Origin: Brockia lithotrophica
Lineage (GTDB): Bacteria; Bacillota; Bacilli; Thermicanales; DSM-22653
Reading direction: 5' to 3'
Length of the DNA stretch: 64,000 nucleotides
NCBI GenBank assembly: GCA_003050565.1
Contig: PEBW01000002.1
Coordinates: forward strand, 186,001-250,000
How positions within the stretch are numbered: position 1 is the stretch's first letter; every line of letters starts with the position of its first letter. A program made the translations under genes and the position numbers. Shown one piece after another: positions 1 to 64,000 of the stretch. Below the pieces are notes generated by a model. It had not been told where the DNA came from, did not search any database, and saw nothing but the letters and a program-made list of their open reading frames with translations.

Positions 1-320
1 GCCGGTCCCCCTTCTTCTCCGCCGCCCTGAACCAATCCGGCGAAGTCGACGAGCGGTCGTCCGCCTTCACCGCGGAAGAATTCGATATGCTCGTAGAGCT
101 CGCGAAGCGCCTCCTCGTCGACGCCGCGCGCCGCTCCCTCTCCGGAGACATCGCCCCCCGTCCCCTCCGCCGCCAGGGCGAAGACGCCTGCGCAACCTGT
201 CCCTTTCGGACGATCTGTCCGTACCGCAAGGAGGCGCACCGCCGCAACGTGCCCAAGCTCAAGCGGGAAGCGATCTTCGCGGCCTTCTCCGCCGCCTCGG
301 GGAAGGGGGAGGAAGCATGA
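1..320 (+). CDS. addB: AddB (RexB-type) helicase-nuclease subunit, C-terminal end
   Basis: The reading frame is open from base 3 to a stop at 318-320, so only about the last 105 codons of the gene are inside the window. The tail contains CATCPFRTICPY, the cysteine cluster that closes the 4Fe-4S site of the AddB nuclease domain; the first cysteine of that cluster would lie upstream of the window. AddB is the partner of AddA in the Gram-positive ATP-dependent end-resection enzyme that substitutes for RecBCD. The stop overlaps the addA ATG by 4 bp, the usual sign of translational coupling. Identification rests on this motif plus the gene order addB-addA-sbcD-sbcC. Confidence 0.9.
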   Translation, partial: RSPFFSAALNQSGEVDERSSAFTAEEFDMLVELAKRLLVDAARRSLSGDIAPRPLRRQGEDACATCPFRTICPYRKEAHRRNVPKLKREAIFAAFSAASGKGEEA

Positions 321-3300
321 ACTGGACGCCGGAACAAGAACTCGCCATCTCCTGGCGGCGCGGACCCCTCCTCGTCTCGGCTTCGGCGGGGAGCGGCAAG
401 ACGGCGGTGCTCGTGGCCCGCGTCATGCGCCTCGTCCTCGAGGAGGGGGTCGATATCGACCGCCTCCTCATCGTCACCTTCACGCGTGCGGCGGCCGAGG
501 AGATGAAGGCGAGGATCCGCCGCGCCCTCGAAGAACGCCTGCGGGAAGCTTCGGGCGGAAAAAGCCGCGAGGCGCAGCGCCTGCGCCGCCAGATCTTCCT
601 CCTGGGGCGAGCCCCCATCCAGACGCTCCACGCCTACCTCGCCGACCTCCTCCGGCGCCACGGACAGAAGATCGGCCTTAGCCCGCGCTTCTCCTTGCTC
701 GACGACGCCGAGGCGCAGCTCCTCCAAGAAGACGTGCTCCGCACCTACCTCCACGAAACCGTGGAACGCTTCCTCCGGGAGGACCCGGAGGCCGCGCGGG
801 CATTTCTGTCGCGCTACGGGCACCCCGTGCACCACCTCGGCGACCTCGAGAAGGTGATCCTCACCCTCGTACGCTTCGCCCGCGTAACCCCCGACCCGCA
901 GAAGTGGTTCGAGGACGTCCTCCTCCCCTACCGCGCCGCCCGCTCACCCTCGACCCCTTCGCAAGGCGTCGAGGAAGCGCTCGGGCGCTGGCAGGAGGGC
1001 GCCCTCCTCGAAGCGCGGGCGATGGTCGCCAACGCGGTGCGCGACCTCGAGGAAGCCATCGCCCTGGCCCAAGAACCGGGAGGGCCGCGGGCATACCTCG
1101 AACAACTCCAAGCCGAAAGGGACGCCCTCGCCTCCCTCGCCGAGGAAAGGGAATGGGAACCCTTTGCCCGGGGGCTGCGGGAACTTTCCTTCGGGCGTCT
1201 TCCGGCAATCCGCAGGGGGAAAACCGGCGACGAGGTCGACGAGGAACTTCAAGAAGCCGTCAAGAAGCGCAGGGAGAGGGTCAAGAAGATCGTCAGGGAT
1301 GGCCTTCAGAAGAGCTACTTCGCCCGGCCGTACGCGGAAGTGCGCGATGCCGTGGTCCGCGTCGCTCCCGACGTCGAGCGCCTCGTGGAGTGGGCCCGGA
1401 GCTTTCTCGAGGCGTACGAAAAGCGCAAGCGCGCGCTCGGCGTACTGGACTTCGAAGACTTGGAGCAGCTGTCCTTGGAGCTTCTCGGGCGGGACGGCGG
1501 CCAGTTGGTGCGGGAACTGCAGTCCACCCTCGAGGGAGTGCTCGTCGACGAGGCACAGGACCTCAACCCCGTACAAATGGCGCTCTTGGAAAAGATCGCC
1601 CCCCCGGAGAAGCTCTTCTTCGTAGGCGACGTAAAGCAGAGCATCTACGGCTTCCGACTCGCCGAACCGCGCCTCTTCCTCGAGCTCTACGAGAGCTACA
1701 CCCCCCTGAAGATTCCGGAGGCGAAGGATTCCCCGTCGCCCCTCCCCCTCGATCCCGAAAGAGGGGGAACTCCCGAGAGCCCGGACGCGGCGCCGACCGG
1801 CTTATCGGGGTGGGAAACGACTCCCGGGGGATCGGAGAAAGCCCGCGGGGGATTCCGCGTCGACCTCCCCCACAACTTCCGAAGCACTCCCGAACTCCTG
1901 GACGGCGTGAACCGCCTCATGGGCGCCCTCATGGAAAGGGAGATCGGGGGCATCGACTACCACGAGGGGCACCGCCTGAAGCCCGCGCCCCACGCCGTAT
2001 CCCAAAACCGGCCCGGGATCTACGTGTACTTCGCCGACCTGCGGGACCTGGCGGCGGACGCCCGCGGCGCGGAAGGGGACGAGCCCCCCATCCGCGATCC
2101 CGTCCTCCGCGACTTCTACGACCTGCTCGAAGGCCGCGGCAGAAGCTCCCCGGAAGCCCAGAGCGGCGGGGTTCCCTCCGGAGCGGAAGGCGGAGACGAC
2201 CCCGGAGGATCCGCGTTCGGCGAAGGAGAAGCGCCCGAACCGACCGAGCCGACGAACGAAGCCGATTCCGCCGCCCTCGTGGAATACCTCCGGGCCGAGG
2301 GGGAAGCCCGGGTGATCGCCCGCGCCATCGCCGAAGAAGACCTCGCGCCGCAGGATACGGCGGTCCTCCTCCGGAGCCGCACGTGGCTCTCCGTCTACGT
2401 GCGCGAGCTCGAGAGTCTGGGCGTCCCCGTTCGCGCGGTGACGCGCGGGAGCCTCTTCGACGACCCGGACGTCCAGACCTTCCTCAACGTCCTGCGCGTC
2501 GTGGACAACCCCGCGCGGGACGTCCCGCTCGTGGGCGTCCTCTCCTCCCCGGTCGTGGGCCTGTCGGCCGAGGAGCTGGCCGCCGTGCGCATCGCCTATC
2601 CCGACCTCCCCTACTGGGAGGCCGTCTTCCGCCTCGCCGAGGCAGGACGCGCCGACGCGGGGAAAAACTCGGGCGCGGGCGAAGCCCTCGCCAAGGCGCA
2701 ATCCCGCCTGCGGGATTTCGCCCGAGCCCTCGCACACTGGCGCGACCTCGCCCGCGACCTCTCCACGGCGGAACTTGCCGAACGCCTCCTGCGCGAGCTC
2801 GGGTTCGACCTCTGGGGAGCCGCCCTCCCGTCGGGGCGTACCTTGGAAGCGCGCCTTCGCCGCCTCGTCGATTGGTTCCGCCGGAGCGAGCGAAGGGGAA
2901 AGCGCCCCCTCGGCGAACTTCTCGAAGAGCTGGACACGCTCGCGGAACGGGACCTCTTCGAAGACGGGGAGGAGACGGCGGCCGAAGACGAAGGACAGGC
3001 CGTCCGCATCCTCACAATCCACCAGAGCAAAGGGCTCGAGTTTCCCGTGGTCTTTCTCGCGGGGCTGGGACAGCCGTTTTACCAAAACGACGCCGCCGAG
3101 GACGTCATCCTCCACCGGGACATCGGCGTCGCCCTGCGCGAAATCGACGCGGAGCGGCACATGAGCTACCCGACGCTCCCGTGGCTCTTCGCCAGCTCGC
3201 GCCTGAAGCGCGACCGCCTCGCAGAAGAACTCCGCCTTCTCTACGTCGCGCTCACGCGCGCCCGGGAAAAACTCTTCCTCCCCTTCGTCGAACGCGACCT

Positions 3301-4747
3301 CGGCAAGAGGATCGGCCGCGCGCGCCAGGCCTTTCCCCTCGCCTCGGGCTTTCGGGACGCGGCGAACGCCTCCCCCGCGGAGTCGAAAGAACGCGTCGCC
3401 CTCTCCACGCCGGAAAAGCTCCGCGCCCGCTCCTTTGCCGACCTCCTCTTCCCCGTCCTCTACCTCGAGGCGCGCGCCCGCGGCGCCGCCGAAGACTTCG
3501 AACGCCTCCTCTCGGACGACCGGACGCGGCGGGAGCTGTCCTTGTCTCCGTTCCTCCTGCGCGTGGTAGGACCGATTCGGTTGGAGGAGCAAGTCTTTCC
3601 GGAAAGGGCCGCGCCTGCCGAAGACGTGCCCGCCGGCCAAAAACCGCCGGAAAGGCCCGAACCATCCGACGGTGTCCCCGAGGCGCAAATGCCTCCGGAA
3701 GGGGCCGAGCTTGGCGACGAGGACAGAACCGCGGTTCAAGAAGTCCTCGCGCGCGTCCTCCCCCTGGAGGCGAGCGCCCTCGCCTCGTATCCCTGGGCCC
3801 CCTTCACCAACATCCCCTCCAAACTCAGCGTCACGGAAATCCGCGAGCGCACGGAGGCGTTCGCCCTCGCCGAAGACATTTCCCTCGCCGCCGCACCGTG
3901 GGCGGCGCCGGAGTCCGAAACCGGAGCCCGAACGACCCCGGAGCGCAAAGCCGATTCGGGCCGTGGTGTCGCTTGCGGTGCGGCGGGAGACGCGTTCGCC
4001 CGCGAACCCTTGGGCGCGGCGGACGTCGCGAGCGTCGAAGAAAGCCTCCGGCGGGGCACGGCGGTCCACACCTTCCTTCGCTTCGTAGACGTGAAGCGCG
4101 CGGCAGACGAAGAAGCGCTCGTCCGGGAGCTCGACCGCCTCGTGGAAGAGGGGTACCTCGAACCCGAAGACCGGGCCCTCATCCCCCTTGGGCGGATCCG
4201 GGAGTTCTTCCTCCACCCCCTCGGTCGGCGCCTGCGCAAAGCGCAAAGCGTCTACCGGGAACGGCCGTTCCTCTGGAGCCTTCCGGCCGAAGTCGCCGCC
4301 GCGCTCCTGAAAGGGGGGGCGGCGCTTGGGACGCAAGGCCCTTCTCCTGCCGAAACGCCCCCCTCGGCGGGGATCGCCCGCGCAAACCCGGCGCTTCCCA
4401 CCCACGACCTCCAAAAATTTTGCGCGTGGGTGGACGACGCCCGCGCGAAATCCCGGGCCGCCGACACCCGCGCGCAGCCGCAAGCCCCCGACGCGGTGGT
4501 CGTGCAGGGCATCTTCGACGTCCTCTTCCAAGAAAGCGAAGGGTACGTCCTCCTCGACTACAAGACGGACCGAATCCTCGACCCGCGGATCTACACCGCC
4601 CAGCTCTTTGTGTACGCCTGCGCGGTGCGCGACCTCCTCGGCGAGCTCCCGCGCGAAGGATGGCTGTACGCCTTCGGGGAAGAGCTCGCCGGTAAGGGAC
4701 GCTTTGCCGACGGCGGGCGCGTAGACCGCGCCGTCCGGATCTTTTGA
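317..4747 (+). CDS. addA: ATP-dependent helicase/nuclease subunit A
   Basis: UvrD-like superfamily 1 helicase with a C-terminal RecB-type nuclease, which with AddB resects double-strand ends and loads RecA. Visible motifs: Walker A SASAGSGKT near residue 25, DEAQD near 410, helicase motifs around TIHQSKGLEFPV and LLYVALTRAREK, and the nuclease block GIFDVLF followed by LLDYKTD near 1415. The ATG overlaps the addB stop (ATGA). At 1476 aa it is roughly 240 aa longer than the usual protein. The extra length sits in three Pro/Gly/Glu/Asp-rich linkers (about residues 470-515, 605-655 and 1090-1140) between, not inside, the conserved motifs, so activity is probably kept. Confidence 0.97.
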   Translation: MNWTPEQELAISWRRGPLLVSASAGSGKTAVLVARVMRLVLEEGVDIDRLLIVTFTRAAAEEMKARIRRALEERLREASGGKSREAQRLRRQIFLLGRAPIQTLHAYLADLLRRHGQKIGLSPRFSLLDDAEAQLLQEDVLRTYLHETVERFLREDPEAARAFLSRYGHPVHHLGDLEKVILTLVRFARVTPDPQKWFEDVLLPYRAARSPSTPSQGVEEALGRWQEGALLEARAMVANAVRDLEEAIALAQEPGGPRAYLEQLQAERDALASLAEEREWEPFARGLRELSFGRLPAIRRGKTGDEVDEELQEAVKKRRERVKKIVRDGLQKSYFARPYAEVRDAVVRVAPDVERLVEWARSFLEAYEKRKRALGVLDFEDLEQLSLELLGRDGGQLVRELQSTLEGVLVDEAQDLNPVQMALLEKIAPPEKLFFVGDVKQSIYGFRLAEPRLFLELYESYTPLKIPEAKDSPSPLPLDPERGGTPESPDAAPTGLSGWETTPGGSEKARGGFRVDLPHNFRSTPELLDGVNRLMGALMEREIGGIDYHEGHRLKPAPHAVSQNRPGIYVYFADLRDLAADARGAEGDEPPIRDPVLRDFYDLLEGRGRSSPEAQSGGVPSGAEGGDDPGGSAFGEGEAPEPTEPTNEADSAALVEYLRAEGEARVIARAIAEEDLAPQDTAVLLRSRTWLSVYVRELESLGVPVRAVTRGSLFDDPDVQTFLNVLRVVDNPARDVPLVGVLSSPVVGLSAEELAAVRIAYPDLPYWEAVFRLAEAGRADAGKNSGAGEALAKAQSRLRDFARALAHWRDLARDLSTAELAERLLRELGFDLWGAALPSGRTLEARLRRLVDWFRRSERRGKRPLGELLEELDTLAERDLFEDGEETAAEDEGQAVRILTIHQSKGLEFPVVFLAGLGQPFYQNDAAEDVILHRDIGVALREIDAERHMSYPTLPWLFASSRLKRDRLAEELRLLYVALTRAREKLFLPFVERDLGKRIGRARQAFPLASGFRDAANASPAESKERVALSTPEKLRARSFADLLFPVLYLEARARGAAEDFERLLSDDRTRRELSLSPFLLRVVGPIRLEEQVFPERAAPAEDVPAGQKPPERPEPSDGVPEAQMPPEGAELGDEDRTAVQEVLARVLPLEASALASYPWAPFTNIPSKLSVTEIRERTEAFALAEDISLAAAPWAAPESETGARTTPERKADSGRGVACGAAGDAFAREPLGAADVASVEESLRRGTAVHTFLRFVDVKRAADEEALVRELDRLVEEGYLEPEDRALIPLGRIREFFLHPLGRRLRKAQSVYRERPFLWSLPAEVAAALLKGGAALGTQGPSPAETPPSAGIARANPALPTHDLQKFCAWVDDARAKSRAADTRAQPQAPDAVVVQGIFDVLFQESEGYVLLDYKTDRILDPRIYTAQLFVYACAVRDLLGELPREGWLYAFGEELAGKGRFADGGRVDRAVRIF

Positions 4748-4773
4748 ACCGCCCTCCGGCCCGCGTCCCCGGC

Positions 4774-4852
4774 CCCCGCGCCGCCGGCACCTACGTTCCC
4801 AAAAGGGCCGGGGACGATTTGGGGCCCCGATCCCCGCGCCGCCGGCACCTAC
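4774..4852. repeat. Pair of perfect 21-bp direct repeats between addA and sbcD
   Basis: The 21-bp unit that starts CCCCGCGCCG and ends GGCACCTAC occurs at 4774-4794 and again at 4832-4852, identical in both copies. Most of the 124-bp addA-sbcD gap is this repeat pair and its spacer. No ORF or clear hairpin terminator is associated with it. It may be a local duplication or a protein-binding site; function unknown. Confidence 0.85.
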
Positions 4853-4871
4853 CCTACCGGGAGGGGACAAG

Positions 4872-6179
4872 ATGCGCATCTTGCACACGGCCGACTGGCA
4901 CCTCGGCAGCACGCTCGAAGGCCGAGATCGCATGGAGGAGCAGGCCGCCGTCCTCGAGGAGATCGTGGAGATCGCCCGCGGCGAAGACGTGGACGTCGTC
5001 CTCATCGCCGGCGACGTCTACGACAAGTACAACCCTCCGGCGTGGGCCGAAGCTCTCCTGTACGAAACGCTTGCCCGCCTCGCCGAAGGCGGGCGTCAGG
5101 TCGTCGTCCTCGCCGGCAACCACGACAGCCCCGAGCGCATCGCGGCCGCCCACCCGCTGGCCCGCGAACGGGGAATCCACCTCGTCGGCCACGTGCCCGA
5201 GGCACCCCTCCTCCTCGAGGCGCGCCGACCCGTGCGCGGGTCACCGGCGCGCCTCGCCGTGCTCCCCGTCCCGTACGTGTCCGAAGCCCGGCTTCGGGAG
5301 GTCATCTACGCGGTCGAAGAAGGAAGCGGTCCGGACGGGACCTCCGCAGAAGGCGATCCGGACGGCGGCCCGGACCGCGCACAAAGCGAAAGCGGACCGG
5401 GGGCGGAAACGGAAGGCGAACCGCGCGGCGGGACCTCCGCGCGCCGACACGCCTACGCCGCCAAGATGCGCCGGATCTTCGAGTGCCTGCTCGGCTCCGT
5501 CCCCGCCGGCGTGCCCGCGGTGCTCGCGGCGCACCTCTTCGTCCTCGGGGGAAGGACGAGCGACTCCGAGCGCCCCATCGAAGTCGGCGGCACCTACGCC
5601 CTCGCGCCCCATGACTTCCCGCCTGTCGCGTACGTCGCCCTCGGACACCTCCACCGCCCCCAGGAGCTCCCCGCGCCCGCTACGGGGGCGTACAGCGGCT
5701 CACCCATCGCCCTCTCCTTCTCCGAGGCGGGTCAGGGCAAGCGCGTCGTCCTCGTCACCTGGGAGGGAAATCCCCCCACGGCGCGCCTCGCGTGGCTCCC
5801 CTTGCAGCGCGGGAAGCCGCTCGTCCGCCATACGCTTCTGGGTGGCGCGGAAGACCTCCTCCGCTACGCCCGCTCCGGCGCAGACCAAAAGGCGTGGGTG
5901 GAAGTCGTCGTCCACACCCCTGTGCCCTTGGACCCCGAGGTCGTCCGGGAAGTCCGACGCCTGCACCCGGGGATCCTCCTCATCCGCCCCGTCCTGCCGG
6001 AAACCACGCGGGAGAGCATCCCCATCTCCGCCGACCGCCCGCCCGAGGAGCTCTTTCGCCGGTTTTACCGCGAGCGCACCGGCGGCAAGGAAGCCGACGA
6101 GGAACTCGTCCGCCTCTTCCTCGAACTCCTCGCCGAAGGCGGAGATGAAGACGAAGGCGCCCGCGAGGCGAGCCTCTAG
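4872..6179 (+). CDS. sbcD: Exonuclease SbcD (Mre11-type nuclease subunit)
   Basis: Metallophosphoesterase half of the SbcCD (Rad50-Mre11) complex, which cuts hairpins and protein-blocked DNA ends. The metal-ligand motifs run in order: HTADWHLG near residue 4, IAGDVYD, LAGNHDS, a histidine in AAHLF, and LGHLHRP. The protein has 435 residues. An acidic Gly/Asp/Glu linker at about residues 152-198 interrupts the fold after the fourth motif and resembles the linkers in neighbouring AddA and SbcC. The ATG follows GGGAGGGGACAAG, a strong ribosome-binding site. It is co-directional with addBA and sbcC. Confidence 0.95.
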   Translation: MRILHTADWHLGSTLEGRDRMEEQAAVLEEIVEIARGEDVDVVLIAGDVYDKYNPPAWAEALLYETLARLAEGGRQVVVLAGNHDSPERIAAAHPLARERGIHLVGHVPEAPLLLEARRPVRGSPARLAVLPVPYVSEARLREVIYAVEEGSGPDGTSAEGDPDGGPDRAQSESGPGAETEGEPRGGTSARRHAYAAKMRRIFECLLGSVPAGVPAVLAAHLFVLGGRTSDSERPIEVGGTYALAPHDFPPVAYVALGHLHRPQELPAPATGAYSGSPIALSFSEAGQGKRVVLVTWEGNPPTARLAWLPLQRGKPLVRHTLLGGAEDLLRYARSGADQKAWVEVVVHTPVPLDPEVVREVRRLHPGILLIRPVLPETTRESIPISADRPPEELFRRFYRERTGGKEADEELVRLFLELLAEGGDEDEGAREASL

Positions 6180-6242
6180 CCCATGAGGAAGAGAACGGCG
6201 CCCACCGTCCACCGTGGCGCACCGCCGTCAGATAGAGACGAG

Positions 6243-6286
6243 GAACACGCACCTCGCGAGGGAGAGACGGAACGCGCACCTCGCGA
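6243..6286. repeat. Short direct repeat between sbcD and sbcC
   Basis: GAACACGCACCTCGCGA (6243-6259) and GAACGCGCACCTCGCGA (6270-6286) match at 16 of 17 positions with a 27-bp period. They lie just upstream of the sbcC ribosome-binding site. This is the second of three successive intergenic gaps in this operon region carrying a short direct repeat pair. Confidence 0.7.
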
Positions 6287-6304
6287 TCCCGAGGGGGGAG
6301 ACCC

Positions 6305-9300
6305 GTGCGTCCCTACCACCTCCGCCTCGACGGAATCCACAGCTACGCGGACCCCGCGGAGGTCGACTTTTCCCGCCTGAAAAGCGGCGTCTTCGGCATC
6401 TTCGGCCCGACGGGAAGCGGGAAGTCGACGCTCCTCGATGCGATCACCCTCGCCCTGTACGGTAGCGTGGACCGCTCGTCGCGCTCCCGCGGCGTGATCC
6501 ACGTCGCCCGAGAAGAGGCATCCGTAGCCTTCACCTTTTCCCTCGAAGAAGGCGGTCGAGAGGTCCTCTACCGCGTCGAACGGGAGTTCCGCCGCAATCC
6601 CGGCGCAGACCCATACTCCGTGGCGACGCGCGCGGCGCGTCTCCTCCGCCGCGAGGCGGAAAGCTCCCGCTGGGTCCCCTTGGCCGACCGCGTGCGCGAC
6701 GTAGACGCTGCGGTCCGCCGGCTCCTCGGCCTCCACGAAGACGATTTCCTCCGCTCCGTGATCCTCCCCCAGGGGCGGTTTGCCGAATTCCTCACGCTCT
6801 CCCCGGCGGAACGCAAAGGGATGCTCGAGCGCCTGTTCGCCCTGGAAAGGTACGGAAAAGACCTGCACGAACGGGTCAAGAGGCGCCTGGAGATCGCCGA
6901 ACGGGAGCTCGCCGTCCTCGAGACGGAGCTCCGGAACCTGGGAGACACCTCGGAGGAGGCGCTCGCGTCCCTCCGGGGCGAGATTCGGACGACGGAAGAC
7001 GAGCTCGTCCAGGTGCGGAGGAAGCTCACCGAGCTGGACAAAGAGGTGCTCGCCCTCGGACGCGTGCGGGAAGCCCTCGAGGGATGGGTCGCCCGCGCCG
7101 AAGAACTCCTCCGCCGGGAAGAAGAAGCTCTCGCCGTTCGCGAACGCGAGCGCGTCCTGCGGCAGGAGGAATTTCTCCTCGCCCTCGTCCCCCTGGCGGA
7201 GCGCCTCGAGGAACGGCGCAACACTCTCGCCGAACTCGGGCAAGCGCTCGAGCGCGCGCAGGCGGACGCAGAAGCCGCTTCCGCGCAGATGCAAAAGCTC
7301 CAACGCGCCGTAGATGCGCACCGGGTGGACGGCGAACGCGACCGCCGCCTCCTCGTCGAACTCGGCCTCCGCCTCCGGCAACTCCGCGAAGAGCGGGAGC
7401 GCCTCGAGGAAATCCTCACCCGAGGCCGGGAAGTCCGGGAAAGCCTCCAAGAGACCGGGGACCGACTTCGCCGCCTCGAGGAAAGGCGCCGGAAACTCGA
7501 AGAAGAACGCGAACGGAGCGCGCGGGCAGAACGAGAGGCAGAAGCGGAAAAGGCCCGCCTCGAACCCTTCCTCGCGCGCGAAGGCGCGCTCCGCGCCGCG
7601 GAGAGGGAGCGGTGGAAGCTCGAGGAACGGCGGAACCGCCTGCGCGAACAGGCGCGCGACCTCCGGAGACTCGGCGACCGCCTGGGAGCGCTTGTCCACC
7701 GGACCTCGGGAGGGCTGCCGGATCTCTGCGCGCGCCTGCGCCGGTGGGAAAATGCGCGCGACGAGGCGTACGCCGACGAACGCCGCCTGCTCGGACGGCG
7801 CGATCGCCTCGCGGAAACCGTCCTCTCCCTCCGTCGAGACCTCGAACGGCGCGAACGCGAAGTCGAAGCCGAGCGCGAGCGCCTCTGGGCCGCGCGGCTC
7901 GCCCGCAAGCTCCTCCGGGGAACCCCTTGTCCCGTCTGCGGTTCCTCGCATCACCCGGCGCCCGCGATCCCGCCGACGGCTTTCGCCCTCTCGACGCATG
8001 CGGGGGCGACCTCCGATTCACCCGATCCCCGCGAGGCGCCGCCCGAAGACCTCACCCTCGACGACGAAAGGCGCATCCGAGAGCTCCTCTTCGCCGCCGC
8101 AGATCTCGAGCAGCGCCTGCGCCGCCTCGAATTTCCCGGAGACCTCGAGACCCTTCGCTCCCAATCCGAGACGGTCGCCGGGATCCTCGCGGAGGTTCGC
8201 GACCTCCTTCCCCCGCCCGTTCGGCGGCGTCTCCTTCTCGCGGACAAAGACGACGAAGGCGACGGGCTCCCCTGCACCCCGGCGGGCGAGGACCCAACCC
8301 CGCTCGGCCCCGCAGGCCAAAGCGATTCCGTTCCCGGCGGCGGTGCCGGGACCGGCAGGAAGGGCCCGATACCCGGCGAAGACGAACTCACCGCGCACGC
8401 GCGGGAAGTGGCCGAGCTGGAAGACGCGTGGCGCCTCGCCCTCGAACGCCGCGTCGCCCTTCAGAAAGACCTCGAGGCGCTCGTCCAGAGCGCCGCATCC
8501 CTACGCGAGCGCCTGCGCGAAGCGCAGGGCGAGTGGGAAGGACGTGCCGCACTCCTTGCCGCCGCGGCCGCCGAACTCCGTTCGGCCCGAGACACGTGGC
8601 CCGCACGCCACCGAGATGTCCCCTACTCCGAGGTGGACCGGCTCCTCCGCGAGCTCGAGGCGCACCGCAAGGCGGCCGACGCCGCAGAAGAACGGCGCAA
8701 GATCGCCGCCGAGAAGCGGCACGCCCTCGAAGACGAGGCGAAACACCTCCAGGAGGTGTGGGCGTCTCTCAAGGCCGAAAGCGCCCGCCTCGACCAAGAA
8801 CTTGAGAGTCTGCGCAAGGAGTACTCTCGCGATTCGAAAAGGATCGGCGAGGAGTGGGGGAAACTCGCCGGCGAACTCTCCTCCTTTCCCCCTCTCCGTT
8901 CCTTCCTCGATGCATCTGAAGCCGCATCCCTCCCCGCGGGAGCAAGGCCGCTCCTTGCAAAGGCGGCACCCCCTGCCGGAGCCGAAGGCCGCAAGCGCCT
9001 GGCATCCCCGCCTCCGCACGTGCTGCAAAAGCTCGAAAACGAAGCCGTACGCCTCGCAAACGAACTCGAGGCGCGCGGAAGGGAACTGGAGGAAGCCCTA
9101 CGCAAGGCCGAAGAAGCCTACCGCGAGGCGGTGGCCCGGCACGAGCGATCCCTCGCCTCCCTCCGGGCGGCGGAAGCGGCAAAAGCAGAAGCGGAAGAAG
9201 AATGGCGGCGCGCCCTGGAACAAGGCGTGCCGGAAGGATTCGCTCCCCCTGCACCCGAAGAACTCCTCGCCGCCCACCGCTCCGGCCGACTCGCGCGGGA

Positions 9301-10189
9301 ACGCATCCGCGCCGAGCGCGAGGCGCTGGAGGAATTCGAACGTGGGCGAAACGAAGCGCGCATCCGCTTCGATACGGCCGCCCGCCACCTCGTCGAACGG
9401 CTACGGGAGGCACCCCCGTTCCCGGGATCCGAAGAGCTGGCCTTCCTTATCGAAGGCTTCGAACTAGACCTTCGAGGCGCCCTCGCCGAAGCCAAACGCA
9501 TCCACCAAACTCTCCTGGAACACGTGGCGGAGCGGGAGCGCGAACGCGCAAGCCTCGACCGCGAGAAAGAAGGGCTACAGCTTCGGCTCGGAAGCCTGCG
9601 GAGCCGCCTCGACGAACTGGAAAGAAACCGACGCCGTGCCGCAGAACTCTTTGAAGAACAAAAAAGGCGCTCCCGCACGCGGGAGCTCCTCAAGACGCTG
9701 GAACACCTCGTACAAGGTCGGGCGCTCGTGGAGTTCCTCGGGCGGGAGCACCTCGAGCACCTCGTCGTCGACGCCGGCGCCCAACTCCGCTTTCTCTCGC
9801 GCGAACGCTACGCCCTCGCGGTCGACGAAGGCGGGACCTTTCTCGTGCGCGACTACGCCCACGGCGGCCTCGAACGGCCGGCGAGCACCCTCTCCGGCGG
9901 CGAGCGCTTCCTCGCCTCGCTCTCCTTGGCCCTCGCCCTCTCGCGGACGGTACAGCTCCGCGGGCGGCACCCGCTGCGCTTCTTCTTCCTCGACGAAGGG
10001 TTCGGCGGCCTCGACCCCGAAGCGCTGGACACGGCGCTCACGGCTCTCGAACGCTTGGAAACGCACGAGATGCTCGTCGGCGTGATCAGCCACGTCCCGG
10101 AAGTGCGCGAGCGGATCTCCCGGAGGATCCTCGTCGATCCCCCGGAGGCAGGAGGGCGCGGAAGCCGCCTGCGGTTCGAAGGGTTTTGA
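6305..10189 (+). CDS. sbcC: Exonuclease SbcC (Rad50-type ATPase subunit)
   Basis: SMC-like ATPase partner of SbcD. Walker A GPTGSGKST lies near residue 35. Two very long Glu/Arg-rich coiled-coil arms flank a zinc hook CPVC near residue 542. The ABC signature LSGGERFLAS near 1195 and Walker B FFLDEGFGGLDPE near 1228 close the head domain. Translation starts at GTG 6305, preceded by GGGGGGAG. It is 1294 aa long, above the common length of about 1050-1130, with extra low-complexity sequence just after the hook (about residues 550-700). Confidence 0.96.
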   Translation: MRPYHLRLDGIHSYADPAEVDFSRLKSGVFGIFGPTGSGKSTLLDAITLALYGSVDRSSRSRGVIHVAREEASVAFTFSLEEGGREVLYRVEREFRRNPGADPYSVATRAARLLRREAESSRWVPLADRVRDVDAAVRRLLGLHEDDFLRSVILPQGRFAEFLTLSPAERKGMLERLFALERYGKDLHERVKRRLEIAERELAVLETELRNLGDTSEEALASLRGEIRTTEDELVQVRRKLTELDKEVLALGRVREALEGWVARAEELLRREEEALAVRERERVLRQEEFLLALVPLAERLEERRNTLAELGQALERAQADAEAASAQMQKLQRAVDAHRVDGERDRRLLVELGLRLRQLREERERLEEILTRGREVRESLQETGDRLRRLEERRRKLEEERERSARAEREAEAEKARLEPFLAREGALRAAERERWKLEERRNRLREQARDLRRLGDRLGALVHRTSGGLPDLCARLRRWENARDEAYADERRLLGRRDRLAETVLSLRRDLERREREVEAERERLWAARLARKLLRGTPCPVCGSSHHPAPAIPPTAFALSTHAGATSDSPDPREAPPEDLTLDDERRIRELLFAAADLEQRLRRLEFPGDLETLRSQSETVAGILAEVRDLLPPPVRRRLLLADKDDEGDGLPCTPAGEDPTPLGPAGQSDSVPGGGAGTGRKGPIPGEDELTAHAREVAELEDAWRLALERRVALQKDLEALVQSAASLRERLREAQGEWEGRAALLAAAAAELRSARDTWPARHRDVPYSEVDRLLRELEAHRKAADAAEERRKIAAEKRHALEDEAKHLQEVWASLKAESARLDQELESLRKEYSRDSKRIGEEWGKLAGELSSFPPLRSFLDASEAASLPAGARPLLAKAAPPAGAEGRKRLASPPPHVLQKLENEAVRLANELEARGRELEEALRKAEEAYREAVARHERSLASLRAAEAAKAEAEEEWRRALEQGVPEGFAPPAPEELLAAHRSGRLARERIRAEREALEEFERGRNEARIRFDTAARHLVERLREAPPFPGSEELAFLIEGFELDLRGALAEAKRIHQTLLEHVAERERERASLDREKEGLQLRLGSLRSRLDELERNRRRAAELFEEQKRRSRTRELLKTLEHLVQGRALVEFLGREHLEHLVVDAGAQLRFLSRERYALAVDEGGTFLVRDYAHGGLERPASTLSGGERFLASLSLALALSRTVQLRGRHPLRFFFLDEGFGGLDPEALDTALTALERLETHEMLVGVISHVPEVRERISRRILVDPPEAGGRGSRLRFEGF

Positions 10190-10272
10190 CGAACGCAAAG
10201 CCTCGAGGTCTCGCGCTCAACCTCTCTCAGGTGCGGGACCTCGGTCTTGACGAACGCAGAAACTCCGTTAGC

Positions 10273-11034
10273 TTAGGAACCGAGCGCCTCGGCGATGAGC
10301 TCCGCAGCCCGCACGCCCGAGAGAAGCATTCCGCCGAAAATCGGGCCCATGCGGTGGCCACCGTACACGTTGGTAGCCGCCATGCCGCTCGCAAATAGGC
10401 CCGGGTAGACCTCGCCCGTGAGGGCTACGGCCTCCTCCTCCCCGCGGTCCGCCCACATGGAGCGCTCGCCCGAGACGGAGAGGGAAACCCCGTTCTTGGC
10501 GGCGAGCTTGCGGACGACTTCCGCGTCGTGACCCGTGGCGTCGAGGACCGCCCGGGCGTGGATCGCCAAAGGATCGACGTGCAGGCCGGCAGCGTGCACC
10601 GCACCCCAGTTCAGCACGAGACCCGCAACGCGTCCGTCGCGTACGACGACGTCCTCCATGGCGACGCCGTTGAACACGTATGCCCCGGCCTGAAGCGCAC
10701 CGAAGACGAGAGCCGCCACCGTCTCGACGGAGTGGGCCACGTATACACCCGGGGCATACTCGCGAGTGCGGACTCCGAACTCCTCGAGGATGGGCCGCGC
10801 CGCCTCTTGCACGACGATTCGGTTCATGAGCATCCCGCCGCCCCAGAGCCCGCCGCCGACGGAGAGGCGCTTTTCGAAGACCGCCACGCGATACCCGCGC
10901 CTCGCGAGTTCCCGCGCGGCGACGAGCCCCGAGGGCCCCGAACCGACGACGGCGACGTCGAGGTCGACGATCGACCGGAATTCTTCGAGGTACGTCTCCA
11001 CGATCGCCCGCGTGATCACCCGTTCGTCGAACAC
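10273..11034 (-). CDS. thi4: Thi4-family thiazole synthase, no suicide cysteine
   Basis: FAD/NAD-fold protein of the Thi4 (thiamine thiazole synthase, ribose-1,5-bisphosphate isomerase-like) family. It has a dinucleotide-binding loop VVGSGPSG, the [15 protein letters not shown] segment, the [10 protein letters not shown] block and a C-terminal [14 protein letters not shown] loop. The start is GTG 11034, chosen because GGAGGG lies 7 nt upstream; earlier codons in frame do not resemble the family. The 253-residue protein from this start contains no cysteine, so it cannot donate sulfur from an active-site Cys as yeast Thi4 does. Known archaeal and anaerobe enzymes without that residue use free sulfide catalytically, which is the likely mode here. 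I see no TPP riboswitch upstream. Confidence 0.88.
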
Positions 11035-11090
11035 AAAGACACCCTCCTTCCTGAGCTCACGTCCCCACCAGCTTTTGGGGTGTAACCAAA

Positions 11091-11118
11091 AGCATACACA
11101 AAAACCGAATGGCCACAA
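11091..11118 (-). promoter_or_regulatory. Possible weak promoter of thi4
   Basis: TTGTGG, a 16-bp gap and TATGCT lie about 60-85 bp upstream of the thi4 start codon. Both hexamers are imperfect. It is the only reasonable sigma-A-like pair I see in the gap. Confidence 0.35.
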
Positions 11119-11180
11119 GAGTACAGGAGCTCCGTGCGAGGCAGAAGCCCCTCAGCATCGCGCGGTCACCCGTGGACCCG

Positions 11181-11216
11181 TTTCATCTCGGTCAGCCGGA
11201 TTTCGTCTCGGTCAGC
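11181..11216. repeat. Short direct repeat upstream of thi4
   Basis: TTTCATCTCGGTCAGC (11181-11196) and TTTCGTCTCGGTCAGC (11201-11216) match at 15 of 16 positions with a 20-bp (about two helical turns) period. They lie some 150 bp upstream of the thi4 start, in the 249-bp gap that otherwise shows no gene. They could be a tandem regulator site or a chance duplication. Confidence 0.6.
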
Positions 11217-11283
11217 AGACCTCCCGACGAGGCGAAATTTGAAACATTTATCTTTATTTTCAGATTCAAGTGTGCAATAAAAA

Positions 11284-11359
11284 TGGTGACCCCAACGGGA
11301 CTCGAACCCGTGTCTCCGCCGTGAGAGGGCGGTATCCTAGACCGCTAGACGATGGGGCC
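11284..11359 (-). tRNA. tRNA-Glu (anticodon CTC)
   Basis: On the minus strand the sequence begins GGCCCCATCGTCTAGCGGTC and folds as a 76-nt cloverleaf. The anticodon stem CCGCC/GGCGG encloses the loop CTCTCAC, giving anticodon CTC; the T arm contains GGTTCGAGTCC. The acceptor stem pairs GGCCCCA with TGGGGTC (one G-U), and discriminator A plus CCA are genome-encoded. It decodes GAG, a common codon in this GC-rich genome. It has its own promoter and stands alone. Confidence 0.97.
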
Positions 11360-11411
11360 ACGCGCATCCGTCTGTACCTTACCTCACCCTAACCTCCTAA
11401 GCGCAAAAACA

Positions 11412-11440
11412 ATCATACCTCGCTTGCCTCCAAAAGTCAA
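11412..11440 (-). promoter_or_regulatory. Promoter of tRNA-Glu
   Basis: TTGACT (5 of 6 to the -35 consensus), a 17-bp spacer and TATGAT (5 of 6 to the -10 consensus) stand on the minus strand. They place the transcript start about 45 bp upstream of the tRNA 5' end. Confidence 0.85.
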
Positions 11441-11537
11441 GGGGGGACTCGGTTTCGCCGCAGGCAAGTGCCATCTCCAAGTCGAGAGCTTTGCGCGCGT
11501 CCTCGAGGAAACCCTTTCGCGCCCCCTTACTCCACAC

Positions 11538-11767
11538 GTCGAGGTTGTAGACGTTCGTCGACCAGTTCCGGATCGCCGTGTACCGGGCCCGGACGCCGCG
11601 CTTGACGATCTTCTCGACGACGGCGGCGAGGAGGGAATCCGTCGAGTAGACGGGCGCCGTACCCCCTTCGACGTAGTGGGCGAACGCCCCTCATCGACGA
11701 TGAGGGGCGCCCGCTCAAACCGGCCCACGTTTTCCGAGTCGATGCGGAAGTACGCCCGAAGCGGAAC
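11538..11767 (-). pseudogene. sufB: Internal fragment of sufB, frameshifted
   Basis: Immediately after sufU the minus strand encodes VPLRAYFRIDSENVGRFERA and PLIVDEG. After a one-base frame change comes [20 protein letters not shown] and later [13 protein letters not shown]. This is the central beta-helix region of SufB (compare the family's EGCTAPVY and NWSNNVYN motifs). An in-frame stop lies just before it, and the whole N-terminal half and C-terminus are absent. SufB is the scaffold subunit of the SUF iron-sulfur assembly complex, and its normal position in Bacilli is directly after sufU. So this is a decayed resident gene rather than a stray insertion. Confidence 0.85.
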
Positions 11768-11828
11768 TTACGGGCACGTCGTGGACCATCGGCGATCCAT
11801 CCTCCGGATCGCATGATGGAAGGCGGGC

Positions 11829-12299
11829 TTACGGCGCCGGCGTTCCGTCGGGCGATCCGGCCGCCGCGCCGCCTTCGGCGAGGGCGAGCTCCAGCGCCTT
11901 CCAGGCGAGCGTCGCGCACTTGATCCGGACCGGAAACTGGTGCACCCCTTGAAGGGCGACGGCGTCCCCGAGCGCCTCCTCCGTCGCCCGGTCCAGGGGC
12001 TTCCCCTGCACGAGGCGGAAAAACGCCCGGGCGAGCGCTTCCGCCTCGTCCGCCGTCTTCCCCTCGACCAGCGCCGACATCATCGAAGCGGAGCTCATGC
12101 TGATCATGCATCCCTCGCCGACGAAGCGGACCGCCGCGAGGCGGTCGTCCTCCCGCCGGACGTAGAGCGTGATCCGGTCGCCGCAGGACGGGTTCTTGAG
12201 CTCGACCGCAAGGACGCCGGACCCTTCCAGCGTCCCCCGCTTCCGGGGGTGCTTATAGTGATCCACGATGATCTCCCGGTACAGGTTCTCCAAAGACAT
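11829..12299 (-). CDS. sufU: SufU zinc-dependent sulfur acceptor / IscU-like protein
   Basis: IscU-fold protein that takes persulfide sulfur from SufS. Three conserved cysteines are present in the contexts NPSCGDRIT, VGEGCMISMS and IKCATLAWKAL, and the SufU-specific insertion relative to IscU is retained. ATG 12299 is preferred (AAAGGAG 10 nt upstream) over the in-frame TTG two codons earlier. The start lies inside the end of sufS (47-bp overlap), so the two are translationally coupled. The scaffold genes that should flank this pair are broken, so the final sulfur acceptor is unclear. Confidence 0.95.
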   Translation of the reverse strand: MSLENLYREIIVDHYKHPRKRGTLEGSGVLAVELKNPSCGDRITLYVRREDDRLAAVRFVGEGCMISMSSASMMSALVEGKTADEAEALARAFFRLVQGKPLDRATEEALGDAVALQGVHQFPVRIKCATLAWKALELALAEGGAAAGSPDGTPAP

Positions 12300-13539
12300 C
12301 GCCAAAAAACTCCTTTACCCGGCGGACGCCGACGACGAGCCGTTCGACGTCGTCCTCGTCGTTGTAGAGGTAAAAGCTCGCCCGGACCGTCGCCGGCACG
12401 CCGAGCCGCGTCATGAGCGGCTGGGCGCAGTGGTGGCCGGCCCGGACGGCGATTCCTTCGGCGTCGAGGATGGTGGAGACGTCGTGGGCGTGGATGCGGC
12501 CGACGTTGAATGCGACGACCGCGTGCCGGTCGGTCCGCGGACCGTACACGACGACCCCCGGCTCGTTCGCCAGCGCCTCCGCCGCCAGATTTGTCAAGCG
12601 GACGACGTGGGCTTCGATCGCGTCCATGCCGATCGCTTCGAGGTATTCGATCGCCGCCCTGAGGCCGATCGCCTCGGCTATCGGCGGCGTCCCCGCTTCG
12701 AATTTCCACGGCGGCTCCCGCCACGTCGCATCGAAAAGCGTCACCCGGTCGATCATCTCGCCGCCGACTTCGTACGGCTCCATGGAGCGAAGGTGCTCTT
12801 CCTTGGCATACAGGACGCCGATGCCCGTCGGGCCGAGCATCTTGTGGCCGGAGAAGGCGAGGAAGTCGACGTCGAGAGCCCGGACGTCGAGCGGAAGGTG
12901 CGGGGCGCTCTGGGCGGCGTCGACGACGATCACCGCGCCGACGGCGTGGGCCCTCCGGGCGGCGTGGGCGATCGGGGCGACGGCGCCGGTCACGTTCGAG
13001 ACATGGGCCAGGGCGACGATCTTCGTCCGGGGGGTGATCGCCTGATCGATCGCCGCCTCGGTGATCCGGAGGTCGTCCGTCGGCTCGATAAAGACGAGGC
13101 GGGCACCGGTCTCCCGGGCGACCCTCTGCCACGGGAGGAGGTTCGCGTGGTGCTCGAGCGGCGTGAGCACGATCTCGTCGCCGGGGCCGAGCCGCGGCCG
13201 GGCGTACGCCTGGGCGACGAGGTTCAGGCTTCCTGTGGTGTTCCGGGTAAAGACGATCTCCGCCGCCGATCGGGCGCCGAGAAAGCGTCGAACCGCCTCC
13301 CGGGCTTCCTCATACGCTTCGGTCGCCCGGCCGGCGAGGGTGTGGACGGCCCGGTGGACATTGGCGTAGTCCCGCTCATAGAAGCGGGTCATCGCCTCGA
13401 GGACCGCCCGGGGTTTTTGCGCCGTCGCGGCGCTGTCCAGGTAGACGAGGGGCTTCCCGGCGATCGTCTGATCGAAGATCGGAAAGTCGGCGCGGAGTGC
13501 CTTCGGCACGAGGGGGCGACGCGCGTTGCGGTCCGTCAT
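12253..13539 (-). CDS. sufS: Cysteine desulfurase SufS
   Basis: PLP-dependent class V aminotransferase-fold enzyme converting cysteine to alanine with an enzyme-bound persulfide. The PLP lysine is in FSGHKMLGPTG, the PLP-stacking region is LEHHANLLPW, and the catalytic Cys is in RAGHHCAQPLM, typical of type II (SufS) desulfurases. The start ATG 13539 has GAGGAGGAG upstream and overlaps (ATGA) the stop of a sufD remnant, as in an intact sufCDSUB operon. At 428 aa it is full length and shows no damage. Confidence 0.96.
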   Translation of the reverse strand: MTDRNARRPLVPKALRADFPIFDQTIAGKPLVYLDSAATAQKPRAVLEAMTRFYERDYANVHRAVHTLAGRATEAYEEAREAVRRFLGARSAAEIVFTRNTTGSLNLVAQAYARPRLGPGDEIVLTPLEHHANLLPWQRVARETGARLVFIEPTDDLRITEAAIDQAITPRTKIVALAHVSNVTGAVAPIAHAARRAHAVGAVIVVDAAQSAPHLPLDVRALDVDFLAFSGHKMLGPTGIGVLYAKEEHLRSMEPYEVGGEMIDRVTLFDATWREPPWKFEAGTPPIAEAIGLRAAIEYLEAIGMDAIEAHVVRLTNLAAEALANEPGVVVYGPRTDRHAVVAFNVGRIHAHDVSTILDAEGIAVRAGHHCAQPLMTRLGVPATVRASFYLYNDEDDVERLVVGVRRVKEFFGDVFGEPVPGDHRGSL

Positions 13540-13640
13540 CGGACGATCTCCTCCTCGTTCGCCTCGACGCGGCGGTCCCGGGCGGCCGGAAGCGGCACGC
13601 GGGCGATCATCCGTCACACCTCCTGCCCGACCGTCTCGTC
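13536..13640 (-). pseudogene. sufD: Remnant of the sufD 3' end
   Basis: In the frame ending with the TGA that overlaps the sufS ATG, the minus strand encodes GIFDETVGQEV, a stop codon, then RMIARVPLPAARDRRVEANE. A helix of the form E-V-x-x-I-x-R-x-P-x-x-x-x-R-x-R-x-E closes many SufD proteins, and the stop/start overlap is what sufD-sufS coupling would leave. Only about 30 codons remain, interrupted by a stop. The assignment rests on this short match and on position. Confidence 0.6.
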
Positions 13641-13725
13641 GAAGATGCCGGGCTCTTCTTCGGATCCGCCGGAAAACCTTCGGTGTGCGACCGCCGGTCC
13701 ATATTCTGCGGCATCTCGAGCGTCT

Positions 13726-13875
13726 TTATGGCCCGAGCGTGCTCTTGCCGGTGCCGTTCGGGCCCACGATCGCGTGCACTTCCCCGCCGCGGATGACGAG
13801 GTCGAGCCCGCGGATGAACGGCTCGCCGTCGACCACGACGTGCAGATTTTCTATCTTCAATTCCGATCACGCCAT
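13726..13875 (-). pseudogene. sufC: Truncated 5' end of sufC with nonsense codon 3
   Basis: An ATG with a good ribosome-binding site (ACGGAGGCGAC) is followed by GCG and then TGA. After the TGA the frame continues ELKIENLHVVVDGEPFIRGL and VHAIVGPNGTGKSTLGP before another stop. This is the SufC ABC-ATPase from its first strand through an intact Walker A (GPNGTGKST); the signature motif, Walker B and about 200 further residues are gone. A deletion joining this point to the end of sufD would explain the arrangement. The strong promoter upstream is still intact and presumably now serves sufS-sufU. Confidence 0.9.
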
Positions 13876-13912
13876 CGTGTCGCCTCCGTTTGCATGAAGG
13901 GATCCTCCTCTT

Positions 13913-13941
13913 ACTATACCTCACGGCGCCGGCGTTTTCAA
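13913..13941 (-). promoter_or_regulatory. Promoter of the suf operon
   Basis: TTGAAA, a 17-bp spacer and TATAGT (5 of 6 each to consensus) lie about 40 bp upstream of the sufC remnant start. No other good promoter is seen before sufS, so sufS-sufU transcription probably starts here. Confidence 0.85.
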
Positions 13942-13978
13942 CTGATTCTCTATTTCAGAAACAAACAACGAAAAAAAT

Positions 13979-13990
13979 CCGAATATTCGG
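13979..13990. promoter_or_regulatory. 12-bp perfect palindrome upstream of the suf promoter
   Basis: CCGAATATTCGG is centred about 45 bp upstream of the suf -35 box, and a seven-A tract (13971-13977) separates it from the promoter side. It could bind a dimeric regulator. It is also downstream of the frameshifted membrane gene, where it would make only a weak 4-bp terminator stem. Confidence 0.4.
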
Positions 13991-14050
13991 GGTCGAGAGG
14001 TCTCGGATACACCTCGTATGCCCTGTACTTTTCCGTCATGTGCGCCTTAC

Positions 14051-14463
14051 CTACGGGCGCATTTGCCTAGGGGACGATAGGCTCACGACGCCCCAGCAGT
14101 AGAGGGTGATGCCCACGAGCTGGGAAAAAGGCAGCACGAACGGAAGGCTCACGTACTTGGCGAGGGCGCCCGCCGCGCTCAGCACGAAGGCCCCGAGGAA
14201 GATCGCAAGAAACCCCGTGCGGCGTGTGCGTACAAAATTTCCAAGGGCGGAAACGCGGTGAAGTAGTACAGCTTGTACAAGCCCGCGTTCCAGCCAAAGG
14301 CTCCGCCTGCGAACTCTCCGAAGGCGGCGAGGGCAAACATGTACGGGGAAACGGCAAAGAGGACGTCGCTCAGGCGGCGCTTTGCCCAGGCCCGGCGCGT
14401 CACGTCGACCGCAAAGACAAAGGCGACGAGCGCAGCCAAGAACGAGAGGAGGAAAACCAACAT
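14051..14463 (-). pseudogene. Frameshifted small integral membrane protein gene
   Basis: Two frames join into one coherent protein. From ATG 14463, MLVFLLSFLAALVAFVFAVD and further hydrophobic helices run to LEILYAHAAR. A single-base slip near 14215-14230 then moves to RTGFLAIFLGAFVLSAAG, LPFVLPFSQLVGITLYCW and the stop at 14051. The restored product would be about 137 aa with four or five membrane segments; I do not recognise the family. Either the gene is broken or a base is miscalled in a GC-rich run. Confidence 0.65.
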
Positions 14464-14479
14464 AGCACCCTCGGCCCCC

Positions 14480-14509
14480 TTGCATTTCCCGCGGGAAGCG
14501 GGGTATAAT
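14480..14509 (+). promoter_or_regulatory. Promoter of tRNA-Gln
   Basis: A perfect TATAAT at 14504-14509 stands 18 bp after TTGCAT (14480-14485) and about 18 bp before the tRNA 5' end. Confidence 0.8.
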
Positions 14510-14526
14510 GTACTTCGCAAAAGCGT

Positions 14527-14600
14527 TGCGGGATGGTGCAATGGTAGCACGCCAGACTCTGGATCTGGTAATCTAGGTTCGAGTCCTAGTCCCGCAGCCA
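14527..14600 (+). tRNA. tRNA-Gln (anticodon CTG)
   Basis: A 74-nt cloverleaf begins TGCGGGATGGTGCAATGGTA. The anticodon stem CCAGA/TCTGG encloses the loop CTCTGGA, giving CTG, which reads CAG. The T arm has GGTTCGAGTCC. Position 1 is T, pairing with A72, and the discriminator is G followed by encoded CCA; the U1-A72 pair and G73 are the usual identity features of tRNA-Gln. It is a single-gene transcription unit with its own promoter and terminator. Confidence 0.95.
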
Positions 14601-14614
14601 CTCCTATGGACGCG

Positions 14615-14655
14615 AACCCCTCGTTCGGAACGCGCCGAACGGGGGGTTTTTGTTT
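14615..14655 (+). terminator. Terminator of tRNA-Gln
   Basis: ACCCCTCGTTCGG pairs with CCGAACGGGGGGT across a short loop (one bulge) and is followed by TTTTTGTTT, a textbook intrinsic terminator just after the tRNA. Confidence 0.9.
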
Positions 14656-14838
14656 CCCGCGCGCCGCAGTCCTTCCGCTTCGTCCTTCCGACGAGGGACG
14701 GCGGGGGCGGCGGAGTCTTTTACGCCGAGCCACCGCGGGGACGAGCTCGGCGGCGATCTCCCTCACCCGGGAAACGGCGCGGCGGAGTCCTTTTCGCAGG
14801 GCCCATACGGGGGAGTGCAAAAGAAGGGTACGGTACCT

Positions 14839-15753
14839 TCAGGACCCCGAACTGCCGCCGAAGAACTGCGAGAGCCAGCTCCACACCCGGGTAAAGAGGT
14901 CTTGGAGAAACGACCACGCCTTTTGGAGAAAGTTCTGGGTTTCCGGGTCTTGGAGGAACTTTTCCACCTCTTGCTTGATCTTGGCCGTCTCTCGGGCGAG
15001 AGCACCCCAATCGATGTTGGCCTCGCGCAAGTGGCGGACGAGTTCCTCGAGGCGTGCGCGGTCTTCGGGAGTTAGGCTCACCCCGAGGTCGCGCGCCGCG
15101 CGGTCGATCGCTTCTTGGATGTCTTTCGGGTCGCGGAGCTTGCCGGAGGCGATTTCCTCCTTGAGGCGCTGAATGAGGGCGGTCGCCTGCTCTTTGCCGA
15201 TCTTTTCGCTCAGGAGGTAGTTCGCGGAAAACTCTTCGGCCGCCACGTCCTTGGCCGTAGGGTCGAGCGTCTTCCCTTCCAGGCCCTCAAAAGCCTTTAC
15301 GATGCCCGTGAGGGCCGCCGTCCCCGATACGGGAACGGGCGCGTACACGTAGATCTCCGCATCCTTGACCCCCGCCGTAGCCGCAGCGCTCTGGTACTGC
15401 GCGGGCGTGAGGTAGGTGATGCCTTCCGTGCGCACGTGCAGCCCCTTCCCCGGTTCGAGGAGCGTTACCTTGACGGAGGAGATCGCCCGCGTGCCGATTA
15501 CCGCCTTGGGGAGGTACTTCCCGAGGAGGGAGTGTTCCTCCGCGTTCGTCACGACGACGAGCTTGTCCTGGGAGATCCCCTGGGCGCCAAAGGCGCTAAG
15601 GACCTGCTCGCGCTGTTCGGGCGTGAGGTCGGCGCCGACGGCGACGACGACGTCGCCCGGAGCCGCGTCGGCGTAAACGGGATGGCCCATCTCCGCCGCG
15701 AGAAAAACCCACAGGAAGACAAAGGCAAAGGCTCGTCCCGCAACCTTCCACAC
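14839..15753 (-). CDS. ypuA: DUF1002 exported protein, YpuA-like
   Basis: A 304-aa secreted protein. It starts with a signal peptide (MWKVAGRAFAFVFLWVFLAA, cleavage likely after VYADA), followed by the DUF1002 body with PGDVVVAVGADLT, ITYLTPAQY and EIYVYAPVPVSGTAALTGI. The C-terminal third is a long amphipathic helix ending in Trp- and Gly-rich sequence. The closest named relative I know is B. subtilis YpuA, of unknown function. The GTG start has no obvious ribosome-binding site nearby, and a long inverted repeat lies just upstream. Confidence 0.85.
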   Translation of the reverse strand: MWKVAGRAFAFVFLWVFLAAEMGHPVYADAAPGDVVVAVGADLTPEQREQVLSAFGAQGISQDKLVVVTNAEEHSLLGKYLPKAVIGTRAISSVKVTLLEPGKGLHVRTEGITYLTPAQYQSAAATAGVKDAEIYVYAPVPVSGTAALTGIVKAFEGLEGKTLDPTAKDVAAEEFSANYLLSEKIGKEQATALIQRLKEEIASGKLRDPKDIQEAIDRAARDLGVSLTPEDRARLEELVRHLREANIDWGALARETAKIKQEVEKFLQDPETQNFLQKAWSFLQDLFTRVWSWLSQFFGGSSGS

Positions 15754-15760
15754 GGCCGGC

Positions 15761-15828
15761 GTCCGGGGAGGCGCTGCAGCCGCAGGCGAGGCCGCCGGCT
15801 AAAAGGCGCACCGGTCGGCTCCCCGGAC
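15761..15828. repeat. 10-bp inverted repeat in the ypuA leader
   Basis: GTCCGGGGAG (15761-15770) and CTCCCCGGAC (15819-15828) are perfectly complementary across 48 bp. An AGGAGGTGAGA ribosome-binding-like sequence sits outside the repeat at about 15831-15841, too far from the GTG at 15753. The fold might bring it closer to the start or hide it. Confidence 0.45.
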
Positions 15829-15881
15829 GTCTCACCTCCTCTTTGCGTGTTGGTCTCCCGTCGACACGGGGGCAAAGAACG

Positions 15882-17276
15882 TCAGCCGCCGTTGGCTTGT
15901 ACGATCTCCCGATAGGCAAAAAAGCTCGTTTTGGGGATGCGCTCGAGCGTCGCGTAGTCCACGTACACGAGGCCGAAGCGCTTGGAGAGGCCGTGGGCCC
16001 ACTCGAAGTTGTCGAGGAGGGACCACACGAAGTACCCGCGCACGTCCACCCCTCGTTCGAGGGCCCGGCGCACGGCCTCTACGTGCGCCCGGATGTAGTT
16101 TGCCCGCGCCTCGTCCGCGACGCGCTTCGTGCCGTCGGGGAGCACTTCCGGGGTGTCGTCGTAGGCGGCGCCGTTTTCCGTGACGAGGATCGGAACCCCC
16201 GGGTAGCGGCTGTGGACTTCGAGGAGGACCTCCGTCAGTCCCTGGGGGTACACTTCCCAACCCATGGCCGTAGCCTCCCCGGCGGGCGGGAGAAACTCCA
16301 GCCCCCCGAAGGGACTCGCCGGATTGAAGGCGACGCGGGTCGGCGAGTAGTAGTTCACCCCGAGGAAGTCCACGGGCTGACGGAAGGTCTCGAGGTCCTC
16401 TAGAGGGAGTTCGAGCTGAGCGTAGAGGTAGGCTTCGAGGTCGCCGTCCCGGGCCCCCTCCTCTCCCCAGAGAATGCGGGCGAAGGCGAGAAGCGCTTCG
16501 CGCGGATAGTGTCCGGTGAAGAGGGGGTCGACGAAGAGGCCGTTGTGCAGGCGTTCGAAGGCGTAGGCGAACCCGACGACCTCCCGGTCTTCGCCTGCGG
16601 GGAGCACGCGCGTCATGAGGTTCGTGATCCCGATCCGGGATCCGGTGAGGTGCTCGTCGCGAAAGGCCCGGACGGCGAGTGTGTGGCCCAAGAGGAAGTG
16701 GTGGGCGACGCGCACGGCCTTGCGCGGATCCTGCTCGCCGGGGGCGTGTTCGCCGGTGACGTATCCCAGAACGGTGGCGACGAACGGCTCGTTCAAGGTG
16801 ATCCAGTAGGGGACGCCTTCGAGGCGGCGGAAGAGGAGGTGGGCGTACTCGGCAAAGTACTTCGCCGTATCCCGCTCCGCCCACCCTCCCTTTTCGTACA
16901 GGGCAAAGGGGAGATCCCAGTGGTACACGGTGACGACGGGCGCGATCCCGCGGGAGTGAAGTGCCTCGACGAGGCGGCGGTAGAAGTCGAGCCCCCGTTC
17001 GTTGACCGCCCCCTTGCCTTCCGGCAAAACGCGCGGCCAGGAGACGGAAAAGCGGTAGGCGCGCACCCCGAGTTCGGCGAGGAGGTTTACGTCCTCTTCC
17101 CAACGGTGGTAGTGGTCGCAGGCCACGTCGCCGACGGTGCCGTCGGCGATCTTCCCTGGGATGTGGGCAAAGACGTCCCAGATGGATGGCCCGCGACCGT
17201 CCTCCGCTGCGGCGCCTTCGATCTGGTATGCCGACGTCGCCACACCCCAGAGGAACCCTTCGGGAAGACCCGCCAC
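15882..17276 (-). CDS. Glycoside hydrolase family 1 beta-glucosidase
   Basis: A 464-aa GH1 retaining glycosidase, probably acting on beta-linked disaccharides in the cytoplasm (no signal peptide). The N-terminus FLWGVATSAYQIEGA is the GH1 signature, the acid/base Glu is in TLNEPFVATV, and the nucleophile Glu is in ILVTENGAAYDD. The C-terminal WSLLDNFEWAHG completes the sugar pocket. GTG 17276 is the likely start, just after a GGAGGTGAAG ribosome-binding site. There is no phosphorylation-type sugar transporter beside it; the upstream neighbour is an alcohol dehydrogenase. Confidence 0.93.
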   Translation of the reverse strand: MAGLPEGFLWGVATSAYQIEGAAAEDGRGPSIWDVFAHIPGKIADGTVGDVACDHYHRWEEDVNLLAELGVRAYRFSVSWPRVLPEGKGAVNERGLDFYRRLVEALHSRGIAPVVTVYHWDLPFALYEKGGWAERDTAKYFAEYAHLLFRRLEGVPYWITLNEPFVATVLGYVTGEHAPGEQDPRKAVRVAHHFLLGHTLAVRAFRDEHLTGSRIGITNLMTRVLPAGEDREVVGFAYAFERLHNGLFVDPLFTGHYPREALLAFARILWGEEGARDGDLEAYLYAQLELPLEDLETFRQPVDFLGVNYYSPTRVAFNPASPFGGLEFLPPAGEATAMGWEVYPQGLTEVLLEVHSRYPGVPILVTENGAAYDDTPEVLPDGTKRVADEARANYIRAHVEAVRRALERGVDVRGYFVWSLLDNFEWAHGLSKRFGLVYVDYATLERIPKTSFFAYREIVQANGG

Positions 17277-17399
17277 ATCCTTCACCTCCGACGGTTTAGG
17301 GCGTTTTCCGCGTGCGGGATGCCCGCGACCGCACCCGGGAACGGGGCACCGGTGACGGGGCAGTTCCCCGCGTGCGCGAAACACCCGTTCCCTCTCAGT

Positions 17400-18560
17400 T
17401 TACTCGAGCGGCATCGCCGCCAGACGATATATCGCCTCGACGTCCTCGGAGGTGAGGACGGCAAAACGCCCCGTCGTAGACCCTTCTTTGGCCACCGCCT
17501 TTTGGGCGAGGTAAGAAAAGCGCGCCTCGTCTGTGATTCCCAGCTGCCAAAGGCGCACCGGGGCCCCGAGTTCCCTCCAGGCCGTCTCCAGGGCGCGTAT
17601 CCCGGCTTCGAGGTCTTCCGTGCCGAAGAGCTCCGCGAAGAGGCGGCGGAAGCGCTCGGGCTTTCGCCGGGAAACGTAGCGCATCCACGCGGGGTAGACG
17701 ACGGCGAGACCCGCCCCGTGCGGCACGTCGTAGACCGCCGAGAGGGCGTGTTCGATGGCGTGTACGCCCCAGTCGCCGCGGAGCCCCAGAGAAAGGGTGC
17801 CGTTGAGGGCGAGCGTCCCCGCCAGAAGGAGCGTCTCGCGGGCGTCGAGGTCGTCGAGGTTTTCCACGACCTTCCGCCCCGCGGCGAGGATCTCCTTGAG
17901 GAGGGCGATCTGCCACGCGTCTTGGATCGGCGTGTTGCGCGCGTCGTGGAAGTACTGTTCGAGGACGTGGGCCATCATGTCCACGACGCCGTACACCGTC
18001 TGATCGCGCGGGACGCTTCGCGTGATGTGGGGGTCGAGGATGGAGAAGCGTGGATAGGCGAGGGGGTGGGCCCAGCCGAGCTTTTCGTCGGTCTCCTCGT
18101 TTGTGATCACGGAGTTCGCGTTCATTTCCGAACCCGTGGCGGCGTGCGTGAGGACGACGCCGAGGGGCAGGGCACCCGTCGCGCGGGAAGGTTCGCGGAC
18201 GATCTCCCACGGATCTCCGGGATACGAATGAGATACGGCGACGAGCTTGGCGGCGTCGACCACGCTTCCGCCGCCTACGGCGAGAACGCCTTCCACGCCC
18301 GCGCGCCGCGCCTCCTCCCGCGCCCTTCGGACGGTGGAGATGCGGGGGTTGGGTTCGACGCCGGGAAACTCCACGAGCTCTACGCCAGCCGTCCTGGCTG
18401 CCAAAACTACGCGGTCGTAGAGGCCGATCCTGCGGATGCTTCCTTTGCCGTAGACGAAGAGGACCTTTCGTCCGAGGCGGGGGAGGTACTCGGAAAGGAG
18501 GTCGACGCTTCCGCGTCCGAAGACGAGTTCGGTGGGGTTGCGGTACACGAAACGTTCCAT
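17400..18560 (-). CDS. Iron-containing alcohol dehydrogenase (butanol dehydrogenase type)
   Basis: A 386-aa group III Fe-dependent alcohol dehydrogenase similar to B. subtilis YugJ/YugK and clostridial BdhA. The NAD(P)-binding GGGSVVDAAKL segment is near residue 98. Metal-binding histidines lie in VVDMMAHVLEQYF and in HAIEHALSAVYDVPHGAG. It probably reduces aldehydes to alcohols with NAD(P)H in fermentation or aldehyde detoxification. ATG 18560 follows GGAGGTACGTAC. It is followed 123 bp later by the GH1 gene on the same strand. Confidence 0.92.
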   Translation of the reverse strand: MERFVYRNPTELVFGRGSVDLLSEYLPRLGRKVLFVYGKGSIRRIGLYDRVVLAARTAGVELVEFPGVEPNPRISTVRRAREEARRAGVEGVLAVGGGSVVDAAKLVAVSHSYPGDPWEIVREPSRATGALPLGVVLTHAATGSEMNANSVITNEETDEKLGWAHPLAYPRFSILDPHITRSVPRDQTVYGVVDMMAHVLEQYFHDARNTPIQDAWQIALLKEILAAGRKVVENLDDLDARETLLLAGTLALNGTLSLGLRGDWGVHAIEHALSAVYDVPHGAGLAVVYPAWMRYVSRRKPERFRRLFAELFGTEDLEAGIRALETAWRELGAPVRLWQLGITDEARFSYLAQKAVAKEGSTTGRFAVLTSEDVEAIYRLAAMPLE

Positions 18561-19002
18561 GTACGTACCTCCATCGTTCAGGGTGGATGGAAATTGGCAC
18601 GCCGAGTCGGTCAGGGCGCAGCCACTTCTCCGCCGGCCGCCGGGAAACGCTCGGCACGGCCTGAAGCGCCTCTCTTCGGACGGTCAGGACCGCAGGCGTG
18701 CGCGTGGCCCGGAGGACGACGTTCGACACGGCTCGAAGTGCGTCTCTTCGGACGTCCTCCGGGAGGCAGCCGAGAAAGACCGAAAGCCCGCGGAAGGTTC
18801 GGGGCTCATCCTCATGATACCACGACCCACGCCCGAAGGTCCGCTCCACGCGAAGAGCCCCTCTCCCCAAGGGGGAAGGGGCTCGAAGGAGGTGGCAGGT
18901 GGCCGCTTTGGCAGGATCGGTCGCGCCTTACCCCGCAGGGGCGGCGCCGAATGCGCTCGACGCCGAAGGCAAGGCAGCCTCTTCGGAGGGGAAACCCCGA
19001 CC
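18561..19002. other. 442-bp gap with an imperfect direct repeat and a hairpin, no gene
   Basis: No coding region is recognisable. Two near-identical units, both starting CACGGC and ending TCTCTTCGGACG, occur at 18655-18682 and 18727-18754 with a 72-bp period. A G/C-rich dyad with arms AGAGCCCCT and AGGGGCT lies at about 18854-18882. It has no T tract, so it is a poor intrinsic terminator. Confidence 0.6.
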
Positions 19003-19473
19003 TCAGCCGAGGTGCGCCTCTACAAACCAGAGGTACTTTTCGGCTCCCCGGGTGACTTCCGTGAGGATGTCTGCCGTGATCGGATCGCCGAGTTCCTCGG
19101 ATTTCTTCAGGACCTCGCGCGTGTGCGCGGTAAAGGCGGCCAGCGCCTTGGCGAGCTGTTCGACGTTGTCCCGCTCGGACGTAAGCCCGAGGGGGAATTC
19201 GGGAAGGCGCGTGAGCTCCGCGGCCCGCTGGAGCGTCCCCTCCGTCAGGTGCCCGAGCTGGGCGATGCGCTCGGCGACGAGGTCGATCCAGCCCTCCGCG
19301 AGTTCGTGGAGTTCGTCGAACAGCTTGTGCTGTCCGTAAAAGCCGGGTCCCTTGACGTTCCAGTGCGCCTGCTTGGCCTGGCGTTCGAGGTCGATCGCCT
19401 CGGCGAGGATCGGCTGAAGGGCGGCGGCGAGTTCCCGCCGGACGTCCGCAGACAGCACGTTGCGCGTTTCCAT
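19003..19473 (-). CDS. dps: Dps-family DNA-binding / iron-storage protein
   Basis: A 156-aa ferritin-like mini-ferritin. The Dps ferroxidase ligands are present: His in AHWNVKG near residue 38, then LFDELHELAEGWIDLVAERI, which holds the Asp/Glu ligands of the partner helix. It would oxidise and store Fe(II) using peroxide, protecting DNA. The ATG follows AAGGAGGTAACC, a very strong ribosome-binding site, and a consensus promoter lies upstream. Confidence 0.93.
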   Translation of the reverse strand: METRNVLSADVRRELAAALQPILAEAIDLERQAKQAHWNVKGPGFYGQHKLFDELHELAEGWIDLVAERIAQLGHLTEGTLQRAAELTRLPEFPLGLTSERDNVEQLAKALAAFTAHTREVLKKSEELGDPITADILTEVTRGAEKYLWFVEAHLG

Positions 19474-19523
19474 AGTGGTTACCTCCTTAAAATGAGTCTA
19501 TTTTTCATCTCATCTCTAAGCCC

Positions 19524-19552
19524 ACGATACCACAACGATCCCTGCCTGTCAA
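19524..19552 (-). promoter_or_regulatory. Promoter of dps
   Basis: TTGACA (6 of 6), a 17-bp spacer and TATCGT. Between it and the start codon an ATGAG/CTCAT dyad with a 12-bp A-rich centre (about 19493-19514) could be an operator; it does not match the PerR box well. Confidence 0.8.
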
Positions 19553-19589
19553 GATCTTCCTTCACCGCCGTGAGAAACGGCGGAAGGGA

Positions 19590-19760
19590 CTAGGACTTCC
19601 TGAGCTCTGCCAGAGCCTCCCTCAGAAGCTTGCCCTCTTCGGTAGGTTCCGCCGAAGTCCGTGCCTCCGATTCTCTCGCCCGCCGCTCGGACAATTCGTT
19701 CATGGGAAGGACCGCGACGTAGTAGACGGCCGCGACCAGGTCCACCGCGTTTCCCGGCAT
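19590..19760 (-). pseudogene. mscL: C-terminal remnant of mscL
   Basis: A 56-codon frame (MPGNAVDLVAAVYYVAVLPM, then NELSERRARESE and EGKLLREALAELRKS) resembles the end of the large-conductance mechanosensitive channel: the second membrane helix ending in a VLPMN-x-L-x-ERR motif, a charged linker and the cytoplasmic LLxEIRDLL-type helix. The first helix and periplasmic loop are missing, and the rnj terminator directly abuts it, so a working channel is not encoded. Confidence 0.6.
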
Positions 19761-19763
19761 CGC

Positions 19764-19792
19764 AGAAAAAAAACCGCGGCTCGGGCCGCGGC
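19764..19792 (-). terminator. Terminator of the rnj transcript
   Basis: On the minus strand, CCGCGGC pairs with GCCGCGG around a short CCGA-type loop, followed by eight T residues. It lies about 30 bp after the rnj stop codon. Confidence 0.92.
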
Positions 19793-19822
19793 ACGTGTGC
19801 GGTGGTCTTTCTGCGGTGGCGC

Positions 19823-21499
19823 TCAGACCTCCATGATGATCGGAAGAATCATCGGACGCCGGCGCGTCCGTTCGTAGAGAAAGCGGCTCAAGGTGTCTCG
19901 GACGTTGTTTTTGAGCGTCGTCCAGTCGCTCACGTTTTCCTCCAAGAGCTTGCTGAGCACGGCGTGCACGAGGCGGTTGGCCTCGTCGATGAGCGTCTCC
20001 GACTCGCGCATGTACACGAACCCGCGGGTGACGATGTCCGGTCCCGAAAGGATCGTGCGGTTGGCGCGGCTGATCGTCACGACGACGACGAGGATCCCGT
20101 CCTGGGAGAGGAGCTTGCGGTCGCGCAGGACGATGTTCCCCACGTCGCCGACGCCGAGGCCGTCGATGAGGACGTTGCCCACGGGAACTTTTCCGGCGAG
20201 CCTTCCCCGGCCGTTTTGAAATTCCACCACATCGCCGTTGTCCAAGACGAAGATCCGCTCCCGCGGGATTCCCATCTCTTCGGCGAGCTGGGCGTGTTTC
20301 GCGAGCATCCGGTATTCGCCGTGGATGGGAATGAAGTGGCGGGGGCGCATGAGGTTGAGCATGAGCTTGAGCTCTTCCTGGCTTCCGTGTCCGGAAACAT
20401 GCACCCCGGTCTCCGACCCCGGTCCGTAGATCACCTCCGCCCCCAGGCGGTAGAGCTGGTCGACGACCCGCCCGACGGCGCGCTCGTTGCCGGGGATCGG
20501 CGTCGCGGAAAAGATCACGAGGTCTCCCTTTTGAATCTCCAGGGTGCGGTGGGAGCTCCGCGCCATGAGGGAAAGTGCGCTCATGGGTTCCCCCTGGCTC
20601 CCCGTGAGGAGGACGACCACCTTTTCCGGCGGCAGCGTGGCGGCGTCCCCGTGCTCGATGAAGAGGCCGTCGGGTACCTCGAGGTACCCGAGCTCGCGGG
20701 CGAGGTTCACGACGTTGACGAGGCTCCGCCCTGCGAGGGCGACCTTGCGCCCTGCGGCGTGGGCCGCGGCGAGCACCTGCTGCACGCGCGCCACGTTCGT
20801 CGCAAAGGTGGCGACGATGATGCGCGTGCGGTGGAGCTCGAAGATCTTGGCGAGGTTCTTGCCCACAGAGCGCTCCGATCCCGTGAAACCCGGACGTTCG
20901 GCGTTCGTGCTGTCCGAAAGGAGCGCCAACACCCCGCGCCGTCCGAGCTCCGCCATGCGGTGGAAGTCCGCCGGGTGCCCGACGGGGGTTTGGTCGAACT
21001 TGAAGTCTCCCGTGTGCACGACGACGCCTTCGGGTGTCTCCAGGGCAATCCCTACGGAGTCGGGGATGCTGTGCGTGACGCGGAAAAACGTCGCGCGGAT
21101 GGCGCCCAGGTGGAGCTCGAAGTTGGGGGCAGGGTGAACCTCGCTCAGCTTGACCGTCCCCCTGAGCCCTGCCTCCTTGAGCTTGAGGTCCACGAGGCCC
21201 AGCGTGAGGCGCGTCCCGTACACGGGAACGTTGAGCTTTTTGAGGATGTAGGGGAGCGCGCCGATGTGGTCCTCGTGGCCGTGGGTGAGGAGGATCCCCC
21301 GCACGAAGCGGCGGTTCTCCTCGAGGTAGGAGATGTCCGGGATCACGACGTCGACCCCGAGCATCTCTTCTTCGGGAAAGGTGAGCCCCGCGTCGATGAC
21401 GACGATGTCGTCGCCGTAGCGAACGACGTACATGTTCTTGCCGATCTCGCCGAGCCCGCCCAACGCAAAGATGCTGAGCTTAGGTTGGTTGCGCGACAA
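19823..21499 (-). CDS. rnj: Ribonuclease J
   Basis: Metallo-beta-lactamase/beta-CASP RNase J, a 5'-3' exo- and endoribonuclease of mRNA decay and rRNA processing. The metal motif is HGHEDHIGALPY. Further marks are the ALLSDSTNAERPGFT segment, GSQGEPMSAL and VHVSGHGSQEE of the beta-CASP domain, and a C-terminal dimer domain. TTG 21499 is the probable start (AGGAGG 7 nt upstream), giving 558 aa. Its place after dapA matches B. subtilis rnjB (ymfA), but the metal site looks fully catalytic. Confidence 0.94.
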   Translation of the reverse strand: MSRNQPKLSIFALGGLGEIGKNMYVVRYGDDIVVIDAGLTFPEEEMLGVDVVIPDISYLEENRRFVRGILLTHGHEDHIGALPYILKKLNVPVYGTRLTLGLVDLKLKEAGLRGTVKLSEVHPAPNFELHLGAIRATFFRVTHSIPDSVGIALETPEGVVVHTGDFKFDQTPVGHPADFHRMAELGRRGVLALLSDSTNAERPGFTGSERSVGKNLAKIFELHRTRIIVATFATNVARVQQVLAAAHAAGRKVALAGRSLVNVVNLARELGYLEVPDGLFIEHGDAATLPPEKVVVLLTGSQGEPMSALSLMARSSHRTLEIQKGDLVIFSATPIPGNERAVGRVVDQLYRLGAEVIYGPGSETGVHVSGHGSQEELKLMLNLMRPRHFIPIHGEYRMLAKHAQLAEEMGIPRERIFVLDNGDVVEFQNGRGRLAGKVPVGNVLIDGLGVGDVGNIVLRDRKLLSQDGILVVVVTISRANRTILSGPDIVTRGFVYMRESETLIDEANRLVHAVLSKLLEENVSDWTTLKNNVRDTLSRFLYERTRRRPMILPIIMEV

Positions 21500-21570
21500 C
21501 TTCGTTCCTCCTGCCTGGGTCCGGACGGCGCCGACCGCGCAAGAAAAACCGACCACTCACACGTGTACGT

Positions 21571-21600
21571 ATTATACCCTCCCGCGTTAAGTGCGCGCAA
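21571..21600 (-). promoter_or_regulatory. Promoter of rnj
   Basis: A perfect TATAAT lies 18 bp after TTGCGC on the minus strand, about 70 bp upstream of the rnj start. It separates rnj from the dapA transcript. Confidence 0.75.
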
Positions 21601-21779
21601 GGAAGGCACGGGAAAAGTATTGTATGGTAACCTTCTGTCTTTTCGATAAAAGCCTGCGTCTCGAGAAGCTACGGACGCCAACGCTACGCGCCCGTTCCCT
21701 CAAGCAGGGCAGGGGCAGCCTTACACCACATGTCCGCCTCCTCGAAAAGGCGGGGGGAAAAGGCGGCGGTGCGCCTTCG

Positions 21780-22664
21780 TCACGCGCCCACTTCTTCGAG
21801 GAGAAGGGCGAGGCGGCGCTTCCCGTCTTCGTTCAGAGGGACGAGCGGGAGGCGCAAGTGTTCGGGGGCGACGCCCCGCAGGGCGAGGGCGGCCTTGAGG
21901 GGTACGGGGTTCGTGGACAAGGTGAGGAGCCCTTCGAAGAGGGGGAGGTACCTGCGGTGGAGGGCGGCGGCTTCCACGACGCGCCCCTCGAGGAAGGCAT
22001 CGAGCATCGCGCGGATTTCGCGGCCCACGAGGTGAGAGGCGACGCTGATGAGGCCGTAGCCGCCGACGGCGAGGAGGGGGAGGAACATGGCGTCGTCGCC
22101 GCTGTAGACGCGGAAGTGGGCGGGTGCGCGGGCGATGAGGCGGGCGAGATCGGCGAGGCGTCCGCTCGAGTCCTTTACGCCGACGACGTTGGGGAGCTCG
22201 GCGAGGCGGAGGAGGGTGTCCACCTCCATGTATACGCCCGTGCGCCCGGGTATGTTGTACACGATGAGGGGGAGGCGCGTAGATTCCGCGACGGCGCGGA
22301 AGTGGCGGTAGAGGCCTTCCTGGCTCGGACGGTTGTAGTAAGGAGTGACGACGAGCAGGCCGTCCGCCCCCGCCTCCTCCGCGGCCCGCGACAGTTCCAC
22401 GGTGTGGGCCGTGTCGTTCGATCCCGTCCCCGCGAGGAGGAACCCGCGGCCGCGCAACCTTTCCTTTACGCGGCGGAAGAGGGCGACCTTTTCCTCGTCG
22501 CTCAAGGTCGGGGATTCGCCGGTCGTCCCGGCGACGAGAATCCCCTCGCTCCCCTGCGCGAGGAGGTGCTCCACGAGGCGGTCGACCGCCTCCCAGTCGA
22601 TCTCTCCTTCGGCGGTGAAGGGGGTGATCATGGCGGTGACGAGGCGTCCAAAGGGATAGTCCAC
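21780..22664 (-). CDS. dapA: 4-Hydroxy-tetrahydrodipicolinate synthase
   Basis: TIM-barrel class I aldolase that condenses pyruvate with aspartate semialdehyde, feeding lysine, peptidoglycan and spore dipicolinate. Motifs: GTTGESPTLS near residue 46, VVTPYYNRPSQEG, the catalytic tyrosine in IVYNIPGRTG, and the Schiff-base lysine in VVGVKDSSG. At 294 aa it is full length. It is last of the dpaA-dpaB-asd-dapG-dapA series, as in B. subtilis. Confidence 0.97.
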   Translation of the reverse strand: MDYPFGRLVTAMITPFTAEGEIDWEAVDRLVEHLLAQGSEGILVAGTTGESPTLSDEEKVALFRRVKERLRGRGFLLAGTGSNDTAHTVELSRAAEEAGADGLLVVTPYYNRPSQEGLYRHFRAVAESTRLPLIVYNIPGRTGVYMEVDTLLRLAELPNVVGVKDSSGRLADLARLIARAPAHFRVYSGDDAMFLPLLAVGGYGLISVASHLVGREIRAMLDAFLEGRVVEAAALHRRYLPLFEGLLTLSTNPVPLKAALALRGVAPEHLRLPLVPLNEDGKRRLALLLEEVGA

Positions 22665-22701
22665 GGCGTTCGCCCCTTTCTATCGCGCATGCGCGAGCGC
22701 C

Positions 22702-23919
22702 TTACTCGCGCTCGAGCTCGAAGTAGCGATGGAGCAAGCGAATGGCGTCCTGCGCCCGTTCCCCGGGGACGAGCACCCAGATCGTCGTGTGCGAGTCCGC
22801 GGCCTGGAGGATGGGGATGTCGTGGCCGACGAGGGCTTCGACGATGCGGGACATCACCCCGGGCCTCCCGGCCATGCCCGCCCCGACGACGGAGACCTTG
22901 GCGCAGCCGGGCGTAACGGAGGGCTCGAAGCCGAGCCCGCGGAGGATCGCCGCGGCGCGCTCTGCCTCTTCGTCGCGCACGGTGTAGGCTACGGAGTTGG
23001 GGGAGACGTTGATGAAGTCCACGCTGATCCCGTGTTCGGCCATCGCGCGGAAGACGACGAGCTGGAGTTCGGGATCGACCGTGTCGCGCACGACCTTGAT
23101 CTGCGTCACGCCGAAGACGTGGGCGATGCCCGTGACGACGCGCTCGCGGAACGGTGCCCGCGCCCTGAGCTCGGAAAGGGAGGCGATGAGCGTCCCCTCG
23201 TCGTCGGACGTCGTGGAGCGCACGCGGACGGGGATGTTGTACTGCATGGCGATTTCCACCGCCCGCGGGTGTAGGACGCGTGCGCCCAAGTGGGCGAGGT
23301 TGGCCACCTCGGCGTACGTGAGGTACCTGAGCGGGCGGGCCTCCTCGACGATCCTGGGGTCGGCGGTGAACACGCCGTTCACGTCCGTGAAGATGTCGAG
23401 CCGGCGCGCCCCCAGGGCCGCCGCCAGGGCGACGGCCGTGATGTCGCTCCCGCCGCGCCCGAGGGTCGTGAGCTCCCCGTCTTCCGTGGCCCCCTGGAAA
23501 CCGGCGACTACGGCGATCCGACCGCGTTCGAGGGCGGCGCGCAGGCGCTCGGGACGGACGTCGAGGATCTGCGCCTCGCCGAAGCGGGCGTCCGTCACGA
23601 TGCCCGCCTGCGCTCCCGTAAAGACCGCGGCGGGAATGTCCTGCCGCCACAGGAGGTCGGCGAGGACGACGGCGGAGATGATCTCCCCGGTCGTGAGGAG
23701 GAGGTCGCGCTCCCGCGCCGGCAGGTACTTCCCTCGCCCTTCGAGCAGGTCGAGGAGGCTGTCCGTGGCGTAAGGCTCTCCCTTCCGGCCCATGGCGGAG
23801 ACGACGACGACCACGCCGTCGTACGTCCGGCGCGCCTCGGCGATGTGCTGGAGCACGCGCTCGCGTAGCTTCTCGTCCCGAACGGATGTGCCGCCGAACT
23901 TCTGCACGATGATCTCCAT
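22702..23919 (-). CDS. dapG: Aspartate kinase (DapG type)
   Basis: Phosphorylates aspartate in the first step of lysine and dipicolinate synthesis. MEIIVQKFGGTSV opens the kinase domain; TTLGRGGSDITAVALAA is the substrate-binding region. Two C-terminal ACT domains follow, including KVSVVGAGMAGRPGVMSRI, for feedback control. ATG 23919 has GGGAAGGGAG upstream and gives 405 aa. The gene symbol rests on synteny with asd and dapA. Confidence 0.94.
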   Translation of the reverse strand: MEIIVQKFGGTSVRDEKLRERVLQHIAEARRTYDGVVVVVSAMGRKGEPYATDSLLDLLEGRGKYLPARERDLLLTTGEIISAVVLADLLWRQDIPAAVFTGAQAGIVTDARFGEAQILDVRPERLRAALERGRIAVVAGFQGATEDGELTTLGRGGSDITAVALAAALGARRLDIFTDVNGVFTADPRIVEEARPLRYLTYAEVANLAHLGARVLHPRAVEIAMQYNIPVRVRSTTSDDEGTLIASLSELRARAPFRERVVTGIAHVFGVTQIKVVRDTVDPELQLVVFRAMAEHGISVDFINVSPNSVAYTVRDEEAERAAAILRGLGFEPSVTPGCAKVSVVGAGMAGRPGVMSRIVEALVGHDIPILQAADSHTTIWVLVPGERAQDAIRLLHRYFELERE

Positions 23920-23949
23920 CCGCGTCTCCCTTCCCACTCGCCCGTCGGC

Positions 23950-24999
23950 TTACGCCCGCGGGAGCAGCCCTTCGGCGTAGAGGCGTTCGGCGATCTGCAC
24001 GGCGTTACCCGCCGCACCCTTGACGAGGTTGTCGGCGACGACGAAGAGGTGAAGCCCGTTGGGGCGGAAGAGGTCCTTGCGGATTCGCCCTACGAACACC
24101 TCACGCCGCCCGCTCACGTGGCGCGGCGTCGGATACACGGCCCCTGCGGGATCGTCGAGGACGACGATCCCCTCCCCTTCGCGCAGGATCGCCCGGATTT
24201 CCTCGAGGGAAGGAAGGTCCTCCTCCGTCTCCACGTACACGGCCTCGCTGTGTCCGATGCCCACGGGGACGCGGGCGCAGGTCGCCCCGACCTCGATGTG
24301 CGGATCGGCAAAGATCTTTTGCGTCTCGAGGACCATCTTCATCTCTTCGCGCGTGTACGCCTCTTCGACAAACACGTCGATCTGGGGGATTACGTTCAGG
24401 GCGATGGGGTACTTCACCGGCTGCGAAGCCACCGGCAGGACCTCCGGCGCGATCTCCTCCCCGCGCAGCGCCGCCTCGAGCTCCCGGTAGAGAGACTGCA
24501 GGGCGCGGTACCCCGCCCCCGATACGGCCTGGTACGTGGCCACCGTGATCCTTTTCAGGCCGAAGCGATCGCGGATGGGCTTGAGCGCCACGACCATCTG
24601 GATGGTCGAGCAGTTCGGGTTGGCGATGAGCCCCCGGTGTTCGCGGGCTGCGGCGAAGTTCACCTCGGGAACGACGAGGGGAACGCCCTCCTCCAGGCGG
24701 AAGGCGCTGGAGTTGTCGATCACGAGGGCCCCGCGGCGAACGGCTTCGGGGGCAAAGGCGCGGCTCACGTCGCCGCCGGCGCTGAAGAAGGCGAGGTCCA
24801 AACCTTCCAGTGCTTCCGGGACGAGCTCCCGCACGTCGTACGCCTGACCGCGAAACTGCACCTGCCGTCCCTCAGACCGCGCGGAGGCCAACGGGCGAAA
24901 CTCCGCCACGGGGAGGGGGGAGATCTCGAGCTGGCGGACCATCTCCGTACCGACCGCCCCCGTGGCACCAACGACGGCTACGCGCAAACCTCGGCTCAT
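23950..24999 (-). CDS. asd: Aspartate-semialdehyde dehydrogenase
   Basis: NADPH-dependent reduction of aspartyl phosphate. The N-terminal VAVVGATGAVGTEMVRQLE is the nucleotide-binding loop, the catalytic Cys is in IANPNCSTIQMV, and the active-site His/Arg region is GATCARVPVGIGHSEAVY. At 349 aa it is complete. It sits 30 bp upstream of dapG and is probably co-transcribed with it. Confidence 0.97.
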   Translation of the reverse strand: MSRGLRVAVVGATGAVGTEMVRQLEISPLPVAEFRPLASARSEGRQVQFRGQAYDVRELVPEALEGLDLAFFSAGGDVSRAFAPEAVRRGALVIDNSSAFRLEEGVPLVVPEVNFAAAREHRGLIANPNCSTIQMVVALKPIRDRFGLKRITVATYQAVSGAGYRALQSLYRELEAALRGEEIAPEVLPVASQPVKYPIALNVIPQIDVFVEEAYTREEMKMVLETQKIFADPHIEVGATCARVPVGIGHSEAVYVETEEDLPSLEEIRAILREGEGIVVLDDPAGAVYPTPRHVSGRREVFVGRIRKDLFRPNGLHLFVVADNLVKGAAGNAVQIAERLYAEGLLPRA

Positions 25000-25066
25000 C
25001 CGCTGCCTCCTCCGGTCCCCTACGAGGTCCTATGTCCGAACGTTCCGTACGTTCTCCGAATCTATT

Positions 25067-25714
25067 CTACCGCCTCGGCGTCTCTCTCGCAACGAAGGGT
25101 CGGAGTACGGGCTGAAGCTGACGCCCCAGAAGGGCCGCCGCCGCGGTCTCCGGAAGGAGGTCCATGTGGGCCACGAGGGAGGTGGGCTTCCCGTGGGGGT
25201 CGTCCTGGCCGAAGGGGACGAAGTACACGGAGCGGGCGGTGAGGAGGCGGGCGAGGTTCGGCGCGTTGAGGCCCAGGGCGTCGTTCGTGGACACCGCGAG
25301 GACCACGGGACGCCCGTTGCGCAGGGTGGACTTCGCCGCCATGAGCACGGCGTTGTCCGTGATTCCGTTGGCGAAACGGGCGAGGGAGTTCCCCGTGAGG
25401 GGCGCGATGACCATGGCGTCGAGGAGCCGCCGGGGGCCGAAGGGTTCCACGTCGGATATGCGCGTGTACGGCTCTTCGCCCGTGATGTCCCGAAGCTCGT
25501 GGAGGAAGTCTTCTGCGGCGAAAAAGCGGGTGTCCGTATGCGCTACGGTCGGCGTGACGACGGGAATCACCCGCGCGCCCGCCGCCACGAGGCGGCGGAG
25601 GGGGTCGAGGACCTGGGAAAAGGTGCAGTGGCTTCCCGTCACGCCGAATCCGAGGACCTTGCCGCGGAGGACGTCGAGCGCTTCGGCGGGTTCTTCGCGG
25701 TGCACGGCGCTCAC
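25067..25714 (-). CDS. dpaB: Dipicolinate synthase subunit B
   Basis: Flavoprotein (UbiX/Pad-like fold) subunit of the spore-specific dipicolinate synthase. GKVLGFGVTGSHCTFSQV marks the flavin site; APLTGNSLARFANGITDN and AVSTNDALGLNAPN are the further family blocks. The GTG at 25714 overlaps the dpaA stop (GTGA); an alternative GTG four codons later has the better-spaced GAGGTGA. With dpaA this is direct evidence that the organism forms, or recently formed, endospores. Confidence 0.94.
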   Translation of the reverse strand: MSAVHREEPAEALDVLRGKVLGFGVTGSHCTFSQVLDPLRRLVAAGARVIPVVTPTVAHTDTRFFAAEDFLHELRDITGEEPYTRISDVEPFGPRRLLDAMVIAPLTGNSLARFANGITDNAVLMAAKSTLRNGRPVVLAVSTNDALGLNAPNLARLLTARSVYFVPFGQDDPHGKPTSLVAHMDLLPETAAAALLGRQLQPVLRPFVARETPRR

Positions 25715-26598
25715 CTCGCTGCGTGGTTTTCCCAGAGGAGCCGGACGAGGGCGTCGGCGAGGATCTCTCCGGCGGTGCGGGGGGCTACGAGGCCGGGAAG
25801 GCTCGGGGCGAGCATCGCGCGGATCCCGCGCTTTTCGGCGAAGCGGAAGTCCGTACCCCCGGGAGCCGAGGCGAGGTCGAGGACGAAGGCGTCGGGTTTG
25901 AGCTCGAGGAGGACTTCGGCCGTGAGCACGGGGGCGGGGGCGGTATTGAACACGAAGTCCGCCCCGCGGAGCGCCTTTCCGATGTCGCGGACGTAGTACG
26001 GGGCGGTGCCCATCTCGTAGGCGCGGGCGTAGTCGCGGGCCTCGCGGACGACAGCGCGTACGTGCGCCCCGATTCCGAGGAGGGCGCGGGCGAGGGTCAT
26101 CCCCACGCGCCCGAGGCCGATGACGACGGAGGTGCTCCCGTGGAGCGTGATCTCGGAATTCTGGATGGCGAGGAGGAGGGCTCCCTCTGCCGTGGGGATG
26201 GCGTTGAGGATCGCCACGTCGTCACGGTCGAGGAGGGTGACGACGCGGATGCCGTGGCGTTCCGCGGCACGGGTGAGGAAGGGCGTGGCGATGCCGCTGT
26301 AGAGCGTGGCTCCCGCCAGCGCCTCGAGGTGCGCCTCGGTGAACACGGGAGCTTCCGAAGAAAACACCGTCTCGGCCTCTCCCCCCTCCCCCAACCCCTT
26401 GACGGGCAAGAGGACCGCGTCGTAGCGCGCGAGCCGGTCCGGGGTAAAGGAGACGTGCGTGGCCCCCGGAGGGGGTGGCTTGAGGTTGTCGTACCCTACG
26501 AGGTCTACCTGGGCATCCCGTTCGACGAGGCGGGAAACCACGACGAGGTGTCGGGCGTCGCCGCCGGCCACGAGGACGCGGATGCCGCTTAAAAGCAT
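25711..26598 (-). CDS. dpaA: Dipicolinate synthase subunit A
   Basis: NAD(P)-binding subunit that oxidises the dihydrodipicolinate-type intermediate to dipicolinic acid in the mother cell. GIRVLVAGGDARHL starts the N-terminal domain, and VVIGLGRVGMTLARALLGIG is the Rossmann loop. ATG 26598 (GGAGGG upstream) gives 295 aa, close to B. subtilis SpoVFA. A mother-cell sigma promoter is expected upstream, but I could not identify one with confidence. Confidence 0.95.
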   Translation of the reverse strand: MLLSGIRVLVAGGDARHLVVVSRLVERDAQVDLVGYDNLKPPPPGATHVSFTPDRLARYDAVLLPVKGLGEGGEAETVFSSEAPVFTEAHLEALAGATLYSGIATPFLTRAAERHGIRVVTLLDRDDVAILNAIPTAEGALLLAIQNSEITLHGSTSVVIGLGRVGMTLARALLGIGAHVRAVVREARDYARAYEMGTAPYYVRDIGKALRGADFVFNTAPAPVLTAEVLLELKPDAFVLDLASAPGGTDFRFAEKRGIRAMLAPSLPGLVAPRTAGEILADALVRLLWENHAAR

Positions 26599-26658
26599 CG
26601 AGGACCCTCCCTTCGGCCACCTCAGCCTATGGGCAAACGGCCCGGAAGGTTCCAACGC

Positions 26659-26689
26659 AAAAAGCCCGGCACGACGTGGCGTGCCGGGC
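26659..26689 (-). terminator. Terminator after ymxH
   Basis: On the minus strand a perfect 10-bp stem GCCCGGCACG/CGTGCCGGGC with a 6-nt loop is followed by TTTTT. It separates ymxH from dpaA. A perfect 11-bp tandem repeat of TTCATGCGGCA lies beside it at 26699-26720. Confidence 0.9.
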
Positions 26690-26794
26690 GGTCGCCCGTT
26701 CATGCGGCATTCATGCGGCAAACGTTAGGTAAAGTAGGGATGTGCCTCCCCGGGGAAAACGCCGGCCAAACTCTCCGTACTTCGGACCTAACAT

Positions 26795-27046
26795 TCAGCC
26801 AGGAAGGTACGCGCGACCGGGAACGAGCTCGACGAGGACCATGTCGCTCCCGATTCGGCGGATGAGGTGCCAGGGGACGACGACCTCTTCTTTCTTCCGC
26901 CACGGCCCCCTTCCCGCCGGAAGGATCACCGCCCCGATGCGTCCGCTCCGCGGATCGACGAGGAGGTCGGCATCCTCCAGGAGTCCGAGGCGCTCCCCGC
27001 TCACGATGTCGATGACCTCTTTCCCCCGAAGTTCGCTCAGGCGCAC
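26795..27046 (-). CDS. ymxH: PRC-barrel protein, YlmC/YmxH family
   Basis: An 83-aa single PRC-barrel protein beginning MRLSELRGKEVIDIVSGERL, with RSGRIGAVILPAG and VVPWHLIRRIGSDMVLVEL. Family members are sporulation-associated in Bacilli, with no defined biochemical role. Its place just before dpaA is conserved. In this genome its normal upstream neighbours (mlpA, dut) are separated from it by about 8.4 kb of inserted DNA. Confidence 0.9.
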   Translation of the reverse strand: MRLSELRGKEVIDIVSGERLGLLEDADLLVDPRSGRIGAVILPAGRGPWRKKEEVVVPWHLIRRIGSDMVLVELVPGRAYLPG

Positions 27047-27071
27047 GCCCTCCCCCTCCCCACCCTACGCG

Positions 27072-27105
27072 ATTCCGAAAGTGGCCGAATCGGCCTCTTC
27101 GGAAT
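27072..27105. repeat. Hairpin at the likely right end of the IS200/IS605 element
   Basis: ATTCCGAA (27072-27079) and TTCGGAAT (27098-27105) form an outer stem, and GGCC/GGCC an inner one. It lies 22 bp past the tnpA stop. IS200/IS605 elements carry subterminal imperfect hairpins recognised by TnpA, so this is the expected right-end site. It could instead belong to the ymxH leader. Confidence 0.5.
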
Positions 27106-27127
27106 GGGTACGCGTGTACACGGGGGA

Positions 27128-27574
27128 TTAGACCGAGCGAAAGCCTTTGGCGCGCCCTCGCCGTTTTTTTCTTTCTTTTTCCCTTTGCCCTTCGATGTAC
27201 CGGCGAACCGTCTCGGCGGAAACTCTCCCTGCCGACGAAACATAGTAGGACGGAGCCCAAAGTCTCCCACGACCGGTTCGCCTCTGAAGGTCCGGAAACT
27301 CCAAAAGCAGCTTGCGGGCGCTCACTCCCTTAAACGTCTTTGCGACCTCTGCCGGGCGAACCGTCGGAGGAACGGAAACAAAGAGATGTACGTGGTCCGG
27401 CATAACCTCCACGGCAACGATTTCCCACCCGCGATTTTTTACCGTCTCCCTCAGAATTTCTTTGAGACGGTTGGCGAGCGGTCCGTTCAGAACGGCTCGG
27501 CGGTATTTAGGAATCCAAACCATGTGGTTTAGAACTAGATATTTTGAATGCCTACTAGACTTTATGTCTACCAT
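27128..27574 (-). CDS. tnpA: IS200/IS605-family transposase TnpA (Y1 HUH)
   Basis: A 148-aa single-strand transposase. The HUH motif is HVH at residues 61-63 in MPDHVHLFVSV, and the catalytic tyrosine is Tyr126 in ETVRRYIEGQ. Basic residues fill the C-terminus. All key residues are present, so it may be active. A small hairpin (TAGAC/GTCTA, 27556-27570) overlaps codons 2-7, as in IS200 elements where such structure limits translation. No tnpB/IscB-type gene accompanies it. Confidence 0.93.
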   Translation of the reverse strand: MVDIKSSRHSKYLVLNHMVWIPKYRRAVLNGPLANRLKEILRETVKNRGWEIVAVEVMPDHVHLFVSVPPTVRPAEVAKTFKGVSARKLLLEFPDLQRRTGRGRLWAPSYYVSSAGRVSAETVRRYIEGQREKERKKRRGRAKGFRSV

Positions 27575-27754
27575 AATTATAACGTCGCCTAGAACTTTTT
27601 TTAACTTTTTTTTAACTTCATATTATGTTAACACTAATATTAATATTTATATTTAACCACAACCGGCTTCATCCACGGAATAAATTCCAGGGTTTTCTCC
27701 GGTGTGTTCTGTAATGCTCCTCAAGGTAGGACAGAATATTAAGTCACAGATTAT

Positions 27755-28320
27755 CTGTATCCGGATAAAGCTCTCCCAAAATAATAAGGACACTTGAGCT
27801 TGAACCGTCCTTTCCCCACCTCTTCTTCTCCTTCGTGTTTGTAAATAAATCACGGTTGGTACCTTTTGCCGCCCTGACCGGCTACGTGGTCTTCGTCCGC
27901 TTCTGCGTAAAGAACCCTTACCCGACGCTTCTCTTCGGGAGGAAGGGGCAGTTCTTCAGGAGAGAATTCGTGCACTACACCTTCTTCACGGCCTCGCCTC
28001 TCAGTACCCCTTCCTGGTTACCTTTCCCTACTCTCTCCACTCTCCTGGTAGGAAAGCTCTGCTGCTTCTTCTAAGACCTGTGCCTTAACCAGAAGGTCAA
28101 CCCGCGTATTCGGCTCGTAACCTACCAGCCAGTCTACCAAGTGAGCGCGCTCCCCGGTATCTTTGTGCCGGTAATAGGTCCATTTGTAGCTGATTGTAGC
28201 TCACCAGATCGAAGTGGTTAGGTTGTTAACTGCTCGTACATTCAAAGGACGGCGAGGTATCTTCTTCTTTCTCTCACTCCCCTCGGCTTCTGCAAAAAAC
28301 TCCTACAGTAACTTTACGCT
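27755..28320 (-). pseudogene. Decayed ISLre2-family (UPF0236) transposase
   Basis: Reading the minus strand in one frame gives RRPLNVRAVNNLTTSIW, a stop, ATISYKWTYYRHKDTGERAH, LVDWLVGYEPNTRVDLLVKA, QVLEEAAELSYQESG, a stop, then VRVLYAEADEDHVAGQGG, a stop, and FIYKHEGEEEVGKGRFKLKC before further stops. The YYRxKxTGE, LGxEPxxRVxxxVKAxxxExAxELSYxxSG and LYxEADEDHVxxQ blocks are those of UPF0236/ISLre2 transposases. The N-terminus and the C-terminal half are missing. The AT-rich stretch 27575-27754 beside it holds nothing I recognise. Confidence 0.85.
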
Positions 28321-28335
28321 AACAGATTTAAGCAG

Positions 28336-28381
28336 TGTCGTCGACCTCCAGGGGTTTTTGCACTACCGAAGGTCGACGACA
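28336..28381. repeat. Solitary 46-bp palindrome next to cas4, possible orphan CRISPR repeat
   Basis: TGTCGTCGACCT (28336-28347) and AGGTCGACGACA (28370-28381) are perfectly complementary 12-bp arms around a 22-nt centre containing GGGGTTTTTGCAC. The element begins 3 bp after the restored cas4 stop codon. It has the size and dyad of a structured CRISPR repeat, but only one copy exists here, and typical type I-B repeats (ending ATTGAAAC) look different. It lacks a T tract, so it is not a normal intrinsic terminator. Confidence 0.5.
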
Positions 28382-28384
28382 TTT

Positions 28385-28878
28385 TCACGCCCAGCAAAAT
28401 TCGGCGTAGGCGCACCAACCGAAAAAGCGAGTGCGCACCGGGGCAGGAGGAATCGGGCGAGCTATGATCTGGACTATATCTTCATCTTCCTTCATCTTGG
28501 CTACTTTTGCTTCCAGCTCCGGCGTCAGCAATAGATACTCCTTTCTCTCTCTTCCCCTTCGGCCTCTAGGCCCATCTGCTTGAGTTCGTAAAGGTAAAAG
28601 GCCTGTTGCATCCAGGCTGCTTCGGCGCGGGAGCTCTTTTTCACCTCGGCCACCACGAAGTTTTTGCCCGCGCGGCGGACGAGATCCAGGGCCAGGTGCT
28701 CAATGTGCACCTCTTTGCGTTCGCGGGCGTAGCTCCGGCTTTGAATGAGCCGCCCGATCTGCAAAAGCTCGTGGTCTTCGTCCGGGCAGATCTGGCGGGA
28801 CATGAGCCAGACCTGCTGGGGGCAGATGAGGAAGGCCTGGACGTAGCTCCCAATGACCTTCGGAGAGGAAGAGATCAT
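28385..28878 (-). pseudogene. cas4: cas4, frameshifted in an AG repeat
   Basis: The first frame (MISSSPKVIGSYVQAFLICP, later FVVAEVKKSSRAEAAWMQQA) is the RecB-like Cas4 nuclease with its E-V-K active-site segment. It runs into a stop at about 28525. The C-terminus continues in another frame: LLTPELEAKVAKMKEDEDIV, then FGWCAYAEFC, carrying the last cysteines of the Fe-S cluster. The shift falls within a GAGAGAGA run near 28540; the whole region is 494 bp, 3n+2. Restored, Cas4 would be about 164 aa, the normal size. It starts inside the end of cas3 (4-bp overlap). It may be a null allele, a phase-variable one, or a sequencing slip. Confidence 0.85.
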
Positions 28879-31328
28879 ATTATCATCGCCCCCTCGTCTA
28901 CCCGCTTGAAGCCCGTTTCCGGATCGTAAAGCTTTTCCACCAGGTAGGGGGGTATATAGGGCAGAGCTTTGGAAGTGTCTACTTTGTCGGCCAGGGATCT
29001 AACAGGAACTGAGATGATGTAGCGGCTGAAGTCACGCTTGATCCGGTAAAAGGCTTCCCAGCGCGAGCGGCGGTCGGGCGCGTTTACCACTTCCTGCTGG
29101 TAGGTTTCCCATACTTCCTCGGCTTTGGAGTCAAGGGCCACGAAGACCTCAATGTGGTTGGGCAGATCTTTTATGAGCTGAAAGCCCGCCACGCCTTTCT
29201 CTTCCCCGTCCCCCTTGAACCGCAATTCCTTCATGGCTTTCAAAATTGTGTCACTTGCGCTCGGATCTTTTCTGGCCCTGACAAAGGAGAAAAAGTTCTC
29301 CACCAGCGAGTGGAATTCCGCTTCCGGGAACTCCGGACGGCCGGAGAAAAACTCCCGGGCGCCCTTTATGTGAATGGCCCCGTAGACGCGGACGGCCAGA
29401 GAGTGGCCTTGTTCGTCTACCAAGTTGAGAAGGTAAACGTCCCCCTTATCTTTTTTATTTAAGTTGCGGTTGCAGCGCCCCGCCACCTGAACTACCGCAT
29501 CTACAGGCCCTATGTCCCGCCAGGCCACGTCGAAGTCCAGGTCCACTCCCGCTTCCACCACCTGGGTGGAAACGAGAACCGGCTTCTCTCCCCGCCGCAG
29601 GGCCGTGCGCAGAGCTTCTATCCGCCTCTCCCGCTCGGCCGGCACGATGTTGGTGGAAAGGTAGTAAAGAGGGGTTCCCTCCGGCAAGAGCTCTTTCAGG
29701 TAGTGGTAGAAGTCTACGGAGCTCCGGATGGTGTTCAGCACCACCAGGTGCGATTGGCTGGGATCATAGCTCCGGGCGAAAAGCTCGGCCGCTTCTGCCA
29801 CGCGGTACTGTCCGGGTTCGACCAGCAGGCGGACGCGGTCAAGCATCTTGAAGTAGCGCTCGATATCCTCCGGCTCTCCCGCCAGCTCCAGGGCTTCTTC
29901 CGGCTCGAACCACTCCGGGCGTGTAGCCGTCATGAGGATGAGGCGCAGATCAAGCTCCTCCGCCGCCCGCTTTAAGACTTCGGTGACCAGGGGCCAGTAT
30001 TCCACGGGTATATTCTGTACTTCGTCCATGATGATAATGGCCCGGCCCAGGTGGCAGAACTTTTTGAGCATCCGATTGCGGTAGCCGATGAGGGTGTGAA
30101 GGAGTTGTACGAAGGTGGTGACCACCACTTCGCTTTGCCAGCTCTCGATGAGGAGCATGGCTTCGTCGAAGCTGCGGGGATCTTCGTCCTCCGGATCCTT
30201 ATAGGATATTTCCGCCAGGTGATGATGCTTGAGCAGGTAAACCGAAGGAGCGGAAACAAAACCGGGCAAGGTCTCCTTCATGAGTTCGTAGAGAACCTGA
30301 TAGGTCTGGTCGATGATGCTGGTGAAAGGAAGGGCGTAGATAATGCGAGGAGAGAAGCCGATAGCCTCCTTTAGGCGCTGGCGCAAGATGAGAGCGGTGT
30401 TGAGTACGGTGAGGGTCTTACCGCTGCCAGTAGGAGCGGTAAGGGTAAAAAAGCGCTGGGAAAGAGGGGCACGGGCTATTCTTTCGGCGGCGCGGCGAAA
30501 GATTTCTTCTCGTAAAGCGTTGATCCCTTCAGGATTGCCCCCGGCAAATTTCCTTTCTTTATAGGTGTAGACCAGATTAGAGGGAAGTTCTGGTCTCTTA
30601 ACTTCGCGCACGCGGGCGCTGTGCCGCTTGTCGGCATCGATAAGGGCGGAGAAGAGGAGGACCACGTTGAAATAAGGAGAAAGGGAAGGTTCCTGCCTTT
30701 CAAACTTGCGCCAGTGCCGGTAGAGGGAAAGATAGACCTCCCGCCAGGAGCCAAGAAACTCTTCTAAGCACCGGCGCCAGTCCTGCGTCAGAAAAGGAGG
30801 GGAAGCAAAGCCGCGCCGCGCAAGAAGGCGGGCGAGGTGCCGGGCAGCAGAAATAAGAGAGGTCCCCACCTTCTCTACGTTTCGCCGGAGATCTTCCACT
30901 TGCTTCTCCACTACCTCCAGGCGCCGGTACTTGTCGGGGTCAAGACGGGATATGTCTTCCATTTCGCGGCGCGACGCCAGGTAGCGGTCGAGATTGTCCA
31001 GATCCCGGTGGTGCCATAGCACGGCCATGAAAGCCGCCAGTTGTTCCAGGGGCTCCGTCCCCTGCCGGGCGGCAAGGTAGGTAGCCCAGAGGCCGGATAT
31101 AAAAGCGTGCTCTTTGTAAGGATTGACTTCGCCGCTCAAAAGGTAGTCTTGAAAGTAAGAGGTGTACTTGCCGAAATCGTGGGCTAGGCCCACGGTGGCG
31201 GCCAGAGGCAGGAGCTTTTGGTAGCGGGGAAGCCGGGCCAAAGAGGTGTAGCTTGCGGCCGCCACCAGGGCCAGGTGGGCGTCTAGGCGATAGAGGCGTT
31301 CTCCTTCGCGGTGGGCGAAGAAGGCCAT
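28875..31328 (-). CDS. cas3: CRISPR-associated nuclease-helicase Cas3
   Basis: An 817-aa fusion of an N-terminal HD nuclease and a superfamily 2 helicase, which shreds DNA after Cascade binding. HD residues: GLAHDFGKY near 50, EHAFISGLWATYL, and VLWHHRDLDN. Helicase: LTAPTGSGKTLT near 300, IIMDEVQNIP, STQVVEAGVDLDF and VVQVAGRCNRN. All are intact and the frame is open, so target destruction could still occur if a Cascade and crRNA are supplied. Confidence 0.95.
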   Translation of the reverse strand: MAFFAHREGERLYRLDAHLALVAAASYTSLARLPRYQKLLPLAATVGLAHDFGKYTSYFQDYLLSGEVNPYKEHAFISGLWATYLAARQGTEPLEQLAAFMAVLWHHRDLDNLDRYLASRREMEDISRLDPDKYRRLEVVEKQVEDLRRNVEKVGTSLISAARHLARLLARRGFASPPFLTQDWRRCLEEFLGSWREVYLSLYRHWRKFERQEPSLSPYFNVVLLFSALIDADKRHSARVREVKRPELPSNLVYTYKERKFAGGNPEGINALREEIFRRAAERIARAPLSQRFFTLTAPTGSGKTLTVLNTALILRQRLKEAIGFSPRIIYALPFTSIIDQTYQVLYELMKETLPGFVSAPSVYLLKHHHLAEISYKDPEDEDPRSFDEAMLLIESWQSEVVVTTFVQLLHTLIGYRNRMLKKFCHLGRAIIIMDEVQNIPVEYWPLVTEVLKRAAEELDLRLILMTATRPEWFEPEEALELAGEPEDIERYFKMLDRVRLLVEPGQYRVAEAAELFARSYDPSQSHLVVLNTIRSSVDFYHYLKELLPEGTPLYYLSTNIVPAERERRIEALRTALRRGEKPVLVSTQVVEAGVDLDFDVAWRDIGPVDAVVQVAGRCNRNLNKKDKGDVYLLNLVDEQGHSLAVRVYGAIHIKGAREFFSGRPEFPEAEFHSLVENFFSFVRARKDPSASDTILKAMKELRFKGDGEEKGVAGFQLIKDLPNHIEVFVALDSKAEEVWETYQQEVVNAPDRRSRWEAFYRIKRDFSRYIISVPVRSLADKVDTSKALPYIPPYLVEKLYDPETGFKRVDEGAMII

Positions 31329-32086
31329 AACTCTCCCTCCATAAAGGCCACCGTTTCCTTTCCGGAAGGAAGATCGAAAGAGTAGGCGGGGACCAGAAGC
31401 TCCGCCCGCCAGGGGCGGGCTTGCATTTCGTAGATGTAACTCATAGGCGGCATGAGCTTTCGCCCTGCCCCAAAGGACTGGGGTGCCCGCTCCCGGTTAA
31501 GGGCCACTTCCCCTTTAAGCACGGGCCGCCAGAGGTAGTCAGCCGCCAGCACCGAATGGAGTTCTACTTCTTGACCGGCAGGGATTATTTCGTCCGGCGG
31601 TTTAAAGTCAACCAAGCGGGCTTGAGCGATGAATTCGGTCAGCCCCAGGTAAAGGGGGTAGTGAGATCGGCCGGCGGCCAGCCTCTCCTTAAGCTCCCGG
31701 GTCACGCTTTCGTCGCGGTGAGCGAAGTACACTCGGAAGCAAAGGGAGGAGGCCGTACCGCCGGGCAGAAGGAGCTCCAGAGGCACCTGGGTACCCTTCA
31801 TGGCCTCCAGCTTTCTTAACCGGTTGAGGTCTTCTTCTTTGGTGCGGATGTAGTTCACGGTCTGGATGAGGCGCCGGACCGGGACTTTGATTACCACCGC
31901 GAAGCGAGCTTCATTAGGCCCCAGCTTCTCGTAGTAGCTATCACGCTCCCAGCCCAAAATGGCAGCCACTGTCCCCATAAGCACTGTGCGGGGCGGGAAG
32001 GCGTAAGAAAGCGAAGAAGAGTTGGTGTAGTATTTGCGGAAGTGGGCGAAAGGGCCGACCAGATCAAAGACGGCCGTATTGACCAC
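31283..32086 (-). CDS. cas5: Cascade subunit Cas5 (type I-B)
   Basis: A 267-aa RAMP protein that caps the crRNA 5' handle in Cascade. The N-terminus TAVFDLVGPFAHFRKYYTNS and SYAFPPRTVLMGTVAAILG are the Cas5 signature of the Cas5b/Cas5h branch. A C-terminal YSFDLPSGKETVAF strand completes the domain. GTG start; the end overlaps the cas3 start by 46 bp, so the two are coupled. Confidence 0.93.
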   Translation of the reverse strand: MVNTAVFDLVGPFAHFRKYYTNSSSLSYAFPPRTVLMGTVAAILGWERDSYYEKLGPNEARFAVVIKVPVRRLIQTVNYIRTKEEDLNRLRKLEAMKGTQVPLELLLPGGTASSLCFRVYFAHRDESVTRELKERLAAGRSHYPLYLGLTEFIAQARLVDFKPPDEIIPAGQEVELHSVLAADYLWRPVLKGEVALNRERAPQSFGAGRKLMPPMSYIYEMQARPWRAELLVPAYSFDLPSGKETVAFMEGELWPSSPTAKENASIA

Positions 32087-32092
32087 GGCTTT

Positions 32093-33097
32093 TTACTCCC
32101 TTCCTAGAGGTATGACCCGCTCCGAACCCAGAAGTTCTGCCAGCCACTCCCCGCAGTTCTTGGGAGAGCCGTTGACCTGAGTAGTGAGCTCCCGATCCTG
32201 CCACCAGAAGACCCGGTTGATACGAGTCTTGACCTTAAGAATCCGGTCTTTGAGTCCCCCGATTTCCAGCTTGACGTCTTGAATGGAACGCAGATCGGTA
32301 TCGGGCTCCAGGCGCAAGTCTTCCCGCATGTCCCCCATGAAGGTGTAGGCATCGGTGAACTCGAAGCGCAGGTAAAGGCGGGGGTACTGGCCGATCTTGG
32401 AGCGGGTAGCCAGGAGGGGTATGGCCTCGAGCATGGCCTGATCGAGAAGTTCTAGATCGCGCTCGCTGGTGGCTCCGGCCGGGTTTTCATTCGCCAGCTT
32501 ATACATAACCGCCGCCCTACGGGCGCTGATAATACCGTGGAAGGCGATGAAGGAGTAGTAGAGCCGGTAGTCCTTGCCGAAAGTGCCTTGGCGGGCGTCG
32601 GCTTCGGAAGCAAACTGAGAGGAAAGGGTGTTGGACTCTACCAGCTGCACGCGGTTGAGAGAATAGCCCCAGTTGAACTGCACCGGACCGGTGAGGTTAA
32701 TGGCCTCTCCTTCGCCCCGCCGATCGCCCTTTACCGGCATGGTAGCTCCGAAAAGGCGAACATCAACGAGTTTTTGCAACAAGGTGGGTAAATGTTCCCT
32801 CGTCGGCTGCTCTTTTTCCCCCAGGCCCAGAAGGCGTTTGAGCCTTTCGGTGGCATTAACCACCCCTTCTGCCTTGGTTACGTAAATGGTCTGTTCGCCG
32901 CCTTTTTCCTGGAAGTAGTCGTAGAGGTAGTCGCGGATGTAGCGCTTGAGCCTCACGTCGGAGACCAAGTTGCGTTCCCGGTCGAGATCCATCCGCGGAC
33001 GGTTTTCGTCGTCGGGATCACCGTTGGGATTGCACATCTTGGCGTCGTAAAGGTAAAGAATTTCCCCGTTTTTCTCGATGAGCTTAATGTCGGCCAT
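32093..33097 (-). CDS. cas7: Cascade backbone subunit Cas7 (Csh2 type)
   Basis: The 334-aa RAMP backbone protein that coats the crRNA spacer. LYLYDAKMCNPNGDPDDENR near residue 20 is the Csh2 hallmark; INLTGPVQFNWGYSLNRVQL and the AFHGIISARRAA segment follow. ATG 33097 begins one base after the cas8b stop. It was chosen over a TTG four codons upstream that sits on the ribosome-binding site. The frame is fully open. Confidence 0.94.
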   Translation of the reverse strand: MADIKLIEKNGEILYLYDAKMCNPNGDPDDENRPRMDLDRERNLVSDVRLKRYIRDYLYDYFQEKGGEQTIYVTKAEGVVNATERLKRLLGLGEKEQPTREHLPTLLQKLVDVRLFGATMPVKGDRRGEGEAINLTGPVQFNWGYSLNRVQLVESNTLSSQFASEADARQGTFGKDYRLYYSFIAFHGIISARRAAVMYKLANENPAGATSERDLELLDQAMLEAIPLLATRSKIGQYPRLYLRFEFTDAYTFMGDMREDLRLEPDTDLRSIQDVKLEIGGLKDRILKVKTRINRVFWWQDRELTTQVNGSPKNCGEWLAELLGSERVIPLGRE

Positions 33098-33098
33098 A

Positions 33099-35099
33099 TT
33101 ACTGCTCAACCTCCTTTTCTTTCTTCAGAACCGTTGTCCTGGTGCCGTAAGCGTAGCCGGAGAGAATGTAGAAGACGTTTTCTTCCGGGCCTAAAGGCCA
33201 TTTGCTGTCACGGTAGCGGTCGAGAAGTCTTTTCATTTCGGCGTAGAGAACTTCGTTTTGCCCCCGGAGGCGGTCGTACTGCCTTAACTTTTCAAAAAGT
33301 TGATTGGCCAAGCTAAGCACTCGGCTCCAGTTCATGCCTTGGTAGTTGATCTTGTCCAGCACCGGTTTGCTCTGGTGTCCGGAAGAGTACTGGCCCTTTC
33401 CCACCTCGTTTAGCAGGTAGCCCAGGAGGAAAAGGGCCGCCTGCGGCTCGGAGTAGTTCATGGACTTTAGGTATTCGCGCATTTCCTGATTGACCATAAG
33501 CTCCTGGCTCGGCTCAAAGCCCGGCAAATCTTTCACCCCCTTAAGAATTCCTTCTTCGCGCAGAAGCTTGAGCAAGAAGCCGGCGTGCAAAAGTTTGGTG
33601 GCCAGAGCCCGCTCTTCCTGTCCGGAGTTAGGCTTGCGCTGATTGGTGCCTTCAAAGCGGCCGGAGAGGTAAAGGTGGGCCAGTTCCAGAAACTCCTTCA
33701 CAAGGAAGGAGTACTCGATGGGTTCGCCGCGCAGCAAACCCTGGTAGAGGTAAAGGAGTTTCTTGTGCTCGGCCCTATCCCGCTCCCGCAAGGGCAGAAG
33801 GTAGTAAAGGCGGGTAAGGTCGATCCACCAATCCTTTACTTCCCCTCCCAGGAGGCGCCTGCCTTCCTGGGCCAGCAGGTTTGAACGGCGGTAGAGCCGG
33901 GAAAGTCGGCTGGGAGCCACATCTTTTATCAGGCCCAAAATGCGGAACTCGCTTTGCGTTTTCTGGTAAAAAAGGAAGTTGAGTAGCGCCTGGTCTTCTA
34001 TCCCTTCCTCTTCGAAAAGCTCTTCCAGGAAGCGCTCAAGCTCTTCCTCAAATTTCCTCTCGCCTTCAAGCCCCTGCTTTAGACCCGGAAAGTAGGTAAA
34101 GGCCTGGGTTTTGCGGGTAAGCTTATTCATAAGCCGGGAAAACTCCTGCCGCCAGGCGGGAGAATCGGAGAAAAGGATAAAGGTGGGAAGAAGAAGGAAG
34201 TTAAGGGTACCCACCCGCAAATTCAGGTTCTGGGGTAGGTAGTTTTCCACTACCAGAAAAGAGCGGAAGCATTCCTCGCAGATGAGGAAGTTGCGGATAA
34301 AGCCCGATTCGCTGACCCCGGAAGCGAAGCCCACTTTATCGGTGATGTAGGGCTTGAAAAACTTCAAGCGCTTGAAGGCCACAGCGCTTACTTTTTCTTT
34401 TTCCTTCCCGCAGACCAGGCAGATGCCCGGCACCAAGTCTTCTCCCTCAAAGCCGGCCAGGCGGTAGCGCAAGATCACCTGGTCGTAGGGCTCGGCCTGT
34501 ACCAGCGGCTCGCCGTTAAAAAGCAAAGTCCAAAGGCCCACCTGCTTCTTTTTGATTCCCAGCTCTTGTTCCACCCGCTTGACCAGGACATCCGCCACCT
34601 GCTTGGCCCGCTCCTTGGCCTCCTTTTTGGCCTGCTTCTTGGCCTCCTTCTTCCCTTGCTTGTTCTTCTCTTTTTCTGCCTTTTCTTCCCCGCCCTCGAG
34701 GCGGGAAAAGGCCTTATCGTAGATTATCTTGAGCTTCCGGGCCAGCTCTGAATCTTCTTCCCCCTGGCTCGATAGCTCCTGAAGTAGATTAGGGATAACC
34801 TGTCCGGTTAGGTAGTGCAGAGTGTCGGTGGTGAGAAACTTCTGGGGGTTGCTGCCGGAAGCGTTGCCCACGTGCCGCCAGCGGGTAAGAAATTCCCGCT
34901 GCTTTTCTTTATCTCTCGGTATTTCCTCAAAGTCGAAGCAAAGCCGCAACTTCCCTGGCTCTTCCTCCCGAAAGTCAAGCTTGACTAGGTAAAATCCTTC
35001 TTCCGGACCTTTCGGAATGTTTTTTAAATCCTCGATTATTCCTGCGATTAAGTCCCCGCCGCCTACCGTCTTCCCCAGCAGCTCTATGGCTTCCAGCAA
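33099..35099 (-). CDS. cas8b: Cascade large subunit Cas8b (Csh1 type)
   Basis: A 666-aa type I-B large subunit, which normally recognises the PAM. It has the family's zinc-binding pair: CLVCGKEKEK around residue 223 and FLICEECFRSF about 55 residues later. A TTG start follows GGAGGGAAGAGAA. An unusual Lys/Glu/Ala-rich stretch at about residues 137-175 (KKEAKKQAKKEAKERAKQ) forms a highly charged helix not typical of the family. Otherwise it is intact. Confidence 0.88.
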   Translation of the reverse strand: MLEAIELLGKTVGGGDLIAGIIEDLKNIPKGPEEGFYLVKLDFREEEPGKLRLCFDFEEIPRDKEKQREFLTRWRHVGNASGSNPQKFLTTDTLHYLTGQVIPNLLQELSSQGEEDSELARKLKIIYDKAFSRLEGGEEKAEKEKNKQGKKEAKKQAKKEAKERAKQVADVLVKRVEQELGIKKKQVGLWTLLFNGEPLVQAEPYDQVILRYRLAGFEGEDLVPGICLVCGKEKEKVSAVAFKRLKFFKPYITDKVGFASGVSESGFIRNFLICEECFRSFLVVENYLPQNLNLRVGTLNFLLLPTFILFSDSPAWRQEFSRLMNKLTRKTQAFTYFPGLKQGLEGERKFEEELERFLEELFEEEGIEDQALLNFLFYQKTQSEFRILGLIKDVAPSRLSRLYRRSNLLAQEGRRLLGGEVKDWWIDLTRLYYLLPLRERDRAEHKKLLYLYQGLLRGEPIEYSFLVKEFLELAHLYLSGRFEGTNQRKPNSGQEERALATKLLHAGFLLKLLREEGILKGVKDLPGFEPSQELMVNQEMREYLKSMNYSEPQAALFLLGYLLNEVGKGQYSSGHQSKPVLDKINYQGMNWSRVLSLANQLFEKLRQYDRLRGQNEVLYAEMKRLLDRYRDSKWPLGPEENVFYILSGYAYGTRTTVLKKEKEVEQ

Positions 35100-35112
35100 T
35101 TCTCTTCCCTCC

Positions 35113-35433
35113 TCAATCTTCCTCCTCTACCAATTCACAGCACCCGAACCCCTGCGAGTTTTTGGCCCCCAGGCCCGCGCTAAGCGCCACCTCCAGCAAC
35201 TGCGGATCGCCGGTGAGCCGGTACTTACCCATCCACCCCTTGATGACTGTGCCTTTGTAGCGGACCACCTTGAAGTCTCGCTCCCGCACCTCCACCGGAG
35301 TGAAGCTGAAGCCGGTCGGGCCCGCTGGCTGCCCGAAAAAAAGCTGATCTTTTTTGACTAAGTTCTCTTTGATGAGCCCGGGAAAACAGGGCTCAAAAGA
35401 CGAGTCACTCTCATGCTGGAGACATTTTAGCAT
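35113..35433 (-). pseudogene. cas6: cas6, C-terminal fragment only
   Basis: The last 106 codons of a Cas6 crRNA endonuclease: RERDFKVVRYKGTVIKGWMG, YRLTGDPQLLEVAL and the glycine-rich SAGLGAKNSQGFGCCEL, which closes all Cas6 proteins. A complete Cas6 is about 230-260 aa; the N-terminal RAMP fold with the catalytic region is absent. Upstream sequence runs without homology into the end of dut. Its stop precedes cas8b by 13 bp, as first gene of the operon. Without another Cas6, crRNA maturation would fail. Confidence 0.85.
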
Positions 35434-35443
35434 GTTCTCTACT

Positions 35444-35463
35444 TTCGCGCAATAGAGCGCGAA
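35444..35463. repeat. Small hairpin at the cas6 break
   Basis: TTCGCGC and GCGCGAA pair around AATAGA just upstream of the cas6 fragment, near the island-chromosome junction. It has a short A tract on the + side (T tract on the minus strand, but upstream of the stem), so it is unlikely to terminate dut. Confidence 0.45.
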
Positions 35464-35555
35464 GAAAAAAACTTCGGGGAAAGGGAGACGTGTGCCCGTT
35501 TGGTAGCACGCCCCCCATTCTCGATCCTCGCGTGTATCCGAATTTGGATTTTTAT

Positions 35556-36008
35556 TTAAGATCGAATACCCGTAGATCCGAAACCTCCCTCCCCTCGCTC
35601 GGTGGCCGGAAGTTCCTCCACGAGGCGAAGTTCGGGGCGGAGTACGGGCACAAAGAGCATCTGGGCGATGCGGTCGCCGTCGCGGATCGTCACGGGTTCG
35701 TGGGGGTCGAGGTTCACGGCGATGAGCTTGATCTCGCCGCGGTAGTCCCCGTCGATCACGCCGGCGGCGTTTGCCAGGCTCAGGCCGAGGCGAAGCGCGG
35801 TCCCGCTCCGCGGGAGGACGAGGAGTGCCACGTCCGGTCCGGGAAGGGCGACCGCAAGGCCCGTGGGGATGAGCGCGCGTTCCCCCGGGCGCAAGACGAC
35901 GTCGCGGTTGAGGCAGGCGGCGAGGTCGTAGCCCGCCGCCCCCGGCGTCGCGGGGTACGGGATGCGCGGGGGTTTGTGGGGACAAAGCCAGCGCACGTGC
36001 ACTTCCAC
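35556..36008 (-). CDS. dut: dUTP diphosphatase
   Basis: Trimeric dUTPase hydrolysing dUTP to dUMP, supplying thymidylate synthesis and keeping uracil out of DNA. All five motifs are present in 150 aa: PGAAGYDLAA, LPRSGTALRLGLSLAN, GVIDGDYRGEIK, GDRIAQMLF and the C-terminal RGEGGFGSTG loop. It ends next to the cas island. Directly upstream is mlpA with the same orientation and a 3-bp gap. Confidence 0.96.
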   Translation of the reverse strand: MEVHVRWLCPHKPPRIPYPATPGAAGYDLAACLNRDVVLRPGERALIPTGLAVALPGPDVALLVLPRSGTALRLGLSLANAAGVIDGDYRGEIKLIAVNLDPHEPVTIRDGDRIAQMLFVPVLRPELRLVEELPATERGEGGFGSTGIRS

Positions 36009-36011
36009 GGA

Positions 36012-37310
36012 TCATCGCCTCCCGTGCGGTGTTCTCCGATTCCTCCGTCCGCGCGGGCAGGGCGCGAGGCGGACGACGGCCGGTTCTACGGAAAAAATCT
36101 CCCGCGCCAACTCGCGGACGTCGGCAAACGTCGTGTCCGCGAGGCGGGAAAGGAACGTCTCTTCGGAATCGATCCTCCCGGTAAAGATGAGTTCCTGCGC
36201 CAGGCGGTCGCGGAGGGAACCGAGGCTTTCCCGGGCGAGGAGGTAGCTTCGGCGGACGAAGTCGCGCGCTTCCTCGACCTCCGCTCCGGCGAGTTCTCCG
36301 CGCGCAAGTGCCTCGGCTTCGCGAAGGATCGCCTCCTCGACGCGCTCTCCCGCCGCGTTGCCGCTCGCCGCGTAGGCTCCGAGGTAGCCCACGTCCGGGT
36401 GTAGGCCCAGGGAGGAATACACGCTGTAGGCGAGGCCGTCTTCCTCGCGCACGCGCTGGAAGAGGCGCGAACTCGCGCTTCCGCCGAAGAGGGCCTCGAG
36501 GACGAGGAGGACGGGAAGTCGGATATCGCCGTAGGGGAGCGCGGGCCAGGCGAAGACCACGTGCGTCTGCGCCGTCTCGCGGCAGAGTTCCCGCCGGGCT
36601 CCCGAGGGGAACGGAGGGACGGCGGGCGCCGCCTCCGCGTTTCCGAAGGAAAGCCGCGAAGGTTCAAAGCGGGCGGCGGCTAAATCCGCCAGTCGGCGCT
36701 GTACCTTTTCCTCCGCCTCCGGGGAGAGGGCCCCGACGACGGCAAACACGAGGTTGGGACTCGTGTACGCTTCGGAAAAGAAGTCGCGAAGGAGGCGGCG
36801 GTCGATGCGGCGGACCGTCTCGGGGCGGCCGAGGATCGGCCATCCGAGCGGGTGCTCCGGACCGAAGAGGAGCGAGGCAAGCTCTTCCCAGACGACGTCC
36901 TCGGGGTCGTCCGAGGCTTCCGCGATCTCTTCCAAAATCACGCGGCGTTCCGCCTCCACCGCCTCTTCGGGAAAGGCGGGGGAAAAGACGAGTTCCTCCA
37001 TAAGGTCGAGGGCCGCGTCGAGGTCTTCGGCGAGGACGCGGGCGGTGTACGCCGTGAAGTCCTTGGTCGTGTGCGCGTCGAATTCGCCGCCCAGGCGGTC
37101 CACGGCACGGGCGAGTTCGCGGGCGCTCCGGAGCTCGCTGCCCTTAAAGAGGACGTGTTCCACGAAGTGCGCGAGCCCTTGGGCTTCCCATGGTTCGTGC
37201 CGCGAACCTACGGTGACGTAGATCCCGAGGGCGGTGCTCGGGCGGCCGGGTTGGTGGGCGAGCAGGAGGCGCGCTCCCCCGGGGAGGTCGCGAACTTCGG
37301 CCAACGACAT
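36012..37310 (-). CDS. mlpA: M16-family zinc peptidase (MlpA/YmxG)
   Basis: Processing-peptidase-like metalloprotease of 432 aa. The inverted zinc motif HFVEHVLFKG (HxxEH) lies near residue 47, with the third ligand Glu about 75 residues on in VILEEIAEASDDPED. The C-terminal domain carries the R/Y substrate-binding region (GLAYSVYSSL). Intracellular, unknown natural substrate. It lies downstream of pnp as in Bacillus, but ylxY (polysaccharide deacetylase) is absent between them. Confidence 0.92.
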   Translation of the reverse strand: MSLAEVRDLPGGARLLLAHQPGRPSTALGIYVTVGSRHEPWEAQGLAHFVEHVLFKGSELRSARELARAVDRLGGEFDAHTTKDFTAYTARVLAEDLDAALDLMEELVFSPAFPEEAVEAERRVILEEIAEASDDPEDVVWEELASLLFGPEHPLGWPILGRPETVRRIDRRLLRDFFSEAYTSPNLVFAVVGALSPEAEEKVQRRLADLAAARFEPSRLSFGNAEAAPAVPPFPSGARRELCRETAQTHVVFAWPALPYGDIRLPVLLVLEALFGGSASSRLFQRVREEDGLAYSVYSSLGLHPDVGYLGAYAASGNAAGERVEEAILREAEALARGELAGAEVEEARDFVRRSYLLARESLGSLRDRLAQELIFTGRIDSEETFLSRLADTTFADVRELAREIFSVEPAVVRLAPCPRGRRNRRTPHGRR

Positions 37311-37386
37311 CCAGCCTCCTTGTGCAGCACGGACGGCAAAAATTCAACCTAAGAGGTGCGAAGGGCTACTTTCCGCCCAAAACAAC

Positions 37387-37408
37387 AAAACCCCGTTCCC
37401 GGGGTTTT
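37387..37408 (-). terminator. Terminator between pnp and mlpA
   Basis: AAAACCCCG and CGGGGTTTT pair around TTCC. With A and T runs on both sides it can act on either strand; it stands 62 bp past the pnp stop. Confidence 0.85.
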
Positions 37409-37470
37409 CGTCGGGGTATCGAGGCCTCAGGGCGCCGGCTTCACCGCCCGAGGAGCACCGCCGTCAGGCA

Positions 37471-39876
37471 TCACGGCCCCGAAGGCGACTTCCCGCTCGG
37501 TCGGCTGCGCTTGAAGGTGGCGAGGTCGATCCCCAAGGGAGACTTCGGGGAGATGCCGGGTCCGCGGCCGCGGGAGGGAGCGCCTCTCCTCGCGGGACTG
37601 CCCCCGGCCGGGGCGGAAGCTCCGGGCGGAAATCCCCTCTTGCCGGATTCGCGCCGCTCCCGTGCTTCCGGGGGGGCTCCCTCGTCCCCCGGCCGGCGTC
37701 CGGAGCGGTCGGACTCGACGAGGTGAACCGCCACGCTGCGGCGCTCCCGCGTCTCCGCCGCCTCGCCGAGCTCCTGCAGGGCGGCGCGGCGGGAGAGGTT
37801 GATCCGGCCGTACGGGTCGATCTCCACGACCTTGACGACGATTTCGTCGCCGACCTTGACCACGTCTTCCACGCGGGCCACCCGCGCGGGCGCGAGTTCG
37901 GAGACGTGGACGAGCCCTTCCTTGCCGGGAAGGATCTCCACGAAAGCCCCAAAGCGCTCGAGGCGGGTGACCTTGCCCGTGTAGATCTCGCCCGCGTTCA
38001 CGTCGCGGGTGAGCTCGGCGATCACGGAGCGGGCGCGCTCCACCCGGGCGAGGTCCGTGTGGGCGATGAAGATCGTCCCGTCCTGTTCGATGTCGATCGT
38101 GCAGCCCGTCTCCGCGATGATCCGGTTGATCGTCCGCCCGCCCGGGCCGATGACTTCGCGGATCTTGTCCGGATCGATGCGCATCGTCGCGATCTTGGGC
38201 GCGTAAGGCGAAAGCGTGGGCCGCGGCGCCGGAAGCACCTGAGCCATGGCGTCGAGGATGGCGAGACGGGCTTCGCGGGCTTGGGCGAGGGCTTCGCGCA
38301 AGATCTCCGTGGTGATCCCCTTGACCTTGATGTCCATCTGGAGCGCCGTCACGCCTTCGCGCGTCCCGGCGACCTTGAAGTCCATGTCCCCCAGGGCGTC
38401 CTCAAGTCCCTGAATGTCCGTGAGCACGGCGTAGCGCTCGCCGTCGGTGACGAGGCCCATGGCGATCCCGGCCACCGGGGTGCGGATGGGCACGCCGGCG
38501 TCCATGAGGGCGAGGCTCGAGGCGCACACGCTCGCCTGGGAGGTCGAACCGTTGGACTCGAGGACGTCGCTCACGACGCGGATCGTGTACGGAAACTCCT
38601 CTTCCGGCGGGATCACCGGCTCCAAAGCCCGTTCCACGAGCGCCCCGTGCCCGATTTCCCGCCGCCCGGGAGAGCGGATGGGGCGAACTTCTCCCGTGGA
38701 GAAGGGCGGGAAGTTGTAGTGGTGCATGAAGCGCTTTTCTTCTTCTAGGCCGAGGTCGTCCAGGATCTGCACCTCGCTCGGGACGCCCAGCGTGCACGCG
38801 GAGATGACCTGCGTCTGCCCGCGCACGAAGAGTCCCGAGCCGTGCGCCCGGGGGAGGATCCCGACGTCGATCGTGAGGGGGCGGATCTCCCGAAAGCCGC
38901 GCCCGTCGGGGCGCACACCCTCGTAGAGGATCATCTTGCGCACGACTTCCTTGAGGAGGTCGTCGAGCGCCTGGCGGAGCATGGGTTCCTTTTCTTCTTC
39001 GGGAAATCGCTCCTTGAGGAGGGCGAGGGCCTCCTCCTTGGCCGCCTCCATCTGCCGCTCCCGCGCCTTCTTCTCCGGGTGAAAGGCCGCCTCGCGGAAG
39101 CGCGCCTCGGCGACTTCCCGCGCCGCCGCCTCCACCTCCGGGTCCACGACGAAGAGGGGGACGTCCATCTTGGGCTTTCCCACCTCGCGGGCGACTTCCT
39201 CCTGGAAGAGGCAGATCTCCCGGATGGCCTCGTGGGCAAAGGCGATGGCCTCCACGAGGTCGTCCTCGGAGACGAACTTCGCCCCCGCCTCCACCATGTT
39301 CACCGCGTCCTTCGTGCCGGCGACGACGAGGTGGAGGTCGCTCGCCTCCTGCTCAGCCACGCTCGGGTTGATCACGAACTTCCCGTTCACGCGGCCTACG
39401 AGCACCCCGCCCACGGGGCCCTCGAAGGGGATGTCCGAGATCATGAGGGCGAGGGAGGAGCCGTTGAGGGCGGCGATTTCCGAGCTGTAGTCCTGGTCGA
39501 CGGACATCACGAGGCTGATCACCTGTACCTCGTTGCGAAACCCCTTGGGAAAGAGGGGACGCAAGGGGCGGTCGATGAGCCGCGACGTGAGGACGGCGTG
39601 CTCGCTCGGCTTACCCTCCCGCTTGAAAAAGCCCCCCGGAATCTTGCCCACGGCGTAAAAGCGCTCTTCGTAGTTCACCGTGAGGGGGAAGAAATCGACG
39701 TCCTTGGGCTCGCGGGAGGCGGTCGCCGTGGAAAGGACGACCGTGTCCCCAAAGCGCACGAGTACGGACCCGTTCGCCTGCTGGGCGTAGCGGCCGATTT
39801 CGAAAGAAAAGGTCTTCCCGTGAACGGTGAGCTCGAACACCCTGCCTTCGCGCAATCTCTCCACCCCGCTCTGCAC
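37471..39876 (-). CDS. pnp: Polyribonucleotide nucleotidyltransferase (PNPase)
   Basis: Phosphorolytic 3'-5' exoribonuclease of RNA turnover. Two RNase PH-like domains: the first opens [20 protein letters not shown], the second holds [15 protein letters not shown] and [11 protein letters not shown]-like catalytic sequence. A KH domain ([18 protein letters not shown]) and an S1 domain ([20 protein letters not shown]) follow. After S1 there is an extra tail of about 90 residues rich in Arg, Pro, Gly and Ser; total 801 aa versus about 700-705 usual. It is downstream of rpsO with a terminator between them. Confidence 0.97.
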
Positions 39877-39930
39877 CTATGCGGACGTGCGGGAAACGTG
39901 GGGCCCGCCCGCTGCTCGCCGGACCCCGAT

Positions 39931-39953
39931 AAAGAAAACGGCCCCGAGGGCCG
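39931..39953 (-). terminator. Terminator of rpsO
   Basis: On the minus strand CGGCCC/GGGCCG forms a 6-bp stem with a 3-nt loop followed by TTTTCTTT, 8 bp past the rpsO stop. Read-through would allow pnp expression. Confidence 0.9.
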
Positions 39954-39960
39954 GGCCGGC

Positions 39961-40230
39961 CTACCGGCGCAGTCCGAGCCTCTCGATGAGGGCCTGGTAG
40001 CGTTCGGGACTTTCCCGCTTCAGGTAGTTGAGGAGCCGCCGCCTCTTCCCCACCATCATGAGCAGGCCGCGGCGCGAGTGAAAGTCCTTGCGGTGCACCC
40101 TGAGGTGCTCGTTCAGCGCGTTGATCCGCTCCGTGAGGAGCGCGATCTGCACCTCCGGGGAACCCGTATCCCCTTCGTGCTGGCGAAACGACTCGATGAT
40201 CTCCCGCTTGCGATCGGGTGTGAGGCCCAT
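39961..40230 (-). CDS. rpsO: Ribosomal protein S15
   Basis: An 89-aa S15 with the full signature: [40 protein letters not shown] and [11 protein letters not shown]. It binds 16S rRNA helices early in 30S assembly. ATG 40230 follows GGAGGAGAAGG. It is upstream of pnp, as in nearly all bacteria. Confidence 0.99.
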
Positions 40231-40398
40231 GTCCCTTCTCCTCCCGTCTGTTCCGCCCTCTCAGCCGGCCGCCGGGCGCAGCGCGCCGCCGAGATGGGGG
40301 AATGTACCGCGCGAACCGGGCGTTTCGGAGGTCGGAGGACTCCGTGGTCTCCTCCTCCTTGCGCCGGCCGGCGCCCTAGAAAACCCGGCGATAGTATA

Positions 40399-41418
40399 TC
40401 ACACGAAGTGCTTGCGGGCAAAAGCCACGTCTAAGGCGATCTGCTCTGCCAAGGCCCGAAGGCCGGGGAAGCGCCGCTCTTCTCGCAGGTAGGCCACGAG
40501 TTCGAGGCGGATGTGCACGCCGTAAAGCTCTCCGGAGAAGTCCAAGAGGTGCGCCTCGACCCGCTCGCGGCTGCCGTCTACGGTGGGGCGCACGCCGACG
40601 TTCACGACGGCGGGGATGCGGCGCTCCTCCTGCGCCGCGGGACGGCTCCCGACCGCCCCTTGTCGCCCGTCTCCGAGCGCGGCCCAGGCGGCGTAGACGC
40701 CGCGGCGGGGAAACACGTAGGGCTCGACGACGAGCAGGTTGGCGGTGGGAAAGCCGAGCTCGCGTCCCCGACCTTCTCCCGGGACCACCACCCCCTCGAG
40801 GGCGTACGGCCTCCCCAGAAGGCGCGCCGCCTCGGCCACCTCCCCGGCGGCGAGGAGCGCGCGCACCCGGCGCGAAGAAACCTTGGGGACCTTTGCCCCA
40901 ACCGGAGAAATCGAGGAAGAACCCCCTCCCTCCGCGCGCATCCCGCGCACGTCTTCGGGCACGGAGGGAACGACCTCAACGGTAAAGGCGGCACCGGCGC
41001 GCAGGTGGTCGGGGTCTCCCCGGCGGCCCGCCCCGTAGCGAAAGTCTTCCCCGAGGACAACGTGCTTGGCTCCGAGGGCGGGGAGCCACGTGTCGCGGAA
41101 GTCGTCCGCGGAGATGCGGGCGAACTCCGGCGTGTAGTGAAGGACGTAGGCGCGGCGCAAACCCAGGGAACGGAAGAGGGCGAGGCGTTCGCGGAGCGGC
41201 GTGAGCATCCGCAAAAAGCCGCGATCGCCGAGGACGGCGCGGGGGTGGGGAGTAAAGGTCACGACCGCCGGCTCGAGACCCCGCTCCTCGGCGGCGCACA
41301 CGGCACGCCGAAGAAGGGCGGCGTGGCCGACGTGCACGCCGTCGAACATGCCGAGCGTGAGTACGTGGGGCGTAGTCGATCGGTAGGAGAAGCGCGCGTC
41401 GACGAAGTGAACGTGCAC
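40399..41418 (-). CDS. ribF: Bifunctional riboflavin kinase / FAD synthetase
   Basis: Makes FMN and FAD from riboflavin. The N-terminal adenylyltransferase has LGMFDGVHVGHAALLRRAV and VVLGEDFRYGAGRRGD. The C-terminal kinase has GVVVPGEGRGRELGFPTANL and VVNVGVRPTV, ending with YLREERRFPGL. GTG 41418 is the likely start (AGGAGG 8 nt upstream), giving 339 aa. An Arg/Gly/Ser-rich linker (about residues 165-180) joins the two halves. Confidence 0.95.
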   Translation of the reverse strand: MHVHFVDARFSYRSTTPHVLTLGMFDGVHVGHAALLRRAVCAAEERGLEPAVVTFTPHPRAVLGDRGFLRMLTPLRERLALFRSLGLRRAYVLHYTPEFARISADDFRDTWLPALGAKHVVLGEDFRYGAGRRGDPDHLRAGAAFTVEVVPSVPEDVRGMRAEGGGSSSISPVGAKVPKVSSRRVRALLAAGEVAEAARLLGRPYALEGVVVPGEGRGRELGFPTANLLVVEPYVFPRRGVYAAWAALGDGRQGAVGSRPAAQEERRIPAVVNVGVRPTVDGSRERVEAHLLDFSGELYGVHIRLELVAYLREERRFPGLRALAEQIALDVAFARKHFV

Positions 41419-41483
41419 CCACCCGTCCTCCTTTGCGGGGCTCGCGAAAGCCCGGGTTACACGCGGATCCCGCCGGACACCCG

Positions 41484-42638
41484 TCACGGGCGCGGAAACA
41501 CGACCTCAGGGAGGAAGAGATCCCCGGCTCCTTCCCGCCTCCTGCGGAAGAGGCCGAGGGGTTCCCCTGCGGCGTCGACGGCGGCGACGAGGTCGACCAG
41601 TTCCGACGGCGGATCCGGGGGGACAAAGGCGGCAAAGGCAGGTCCCGGCCTCTCCCCGGTTCCGGACGCGGAAGACGCAGGGCCGCAGAACGCCCCCAGG
41701 GCTTCTCGCTCCTCCGGTTCCCCGAGGAGCGTCCGCGCGAGCGGCCGACGGACGGCTTCGGGCGGCTCCCACGCGCGGACGTCCTCCGGGGCAAAGGCCC
41801 GCCCGTGGCGGGCGGCCTTCTCGGCCTCCGGCGCGAGGCGTACGCGGGAAAACAGCCGAAGCACCGCGCGCAAGGGGTACACGAGGGGCTTGTCATCGGT
41901 CCCGCCAAAAATCTCCCCGCGGAGGGCTGAACGCACGTCTTGTGCCCGCGCCTCGAGTTCGGCGAGCGTCCGCGCTTCCGACAGCGTGAACCCCCCGGCC
42001 CGCAGGCGCACGAGCGCCCCCAGGTGGGCGGGGATCCCGAGGCGCGTCCCTACATCCACGGCGAGGGAGCGCACGTAGGTGCCGGAGGATACGCGGACGG
42101 CGAAGCCCGCCTCGGCCCGTCCCCCCCGGATCGCGGGGGGGCACACCTTGACGGCGTACACGTACACCTCGCGCTCCGGCGGGTCCACGTCCACGCCCGC
42201 ACGGGCCAGCTCGTAGAGGCGATGCCCGCCGACGCGCACGGCGGCGTACCGGGGAGGGCGTTGGCGCAGCGGGCCGACGAGGGAGGCGAAGGCAGCGTAG
42301 AGGTCCCGGGCGGCGAGAGCTCCTACCTCCCGCCGTTCGACAACGCGACCTTCGGCGTCGTAGGTGTCCGTAGCCTCTCCCCCAACCCAGAGACCCGCAT
42401 AGTCCTTGGGGAAGGAGCCGAGGAAGCGCAACAGACGCGTCGCGGCGCCAACGCCGAGGACGAGGACGCCCTCGGCCGCGGGGTCGAGCGTCCCGCCGTG
42501 GCCCACGCGGCGGATCCCGAGGAGGCGGCGGACGCGGTCGACGACGTCGTGGGAGGTCATCCCCCGCGGCTTGTACACCACGAGGACGGCGGCAGGCTCC
42601 GCCGACGCGCGCGGTGCACCCCGCCTTCGCGTGCTCAC
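41484..42638 (-). CDS. truB: tRNA pseudouridine-55 synthase TruB
   Basis: Forms pseudouridine 55 in the T loop of tRNAs. VVYKPRGMTSHDVVDRVRRL begins the domain; GHGGTLDPAAEGVLVL holds the catalytic Asp, and VRVSSGTYVRSLAVDVG completes the core. GTG 42638 overlaps the nrnA stop (GTGA). The 384-aa product is about 80 aa longer than usual, the surplus lying in an Ala/Gly/Pro-rich segment and a PUA-like C-terminus. Confidence 0.95.
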   Translation of the reverse strand: MSTRRRGAPRASAEPAAVLVVYKPRGMTSHDVVDRVRRLLGIRRVGHGGTLDPAAEGVLVLGVGAATRLLRFLGSFPKDYAGLWVGGEATDTYDAEGRVVERREVGALAARDLYAAFASLVGPLRQRPPRYAAVRVGGHRLYELARAGVDVDPPEREVYVYAVKVCPPAIRGGRAEAGFAVRVSSGTYVRSLAVDVGTRLGIPAHLGALVRLRAGGFTLSEARTLAELEARAQDVRSALRGEIFGGTDDKPLVYPLRAVLRLFSRVRLAPEAEKAARHGRAFAPEDVRAWEPPEAVRRPLARTLLGEPEEREALGAFCGPASSASGTGERPGPAFAAFVPPDPPSELVDLVAAVDAAGEPLGLFRRRREGAGDLFLPEVVFPRP

Positions 42639-43687
42639 GACCCGTACACCCCACCCGCCGTCGGGTCGCGGCGAAGCTCGCGCAGGGCTTCCTCCACGGC
42701 GGCGAGCACGTTCGCCTCCGCTTGGGCGAGAGGGGGCGCCAGGGTCGCCCCCGCGGCACGGGCGTGTCCTCCTCCGCCGAACCGGGCGGCGATGCGACTT
42801 ACGTCCACGTTCCGCCGCGAACGGAGGCTCACGCGGATGGCCCCTTCTGCCGTCTCGCGAAAGAGGATCCCCACCTCGACGCCTTCGATCGCCCGCGCAT
42901 AGCCGACGAGTCCTTCGGCGTCCTCGTAGGCGGCGTCCGCCTCGCGAAGTATGGCCTGGGTCACGGTGAGCGTGGCCACGAGTCCGTCGGCGTGCATGCG
43001 GAGGGTCCCGAGGGCGAGGCGGAGGAGGCGAAGGTGCGGGAGGGTCAAGGTGTCCAGAGCGAACTCCGCCACGTCCGCAGGCGACACCCCACGGGCGATG
43101 AGTTCCGACACGTCGCGAAAGACCTTGGCGGAGGTGTTGCGGAAGCGAAAGCCCCCCGTGTCCGTGAGGTAGCCCGTGTACAGGCTCACGGCGACGTCCT
43201 CGTCGATCTCCTCCCCCAGGGAGCGGATGAGGTCGTACACGACTTCCGCCGACGAGGAGGATTCGGGGTTTACGAAGTTGAGGTGCCCGTACCGCGTGTT
43301 CGTGACGTGGTGGTCGATGTTCACGACGGCGGCGCCGTCCGCAAGGAGTTCGGCGACGCGCCCCACGCGGTCGAAGGAGGCGGCGTCGACGAAGATCGCG
43401 CGGGAGAACCGCGGAACCGCCCCGCCGGAAAAAGCGGGCGGAACGGCCTCCGAACGGGCGTACACCTTGAGGTCGGAGACGTGCGGGAGGTAGGCGAACC
43501 GGCGCGGAGGATGAGCTTCCAAGAAGGCCTCGGCGGGGATTCCCCTGCGCCGAAGCCAGAGGGTGACCGCCCCTTGGGAGCCCAGGGCGTCCCCGTCGGG
43601 ATCGACGTGCGTGGCCACGAGGACGGGCTCGGGCACCGCGAGAAAGGCCCGAAACTCCTCGAGGTCGCGCTCCTTCCACGGCTGCAT
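42635..43687 (-). CDS. nrnA: Bifunctional oligoribonuclease / pAp phosphatase NrnA
   Basis: DHH-DHHA1 phosphoesterase that finishes RNA degradation to mononucleotides and hydrolyses pAp. Motifs: VATHVDPDGDALGSQGAV near residue 25, IFVDAAS, VVNIDHHVTNTRYG (the DHH triad) and the C-terminal DHHA1 loop RFGGGGHARAAGATL. 350 aa. It lies between rbfA and truB, a common arrangement in Firmicutes. Confidence 0.95.
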   Translation of the reverse strand: MQPWKERDLEEFRAFLAVPEPVLVATHVDPDGDALGSQGAVTLWLRRRGIPAEAFLEAHPPRRFAYLPHVSDLKVYARSEAVPPAFSGGAVPRFSRAIFVDAASFDRVGRVAELLADGAAVVNIDHHVTNTRYGHLNFVNPESSSSAEVVYDLIRSLGEEIDEDVAVSLYTGYLTDTGGFRFRNTSAKVFRDVSELIARGVSPADVAEFALDTLTLPHLRLLRLALGTLRMHADGLVATLTVTQAILREADAAYEDAEGLVGYARAIEGVEVGILFRETAEGAIRVSLRSRRNVDVSRIAARFGGGGHARAAGATLAPPLAQAEANVLAAVEEALRELRRDPTAGGVYGS

Positions 43688-43759
43688 GGAAATCTTCCTT
43701 TCGCGTCGGCGTAGGAAACGCGAGGGGCGCGGAGCGGGTCCGACAAGTGAAGGCGAGCG

Positions 43760-44176
43760 TCACCCGTGGGGCTCTTCGAAGGTTCCGCGCTCCGGCTCCT
43801 GCGAATCCTGCGCGAAACCCGGTGAGGCCGAAGCCTCCTCCCGCACCTCGCGCAAGAGTTCCTGAATCCGCTGGCTGTGCCGGGCGGAGGGGTCGAGGTG
43901 AAAGCGAATTTCCGGCGCGTGCCGGAGGCCGAGTACCTTCCCGACTTCGCTGCGGAAAAAGCCGGCCGCCCGTTCGAGGGCGGCAAACGCCGCCGCTTCC
44001 TCGGCTTCCGGTCCGAGAAAGCCCACGTGCACGCGGGCGACGGAGAGGTCTTGGGACACCTCGACGCGCGTGACGTGGAAGTGCTTGAGGCGCGGATCCT
44101 TTACGCCGCGCAGGAGGAGCTCGCCGACTTCCCGGCGGATTCCTTCGGCGACGCGCATCGCTCGTACCTTCCCCAT
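43760..44176 (-). CDS. rbfA: 30S ribosome-binding factor A
   Basis: KH-fold cold-shock protein that assists late 16S rRNA processing. MGKVRAMRVAEGIRREVGEL and GVKDPRLKHFHVTRVEVSQD are diagnostic, with VGFLGPEAEEAAAF following. ATG 44176 is preferred because GGGAGGTGA lies just upstream; an in-frame GTG three codons earlier is part of that site. An acidic C-terminal tail extends the product to 138 aa. B. subtilis has ylxP between infB and rbfA; it is absent here. Confidence 0.95.
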   Translation of the reverse strand: MGKVRAMRVAEGIRREVGELLLRGVKDPRLKHFHVTRVEVSQDLSVARVHVGFLGPEAEEAAAFAALERAAGFFRSEVGKVLGLRHAPEIRFHLDPSARHSQRIQELLREVREEASASPGFAQDSQEPERGTFEEPHG

Positions 44177-44210
44177 GGGTTTCACCTCCCGCGAAGGCGC
44201 CGACTCCGCC

Positions 44211-47177
44211 TCAGACCCTCTGGACCGCCTCGAGGACGAACGCCTCGAAGACGTCCCCCGGCTTCACGTCGTGGAAGCCGTCCAGGAGGATGCCGCACTC
44301 GTACCCCGCGGCTACCTCGCGCACGTCGTCCTTGAAGCGCTTGAGGGAGGCGATCTTGCCCGTGTGGATGAGCACGCCGTCGCGGATCACGCGGATCGTC
44401 GCGTCGCGGGTCACCTTGCCGTCGCGGACGTAGCAACCGGCAACCGTGCCCAGGCGCGAGATGCGGAAGATCTCGCGCACTTCGAGGGTGCCGATCACGC
44501 GTTCCTCGTAGACGGGTTCGAGCATCCCCTTGAGCGCGCGCTCGATTTCCTCGATCGCCTCGTAGATCACGCGGTAGAGGCGGATGTCGACCTTTTCCCG
44601 ATCCGCCAGCTGGCGGGCGTTCGCGTCCGGACGCACGTTGAAGCCGATGATCACCGCGTGGGACGCGAGGGCGAGGTTGACGTCCGACTCCGTGATCGCC
44701 CCCACCCCGGCGTGGACGACGTTGACCCGCACCCCGTCCACCTGGATGCGCTCCAGAGCCGAGCGCAGCGCCTCCACGGAGCCGTGAACGTCGGCCTTGA
44801 GGATCACGTTGAGCTCCTTGAGTTCCCCCGCCTGGAGGCGGTCGAAGACGTTTTCCAGGTCGATGCGCGTGCGGGCGAGCTCGCGCTCGCGGCGCCGCTC
44901 CGCGCGCGCCTTGGCGATCACGCGCGCCTCCTCTTCTTCGAAGACCATGAAGGCGTCGCCGGCCTCGGGCACCCCTTCGAGCCCCGTGACCTCCACCGGC
45001 GTCGACGGCGGAGCCTCCTTGAGCGGACGGCCGCGGTCGTCGGTCATCGTGCGCACGCGCCCGAACATCGTCCCGACGACGAGGGCGTCGCCTTGGCGGA
45101 GCGTCCCGTTTTGCACGAGAAGCGTGGCGACGGGACCGCGTCCGCGGTCGAGTCGGGCCTCGAGGACCACGCCGCGGGCGCGCCGGTTGGGGTTCGCCTT
45201 GAGCTCGCGCAGTTCGGCGACGAGGAGGATCATCTCGAGCAGCTCGTCGATCCCCTGGCGCTTGAGGGCGGAAACGGGGACGAAGATCGTATCCCCGCCC
45301 CACTCTTCGGGGATGAGTCCGTATTCCGTGAGCTCCTGCTTGACACGCTCGGGTCGGGCGTCGGGTTTGTCGATCTTGTTGATCGCCACGATGATCGGAA
45401 CGCCCGCCGCCTTCGCGTGGTCGATCGCCTCCACCGTCTGCGGCATCACGCCGTCGTCCGCGGCGACGACGAGGACGACGACGTCCGTCACCTTCGCCCC
45501 CCGGGCGCGCATGGCGGTAAAGGCCTCGTGCCCCGGGGTGTCGAGGAAGGTGATCTTGCGGTCGCCGACCTCCACCTGGTACGCGCCGATGTGCTGGGTG
45601 ATTCCCCCCGCCTCCTGGGCCGCAACGCGGGAATGCCGAATGGCGTCCAAGAGGGTCGTCTTGCCGTGGTCGACGTGACCCATGACCGTGACCACGGGCG
45701 GACGAGGTACGAGGTCTTCCGGCGCATCTTCGTCTTCGTACGCTTCGAATTCCGTAATGTCCACGTGGGTTTCGCGCTCGGCTTCGATGCCGAAGTCGGC
45801 GAGGACGAGGGCCGCCGTGTCGAAGTCGATCTCCTGGTTGATCGTCACCACGGTGCCCAAGAGGAAGAGCTTCTTGATGATTTCCGACGCCTCCAGACCC
45901 GCGCGTTCCGCGAGTTCGGCAACCGTGATCCGGTCCCCCAGGGTGACCTTCTCCGGACGCACCTGTGGGCGCTCGCCCGCCCCTTGCAACGTCCGCCGCT
46001 TGGGCTTCGAACGGCGGCGGCGCGCAGGGGCGGCTTCGACGACGTCCGTCTCGACGCCCACGAAGTCGTCCAAGATCTCCGTGAGGCGCTCGCGGATGAC
46101 CCCCTTCTTACCCGGCTTCCGCTCCTTCTTGGAGACCTCGGCCTCTGCTCCCTTCTCCTTCTTGGCCGTGTGGGGCCGGCGGCGTTCCACCTTTTCTTCT
46201 TGTGCCTCTGCGGGCGGCTTGGGAACGACGAGCTTGCGCGCCGCAGGCCTACGCCCCGCCGGGCGGGCTTCCCGGCTCGGCCGGCCTTCGGCCGCGGGTC
46301 CGGCGGATTCAGGCCGCGTCTCCCGCGCGGGCCGCGCTTCGCGCTTGCGCGGCTCGATCACGCGCTTGCGCGGAGCGGGAAGTTCGGGCTTCGCCGGCGC
46401 GGCCGCCGAAGGCGCAGGCTGTGCGGGTGTCGGCGGAGCGGCTGCAGGCTCTTCCGAAACCTTGTTCTCTGCCGCGGCGTGAGGGAGGGCTTCCCGCACC
46501 GCAGGCTGGGCCGTCCCCCGCTCTTCGCGGGAGACGACGGGCGCCCGTTCTTCCGTCGCAGGAGGGGTGGCGGGGCGTTCGGCCTTCCGCTTCCCTCGGT
46601 TCCGCCGGCGCTTGCGCTTGAGGTGGCTCAGGTCGACCTCTGGTTCGGCGGCGGATTTGCCGCTCGCCGCGCGTTCCGTCTGCGTCGTCGTTCCTTCCAC
46701 GCGCGCTCCCCCCGCAGGTACCGTCTCCCCAACTTCTCCTCGCCCCTCGAGTTCCGTACCCGAGGGTTCGGCCTCCTCCCCAGGAGGAACGGCCTTCGCC
46801 GGTCGAACCGACGTTTCCTCTTCGCCCTCACGCAGGGGGGGCTGCGTCCCTCGCTCGATCCGCGAAACTTCCGCCCGCTCCTCTTGCGCGGACTCCTCCC
46901 TCTTCGCTTCCCCACCCAAAGTCTCCTCGGGCGGTAGGGTAGCCGTAGCCGTGGACGTCTGCATCTGGGCGGCCTGCCGCTTCTCCTCCCGTAGCTTTTC
47001 CAGGGCGGCCTTCTTTCGCACCTCGGCGAAGAAGGCCTCGACTTTTGCGCGCGCCTCTTCGTCCACGAGGCTCATGTGGTTCTGCACGGAAATCCCGAGC
47101 CGCCGCATCATCGTGATGACTTCCTTGCTCGTCATCCCGAGCTCGCGGGCGTACTCGTACACGCGAAGTTTCTTCAT
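44211..47177 (-). CDS. infB: Translation initiation factor IF-2
   Basis: GTPase that places initiator tRNA on the 30S subunit. The conserved N-terminal helix ([20 protein letters not shown]) is followed by about 430 residues of Glu/Arg/Ala/Pro-rich linker. The G domain then carries [22 protein letters not shown] and the [10 protein letters not shown] base-recognition loop. Domains II-IV end in [18 protein letters not shown]. At 988 aa it is long for a Firmicute because of the linker. ATG overlaps the ylxQ stop (ATGA). Confidence 0.98.
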
Positions 47178-47581
47178 TCACCCACCTCCTTGAGTTCCAC
47201 TTCCCGGAGGATGCGTCGTGCAAATCCCGGATCCGTGAGGGCCACCACCACCCTTTCGCCCTTTCCGATCGCCGCTCCGAGGTCCCGCCGGCTGCCCCCG
47301 ACGAGGACCACGACGCCCGCCGTGCCGGGTCCCGTAAAGCGCGCCCGCGTGTGCAGAGACGCGTCGCCCGCGAGGAGGATGAGGCGAACTTTTCCGGACC
47401 GCAAGGCCGCGCGTACCGCCTCCTCGCCCGCAAGGAGGCGTCCGGCGCGGTGCGCCAGCCCCAACAGCTGGTACACGGGGATCGGGACGCGTTCGAGCTC
47501 GCGCACCGTTCCGCCGCGCGGCCGTCCCGCTTTCGGCGCCGAGGGAGCGCGTCCGTCCGTTCGCCTTCGCACCGGATCCAC
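47174..47581 (-). CDS. ylxQ: L7Ae-family RNA-binding protein YlxQ
   Basis: Ribosomal L7Ae-like fold, the kink-turn-binding family. [20 protein letters not shown] and [18 protein letters not shown] are the family core, with [17 protein letters not shown] at the end. The start is uncertain: GTG 47581 is 11 bp after ylxR, but GTG 47506 would give a normal-length (110 aa) protein without a basic Pro-rich leader. Conserved member of the nusA-infB operon. Confidence 0.85.
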
Positions 47582-47591
47582 ACCCGGGCGC

Positions 47592-47975
47592 TTAGGTTTC
47601 GGCGCCCGCGGGCGAGGAGGCTTCTCCGGTTTCCTCGCTTCCTTTCGGGGTGCTTGCGGCGCGGGCTCTGCCGGATGCGCCGGATGTCGTCTCCGTTTCC
47701 CGGGCAAGGAGATACGCCTCCCACTCTGCTTCGAGTTTCGCGAGCGCCGCTTCCGAAACCTCCGTGCGAAAGGCGCGGGAGAACGCCCGCCGCTTGCGCG
47801 CGCGCAGGAAGCATTCACGCGACGGGCAGAGGTATGCGCCGCGTCCCGGGCGCCTGCCGGTCGGATCGACGGCGACTTCACCCACCGGCGTGCGCACGAG
47901 GCGGACGAGGGAAGCCTTGGGACGCTCTTCCCCACATCCGATGCAGGTTCGCATGGGAACGTGCTTCACGACCAT
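47592..47975 (-). CDS. ylxR: RNA-binding protein YlxR (RnpM)
   Basis: Small basic protein with the DUF448 motif RTCIGCGEERPKASLVRLVR and GRGAYLCPSRECFLRARKR. Work in B. subtilis links this protein (renamed RnpM) to RNase P control. ATG 47975 is 11 bp after the nusA stop. The C-terminal third (Ser/Glu/Gly-rich) is an extra low-complexity tail. Confidence 0.92.
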   Translation of the reverse strand: MVVKHVPMRTCIGCGEERPKASLVRLVRTPVGEVAVDPTGRRPGRGAYLCPSRECFLRARKRRAFSRAFRTEVSEAALAKLEAEWEAYLLARETETTSGASGRARAASTPKGSEETGEASSPAGAET

Positions 47976-47986
47976 CCCCCCGTAGA

Positions 47987-49159
47987 CTACGCCTGCACGC
48001 CGCCGTCGGCGTTCGAGAAATCTCCCTCCCCGAGGGACTCGACCACCTCCCCCGAGGAAGACCCTTCGCGCGACGCGGCAGAACCTCCCGCCACCGGTAC
48101 TTCTTCCTGCCCGTCGACGTCGGCGGCGTCGCTCTCGCTGCGGATGTCGATCTTGTAGCCCGTGAGCCGGGCGGCGAGGCGGGCGTTTTGCCCCCGGCGG
48201 CCGATGGCGAGGGAAAACTGGTCGTCGGGCACGATCACCCGCGCCACGCGCTCTCCGAGAAAGCGCACGTCGGAGACACGTGCCGGACTCAGGGCGTTTT
48301 TGATGAACTCCGCGGGGTCGGGAGAGTAGCGGATGACGTCGATGCGCTCGCCCCCGAGCTCCTCGGATACGGCGAGAATGCGGGCGCCTTTGGGCCCGAC
48401 GCACGTCCCGATCGGGTCAACGTGGGGGTGGCGGGAGTACACGGCTACCTTGGAACGCTCGCCGGGTTCGCGGCTTACGGCGCGGATCTCCACGATCCCG
48501 CTCGCGATCTCCGGAACCTCCCGCTCCAGGAGGCGCTTGAGCATCTCCGGGGCCGTGCGCGACAGGTAGAGGAGGGGGCCCTTGGACGTGCGCTCGACCT
48601 TGGCGAGGACGGCCTTCACGCGCTCCCCCGGCCGGTACGTCTCCCCGGGAAGGAGCTCGTTGCGCGGAAGGAGCCCCTCTCCGCGGCCGAGGTCGACGTA
48701 TACGTACCGAGCGTCCTCCCGGCGCGCCGTGCCCGTGAGGAGCTCCCCTACCCGCGGCGCGTACATCTCGTAGAGGAGCTCGCGTTCCGCCTCCCGAAGG
48801 CGTTGGGTGACGACGTGCTTCGCCGTCTGGGCCGCCACGCGTCCGAAGTTCTGCGGCGTGACTTCCACTTCGAGCGTATCCTCCGGCGAAACCGAAGGAT
48901 CGATGCGCCGCGCCTCCTCGAGGGAAATCTCCGTCGACGGATCCTCGACGGTTTCCACGACGCGCTTGAGCGCCACGACACGCAGGGTGCCCGCACGCTC
49001 GTCGATGTCCACGCGGACGTTGGGGTTCCCGTGGTAGTGCTTTTTGTACGCAGCGACGAGCGCCTGACGGACGGCGTCGAGCAGGGCCTCGCGCGAAATG
49101 CCTTTCTCCCGCTCGAGCAGATCCAGCGCTTCTAGAAAGTCCGCGTTGATCCCGCGCAT
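47987..49159 (-). CDS. nusA: Transcription termination/antitermination factor NusA
   Basis: RNA-polymerase-associated factor that stimulates pausing and intrinsic termination. [20 protein letters not shown] starts the N-terminal domain. An S1 domain ([19 protein letters not shown]) and two KH domains ([20 protein letters not shown] and [20 protein letters not shown]) follow. An acidic Ser/Gly-rich tail ends the protein. ATG 49159 (AGAGGGGG upstream) gives 390 aa. Confidence 0.97.
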
Positions 49160-49264
49160 CCCCAATCCCCCTCTTGTACACGCCCTACCATGTCGCCGGA
49201 CCCGTCGTCCGGCACCTGCATACGCGCCGAAGCATCCCAAAGCGAGCCGTCCCCCGCGAACACG

Positions 49265-49741
49265 TCACAAGGGTATGTTCAGACGCGCCCGCTTCACGAG
49301 CCGTCTGGGGATTTCGAGCTTCCGTCCCTCCACTTCGAGGACGAGGGGATCGGAACCCGCGCGGAGGACCCCCTCCCAGACGTTCGCACCTTCCACCGGT
49401 TCCCGCGTGATCAGGCGTACGGGCTTCCCCTCCGCCCAACGAAACTCTCGTTCCGTGCGCAGCTCGCGGTCGAGCCCGGGCGAGGTGACGTCCAAGAGGT
49501 ACGGGTGGTCGTACAGGGCGGCAACGTCCAGGGCATCGCCCAGAGCGAGGCTCACGCGTTCGATTTCTCCCAAGGTGATTCCGCCCTCCGGACGGTCGAT
49601 GGCCACGCGCACGACGAGGTTGGCCCGCTCCCGCACTTCGGCCACGTCCACGAGGACGTACCCCATATCTCCGACGACGGACTCCACGAGGTGCTCCAAT
49701 TCCCTTTCGCGTTCTTCGGAACTCAGGCGATCGCCGCGCAA
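49265..49741 (-). CDS. rimP: Ribosome maturation factor RimP
   Basis: 30S assembly factor. LEHLVESVVGDMGYVLVDVA, VRVAIDRPEGGITLGEIERV and LLDVTSPGLDRELRTEREF are the family blocks, with a C-terminal SH3-like domain. TTG 49741 is the most plausible start: GAGGGGAAGG precedes it, and the only earlier in-frame start (GTG 49780) lies inside the terminator stem. First gene of the rimP-nusA-ylxR-ylxQ-infB unit. Confidence 0.93.
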   Translation of the reverse strand: MRGDRLSSEERERELEHLVESVVGDMGYVLVDVAEVRERANLVVRVAIDRPEGGITLGEIERVSLALGDALDVAALYDHPYLLDVTSPGLDRELRTEREFRWAEGKPVRLITREPVEGANVWEGVLRAGSDPLVLEVEGRKLEIPRRLVKRARLNIPL

Positions 49742-49755
49742 GGCCTTCCCCTCGC

Positions 49756-49785
49756 AAAAAAGAAGAGTGGGCTGCCCCACTCTTC
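49756..49785 (-). terminator. Leader terminator / attenuator of the rimP-nusA operon
   Basis: On the minus strand GAAGAGTGGG pairs perfectly with CCCACTCTTC around a 4-nt loop and is followed by TTTTTT. It lies between the promoter (49813-49841) and the rimP start codon, about 15 nt before the latter. Every transcript must pass it, so it is suited to attenuation of the operon that encodes NusA. Confidence 0.92.
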
Positions 49786-49812
49786 CGAGATCTCTCCGAC
49801 GACTCCAGCGAC

Positions 49813-49841
49813 ACTATACCATATCCTCCGGTGCCCCGCAA
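49813..49841 (-). promoter_or_regulatory. Promoter of the rimP-nusA-infB operon
   Basis: TTGCGG, a 17-bp spacer and TATAGT (5 of 6) stand upstream of the leader terminator. The predicted start is near 49806, giving a leader of about 65 nt. Confidence 0.85.
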
Positions 49842-49921
49842 GGTGTGTTTGCGCCTCTCCGGCGCCTCTCGGAGCCGGCTTCCCCGCGCATCCCGCGCGG
49901 GATTCCCGGACGCGGACGAGT

Positions 49922-50206
49922 TTAAAACACCTTCCACCCGCGGAGCACGAGGCGATCCCGACCGAGGATGCGGCGCGTGTCCAAGAGGAGGTCCGGGGTG
50001 AGGAGCACGTTTTGGTGCACGTACACCTTGACGTCGCCGACGGTGTACAGGGTGTAGCGGTCCCGCTCCCCCGCCGGCGGCTCCCCGAAGGCGAGAACGG
50101 GTTCGTAGTTGGGGACGACGCACCCGTTCAAGATTTCGTACTTGCGCACGTAGACGCTTCCGCCCTTTTCGCGGATGAGGCGCTGGGCCGCTTCGCTCAC
50201 GCGCAC
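49922..50206 (-). CDS. Small HesB-like protein (CC/Se-motif family-like)
   Basis: A 94-aa protein beginning MRVSEAAQRLIREKGG, with VKVYVHQNVLLTPDLLLD and a final VLRGWKVF. The layout resembles HesB/IscA-like small proteins, in particular a group known for a CC or Cys-selenocysteine motif after the first strands. Here that position reads ILNGCVVPNYEP, with one cysteine only. GTG 50206 follows AGGAGGGGGG. Function unknown; a redox or metal-related role is a guess from the fold. Confidence 0.6.
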   Translation of the reverse strand: MRVSEAAQRLIREKGGSVYVRKYEILNGCVVPNYEPVLAFGEPPAGERDRYTLYTVGDVKVYVHQNVLLTPDLLLDTRRILGRDRLVLRGWKVF

Positions 50207-50297
50207 CGCGCATCCCCCCTCCTTTCCCGCCGTCTCGCCTTCCAGGGTAAGTTGCGGAACGCACCGGCGGAGATCCGCTCCCCCGGTGTGCCCGGGA

Positions 50298-52097
50298 TCA
50301 GTCGAACACGGTCGCCTGCATGAGCGCCGGCTCCCGCCGCAAGATCCCCCGGATCCAGCGAACCCACTTGATGGAGGAGTCCACGAGAATCGTCACGGCG
50401 AGGAGGATGATGAGGAGCGACAACCCCACGAGGAGGTAGTCCCCCTTGGGGAGGTAGTTCGTGACGATGTTGAGGTAGGCGGCGTACAGCGTGGTGGCGG
50501 CGACGAAGACGAAGGGCACAAAGGTGACCCACACGTATTGGAGCTTGCGCTTCTTGATGAGCACCGTCGTCCCCAAGGCAAGGGCGATGGCGCCGAGGAG
50601 CTGGTTGGACGTGCCGAAGAGCGGCCAAATCGTCGTAATGCTTCCGTTGTAAACCAGGTATCCCCAGGTGAAGGAGAAGAGGAAGCTCGTGATGAGAATC
50701 CCCGGCCACCAGTTGTGGTCGCGGAGCGGCTTCCAGACGAGCCCGCCCGCCTCTTGGAGGAGGTAGCGGCCGACCCGCGTGCCGGCGTCGATCGTCGTGA
50801 GGATGAAGAGCGCTTCGAACATGATGATGAAGTGGTAGAGGTAGGACATGAGCCCGCTCAGGAAGGGAATCTTTTCGAAGATGTAGGCCATCCCCACGGC
50901 GAGAGATACCCCGCCGCCCGTGCGCCCGGCGAGCTCTTCGCCGACCATCTGGGAGAGGACGGGAAGCTCCCGGACGTGCATGCCCAGCTTTTCGTAGACC
51001 TCAGGGGGTACGTTGATCGCGAAGTAGTCCTCGGGGAGGAGGCTCGTGGCGGCGATGAGGGCCATGACCGCCACGAATCCTTCGGCGAGCATGGCGCCGT
51101 AGGCGATGGGAAGCATGTCCTTTTCGTTGCGGATCATCTTGGGAGTCGTGCCGGAGGCGATGAGGGCGTGGAAGCCGGAGAGGGCGCCGCAGGCGATCGT
51201 GATGAAGAGGTACGGCCAGACCTTCCCGGGTACGATGGGGCCGCCGCCGTTCACGAACTCCGTCACCGCGGGCATGTGGATCGTCGGGTTCACGAGGATC
51301 ACGCCCACGGCGAGGGCCAGCATCACCCCGAGCTTCATGAACGTGCTCAGGTAGTCCCGCGGGACGAGGAGAAGCCAGACGGGCAGCACCGCCGCCACGA
51401 AACCGTAGATCGCGAGGAGGACGGTGAGCTGCTCCCGGCTGAAGTTGAACCAGTGGGCAAACGGGGAGTTGGCCACGTAGGGACCCGCCCACACGGCGAG
51501 GACGAGGAGGAGGACGCCGAGGACGGTCATCTCCCCGATCTTGCCCGGGCGAAGCCAGCGCACGTACGCCCCCATGAGGAGGGCGATGGGGATCGTCATG
51601 CCGACGGTGAACGTCCCCCAGACGCTGTGGTAGAGGGAGTTCACGACGACGAGGGCGAGACCCGCCATGGCGATCACGAGGATGAGGAGGACGGCGATGG
51701 CCGTCGCCACCCCGGAGAGGCGGCCGACTTCCTTGTGCGTGATGTCGATGATGGACTTCGCGTCGTGGCGCATGGAGGCGAAGAGGACCACGAGGTCGTG
51801 GACGCCGCCCGCGAGGACCGACCCCATGACGATCCAGAGAAACCCGGGGAGGTATCCAAACTGGGCGGCGAGCACGGGGCCGATGAGCGGCCCGGCACCG
51901 GCGATGGCGGCGAAGTGGTGCCCGAAGACGATCCACTTGTTCGTGGGCACGTAGTCCACGCCGTTTTCGAAGCGGTACGCGGGAGTCGTGCGGTTCTCGT
52001 CAAAGGCGAGGACCTTGGCCGCCAGGAAGGCGCCGTAAAAGCGGTAGGCGAGGGCAAAAATCCCGGCAGCCAGGATTACGAGGGCGAGACCGCTCAT
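50298..52097 (-). CDS. cstA: Carbon starvation protein CstA (peptide/pyruvate transporter family)
   Basis: Polytopic membrane transporter of 599 aa with about 16 hydrophobic segments. FGHHFAAIAGAGPLIGPVLA and FLWIVMGSVLAGGVHDLVVL are CstA signatures, and LFGTSNQLLGAIALALGT lies near the end. Known members take up pyruvate or peptides on nutrient limitation. ATG 52097 has GGGAGGTG upstream. It is not part of the Bacillus polC-rimP neighbourhood, so it is a lineage-specific insertion there. A large hairpin lies in the upstream gap. Confidence 0.93.
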   Translation of the reverse strand: MSGLALVILAAGIFALAYRFYGAFLAAKVLAFDENRTTPAYRFENGVDYVPTNKWIVFGHHFAAIAGAGPLIGPVLAAQFGYLPGFLWIVMGSVLAGGVHDLVVLFASMRHDAKSIIDITHKEVGRLSGVATAIAVLLILVIAMAGLALVVVNSLYHSVWGTFTVGMTIPIALLMGAYVRWLRPGKIGEMTVLGVLLLVLAVWAGPYVANSPFAHWFNFSREQLTVLLAIYGFVAAVLPVWLLLVPRDYLSTFMKLGVMLALAVGVILVNPTIHMPAVTEFVNGGGPIVPGKVWPYLFITIACGALSGFHALIASGTTPKMIRNEKDMLPIAYGAMLAEGFVAVMALIAATSLLPEDYFAINVPPEVYEKLGMHVRELPVLSQMVGEELAGRTGGGVSLAVGMAYIFEKIPFLSGLMSYLYHFIIMFEALFILTTIDAGTRVGRYLLQEAGGLVWKPLRDHNWWPGILITSFLFSFTWGYLVYNGSITTIWPLFGTSNQLLGAIALALGTTVLIKKRKLQYVWVTFVPFVFVAATTLYAAYLNIVTNYLPKGDYLLVGLSLLIILLAVTILVDSSIKWVRWIRGILRREPALMQATVFD

Positions 52098-52189
52098 GAA
52101 CGTGCACCTCCCCATCGCCTTTTCTCCGAAAATACGAGGACACCCATGCACCGACTCGGGGGTTGGTCTTATTTGTACGCGAAGACGTC

Positions 52190-52239
52190 GCAGAGGAACA
52201 AGGGGAGAAGCCCGAAAACGGCCACCCTCGTTCCTCTGC
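52190..52239. terminator. Long hairpin between the polC-side genes and cstA
   Basis: Fifteen-base arms (52190-52204, GCAGAGGAACAAGGG, and 52225-52239, CCCTCGTTCCTCTGC) pair with one mismatch around 20 nt. On the + strand CTTTTCG follows; on the minus strand there is no T tract. It may end transcription of the 52283-52720 gene or structure the cstA leader. Confidence 0.6.
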
Positions 52240-52282
52240 CTTTTCGCGAACGCGGGATGGGGAGTTCGGCCGCGAAACTTCC

Positions 52283-52720
52283 TTAGCCGCGAACCTGAAA
52301 GGCCTCGCGCAGGGCCTCGTCCTCGCTCAACCCCTCAAAGGCCTTCCCGTACGACAGGCGCTCTACGGCGTCGATGACGGCGAGGGAGGCGACCTCGTCC
52401 CAGCGGCGCACCCGCTCCACGAAGGCGTTCCCGTCGATGCCGAAGGTCTTGTCCAGCCCGCGCTCGAGGATCGCCCCCCTCAGGCTTGCCGCGAGGAGGG
52501 CGGAGGTGTGGATGCGGGGGACTTCAAAGGACATCCCCCGAATCGCCTCGTAGATGAAGCGGGCGTCGTCCAGCGTGAGCTTGAGGTTCGCGAGGACCCG
52601 CTTGTAGAGCATGTACAACCGGCTCAGGTCGCGGTCGACGACGAGGTTGCGCGGACCGCGCTCGTCGACCTCCTTGACGAGTTCGTCCGTGAAGTGAATG
52701 GTCGTAGCGTTGCGTGTCAA
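52283..52720 (-). CDS. Conserved-looking hypothetical protein, 145 aa
   Basis: Soluble, mostly helical protein that I do not recognise. TTG 52720 is the likely start because AGGAGG lies 7 nt upstream. It begins TRNATTIHFTDELVKEVDER and continues NLVVDRDLSRLYMLYKRVLA, LTLDDARFIYEAIRGMSF and VPRIHTSALLAASLRGAI. No signal, membrane segment or metal motif is visible. Codon use matches the flanking genes, so it is probably real. It sits between polC and cstA, where B. subtilis has no gene. Confidence 0.65.
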   Translation of the reverse strand: MTRNATTIHFTDELVKEVDERGPRNLVVDRDLSRLYMLYKRVLANLKLTLDDARFIYEAIRGMSFEVPRIHTSALLAASLRGAILERGLDKTFGIDGNAFVERVRRWDEVASLAVIDAVERLSYGKAFEGLSEDEALREAFQVRG

Positions 52721-52845
52721 CCCGCGTCCTCCTCCTAGAAAGCGATCCCACACGTTTCTCCCGATTCTCCTTCAGTGTACCACGGCCGTCCACAAGGGGG
52801 AAGTGCGGGAGCGCGGCGGGAAGGAAGGGACAGACGGGCTTGTGG

Positions 52846-55800
52846 TCAGAAGAGGGTGAGCTGGTCCGTCTCCGGGAGCGCCGCGAGGGAGCCGAGTTCC
52901 GCGAGGGCGTCGACGACGTTGCGGGATAGCCCCGTCCGTTCCTTGAGGTCGGCGAGCGAGGAAAAGGGGCGCTCCGCCCGAGCGCGAACGACCTTTTCCG
53001 CCTGAGCGAGGCCGAGTCCGGGCACCGCCGTAAGGGGGGGGAGAAGCTTGTCCTCCAGGGGGAGGAACAGTCGAGCGTCGGAATGCTCGAGGTCGACCGG
53101 CAAAAGGCCGATCCCCCGCCCGAGCATCTCGTAGACGAGTTCGAGGGCGGTGAGGGCGCCCCGCTCCTTCGCCGTAAGTTCGTTCCCCTTGGCCTTGAGG
53201 TCGAGAATCCTCTGGCGCACGACGTCACGCCCGCGAAGCGCCAGGGGGAGGTCGAGGTCGGCGGCGTGCGTCGTGAGGATTGCCGCGTAGAAGGCCGCGG
53301 GGTGGTATACCTTGAAGTAGGCGATGCGCAGGGCCATGAGGACGTACGCCACGGCGTGGGCCTTGGGGAAGAGGTACTTGATCTTGTTGCAGGAGCGGAT
53401 GTACCACTCGGGAACTCCGTGCTCGCGCATGAGCGCCTCGTCGTCCGGCGTGAGGCCCTTTCCCTTGCGCACCTGTTCCATGATCTTGAAGGCGCGCTGG
53501 GCGAGAATCCCCCTGTGGGTGAGGTCGACGAGGACGTCGTCGCGACAGCCGATGACGTCTCGGAGCGTGGCTTCCCCGCTCTGGATCACGTCGCGGGCGT
53601 TGCCGAGCCAGACGTCCGTCCCGTGGCTCAACCCGGAGATCTGCACGAGCTCCGCGAAGCTCGCGGGCCGGGTTTCTTCGAGCATCTGCCGGACAAACGG
53701 CGTGCCGAACTCGGGAATCCCCAACGTCCCCGTGCGCACGTCGATCACCTCGAGGAGCACGTCCGGCCCGAGGACTTCGGTCCCGCGAAAGAGGGCGAGG
53801 ACCTCCGGATCCGTGACGGGGACGCTCCGGGGGTCGATGCCCGTGAAGTCCTGGAGCATCCGGAGTATCGTCGGGTCGTCGTGGCCGAGGATGTCCAGCT
53901 TGAGGAGGTGATCGCTCAGGGCGTTGTAATCGAAGTGCGTCGTCCGCACGCCGGAGCTCGGGTCGTCCGCCGGGTGCTGCACCGGGGTGAACTCGTGGAC
54001 GTCCCGGGTGCGCGGCACGATGATGAGCCCCCCGGGATGTTGCCCGGTCGTGCGCTTTACGCCGATGATCCCTTGGGCGAGGCGTTCGAGCTCCGCCTTG
54101 CGCAGCCTGCGGCCCGTCTTTTCTCCGTAGGCGCGGGCAAAGGCGAAGGCCGTGCGCTCGGCAACGGTCGAAATCGTCCCCGCGCGAAAGACGTACGCCG
54201 GACCGAAGAGCTCTTCCACAAAGCGGTGGGCCTGAGCCTGGTACTCCCCGGAAAAGTTCAGGTCGATGTCCGGCACCTTGTCCCCTTCAAAGCCCATGAA
54301 GGTCTCGAAGGGAATGTCGTGCCCGTCCCGGTGAAGCGGCGCCCCGCAGCGCGGACAGGTCTCCGGCGGGAGGTCGAAGCCGGAACCCACCTCTGCCGGG
54401 GGCACGAGCTCAAAGTAGTGGCAGCGGGGGCAGACCTTGTGCGGAGGGAGGGGGTTGACCTCCGTAATCCCGATGAGGTGGGCGACGAGGGACGAGCCCA
54501 CGGATCCCCGCGATCCGACGAGGTAGCCGTCGGCAAGGGACTTCTGGACCACGCGCTGGGCGCTCATGTACACGACGGCGTACCCACCGCGGACGATGCT
54601 CGTGAGTTCGCGTTCGAGGCGAGCGGCGACGACCTCGGGCAAAGGATCTCCGTAGCGGCGGTGCGCCTCGCGGTAGGCGAGCTCCCGGAGCTCCTCTTCC
54701 GCACCGGGGAGTTCCGGAGTGTGGAGCCCCTCGGGGTACGGGCGAAGTTCGGGGATCTCGTCGGCGATGCGGCGGGGATTGTGGATGACGATCTCCTCCG
54801 CCCGCTCCCCGACGTACGGACGAAATGCCTCGAGCATTTCCTCGGTCGTGCGGTAGTACGCCGAGCCGATCTTCTGCGGATCCTTGGTGGGGACTCCGTT
54901 TTGGTTTACGAGGAGGACCTTGCGGAAGACCAAGTCTTCCGGCTCCAAATGGTGGACGTTGCCCACGGCGACGACCGGTTTCCCGAGCTCTTGGGCGAGG
55001 GAGAGGAGCTTGGAAAAGACCTCCCGCAGGCGGTCTTCCGTGAGGTCTTCTACTTGCGCGAGGTAGAGATCGGGCGGCATAAGCTCCACGTAGTCGTAAA
55101 ACTCGAGGACCCCGCGGAGGACGTCCGGTCCCTTGTTTAACGCCGCTTCAAACACCTCGCCTTCCTCGCACCCGCTCCCCACGAGGAGGCCTTCCCGGTG
55201 CGCTTCCAAGACGCTCTTGGGGATCCGAGGCACCCGGTAGAAGTACTCCGTGTGGCTCAAGGTGACGAGCCGGTAGAGATTGCGCAGTCCTTCCTCGCTC
55301 GTCGCGAGGAGCGTAGCGTGGTACGGCCGGGCGCGCGAAGCTCCGGCACCGCGGGCGTCGGCCTGGCGGGCCAGGGCGTCCTGCGTGCGGATTCCTCGTT
55401 CTTCCACGACCTGTCCGAGGAGCTGCCAAAAGACCTGCGCCGTCGCCGCCGCGTCGTCGAGCGCGCGGTGGTGCCGCTCGAGGGGGACGCCGAAGGTCTC
55501 CGCGAGCGTGTCCAAGCGGTGGTTGCGGTGGTTGGGGAGGAGGAGGCGGGCGAGCTCGAGGGAGTCGACGACGGGCCTCTTGAGTGGCGGTTGCCCCATG
55601 CGCCGGAGGGCCGCCTGGAGGAAGCCGACGTCGAAGCGGGCGTTGTGGGCGACGAGCGTCGCGTCTCCCGCAAACGCCAGAAAGGCGTTAACGGCGTCCT
55701 TTTCCGAAGGTGCCCCCGCGAGGTCCTCTTCGCGGATCCCCGTGAGGGCGACGATCTTGGGAGGAAGGGGACGCTTCGGGTCGACAAAGGTCTGGAAGGT

Positions 55801-57123
55801 CTCTACGACTTCCCCGCCCCGGAATTTCACGGCGGCGATCTCGATGAGCGCGTCGAACTCGCTGGAGAGCCCCGTCGTCTCCACGTCGAAGACGACGTAC
55901 GTGTCCTCGAGGAGGTCCCGGGGCTCCGGGTCGTGGACGATGGGCACGGCATCGTCCACGAGGTAAGCTTCCAGGCCGTAGATCACCTTTACGCCGAGAG
56001 CCTTCCCGAGTTCGTACGCTTCGGGAAAGGCCTGGACGACGGCGTGATCCGTGATCGCCAAAGCGCCGTGCCCCCACTCGGCGGCCCGGCGGACGGCGTC
56101 GGCAACTTTGAGCGGCGCGTCCATGGCGCTCATCGCCGTGTGCAGATGGAGCTCCACGCGGCGAACGGGGGCGAGGTCCAGACGTTTGGGGCGCTCGATC
56201 GCCTCGATCCGGCGCGCGCTCAGGACGAAGTCCTGGTCGTACGTGTCGTAGTGGACGTTGCCTTCGGCGCGGAGGGCCATCCCCGGGACGAGGCTGCGAA
56301 AGCGCTCTTCCTCTGCTTCGTCCCGGGGAAAGATTTTGACGGCGATGCTGTCCGTCCCATCCGTGATCTTAAAGATGTAGCGCGTTCCGCCGGACTTTAC
56401 GGGCCGCGTCTCCACGGCGAAGATCGTGCCCTCCACGGCTACGCGGGGCATATCCTCCGTAAGCTCCTCGATGGCCAAAAGGGGCGTTCCGTTGTTCGGC
56501 TCCGCCGAGTTCCTGCGGGGAGAGCGCGGGCGGCGCACCTCCCTTTCTCCCTCGGCGAGGAGGTCGGACCCCCCGCGCGACAAACCGCCTGCCGCCTGCG
56601 CCTCGTCGTCCACGGGGAGAACCTTGCGGACGGGCAAGCCGAACAGCCACCGGACGTAGGCGGCGAGCTCTTCGATCCCGTCTTCCGAGGGAAGACCCGC
56701 CGCCGACGAAAAGTGCACGACGAGCACGCCCGCCCGCCCGTCGAACGCGAGGCGAAATCCGCGGGCGTACGCCGCGAGGTCTTCGGAGGCCGCCGCCCAC
56801 TCCCGTATGTCGCGGGAGACCTCCGCGAGGAGGGATGCAGGGTCGAAAGGCGCGGGGTACTCGGGGCGCAGGTCGAGGCGGAGCCCGACTCGGTCGCGAA
56901 GGCGCGCGGCAAGCGTCCGTCCCCACGTGAGGTAGGGGACAATGGGCGGAAACGCGGGCACGGCAAGGCGCAGGCGCCACAGCCGCTTGCGGCGTACGAC
57001 CTCGAGGCGCCTCAGCTCCGCCCGCACCAAGATGTGATGCAGTTCTCTCGAGGGCTCTCCGTCCGCGTATTCCGGGGTGAACTCCCTGAGAAGGCGAAAC
57101 AACCGCTCGTCCATTCCGTTCAT
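52846..57123 (-). CDS. polC: DNA polymerase III PolC-type alpha subunit
   Basis: Main replicative polymerase of low-GC-type Gram-positives. In order: N-terminal domain, OB fold (MPRVAVEGTIFAVETRPVKS), PHP domain (VELHLHTAMSAMDAPLKVAD) and an inserted 3'-5' exonuclease (YVVFDVETTGLSSEFDALIE, later VAHNARFDVGFLQ). The polymerase domain has a Cys4 zinc finger (CPRCHYFE ... CPRCGAPL) and the catalytic KVPDIDLNFSGEYQ. It ends ETDQLTLF, a C-terminal clamp-binding QLxLF motif. ATG 57123 (GGAAGGG upstream) gives 1425 aa, the usual size. Confidence 0.98.
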   Translation of the reverse strand: MNGMDERLFRLLREFTPEYADGEPSRELHHILVRAELRRLEVVRRKRLWRLRLAVPAFPPIVPYLTWGRTLAARLRDRVGLRLDLRPEYPAPFDPASLLAEVSRDIREWAAASEDLAAYARGFRLAFDGRAGVLVVHFSSAAGLPSEDGIEELAAYVRWLFGLPVRKVLPVDDEAQAAGGLSRGGSDLLAEGEREVRRPRSPRRNSAEPNNGTPLLAIEELTEDMPRVAVEGTIFAVETRPVKSGGTRYIFKITDGTDSIAVKIFPRDEAEEERFRSLVPGMALRAEGNVHYDTYDQDFVLSARRIEAIERPKRLDLAPVRRVELHLHTAMSAMDAPLKVADAVRRAAEWGHGALAITDHAVVQAFPEAYELGKALGVKVIYGLEAYLVDDAVPIVHDPEPRDLLEDTYVVFDVETTGLSSEFDALIEIAAVKFRGGEVVETFQTFVDPKRPLPPKIVALTGIREEDLAGAPSEKDAVNAFLAFAGDATLVAHNARFDVGFLQAALRRMGQPPLKRPVVDSLELARLLLPNHRNHRLDTLAETFGVPLERHHRALDDAAATAQVFWQLLGQVVEERGIRTQDALARQADARGAGASRARPYHATLLATSEEGLRNLYRLVTLSHTEYFYRVPRIPKSVLEAHREGLLVGSGCEEGEVFEAALNKGPDVLRGVLEFYDYVELMPPDLYLAQVEDLTEDRLREVFSKLLSLAQELGKPVVAVGNVHHLEPEDLVFRKVLLVNQNGVPTKDPQKIGSAYYRTTEEMLEAFRPYVGERAEEIVIHNPRRIADEIPELRPYPEGLHTPELPGAEEELRELAYREAHRRYGDPLPEVVAARLERELTSIVRGGYAVVYMSAQRVVQKSLADGYLVGSRGSVGSSLVAHLIGITEVNPLPPHKVCPRCHYFELVPPAEVGSGFDLPPETCPRCGAPLHRDGHDIPFETFMGFEGDKVPDIDLNFSGEYQAQAHRFVEELFGPAYVFRAGTISTVAERTAFAFARAYGEKTGRRLRKAELERLAQGIIGVKRTTGQHPGGLIIVPRTRDVHEFTPVQHPADDPSSGVRTTHFDYNALSDHLLKLDILGHDDPTILRMLQDFTGIDPRSVPVTDPEVLALFRGTEVLGPDVLLEVIDVRTGTLGIPEFGTPFVRQMLEETRPASFAELVQISGLSHGTDVWLGNARDVIQSGEATLRDVIGCRDDVLVDLTHRGILAQRAFKIMEQVRKGKGLTPDDEALMREHGVPEWYIRSCNKIKYLFPKAHAVAYVLMALRIAYFKVYHPAAFYAAILTTHAADLDLPLALRGRDVVRQRILDLKAKGNELTAKERGALTALELVYEMLGRGIGLLPVDLEHSDARLFLPLEDKLLPPLTAVPGLGLAQAEKVVRARAERPFSSLADLKERTGLSRNVVDALAELGSLAALPETDQLTLF

Positions 57124-57193
57124 CCCTTCCGCGGAAAACGCGCCCCCGCCGTACGCGGTGCACGTTCCGTCGACCGAGCGAAGACCCAAGGCC

Positions 57194-58921
57194 TCAGGCG
57201 GAAAAGGCCCGCCGCGCTTCGGCGACGCGGGTGGCGATCGCCTCCGCCGCCTCCGCGAGGGGGATGGGTTCTACGGCGCGTGTCCGGCGCTCCTTCCACT
57301 CCACGACGCCTCCTTCCCGCGTGCGCGCCCCCACGACGACGTGGTAGGGGATGCCCAAGAGGTCAGCGTCCTTGAACTTCACGCCTGCGCGGTCTGGGCG
57401 GTCGTCGTAGAGGACCTCGACGCCTCGGCGCGTGAGCTCTTCGTAGAGGCGTTCCCCCGCCTCCCGAAGTTCCGGCTCGGCCACGTTCGTCACGAGGAGG
57501 TGCACCTCGTACGGGGCGACGCTCAAAGGCCAGATGATCCCGTCTTCGTCGTGGCTCTGTTCGACGATCGCCTGAACGAGGCGGGAGACGCCGATTCCGT
57601 AGCTTCCCATGACGATCGGGCGTTCGCGACCTTCCTCGTCGAGGTACGTGGCCCCCAGGGCTTCGCTGTACTTCGTCCCGAGCTTGAACACGTGGCCGAC
57701 CTCGATTCCGCGGGCGAAGCGGAGGGGGGCGCCACACTTCGGGCAGACGTCTCCCTCCTGCACGGTCCTGAGGTCGTAGTAGCCTTCGGGTTCAAAGTCG
57801 CGGCCGGGGTTTACGCCGAGGAAGTGCTCGTCGTCGCGGTTCGCCCCCGTGGAGGCGTTGCGCAGCGTGCGGACGGCGTGGTCCGCAAAGAACCGAACGC
57901 CGACCACCCCGACGGGCCCGACAAACCCCGGCCCCGCACCGAACGTGCGGCGGATCGTGTCCTCGTCGGCCATCTCGAGCGTCTCCGCTCTGAGGAGGCG
58001 GCGCACCTTCGCCTCGTTTGCCTCGTGGTCGCCGCGCACGAGGACGACGACGACCTCTCCGTCGGCTACGTAGACCACGTTTTTGATGATCTTTTCCGGA
58101 GGCAGGCCGAGTGCCGCGGCCTGCTCGGCTACCGTCCGCGCCCCCGGCGTACGAGCGCGCCGGAGGGGTTCCATCGGCTCCTCCGGCGGACCCTCTTCTC
58201 GAAAGACGACCTCCGCCCGCTCGACGTTTGCGGCGTAGTCGCACCGCGGGCAGTAGGCGATCGTGTCCTCGCCGACGTCCGCGAGGATCATGAACTCGTG
58301 GCTCTCGGATCCGCCCATGGCCCCCGTGTCCGCGAGCACCGCCCGTGCCTCTACGCCGAGGCGTCGGAAGATTCGCTCGTAGGCGCGGTACATCGCCCAG
58401 TAGCTCGCCTCCAGACCTTCCTCGTCGCGGTCGAAGGAGTAGGCGTCCTTCATGAGAAACTCCCGTCCGCGCAAGAGCCCGAAGCGCGGCCGGTATTCGT
58501 CGCGGAACTTGGTCTGAATTTGGTAGAGCCGCAAGGGGAGGCGCTTGTAGCTCCGTACCTCGTCGCGCACGAGGGCGGTGATGAGCTCCTCGTGCGTAGG
58601 ACCGAGGGCGAAAGGCCGTCCGTGGCGGTCCTCGGCGCGAAACATGAGCGGCCCGAACGTCTCCCAACGTCCGGAAGCATCCCACACCTCTTTGGGCTGG
58701 ATCACGGGGAGGAGGAGCTCCTGTGCGCCGGCGCGGTCCATCTCCTCTTCGATGATCCGCGCGATCTTCCGGAGGACGCGGTGGGCGAGGGGGAGGTAGG
58801 CGTACACTCCGCTCGCCACCTGCCGCACGTACCCGCCCCGGAGGAGGAGTCTGTGGCTCGTGACCTCGGCTTCTTTGGGATCTTCGCGCAACGTCGGGGC
58901 GTAGAGTGCAGATTGGCGCAT
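57194..58921 (-). CDS. proS: Prolyl-tRNA synthetase
   Basis: Class II bacterial-type ProRS, 575 aa. Motif 2/3 elements include FALGPTHEELITALVRDEVR, PLRLYQIQTKFRDEYRPRFG and LLRGREFLMKDAYSFDRDEE. The INS editing domain (AEQAAALGLPPEKIIKNVVY) and anticodon-binding domain (YEVHLLVTNVAEPELREAGE) are present. ATG 58921 follows AAGAGGTGAAAGC. Sits 70 bp upstream of polC as in Bacillus. Confidence 0.98.
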   Translation of the reverse strand: MRQSALYAPTLREDPKEAEVTSHRLLLRGGYVRQVASGVYAYLPLAHRVLRKIARIIEEEMDRAGAQELLLPVIQPKEVWDASGRWETFGPLMFRAEDRHGRPFALGPTHEELITALVRDEVRSYKRLPLRLYQIQTKFRDEYRPRFGLLRGREFLMKDAYSFDRDEEGLEASYWAMYRAYERIFRRLGVEARAVLADTGAMGGSESHEFMILADVGEDTIAYCPRCDYAANVERAEVVFREEGPPEEPMEPLRRARTPGARTVAEQAAALGLPPEKIIKNVVYVADGEVVVVLVRGDHEANEAKVRRLLRAETLEMADEDTIRRTFGAGPGFVGPVGVVGVRFFADHAVRTLRNASTGANRDDEHFLGVNPGRDFEPEGYYDLRTVQEGDVCPKCGAPLRFARGIEVGHVFKLGTKYSEALGATYLDEEGRERPIVMGSYGIGVSRLVQAIVEQSHDEDGIIWPLSVAPYEVHLLVTNVAEPELREAGERLYEELTRRGVEVLYDDRPDRAGVKFKDADLLGIPYHVVVGARTREGGVVEWKERRTRAVEPIPLAEAAEAIATRVAEARRAFSA

Positions 58922-58987
58922 GCTTTCACCTCTTCTTCCGCGAGAATCCGAGTTCTGCGGCGCTCTTCGGGGAAGGCCCCCGCGCCC

Positions 58988-60088
58988 TCACGGCAGAGGT
59001 CGGGGCGTAGGCGCGTTTTCCCGTTCCCACTCGGCCGCCACGCGCTCGACTTCTTCCATGAGCGCCTCGAAGAGTTCCGTCTCGGGAACCTTGCGGATCA
59101 CGCGACCCTTGCGGAAGATGAGCCCTTCTCCCCGTCCGCCGGCCACGCCGACGTCGGCCTCTCGCGCCTCTCCCGGGCCGTTCACCGCGCAACCCATCAC
59201 GGCGATCTTGATCGGCACCTTGAGGTGGCGGACCGCTTCCTCGACACGGTTCGCGAGGGCGATCTGGTCGATCCGCGCCCGACCGCACGCCGGACAGGCG
59301 ACGACCACGGGCTCTCCTGCGGGAATGCCCACGCCCTTTAAGATCGCCTTGGCCACCCGGATCTCTTCTTCCGGGGGGGCCGCGAGGGAGACGCGCATCG
59401 TATCCCCCAGACCTTCCAGGAGGACGGCGCCGATTCCGATCGCGCTCTTAATTCCACCGGCGAAGAACGTCCCCGCCTCGGTCACGCCCACGTGGAGGGG
59501 GTAGGGCCGAAGCTCGGCCATCCTCCGGTAAGCGGCGACCATCGTCGGTACGTCCGAGGACTTCAGGGAAATCACGATGTCCGTGAATCCCTCCTCCTCG
59601 AGGATCTCCACGTGCCGGAGGGCGCTTTCCACCATCGCCTCGGCGGTAGGCGACCCGTACTTTTCGAGGAGATCTCGCTCCACGGAGCCCGAGTTCACCC
59701 CGATACGGATGGGGATCCGACGCTCGCGGGCCGCGGCGACGACGGCGCGCACGCGCTCGCGCCCGCCGATGTTTCCCGGATTGAGGCGGATCTTGTGCAC
59801 CCCTGCGTCGATCGCCCGAAGGGCCAGACGGTAATCGAAGTGGATGTCGGCGACGACGGGCAGGGGCGACTCGCGGACGATTTCCCGGAGCGCCTCGGCG
59901 GCCGCCTCGTCGAGGACGGCGAGGCGCACGATCTCACAGCCCGCGTCCGCAAGGCGGCGAATTTGCGTCAAGGTGGCGCGAACGTCCCGCGTGTCCGTCG
60001 TCGTCATGGACTGAATCACGACGCGGTCCTGTCCGCCGATGCGCACGCCCCCTACCCACACGGGTCTCGTTTCCGTCCGACGGTACAC
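58988..60088 (-). CDS. ispG: 4-Hydroxy-3-methylbut-2-enyl diphosphate synthase (flavodoxin/ferredoxin)
   Basis: Penultimate-type 4Fe-4S enzyme of the MEP isoprenoid pathway. VIQSMTTTDTRDVRATLTQI opens the TIM barrel. The cluster cysteines are in VVACPACGRARIDQ and KIAVMGCAVNGPGEAREADV, with the fourth ligand Glu nearby. GTG 60088 (GGGGAGGGG upstream) gives 366 aa. It makes the loss of SUF scaffold genes notable, since this enzyme needs an Fe-S cluster. It joins dxr two genes upstream. Confidence 0.96.
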   Translation of the reverse strand: MYRRTETRPVWVGGVRIGGQDRVVIQSMTTTDTRDVRATLTQIRRLADAGCEIVRLAVLDEAAAEALREIVRESPLPVVADIHFDYRLALRAIDAGVHKIRLNPGNIGGRERVRAVVAAARERRIPIRIGVNSGSVERDLLEKYGSPTAEAMVESALRHVEILEEEGFTDIVISLKSSDVPTMVAAYRRMAELRPYPLHVGVTEAGTFFAGGIKSAIGIGAVLLEGLGDTMRVSLAAPPEEEIRVAKAILKGVGIPAGEPVVVACPACGRARIDQIALANRVEEAVRHLKVPIKIAVMGCAVNGPGEAREADVGVAGGRGEGLIFRKGRVIRKVPETELFEALMEEVERVAAEWERENAPTPRPLP

Positions 60089-60178
60089 TCCCGTCCCCTC
60101 CCCCTTCGCGGGAATGCGGCGACCGGCCCCGGATGCGCACAGTCCGGGCAAAGGTGCCGCGAAACCCCGGATCTAAGG

Positions 60179-61681
60179 TCATCCGCCCAAGAGCATCTGT
60201 ACGTCCTTCCACGTGACGACGAGGATGAAGAGGAGGAGAAAGGCGAAGCCGATGAGGTGGATGAGGTTTTCCTTGGCCGGGTCGAGGGGGCGCCCCCGCA
60301 CCCACTCTACCCCGAGAAAGAGGATCCGCGCACCGTCGAGGGCGGGGATGGGGATCAGGTTGAAGATCCCGAGGTTCAGGCTGAGGAGGGCGGTCCAGAA
60401 GAGGAGGGCCTCCAACCCGCGTTTCGCCATCTCCCCCGTCGTAGACATGATGAGCACGGGTCCGCCGATCTCCGCAAGCGGGTTCTCCGCCACGAAGAGA
60501 TGTCCCAAGGCGCCGAAGATCATCGCCGCCCAGCGCCAGAGTTCTTCAGGGGCGCGGACGAGCGCGAGGAAAGGACTGTGGAGGATCGCCTGCTGCACGC
60601 CCAACTGCCCCCGGACGGTCACCCCGAGGTCGCCCGCGGCGAGGTCGTAGGGGACGTCTACGGGGCGCAGCTCCTGGCCTTCCTGGCGTTCTACGGTGAC
60701 GACGATCCGCTCTCCCCGGTGCGCCTGGAGGTAGGCTTCGAGCTCCGCCAGGCTCGCAAACCGCCTGCCGTCTATCGCCAGGATCCTCTCCCCCGGCTTG
60801 AGCTCCTTCCCCGCCGTTGCGCGGTCGACGAAAAACTTCACCTCCGGCGTGAGCGTGACCGTGCGCCGCACGCCGTCCTTTTCCAGCGCGACCTCCACGG
60901 GTTTGCCGGCGTACAGGGAGACGGCGGGGCCGAGTTCGTCCCACGTCCGCACGGGGACGTCCCCCACGGCGACGATGCGCTCCCCGGGGGTGATGCCCGC
61001 CTCCTGGGCCGGAGAGTCGGGGAGGACGCCGCCTACGACGGGGGCGTCGCTGGGTACGCCGCGCACGAGAAAGTACACGAAAAAGAGGAGGAGGGCCAGG
61101 AGGATGTTGGAGACGGGACCGGCGGCCAGCACGGCAAACCGGTGGCCGATCGTCTTGCTCCCGAAGAGGCGGTCCCTGGGGGCAAACTGGACGGGTCCCT
61201 CTGCGGTGACGATTTCCAGGTCGGGGCGCGCGCGCAGGACCTCGACCCCGCCGGAAGGATCGGCCACCTCGAGCTCCAAGTGGTCGACGAGGCGGGAAGC
61301 GCGCACCTCTGCCTCCCTCGCCCCGCGGGTCCAGGTCTCCTCCTTCCCGCGCTCGAGGGCTTCCGGTAGGACGATGCGGGCGATGCGGCCGTCGGGCCCC
61401 TCCACGAGGTACACGCGCGTCCCGCCGGGGATTTCGCCTTCCTCGGCCTCTTCGCCGGCCATGCGGACGTAGCCCCCCAGGGGAAAGAGGCGGATGCTCC
61501 ACGTGGTTTCTCCCCGCTTCCACGAGACGAGGCGCGGACCGAATCCGATGGCGAACTCGCGGATCAAGATCCCCGCGCGCTTCGCAAACGTGTAGTGGCC
61601 GAACTCGTGGACGAAGACGAGGAGCGTAAAGACGCCGGCGATCGCCAGCGCTACGTAAATCCCGGAAAACGGTTCGGGCAC
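60179..61681 (-). CDS. rseP: Site-2 zinc metalloprotease RseP/RasP
   Basis: Membrane-embedded S2P protease that completes cleavage of anti-sigma factors and signal peptides. The zinc motif VFVHEFGHYTFAKRAG is in the first helix. The third ligand motif NLIPIPALDGARILFL is near the C-terminus, with one PDZ domain (residues about 185-260) between the two membrane pairs. GTG 61681 is favoured (GGGAG 8 nt upstream); the nearby GTG 61690 has no ribosome-binding site. About 500 aa, versus about 420 in Bacillus. Confidence 0.94.
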   Translation of the reverse strand: MPEPFSGIYVALAIAGVFTLLVFVHEFGHYTFAKRAGILIREFAIGFGPRLVSWKRGETTWSIRLFPLGGYVRMAGEEAEEGEIPGGTRVYLVEGPDGRIARIVLPEALERGKEETWTRGAREAEVRASRLVDHLELEVADPSGGVEVLRARPDLEIVTAEGPVQFAPRDRLFGSKTIGHRFAVLAAGPVSNILLALLLFFVYFLVRGVPSDAPVVGGVLPDSPAQEAGITPGERIVAVGDVPVRTWDELGPAVSLYAGKPVEVALEKDGVRRTVTLTPEVKFFVDRATAGKELKPGERILAIDGRRFASLAELEAYLQAHRGERIVVTVERQEGQELRPVDVPYDLAAGDLGVTVRGQLGVQQAILHSPFLALVRAPEELWRWAAMIFGALGHLFVAENPLAEIGGPVLIMSTTGEMAKRGLEALLFWTALLSLNLGIFNLIPIPALDGARILFLGVEWVRGRPLDPAKENLIHLIGFAFLLLFILVVTWKDVQMLLGG

Positions 61682-61700
61682 CGATTTCACTCCCGTGCGA

Positions 61701-62876
61701 TCATTTTGCGCCCGCCCGCGCGATACGGCGCGCCGCCTCCTCCCTCGCCCAGCGATCCGCCTCCCGGATCTCGGAGAGGCTCGGACGCGCGATGGGGACG
61801 TGGGCGTCGAGCACGGCGGCGAGGAGGTCTTCGACGGCGTGAAACCCCAACCTCCCCTCGAGAAGCGCCTGAACAGCTACCTCGTTGGCCGCGCTCAACA
61901 CCGCCGGGTACGTCCCCCCTGCCTTGCCCGCGCGGTACCCCAAGCACAGGGCGGGGTAGCGGTCGCAACTCGCCGCCCGGAAGTGCAAGGTACCCACGCG
62001 CGCGAGGTCGAGGCGGGGAAAGGTGTTTGCGGGGCGCTCGGGCGCAAAGAGGGCGTACTGGATGGGGAAGCGCATGTCGGGAACGCTCAAGACGGCCTTC
62101 ACGTTCCCGTCATGAAATTCTACCATAGCGTGTACGATGCTTTCATCGTGGAGGAGGACGTCGATTGCCTCGTAGGGCACGTCGAAGAGGAAGTGCGCCT
62201 CGATCACCTCGAGCGCCTTGTTCATCATCGTCGCGGAGTCGATCGTCACCTTGGGGCCCATGGCCCAGTTCGGGTGCCGCAAGGCGTCGGCCGCCGTGAC
62301 GCGGGCAAGGGCGTCGCGCGTGAGGTGGCGGAAGGCGCCGCCAGAAGCGGTGAGGATGAGGCGACGGATTCCCGAACGCGGTTCGCCTGCAAGGGCCTGG
62401 TACACCGCAGAGTGCTCGCTGTCCACGGGTACGATCCTTCCGCCGCCCCTGGAGAGCGCCGCGAGGAGGAGTTCCCCCGTGGCGACGAGGGCTTCCTTGT
62501 TGGCGAGGGCGATCGTCTTCCCCGCTTCCGCCGCGGCGAGCGTCGGCACCGCGCCGGAAAACCCCACGAGGGCGGAGACGACGACCTCCGCATCCGGGTG
62601 CTCGGCCAAAGCGGTATACCCCTCCTCCCCCACGAGAATTTCCGGCAGGGGGGAACACCCCCGGGCCACAAGCTCCGCGGCGAACGCCTCCGCCGTTTCC
62701 CCGTCGAGGACGGCTACCGCGCGCGGACGAAACGCGCACGCCTGTTCCGCGAGACGGCTCGCGTTACGTGCCGCCGCCAACCCTACAACTTCAAACGATT
62801 CCGGAAACTCCGCCAGGACCTGGAGCGTCTGCATCCCGATGGATCCCGTGGAGCCGAGGATTACCACGCGTCGCAT
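61701..62876 (-). CDS. dxr: 1-Deoxy-D-xylulose-5-phosphate reductoisomerase
   Basis: Committed step of the MEP pathway, NADPH-dependent. MRRVVILGSTGSIGMQTLQV is the nucleotide loop. Metal and substrate sites appear in IVPVDSEHSAVYQALAG, ILTASGGAFRHL and NWAMGPKVTIDSATMMNKAL. ATG 62876 was chosen over the ATG two codons upstream because GGGAG is spaced 6 nt from it. 391 aa, normal length. Confidence 0.97.
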   Translation of the reverse strand: MRRVVILGSTGSIGMQTLQVLAEFPESFEVVGLAAARNASRLAEQACAFRPRAVAVLDGETAEAFAAELVARGCSPLPEILVGEEGYTALAEHPDAEVVVSALVGFSGAVPTLAAAEAGKTIALANKEALVATGELLLAALSRGGGRIVPVDSEHSAVYQALAGEPRSGIRRLILTASGGAFRHLTRDALARVTAADALRHPNWAMGPKVTIDSATMMNKALEVIEAHFLFDVPYEAIDVLLHDESIVHAMVEFHDGNVKAVLSVPDMRFPIQYALFAPERPANTFPRLDLARVGTLHFRAASCDRYPALCLGYRAGKAGGTYPAVLSAANEVAVQALLEGRLGFHAVEDLLAAVLDAHVPIARPSLSEIREADRWAREEAARRIARAGAK

Positions 62877-62973
62877 CTGCATCTCCCTTTCGTTCGTTCC
62901 CCGCGCGGACGGTGGACCCTCCTCCGGACCCGGGCCGCATACGCCGGGGACGACCTGAAGCGAGACGGAAGGC

Positions 62974-63780
62974 TCAGAGGAGGCCAAGGAAGCGGAAGAA
63001 GAAGTACGCGATCGGGTAGGCGACGATCATGCTGTCGAAGCGGTCGAAGAACCCCCCGTGTCCCGGGAGGAGGTGACCGGAATCTTTGACCTGAAAGGCC
63101 CGCTTGATCGCCGATTCGATGAGATCCCCGATCTGTCCTGCGAAGGAGAGGAGGCCGCCCAGGAGAAAGGCCTGCCCGAGCGAGAGCGGCAAGCGGAACC
63201 CGCCTGCGGCAAGAAGGGCGACGAGAACGCCGAGGACGAAGCCGCCTAGGGAACCCTCCCACGTCTTCTTCGGGCTGACGTTGGGGAGGAGCTTGTGGCG
63301 ACCGAAGAGACGTCCGGCGAGAAAGGCGCCGATGTCCGTGGCCCAGACGACGAAGGCGACGAAAAGGGCGTACGCGGCCGTATCGGGAAGCACGCGCAGG
63401 AGGTAAAAGTAGTGGAACCCGAGACCGATGTACACGGCGCCGAGGAAGACGTACGCGAGCTTTTGCAGGGAGACTTCTTCTCGGTAGAGGACGTAAAAGA
63501 AGAGGAGGAGGAAGGCGGCGACCCAGAGAAAGTCCTTGAACTCGGGGGTATGAAGGGAAAACTTCGTCGAGAACGCGTAGCCGAAGACGAGCCCCCAGGT
63601 GAAGAGAACCCCGAGGACGTTTAGGGGGGTCAAGAAGCGCCGTTCGTACATGGCGGCAAACTCGAGGAAGACCGCCGTCGAGATCACGAGCAGGAGAAAC
63701 GAAAAGGCGGGCCCGCCCAACACGACGAGCGAGACGACGAGGGACCCGCCCACGAGCGCGGTGATGACCCGCGAGGCCAT
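62974..63780 (-). CDS. cdsA: Phosphatidate cytidylyltransferase
   Basis: Integral membrane enzyme making CDP-diacylglycerol. About eight hydrophobic helices precede the family signature at the C-terminal end: KKTWEGSLGGFVLGVLVALL, then GQIGDLIESAIKRAFQVKDS and LLPGHGGFFDRFDSMIVAYP. ATG 63780 follows GGGAGGGGAAGG and gives 268 aa. The neighbours uppS and dxr match the universal order. Confidence 0.97.
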   Translation of the reverse strand: MASRVITALVGGSLVVSLVVLGGPAFSFLLLVISTAVFLEFAAMYERRFLTPLNVLGVLFTWGLVFGYAFSTKFSLHTPEFKDFLWVAAFLLLFFYVLYREEVSLQKLAYVFLGAVYIGLGFHYFYLLRVLPDTAAYALFVAFVVWATDIGAFLAGRLFGRHKLLPNVSPKKTWEGSLGGFVLGVLVALLAAGGFRLPLSLGQAFLLGGLLSFAGQIGDLIESAIKRAFQVKDSGHLLPGHGGFFDRFDSMIVAYPIAYFFFRFLGLL

Positions 63781-63807
63781 GCCTTCCCCTCCCTGCACCG
63801 GCAAGCG

Positions 63808-64000
63808 CTACCGCCGACCGCCGTCCCCCAACGCCCCGAAGCGCCGTTCCCGCTCCGCGTACGCGCGGAGCGCCTCGAGGAGGTCCTCCCGCGTAAAGTC
63901 CGGCCAAAACCGGGGGGTAAACCAGAGTTCCGCGTAAGCCGCCTGCCAGAGGAGAAAGTTCGAAAGCCGCATCTCCCCGCCCGTCCGAATGATGAGATCG
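63808..64000 (-). CDS. uppS: Isoprenyl transferase (undecaprenyl diphosphate synthase), C-terminal part
   Basis: Only the last 63 codons are inside the window; the gene continues beyond base 64000. [20 protein letters not shown] and [20 protein letters not shown] are the conserved end of cis-prenyltransferases. The enzyme builds the C55 lipid carrier for cell-wall synthesis. The stop is 27 bp before the cdsA start. Confidence 0.95.

What the first reader, a model, noticed from the sequence alone, without database searches (positions are those of the whole stretch)
27072..35433. Type I-B CRISPR-Cas operon that keeps interference genes but lacks adaptation and crRNA processing
cas8b, cas7, cas5 and cas3 are open with intact motifs. 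cas6 has lost its N-terminal half, cas4 is frameshifted, cas1 and cas2 are absent and there is no array. The open effector genes could mean recent damage, or that the complex borrows Cas6 and arrays from elsewhere in the genome.
Basis: partly seen in the sequence, partly recalled or inferred. Interest (0 to 1): 0.7.

Follow-up and report, generated by a model that had tools for sequence, protein, structure and literature searches.

The report
Acquired, decaying type I-B CRISPR operon
A heat-loving bacterium carries a second-hand CRISPR immune operon, nearly identical to one in Ammonifex thiophilus, whose cutting genes are still intact but whose guide-RNA processing and memory-making genes are broken or missing, while a compatible guide array survives elsewhere in the same genome.

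Summary
The operon is real: cas6' (C-terminal part only), cas8b, cas7, cas5, cas3, frameshifted cas4, all on the minus strand, in a 56% GC island inside 68% GC DNA. It is horizontally acquired: window 28320-35405 is 94% identical to an intact operon of Ammonifex thiophilus, and the same-genus genome lacks it. (1) Missing cas1-cas2 is not damage here: the Ammonifex operon, with intact cas6, cas4 and a long array, also lacks them. (2) The lineage-specific damage is loss of the cas6 5' part, a 16-bp deletion plus loss of an iron-sulphur cysteine in cas4, and loss of the array by a break inside the leader. (3) There is an array: 45 repeats lie 217 kb away on the same contig. Its leader is 94% identical to that of a different I-B locus in a family relative, and its repeat matches the Ammonifex repeat at 28 of 30 positions. 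No Cas1 or second Cas6 is in the assembly, but the contig ends inside that array, where synteny would place cas6-cas4-cas1. Effector genes still look constrained. Most likely a recently disabled acquired operon; a hybrid that borrows the native array is not excluded.

The parts
35113..35405 (-). cas6 remnant: C-terminal domain only (about 95 of 249 residues); the 5' part and the upstream operon start are gone
   Evidence: PF01881 profile 37-125; DNA homology to the intact Ammonifex gene ends at 35405; intact Ammonifex cas6 is 249 aa
33099..35099 (-). cas8b (TM1802/Csh1 type), open, 666 aa
   Evidence: PF09484 E 3e-144, TIGR02556, TIGR02591; N:S not clearly raised outside the linker
32093..33109 (-). 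cas7 (Csh2), open, 338 aa
   Evidence: TIGR02590 E 2e-58; 96% identical to Ammonifex
31283..32086 (-). cas5b, open, 267 aa
   Evidence: TIGR02592 E 6e-28
28875..31328 (-). cas3 (HD nuclease and helicase), open, 817 aa; AHD, TGSGKT, DEVQ, TAT and AGRCNR motifs read in the translation
   Evidence: TIGR01587, TIGR01596; PADLOC Cas3b E 7e-200; translation
28385..28878 (-). cas4 pseudogene: 16-bp deletion (frameshift) and RFCGKC to RFFGWC at the first cluster cysteine
   Evidence: Alignment to the intact Ammonifex gene and partial Caldatribacterium genes
28337..28380 (-). 44-bp palindrome of the lost CRISPR leader
   Evidence: 0 expected in shuffles; same element 98-146 bp before the first repeat of other arrays
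27854..28182 (-). decayed ISLre2-type (UPF0236) transposase pieces where the array should be
   Evidence: PF06782 E 4.6e-5 and 1.2e-3, both below the curated cut-off but colinear
27128..27574 (-). IS200/IS605 tnpA, open; its 3' end is shared with the same-genus site
   Evidence: PF01797, NF033573; homology to G001 ends at 27240
28320..35405 (-). Segment 94% identical to Ammonifex thiophilus (7135 aligned columns), GC 56%
35556..36008 (-). dut, the host gene that flanks the island; conserved at 88% DNA identity in the same-genus genome, where the island is absent

Best explanation
A type I-B effector operon of the Ammonifex kind, already without cas1-cas2 and dependent on adaptation proteins supplied in trans, was acquired horizontally and landed between dut and an IS200/IS605 remnant. 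During or after that event it lost its promoter-proximal end with most of cas6, its array (break in the leader next to ISLre2 remnants) and a working cas4. With no working Cas6 it cannot make its own crRNAs, so as it stands it is most likely a recently disabled immune operon. Cas8b, Cas7, Cas5 and Cas3 would still form a surveillance and nuclease complex if given crRNAs. Shown: anatomy, transfer, the breaks, pre-transfer loss of cas1-cas2, a compatible array in trans. Inferred: non-function, order of events, and that selection ended only recently.
For: 94% DNA identity to Ammonifex over 28320-35405, GC 56% against 68%, and the site without island in the same-genus genome. Intact Ammonifex cas6, cas4 and array with no cas1-cas2 between cas4 and leader, whereas most other relatives have cas4-cas1-cas2-leader. 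Cas4 and cas6 damage. Only the truncated Cas6 in the genome. In Haloferax type I-B, deleting cas6 abolishes crRNAs and interference (PMC3945376). On the window branch the dead genes carry 11 nonsynonymous to 2 synonymous changes against 37 to 63 in cas3/5/7 (Fisher p 0.0018).
Against: Cas3/5/7 show almost no relaxation (fraction of branch neutral 0.055, 95% 0-0.14), which also fits continued use. A compatible array with 44 of 45 perfect repeats exists in trans. The contrast between dead and live genes rests on 13 changes and has p = 0.07 under a model that pools synonymous rates.
Confidence: 0.62

Rival explanations
1. Hybrid system still in use: the acquired Cas8b-Cas7-Cas5-Cas3 complex takes crRNAs from the native array 217 kb away, processed by a native Cas6 that lies in the unassembled stretch beyond the array.
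For: Repeat 28/30 identical to the Ammonifex repeat with the same 3' ATTGAAAC. The array's leader is 93.6% identical to that of a family relative's I-B locus whose next genes are cas6-cas4-cas1; in G004 the order is cas3-leader-array-cas6-cas4-cas1. The contig breaks exactly there. Effector genes look constrained.
Against: No second Cas6 or any Cas1 in an assembly estimated 97% complete. The cas3 side of the native locus is already gone, so the rest may be too.
Confidence: 0.25
2. Effector-only complex with Cas6-independent crRNAs: another RNase cuts array transcripts, or the Cas6 C-terminal fragment contributes.
For: In Haloferax I-B, crRNAs made without Cas6 from tRNA-like constructs support interference (PMC4946936, PMC7064716).
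Against: Those constructs were engineered. The window Cas6 lacks the N-terminal domain, where, from general knowledge, the catalytic Tyr/His/Lys of archaeal Cas6 lie (solved relatives aligned). The fragment evolves at 8N:1S.
Confidence: 0.06
3. Assembly error: the cas6 truncation or missing array is an artefact.
For: Single draft assembly in 12 contigs; arrays and IS elements break assemblies.
Against: Both breaks lie inside a long contig with unrelated sequence on each side; cas4 carries independent point and deletion damage.
Confidence: 0.05

Closest known systems
Type I-B operon of Ammonifex thiophilus SR (NZ_QSLN01000004)
   Same: 94% identical DNA over cas6' to leader, same gene order, no cas1-cas2 between cas4 and leader
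   Different: Ammonifex has full-length cas6 and cas4, an upstream WYL-like regulator gene (read from the translation, not tested), and about 43 repeats directly after the leader
Adaptation-less provirus type I-B systems of haloarchaea (PMC12596717)
   Same: I-B effector module without cas1 and cas2, possibly relying on another system for adaptation
   Different: Those keep Cas6 (its structure is compared there); here cas6 is truncated and cas4 is a pseudogene rather than absent
Family-relative I-B loci G003:C125 and G004:C6
   Same: Near-identical repeats; the leader of the orphan array here is 93.6% identical to that of G003:C125
   Different: Different effector proteins (no Cas8b match in G004); Cas6 about 52% identical to the Ammonifex one

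Membership tests
Type I-B CRISPR-Cas | Cas8b large subunit | tested here: met
   PF09484, TIGR02556, TIGR02591
Type I-B CRISPR-Cas | Cas7 (Csh2) and Cas5b | tested here: met
   TIGR02590, TIGR02592 above cut-off
Type I-B CRISPR-Cas | Cas3 with HD and helicase domains | tested here: met
   TIGR01587, TIGR01596 above cut-off
Type I-B CRISPR-Cas | Intact Cas6 processing nuclease | tested here: not met
   Only the C-terminal domain remains; none elsewhere in the assembly. So this is a remnant of a I-B system, not a complete one
Type I-B CRISPR-Cas | Adaptation module Cas1-Cas2-Cas4 | tested here: not met
   No Cas1 in genome; cas4 frameshifted; Cas2 was not searched genome-wide
Type I-B CRISPR-Cas | Leader and array | tested here: inconclusive
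   Leader remnant only at the operon; a compatible array 217 kb away
Type I-B CRISPR-Cas | crRNA production and DNA interference | not testable with these tools
   Needs RNA sequencing and a plasmid interference assay

The most novel reading that the evidence does not exclude
A natural hybrid immune system: a horizontally acquired effector complex that has shed its own processing and memory parts and runs on the host's native array and Cas6, replacing the lost native effector genes.
Probability: 0.2. Interest if true: 0.6.

Novelty: new member of a known kind. Interest (0 to 1): 0.38.

Why it matters
It shows which parts of a type I system are lost after transfer and in what order: cas1-cas2 before transfer, then array, cas6 and cas4, effectors last. 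It also gives a clean test of whether effector complexes can be swapped onto a host's resident array when repeats match. The recurring I-B operons without cas1-cas2 but with a leader and array, and the conserved 44-bp leader palindrome, may interest specialists more than this locus itself.

Tried and rejected
Phage targets of the array: no match in the phage collection and no exact 24-25 nt match for four spacers in IMG/VR. Self or island targets among fetched sequence: only 15-16 nt chance matches. Rfam identity of the palindrome: none above gathering score. Literature on the palindrome: none found in the open library. Plasmid carriage: only distant Cas8b on Thermus and Runella plasmids, under 36% identity. 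Raised nonsynonymous count in cas8b: concentrated in a poorly aligned Lys-rich linker (columns 138-166), so not taken as relaxation. Synteny across the contig gap was attempted through the same-genus genome but is scrambled there.

Full report
Observation. Reading the minus strand from 36 kb down, the window holds dut, then a remnant of cas6, then cas8b, cas7, cas5, cas3 and a broken cas4. Family searches confirm every gene and place it in subtype I-B. The block is 56% GC in a 68% GC neighbourhood.

Origin. The best relative in a collection of 84,980 species genomes is Ammonifex thiophilus (Cas7 96%); Candidatus Caldatribacterium follows at 85-87%. Window 28320-35405 aligns to the Ammonifex locus at 94% DNA identity in one piece. 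The one same-genus genome has no Cas8b, and at the homologous dut site it has only IS605-type remnants. So the operon is a horizontal acquisition. Which intermediate carried it is unknown.

What was lost, and when. In Ammonifex the order is cas6 (249 aa), cas8b, cas7, cas5, cas3, cas4 (168 aa), a 44-bp palindrome, leader, and about 43 repeats. There is no cas1 or cas2 between cas4 and leader there. In most other relatives with the palindrome cas1 stands exactly there, with room for cas2 (cas2 read directly in one of them, L103), so cas4-cas1-cas2-palindrome. A second group lacks cas4 as well and goes from cas3 to the palindrome. Thus cas1-cas2 were absent before the transfer. Specific to this genome are: the cas6 truncation at 35405; the cas4 16-bp deletion and loss of a cluster cysteine; and the break in the leader at 28320 with loss of the array, next to decayed UPF0236 (ISLre2-type) pieces and an IS200 tnpA.

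The array elsewhere. A repeat-motif search of the whole genome found one array, at the start of the same contig: 45 repeats GTTCGCAGCCTACCTATGAGGGATTGAAAC, 44 of them perfect. Arrays with unrelated repeats were not searched for. The Ammonifex repeat is GTTTGTAGCCTACCTATGAGGGATTGAAAC. The last eight bases, which form the 5' handle of a mature type I-B crRNA (general knowledge), are the same. The array's leader is 93.6% identical over 283 bp to the leader in G003:C125, where it lies between cas3 and cas6. In G004 the order is cas3-leader-array-cas6-cas4-cas1. The array here is therefore the remnant of a host-family I-B locus whose cas3 side is gone, and whose other side falls off the contig.

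Other Cas proteins. No Cas1, no second Cas6 by two families, and no RAMP-superfamily (PF03787) protein were found in the assembly. The assembly is 97% complete in 12 contigs; one 2.5-kb contig reads as N. Absence of Cas6 is therefore likely but not proven, because synteny would place it right at the contig break.

Selection. Changes were polarised with Caldatribacterium as outgroup. On the window branch cas3, cas5 and cas7 together have 37 nonsynonymous and 63 synonymous changes, like the Ammonifex branch (30 and 61). The cas6 fragment and cas4 have 11 and 2. Fisher's test gives p = 0.0018; a Poisson model with pooled synonymous rate gives p = 0.07, so the contrast is suggestive. About 4% of random substitutions in the effector genes would make stops. 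With 166 window-branch changes in the four genes, some 6 stops would be expected without any constraint, and none is seen. The cas8b excess sits in its Lys-rich linker.

Mechanism. In Haloferax type I-B, Cas6 is required for crRNAs and interference (PMC3945376), although crRNAs made by other enzymes from engineered transcripts can be used (PMC4946936, PMC7064716). From this and the anatomy, the operon as assembled most likely makes proteins that cannot be loaded. A native Cas6 in the gap would turn it into a hybrid system.

Side result. The 44-bp palindrome GTCGTCGA-N28-TCGACGAC is nearly always 44 bp long and, where a downstream array could be measured, mostly 98-146 bp upstream of the first repeat, across Clostridia and Bacilli. 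Its 13-bp stem pairs in 92% of cells with some compensatory changes. It matches no Rfam family at threshold, and no description was found in the open literature held.

Noticed in passing
window 28337-28380; L010 3884-3927; about 30 loci listed: A 44-bp inverted repeat of fixed length with an A-rich loop sits about 100-150 bp upstream of the first CRISPR repeat in many Firmicutes I-B leaders; no Rfam family or open paper describing it was found.
   Followed up: partly
L044, L055, L056, L057, L060, L064: I-B operons without cas1-cas2 (some also without cas4) but with the leader palindrome, several followed by a CRISPR array, recur; adaptation would have to come from elsewhere.
   Followed up: partly
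L010 1119-1936 (contig C2): Between two perfect repeats of the orphan array lies an 818-bp insert with a small ribbon-helix-helix-like ORF (56 aa, weak match) and a 118-aa ORF of no known family.
   Followed up: partly
L010 about 2963-3000 and 3694-3731: The leader-proximal spacer is identical to spacer 12 of the same array.
   Followed up: no
G001 loci L156, L157, L158: The same-genus genome carries other CRISPR loci: a cas6-cas4-cas1 locus with a GTACCAATCG-type repeat, a broken cas1 locus, and an array with an E. coli-like repeat next to a weak Cas1 match.
   Followed up: no
window 35430-35560: The unmatched 150 bp between dut and the cas6 remnant fold into a stable hairpin (z -3.9), possibly a terminator or IS end.
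   Followed up: no
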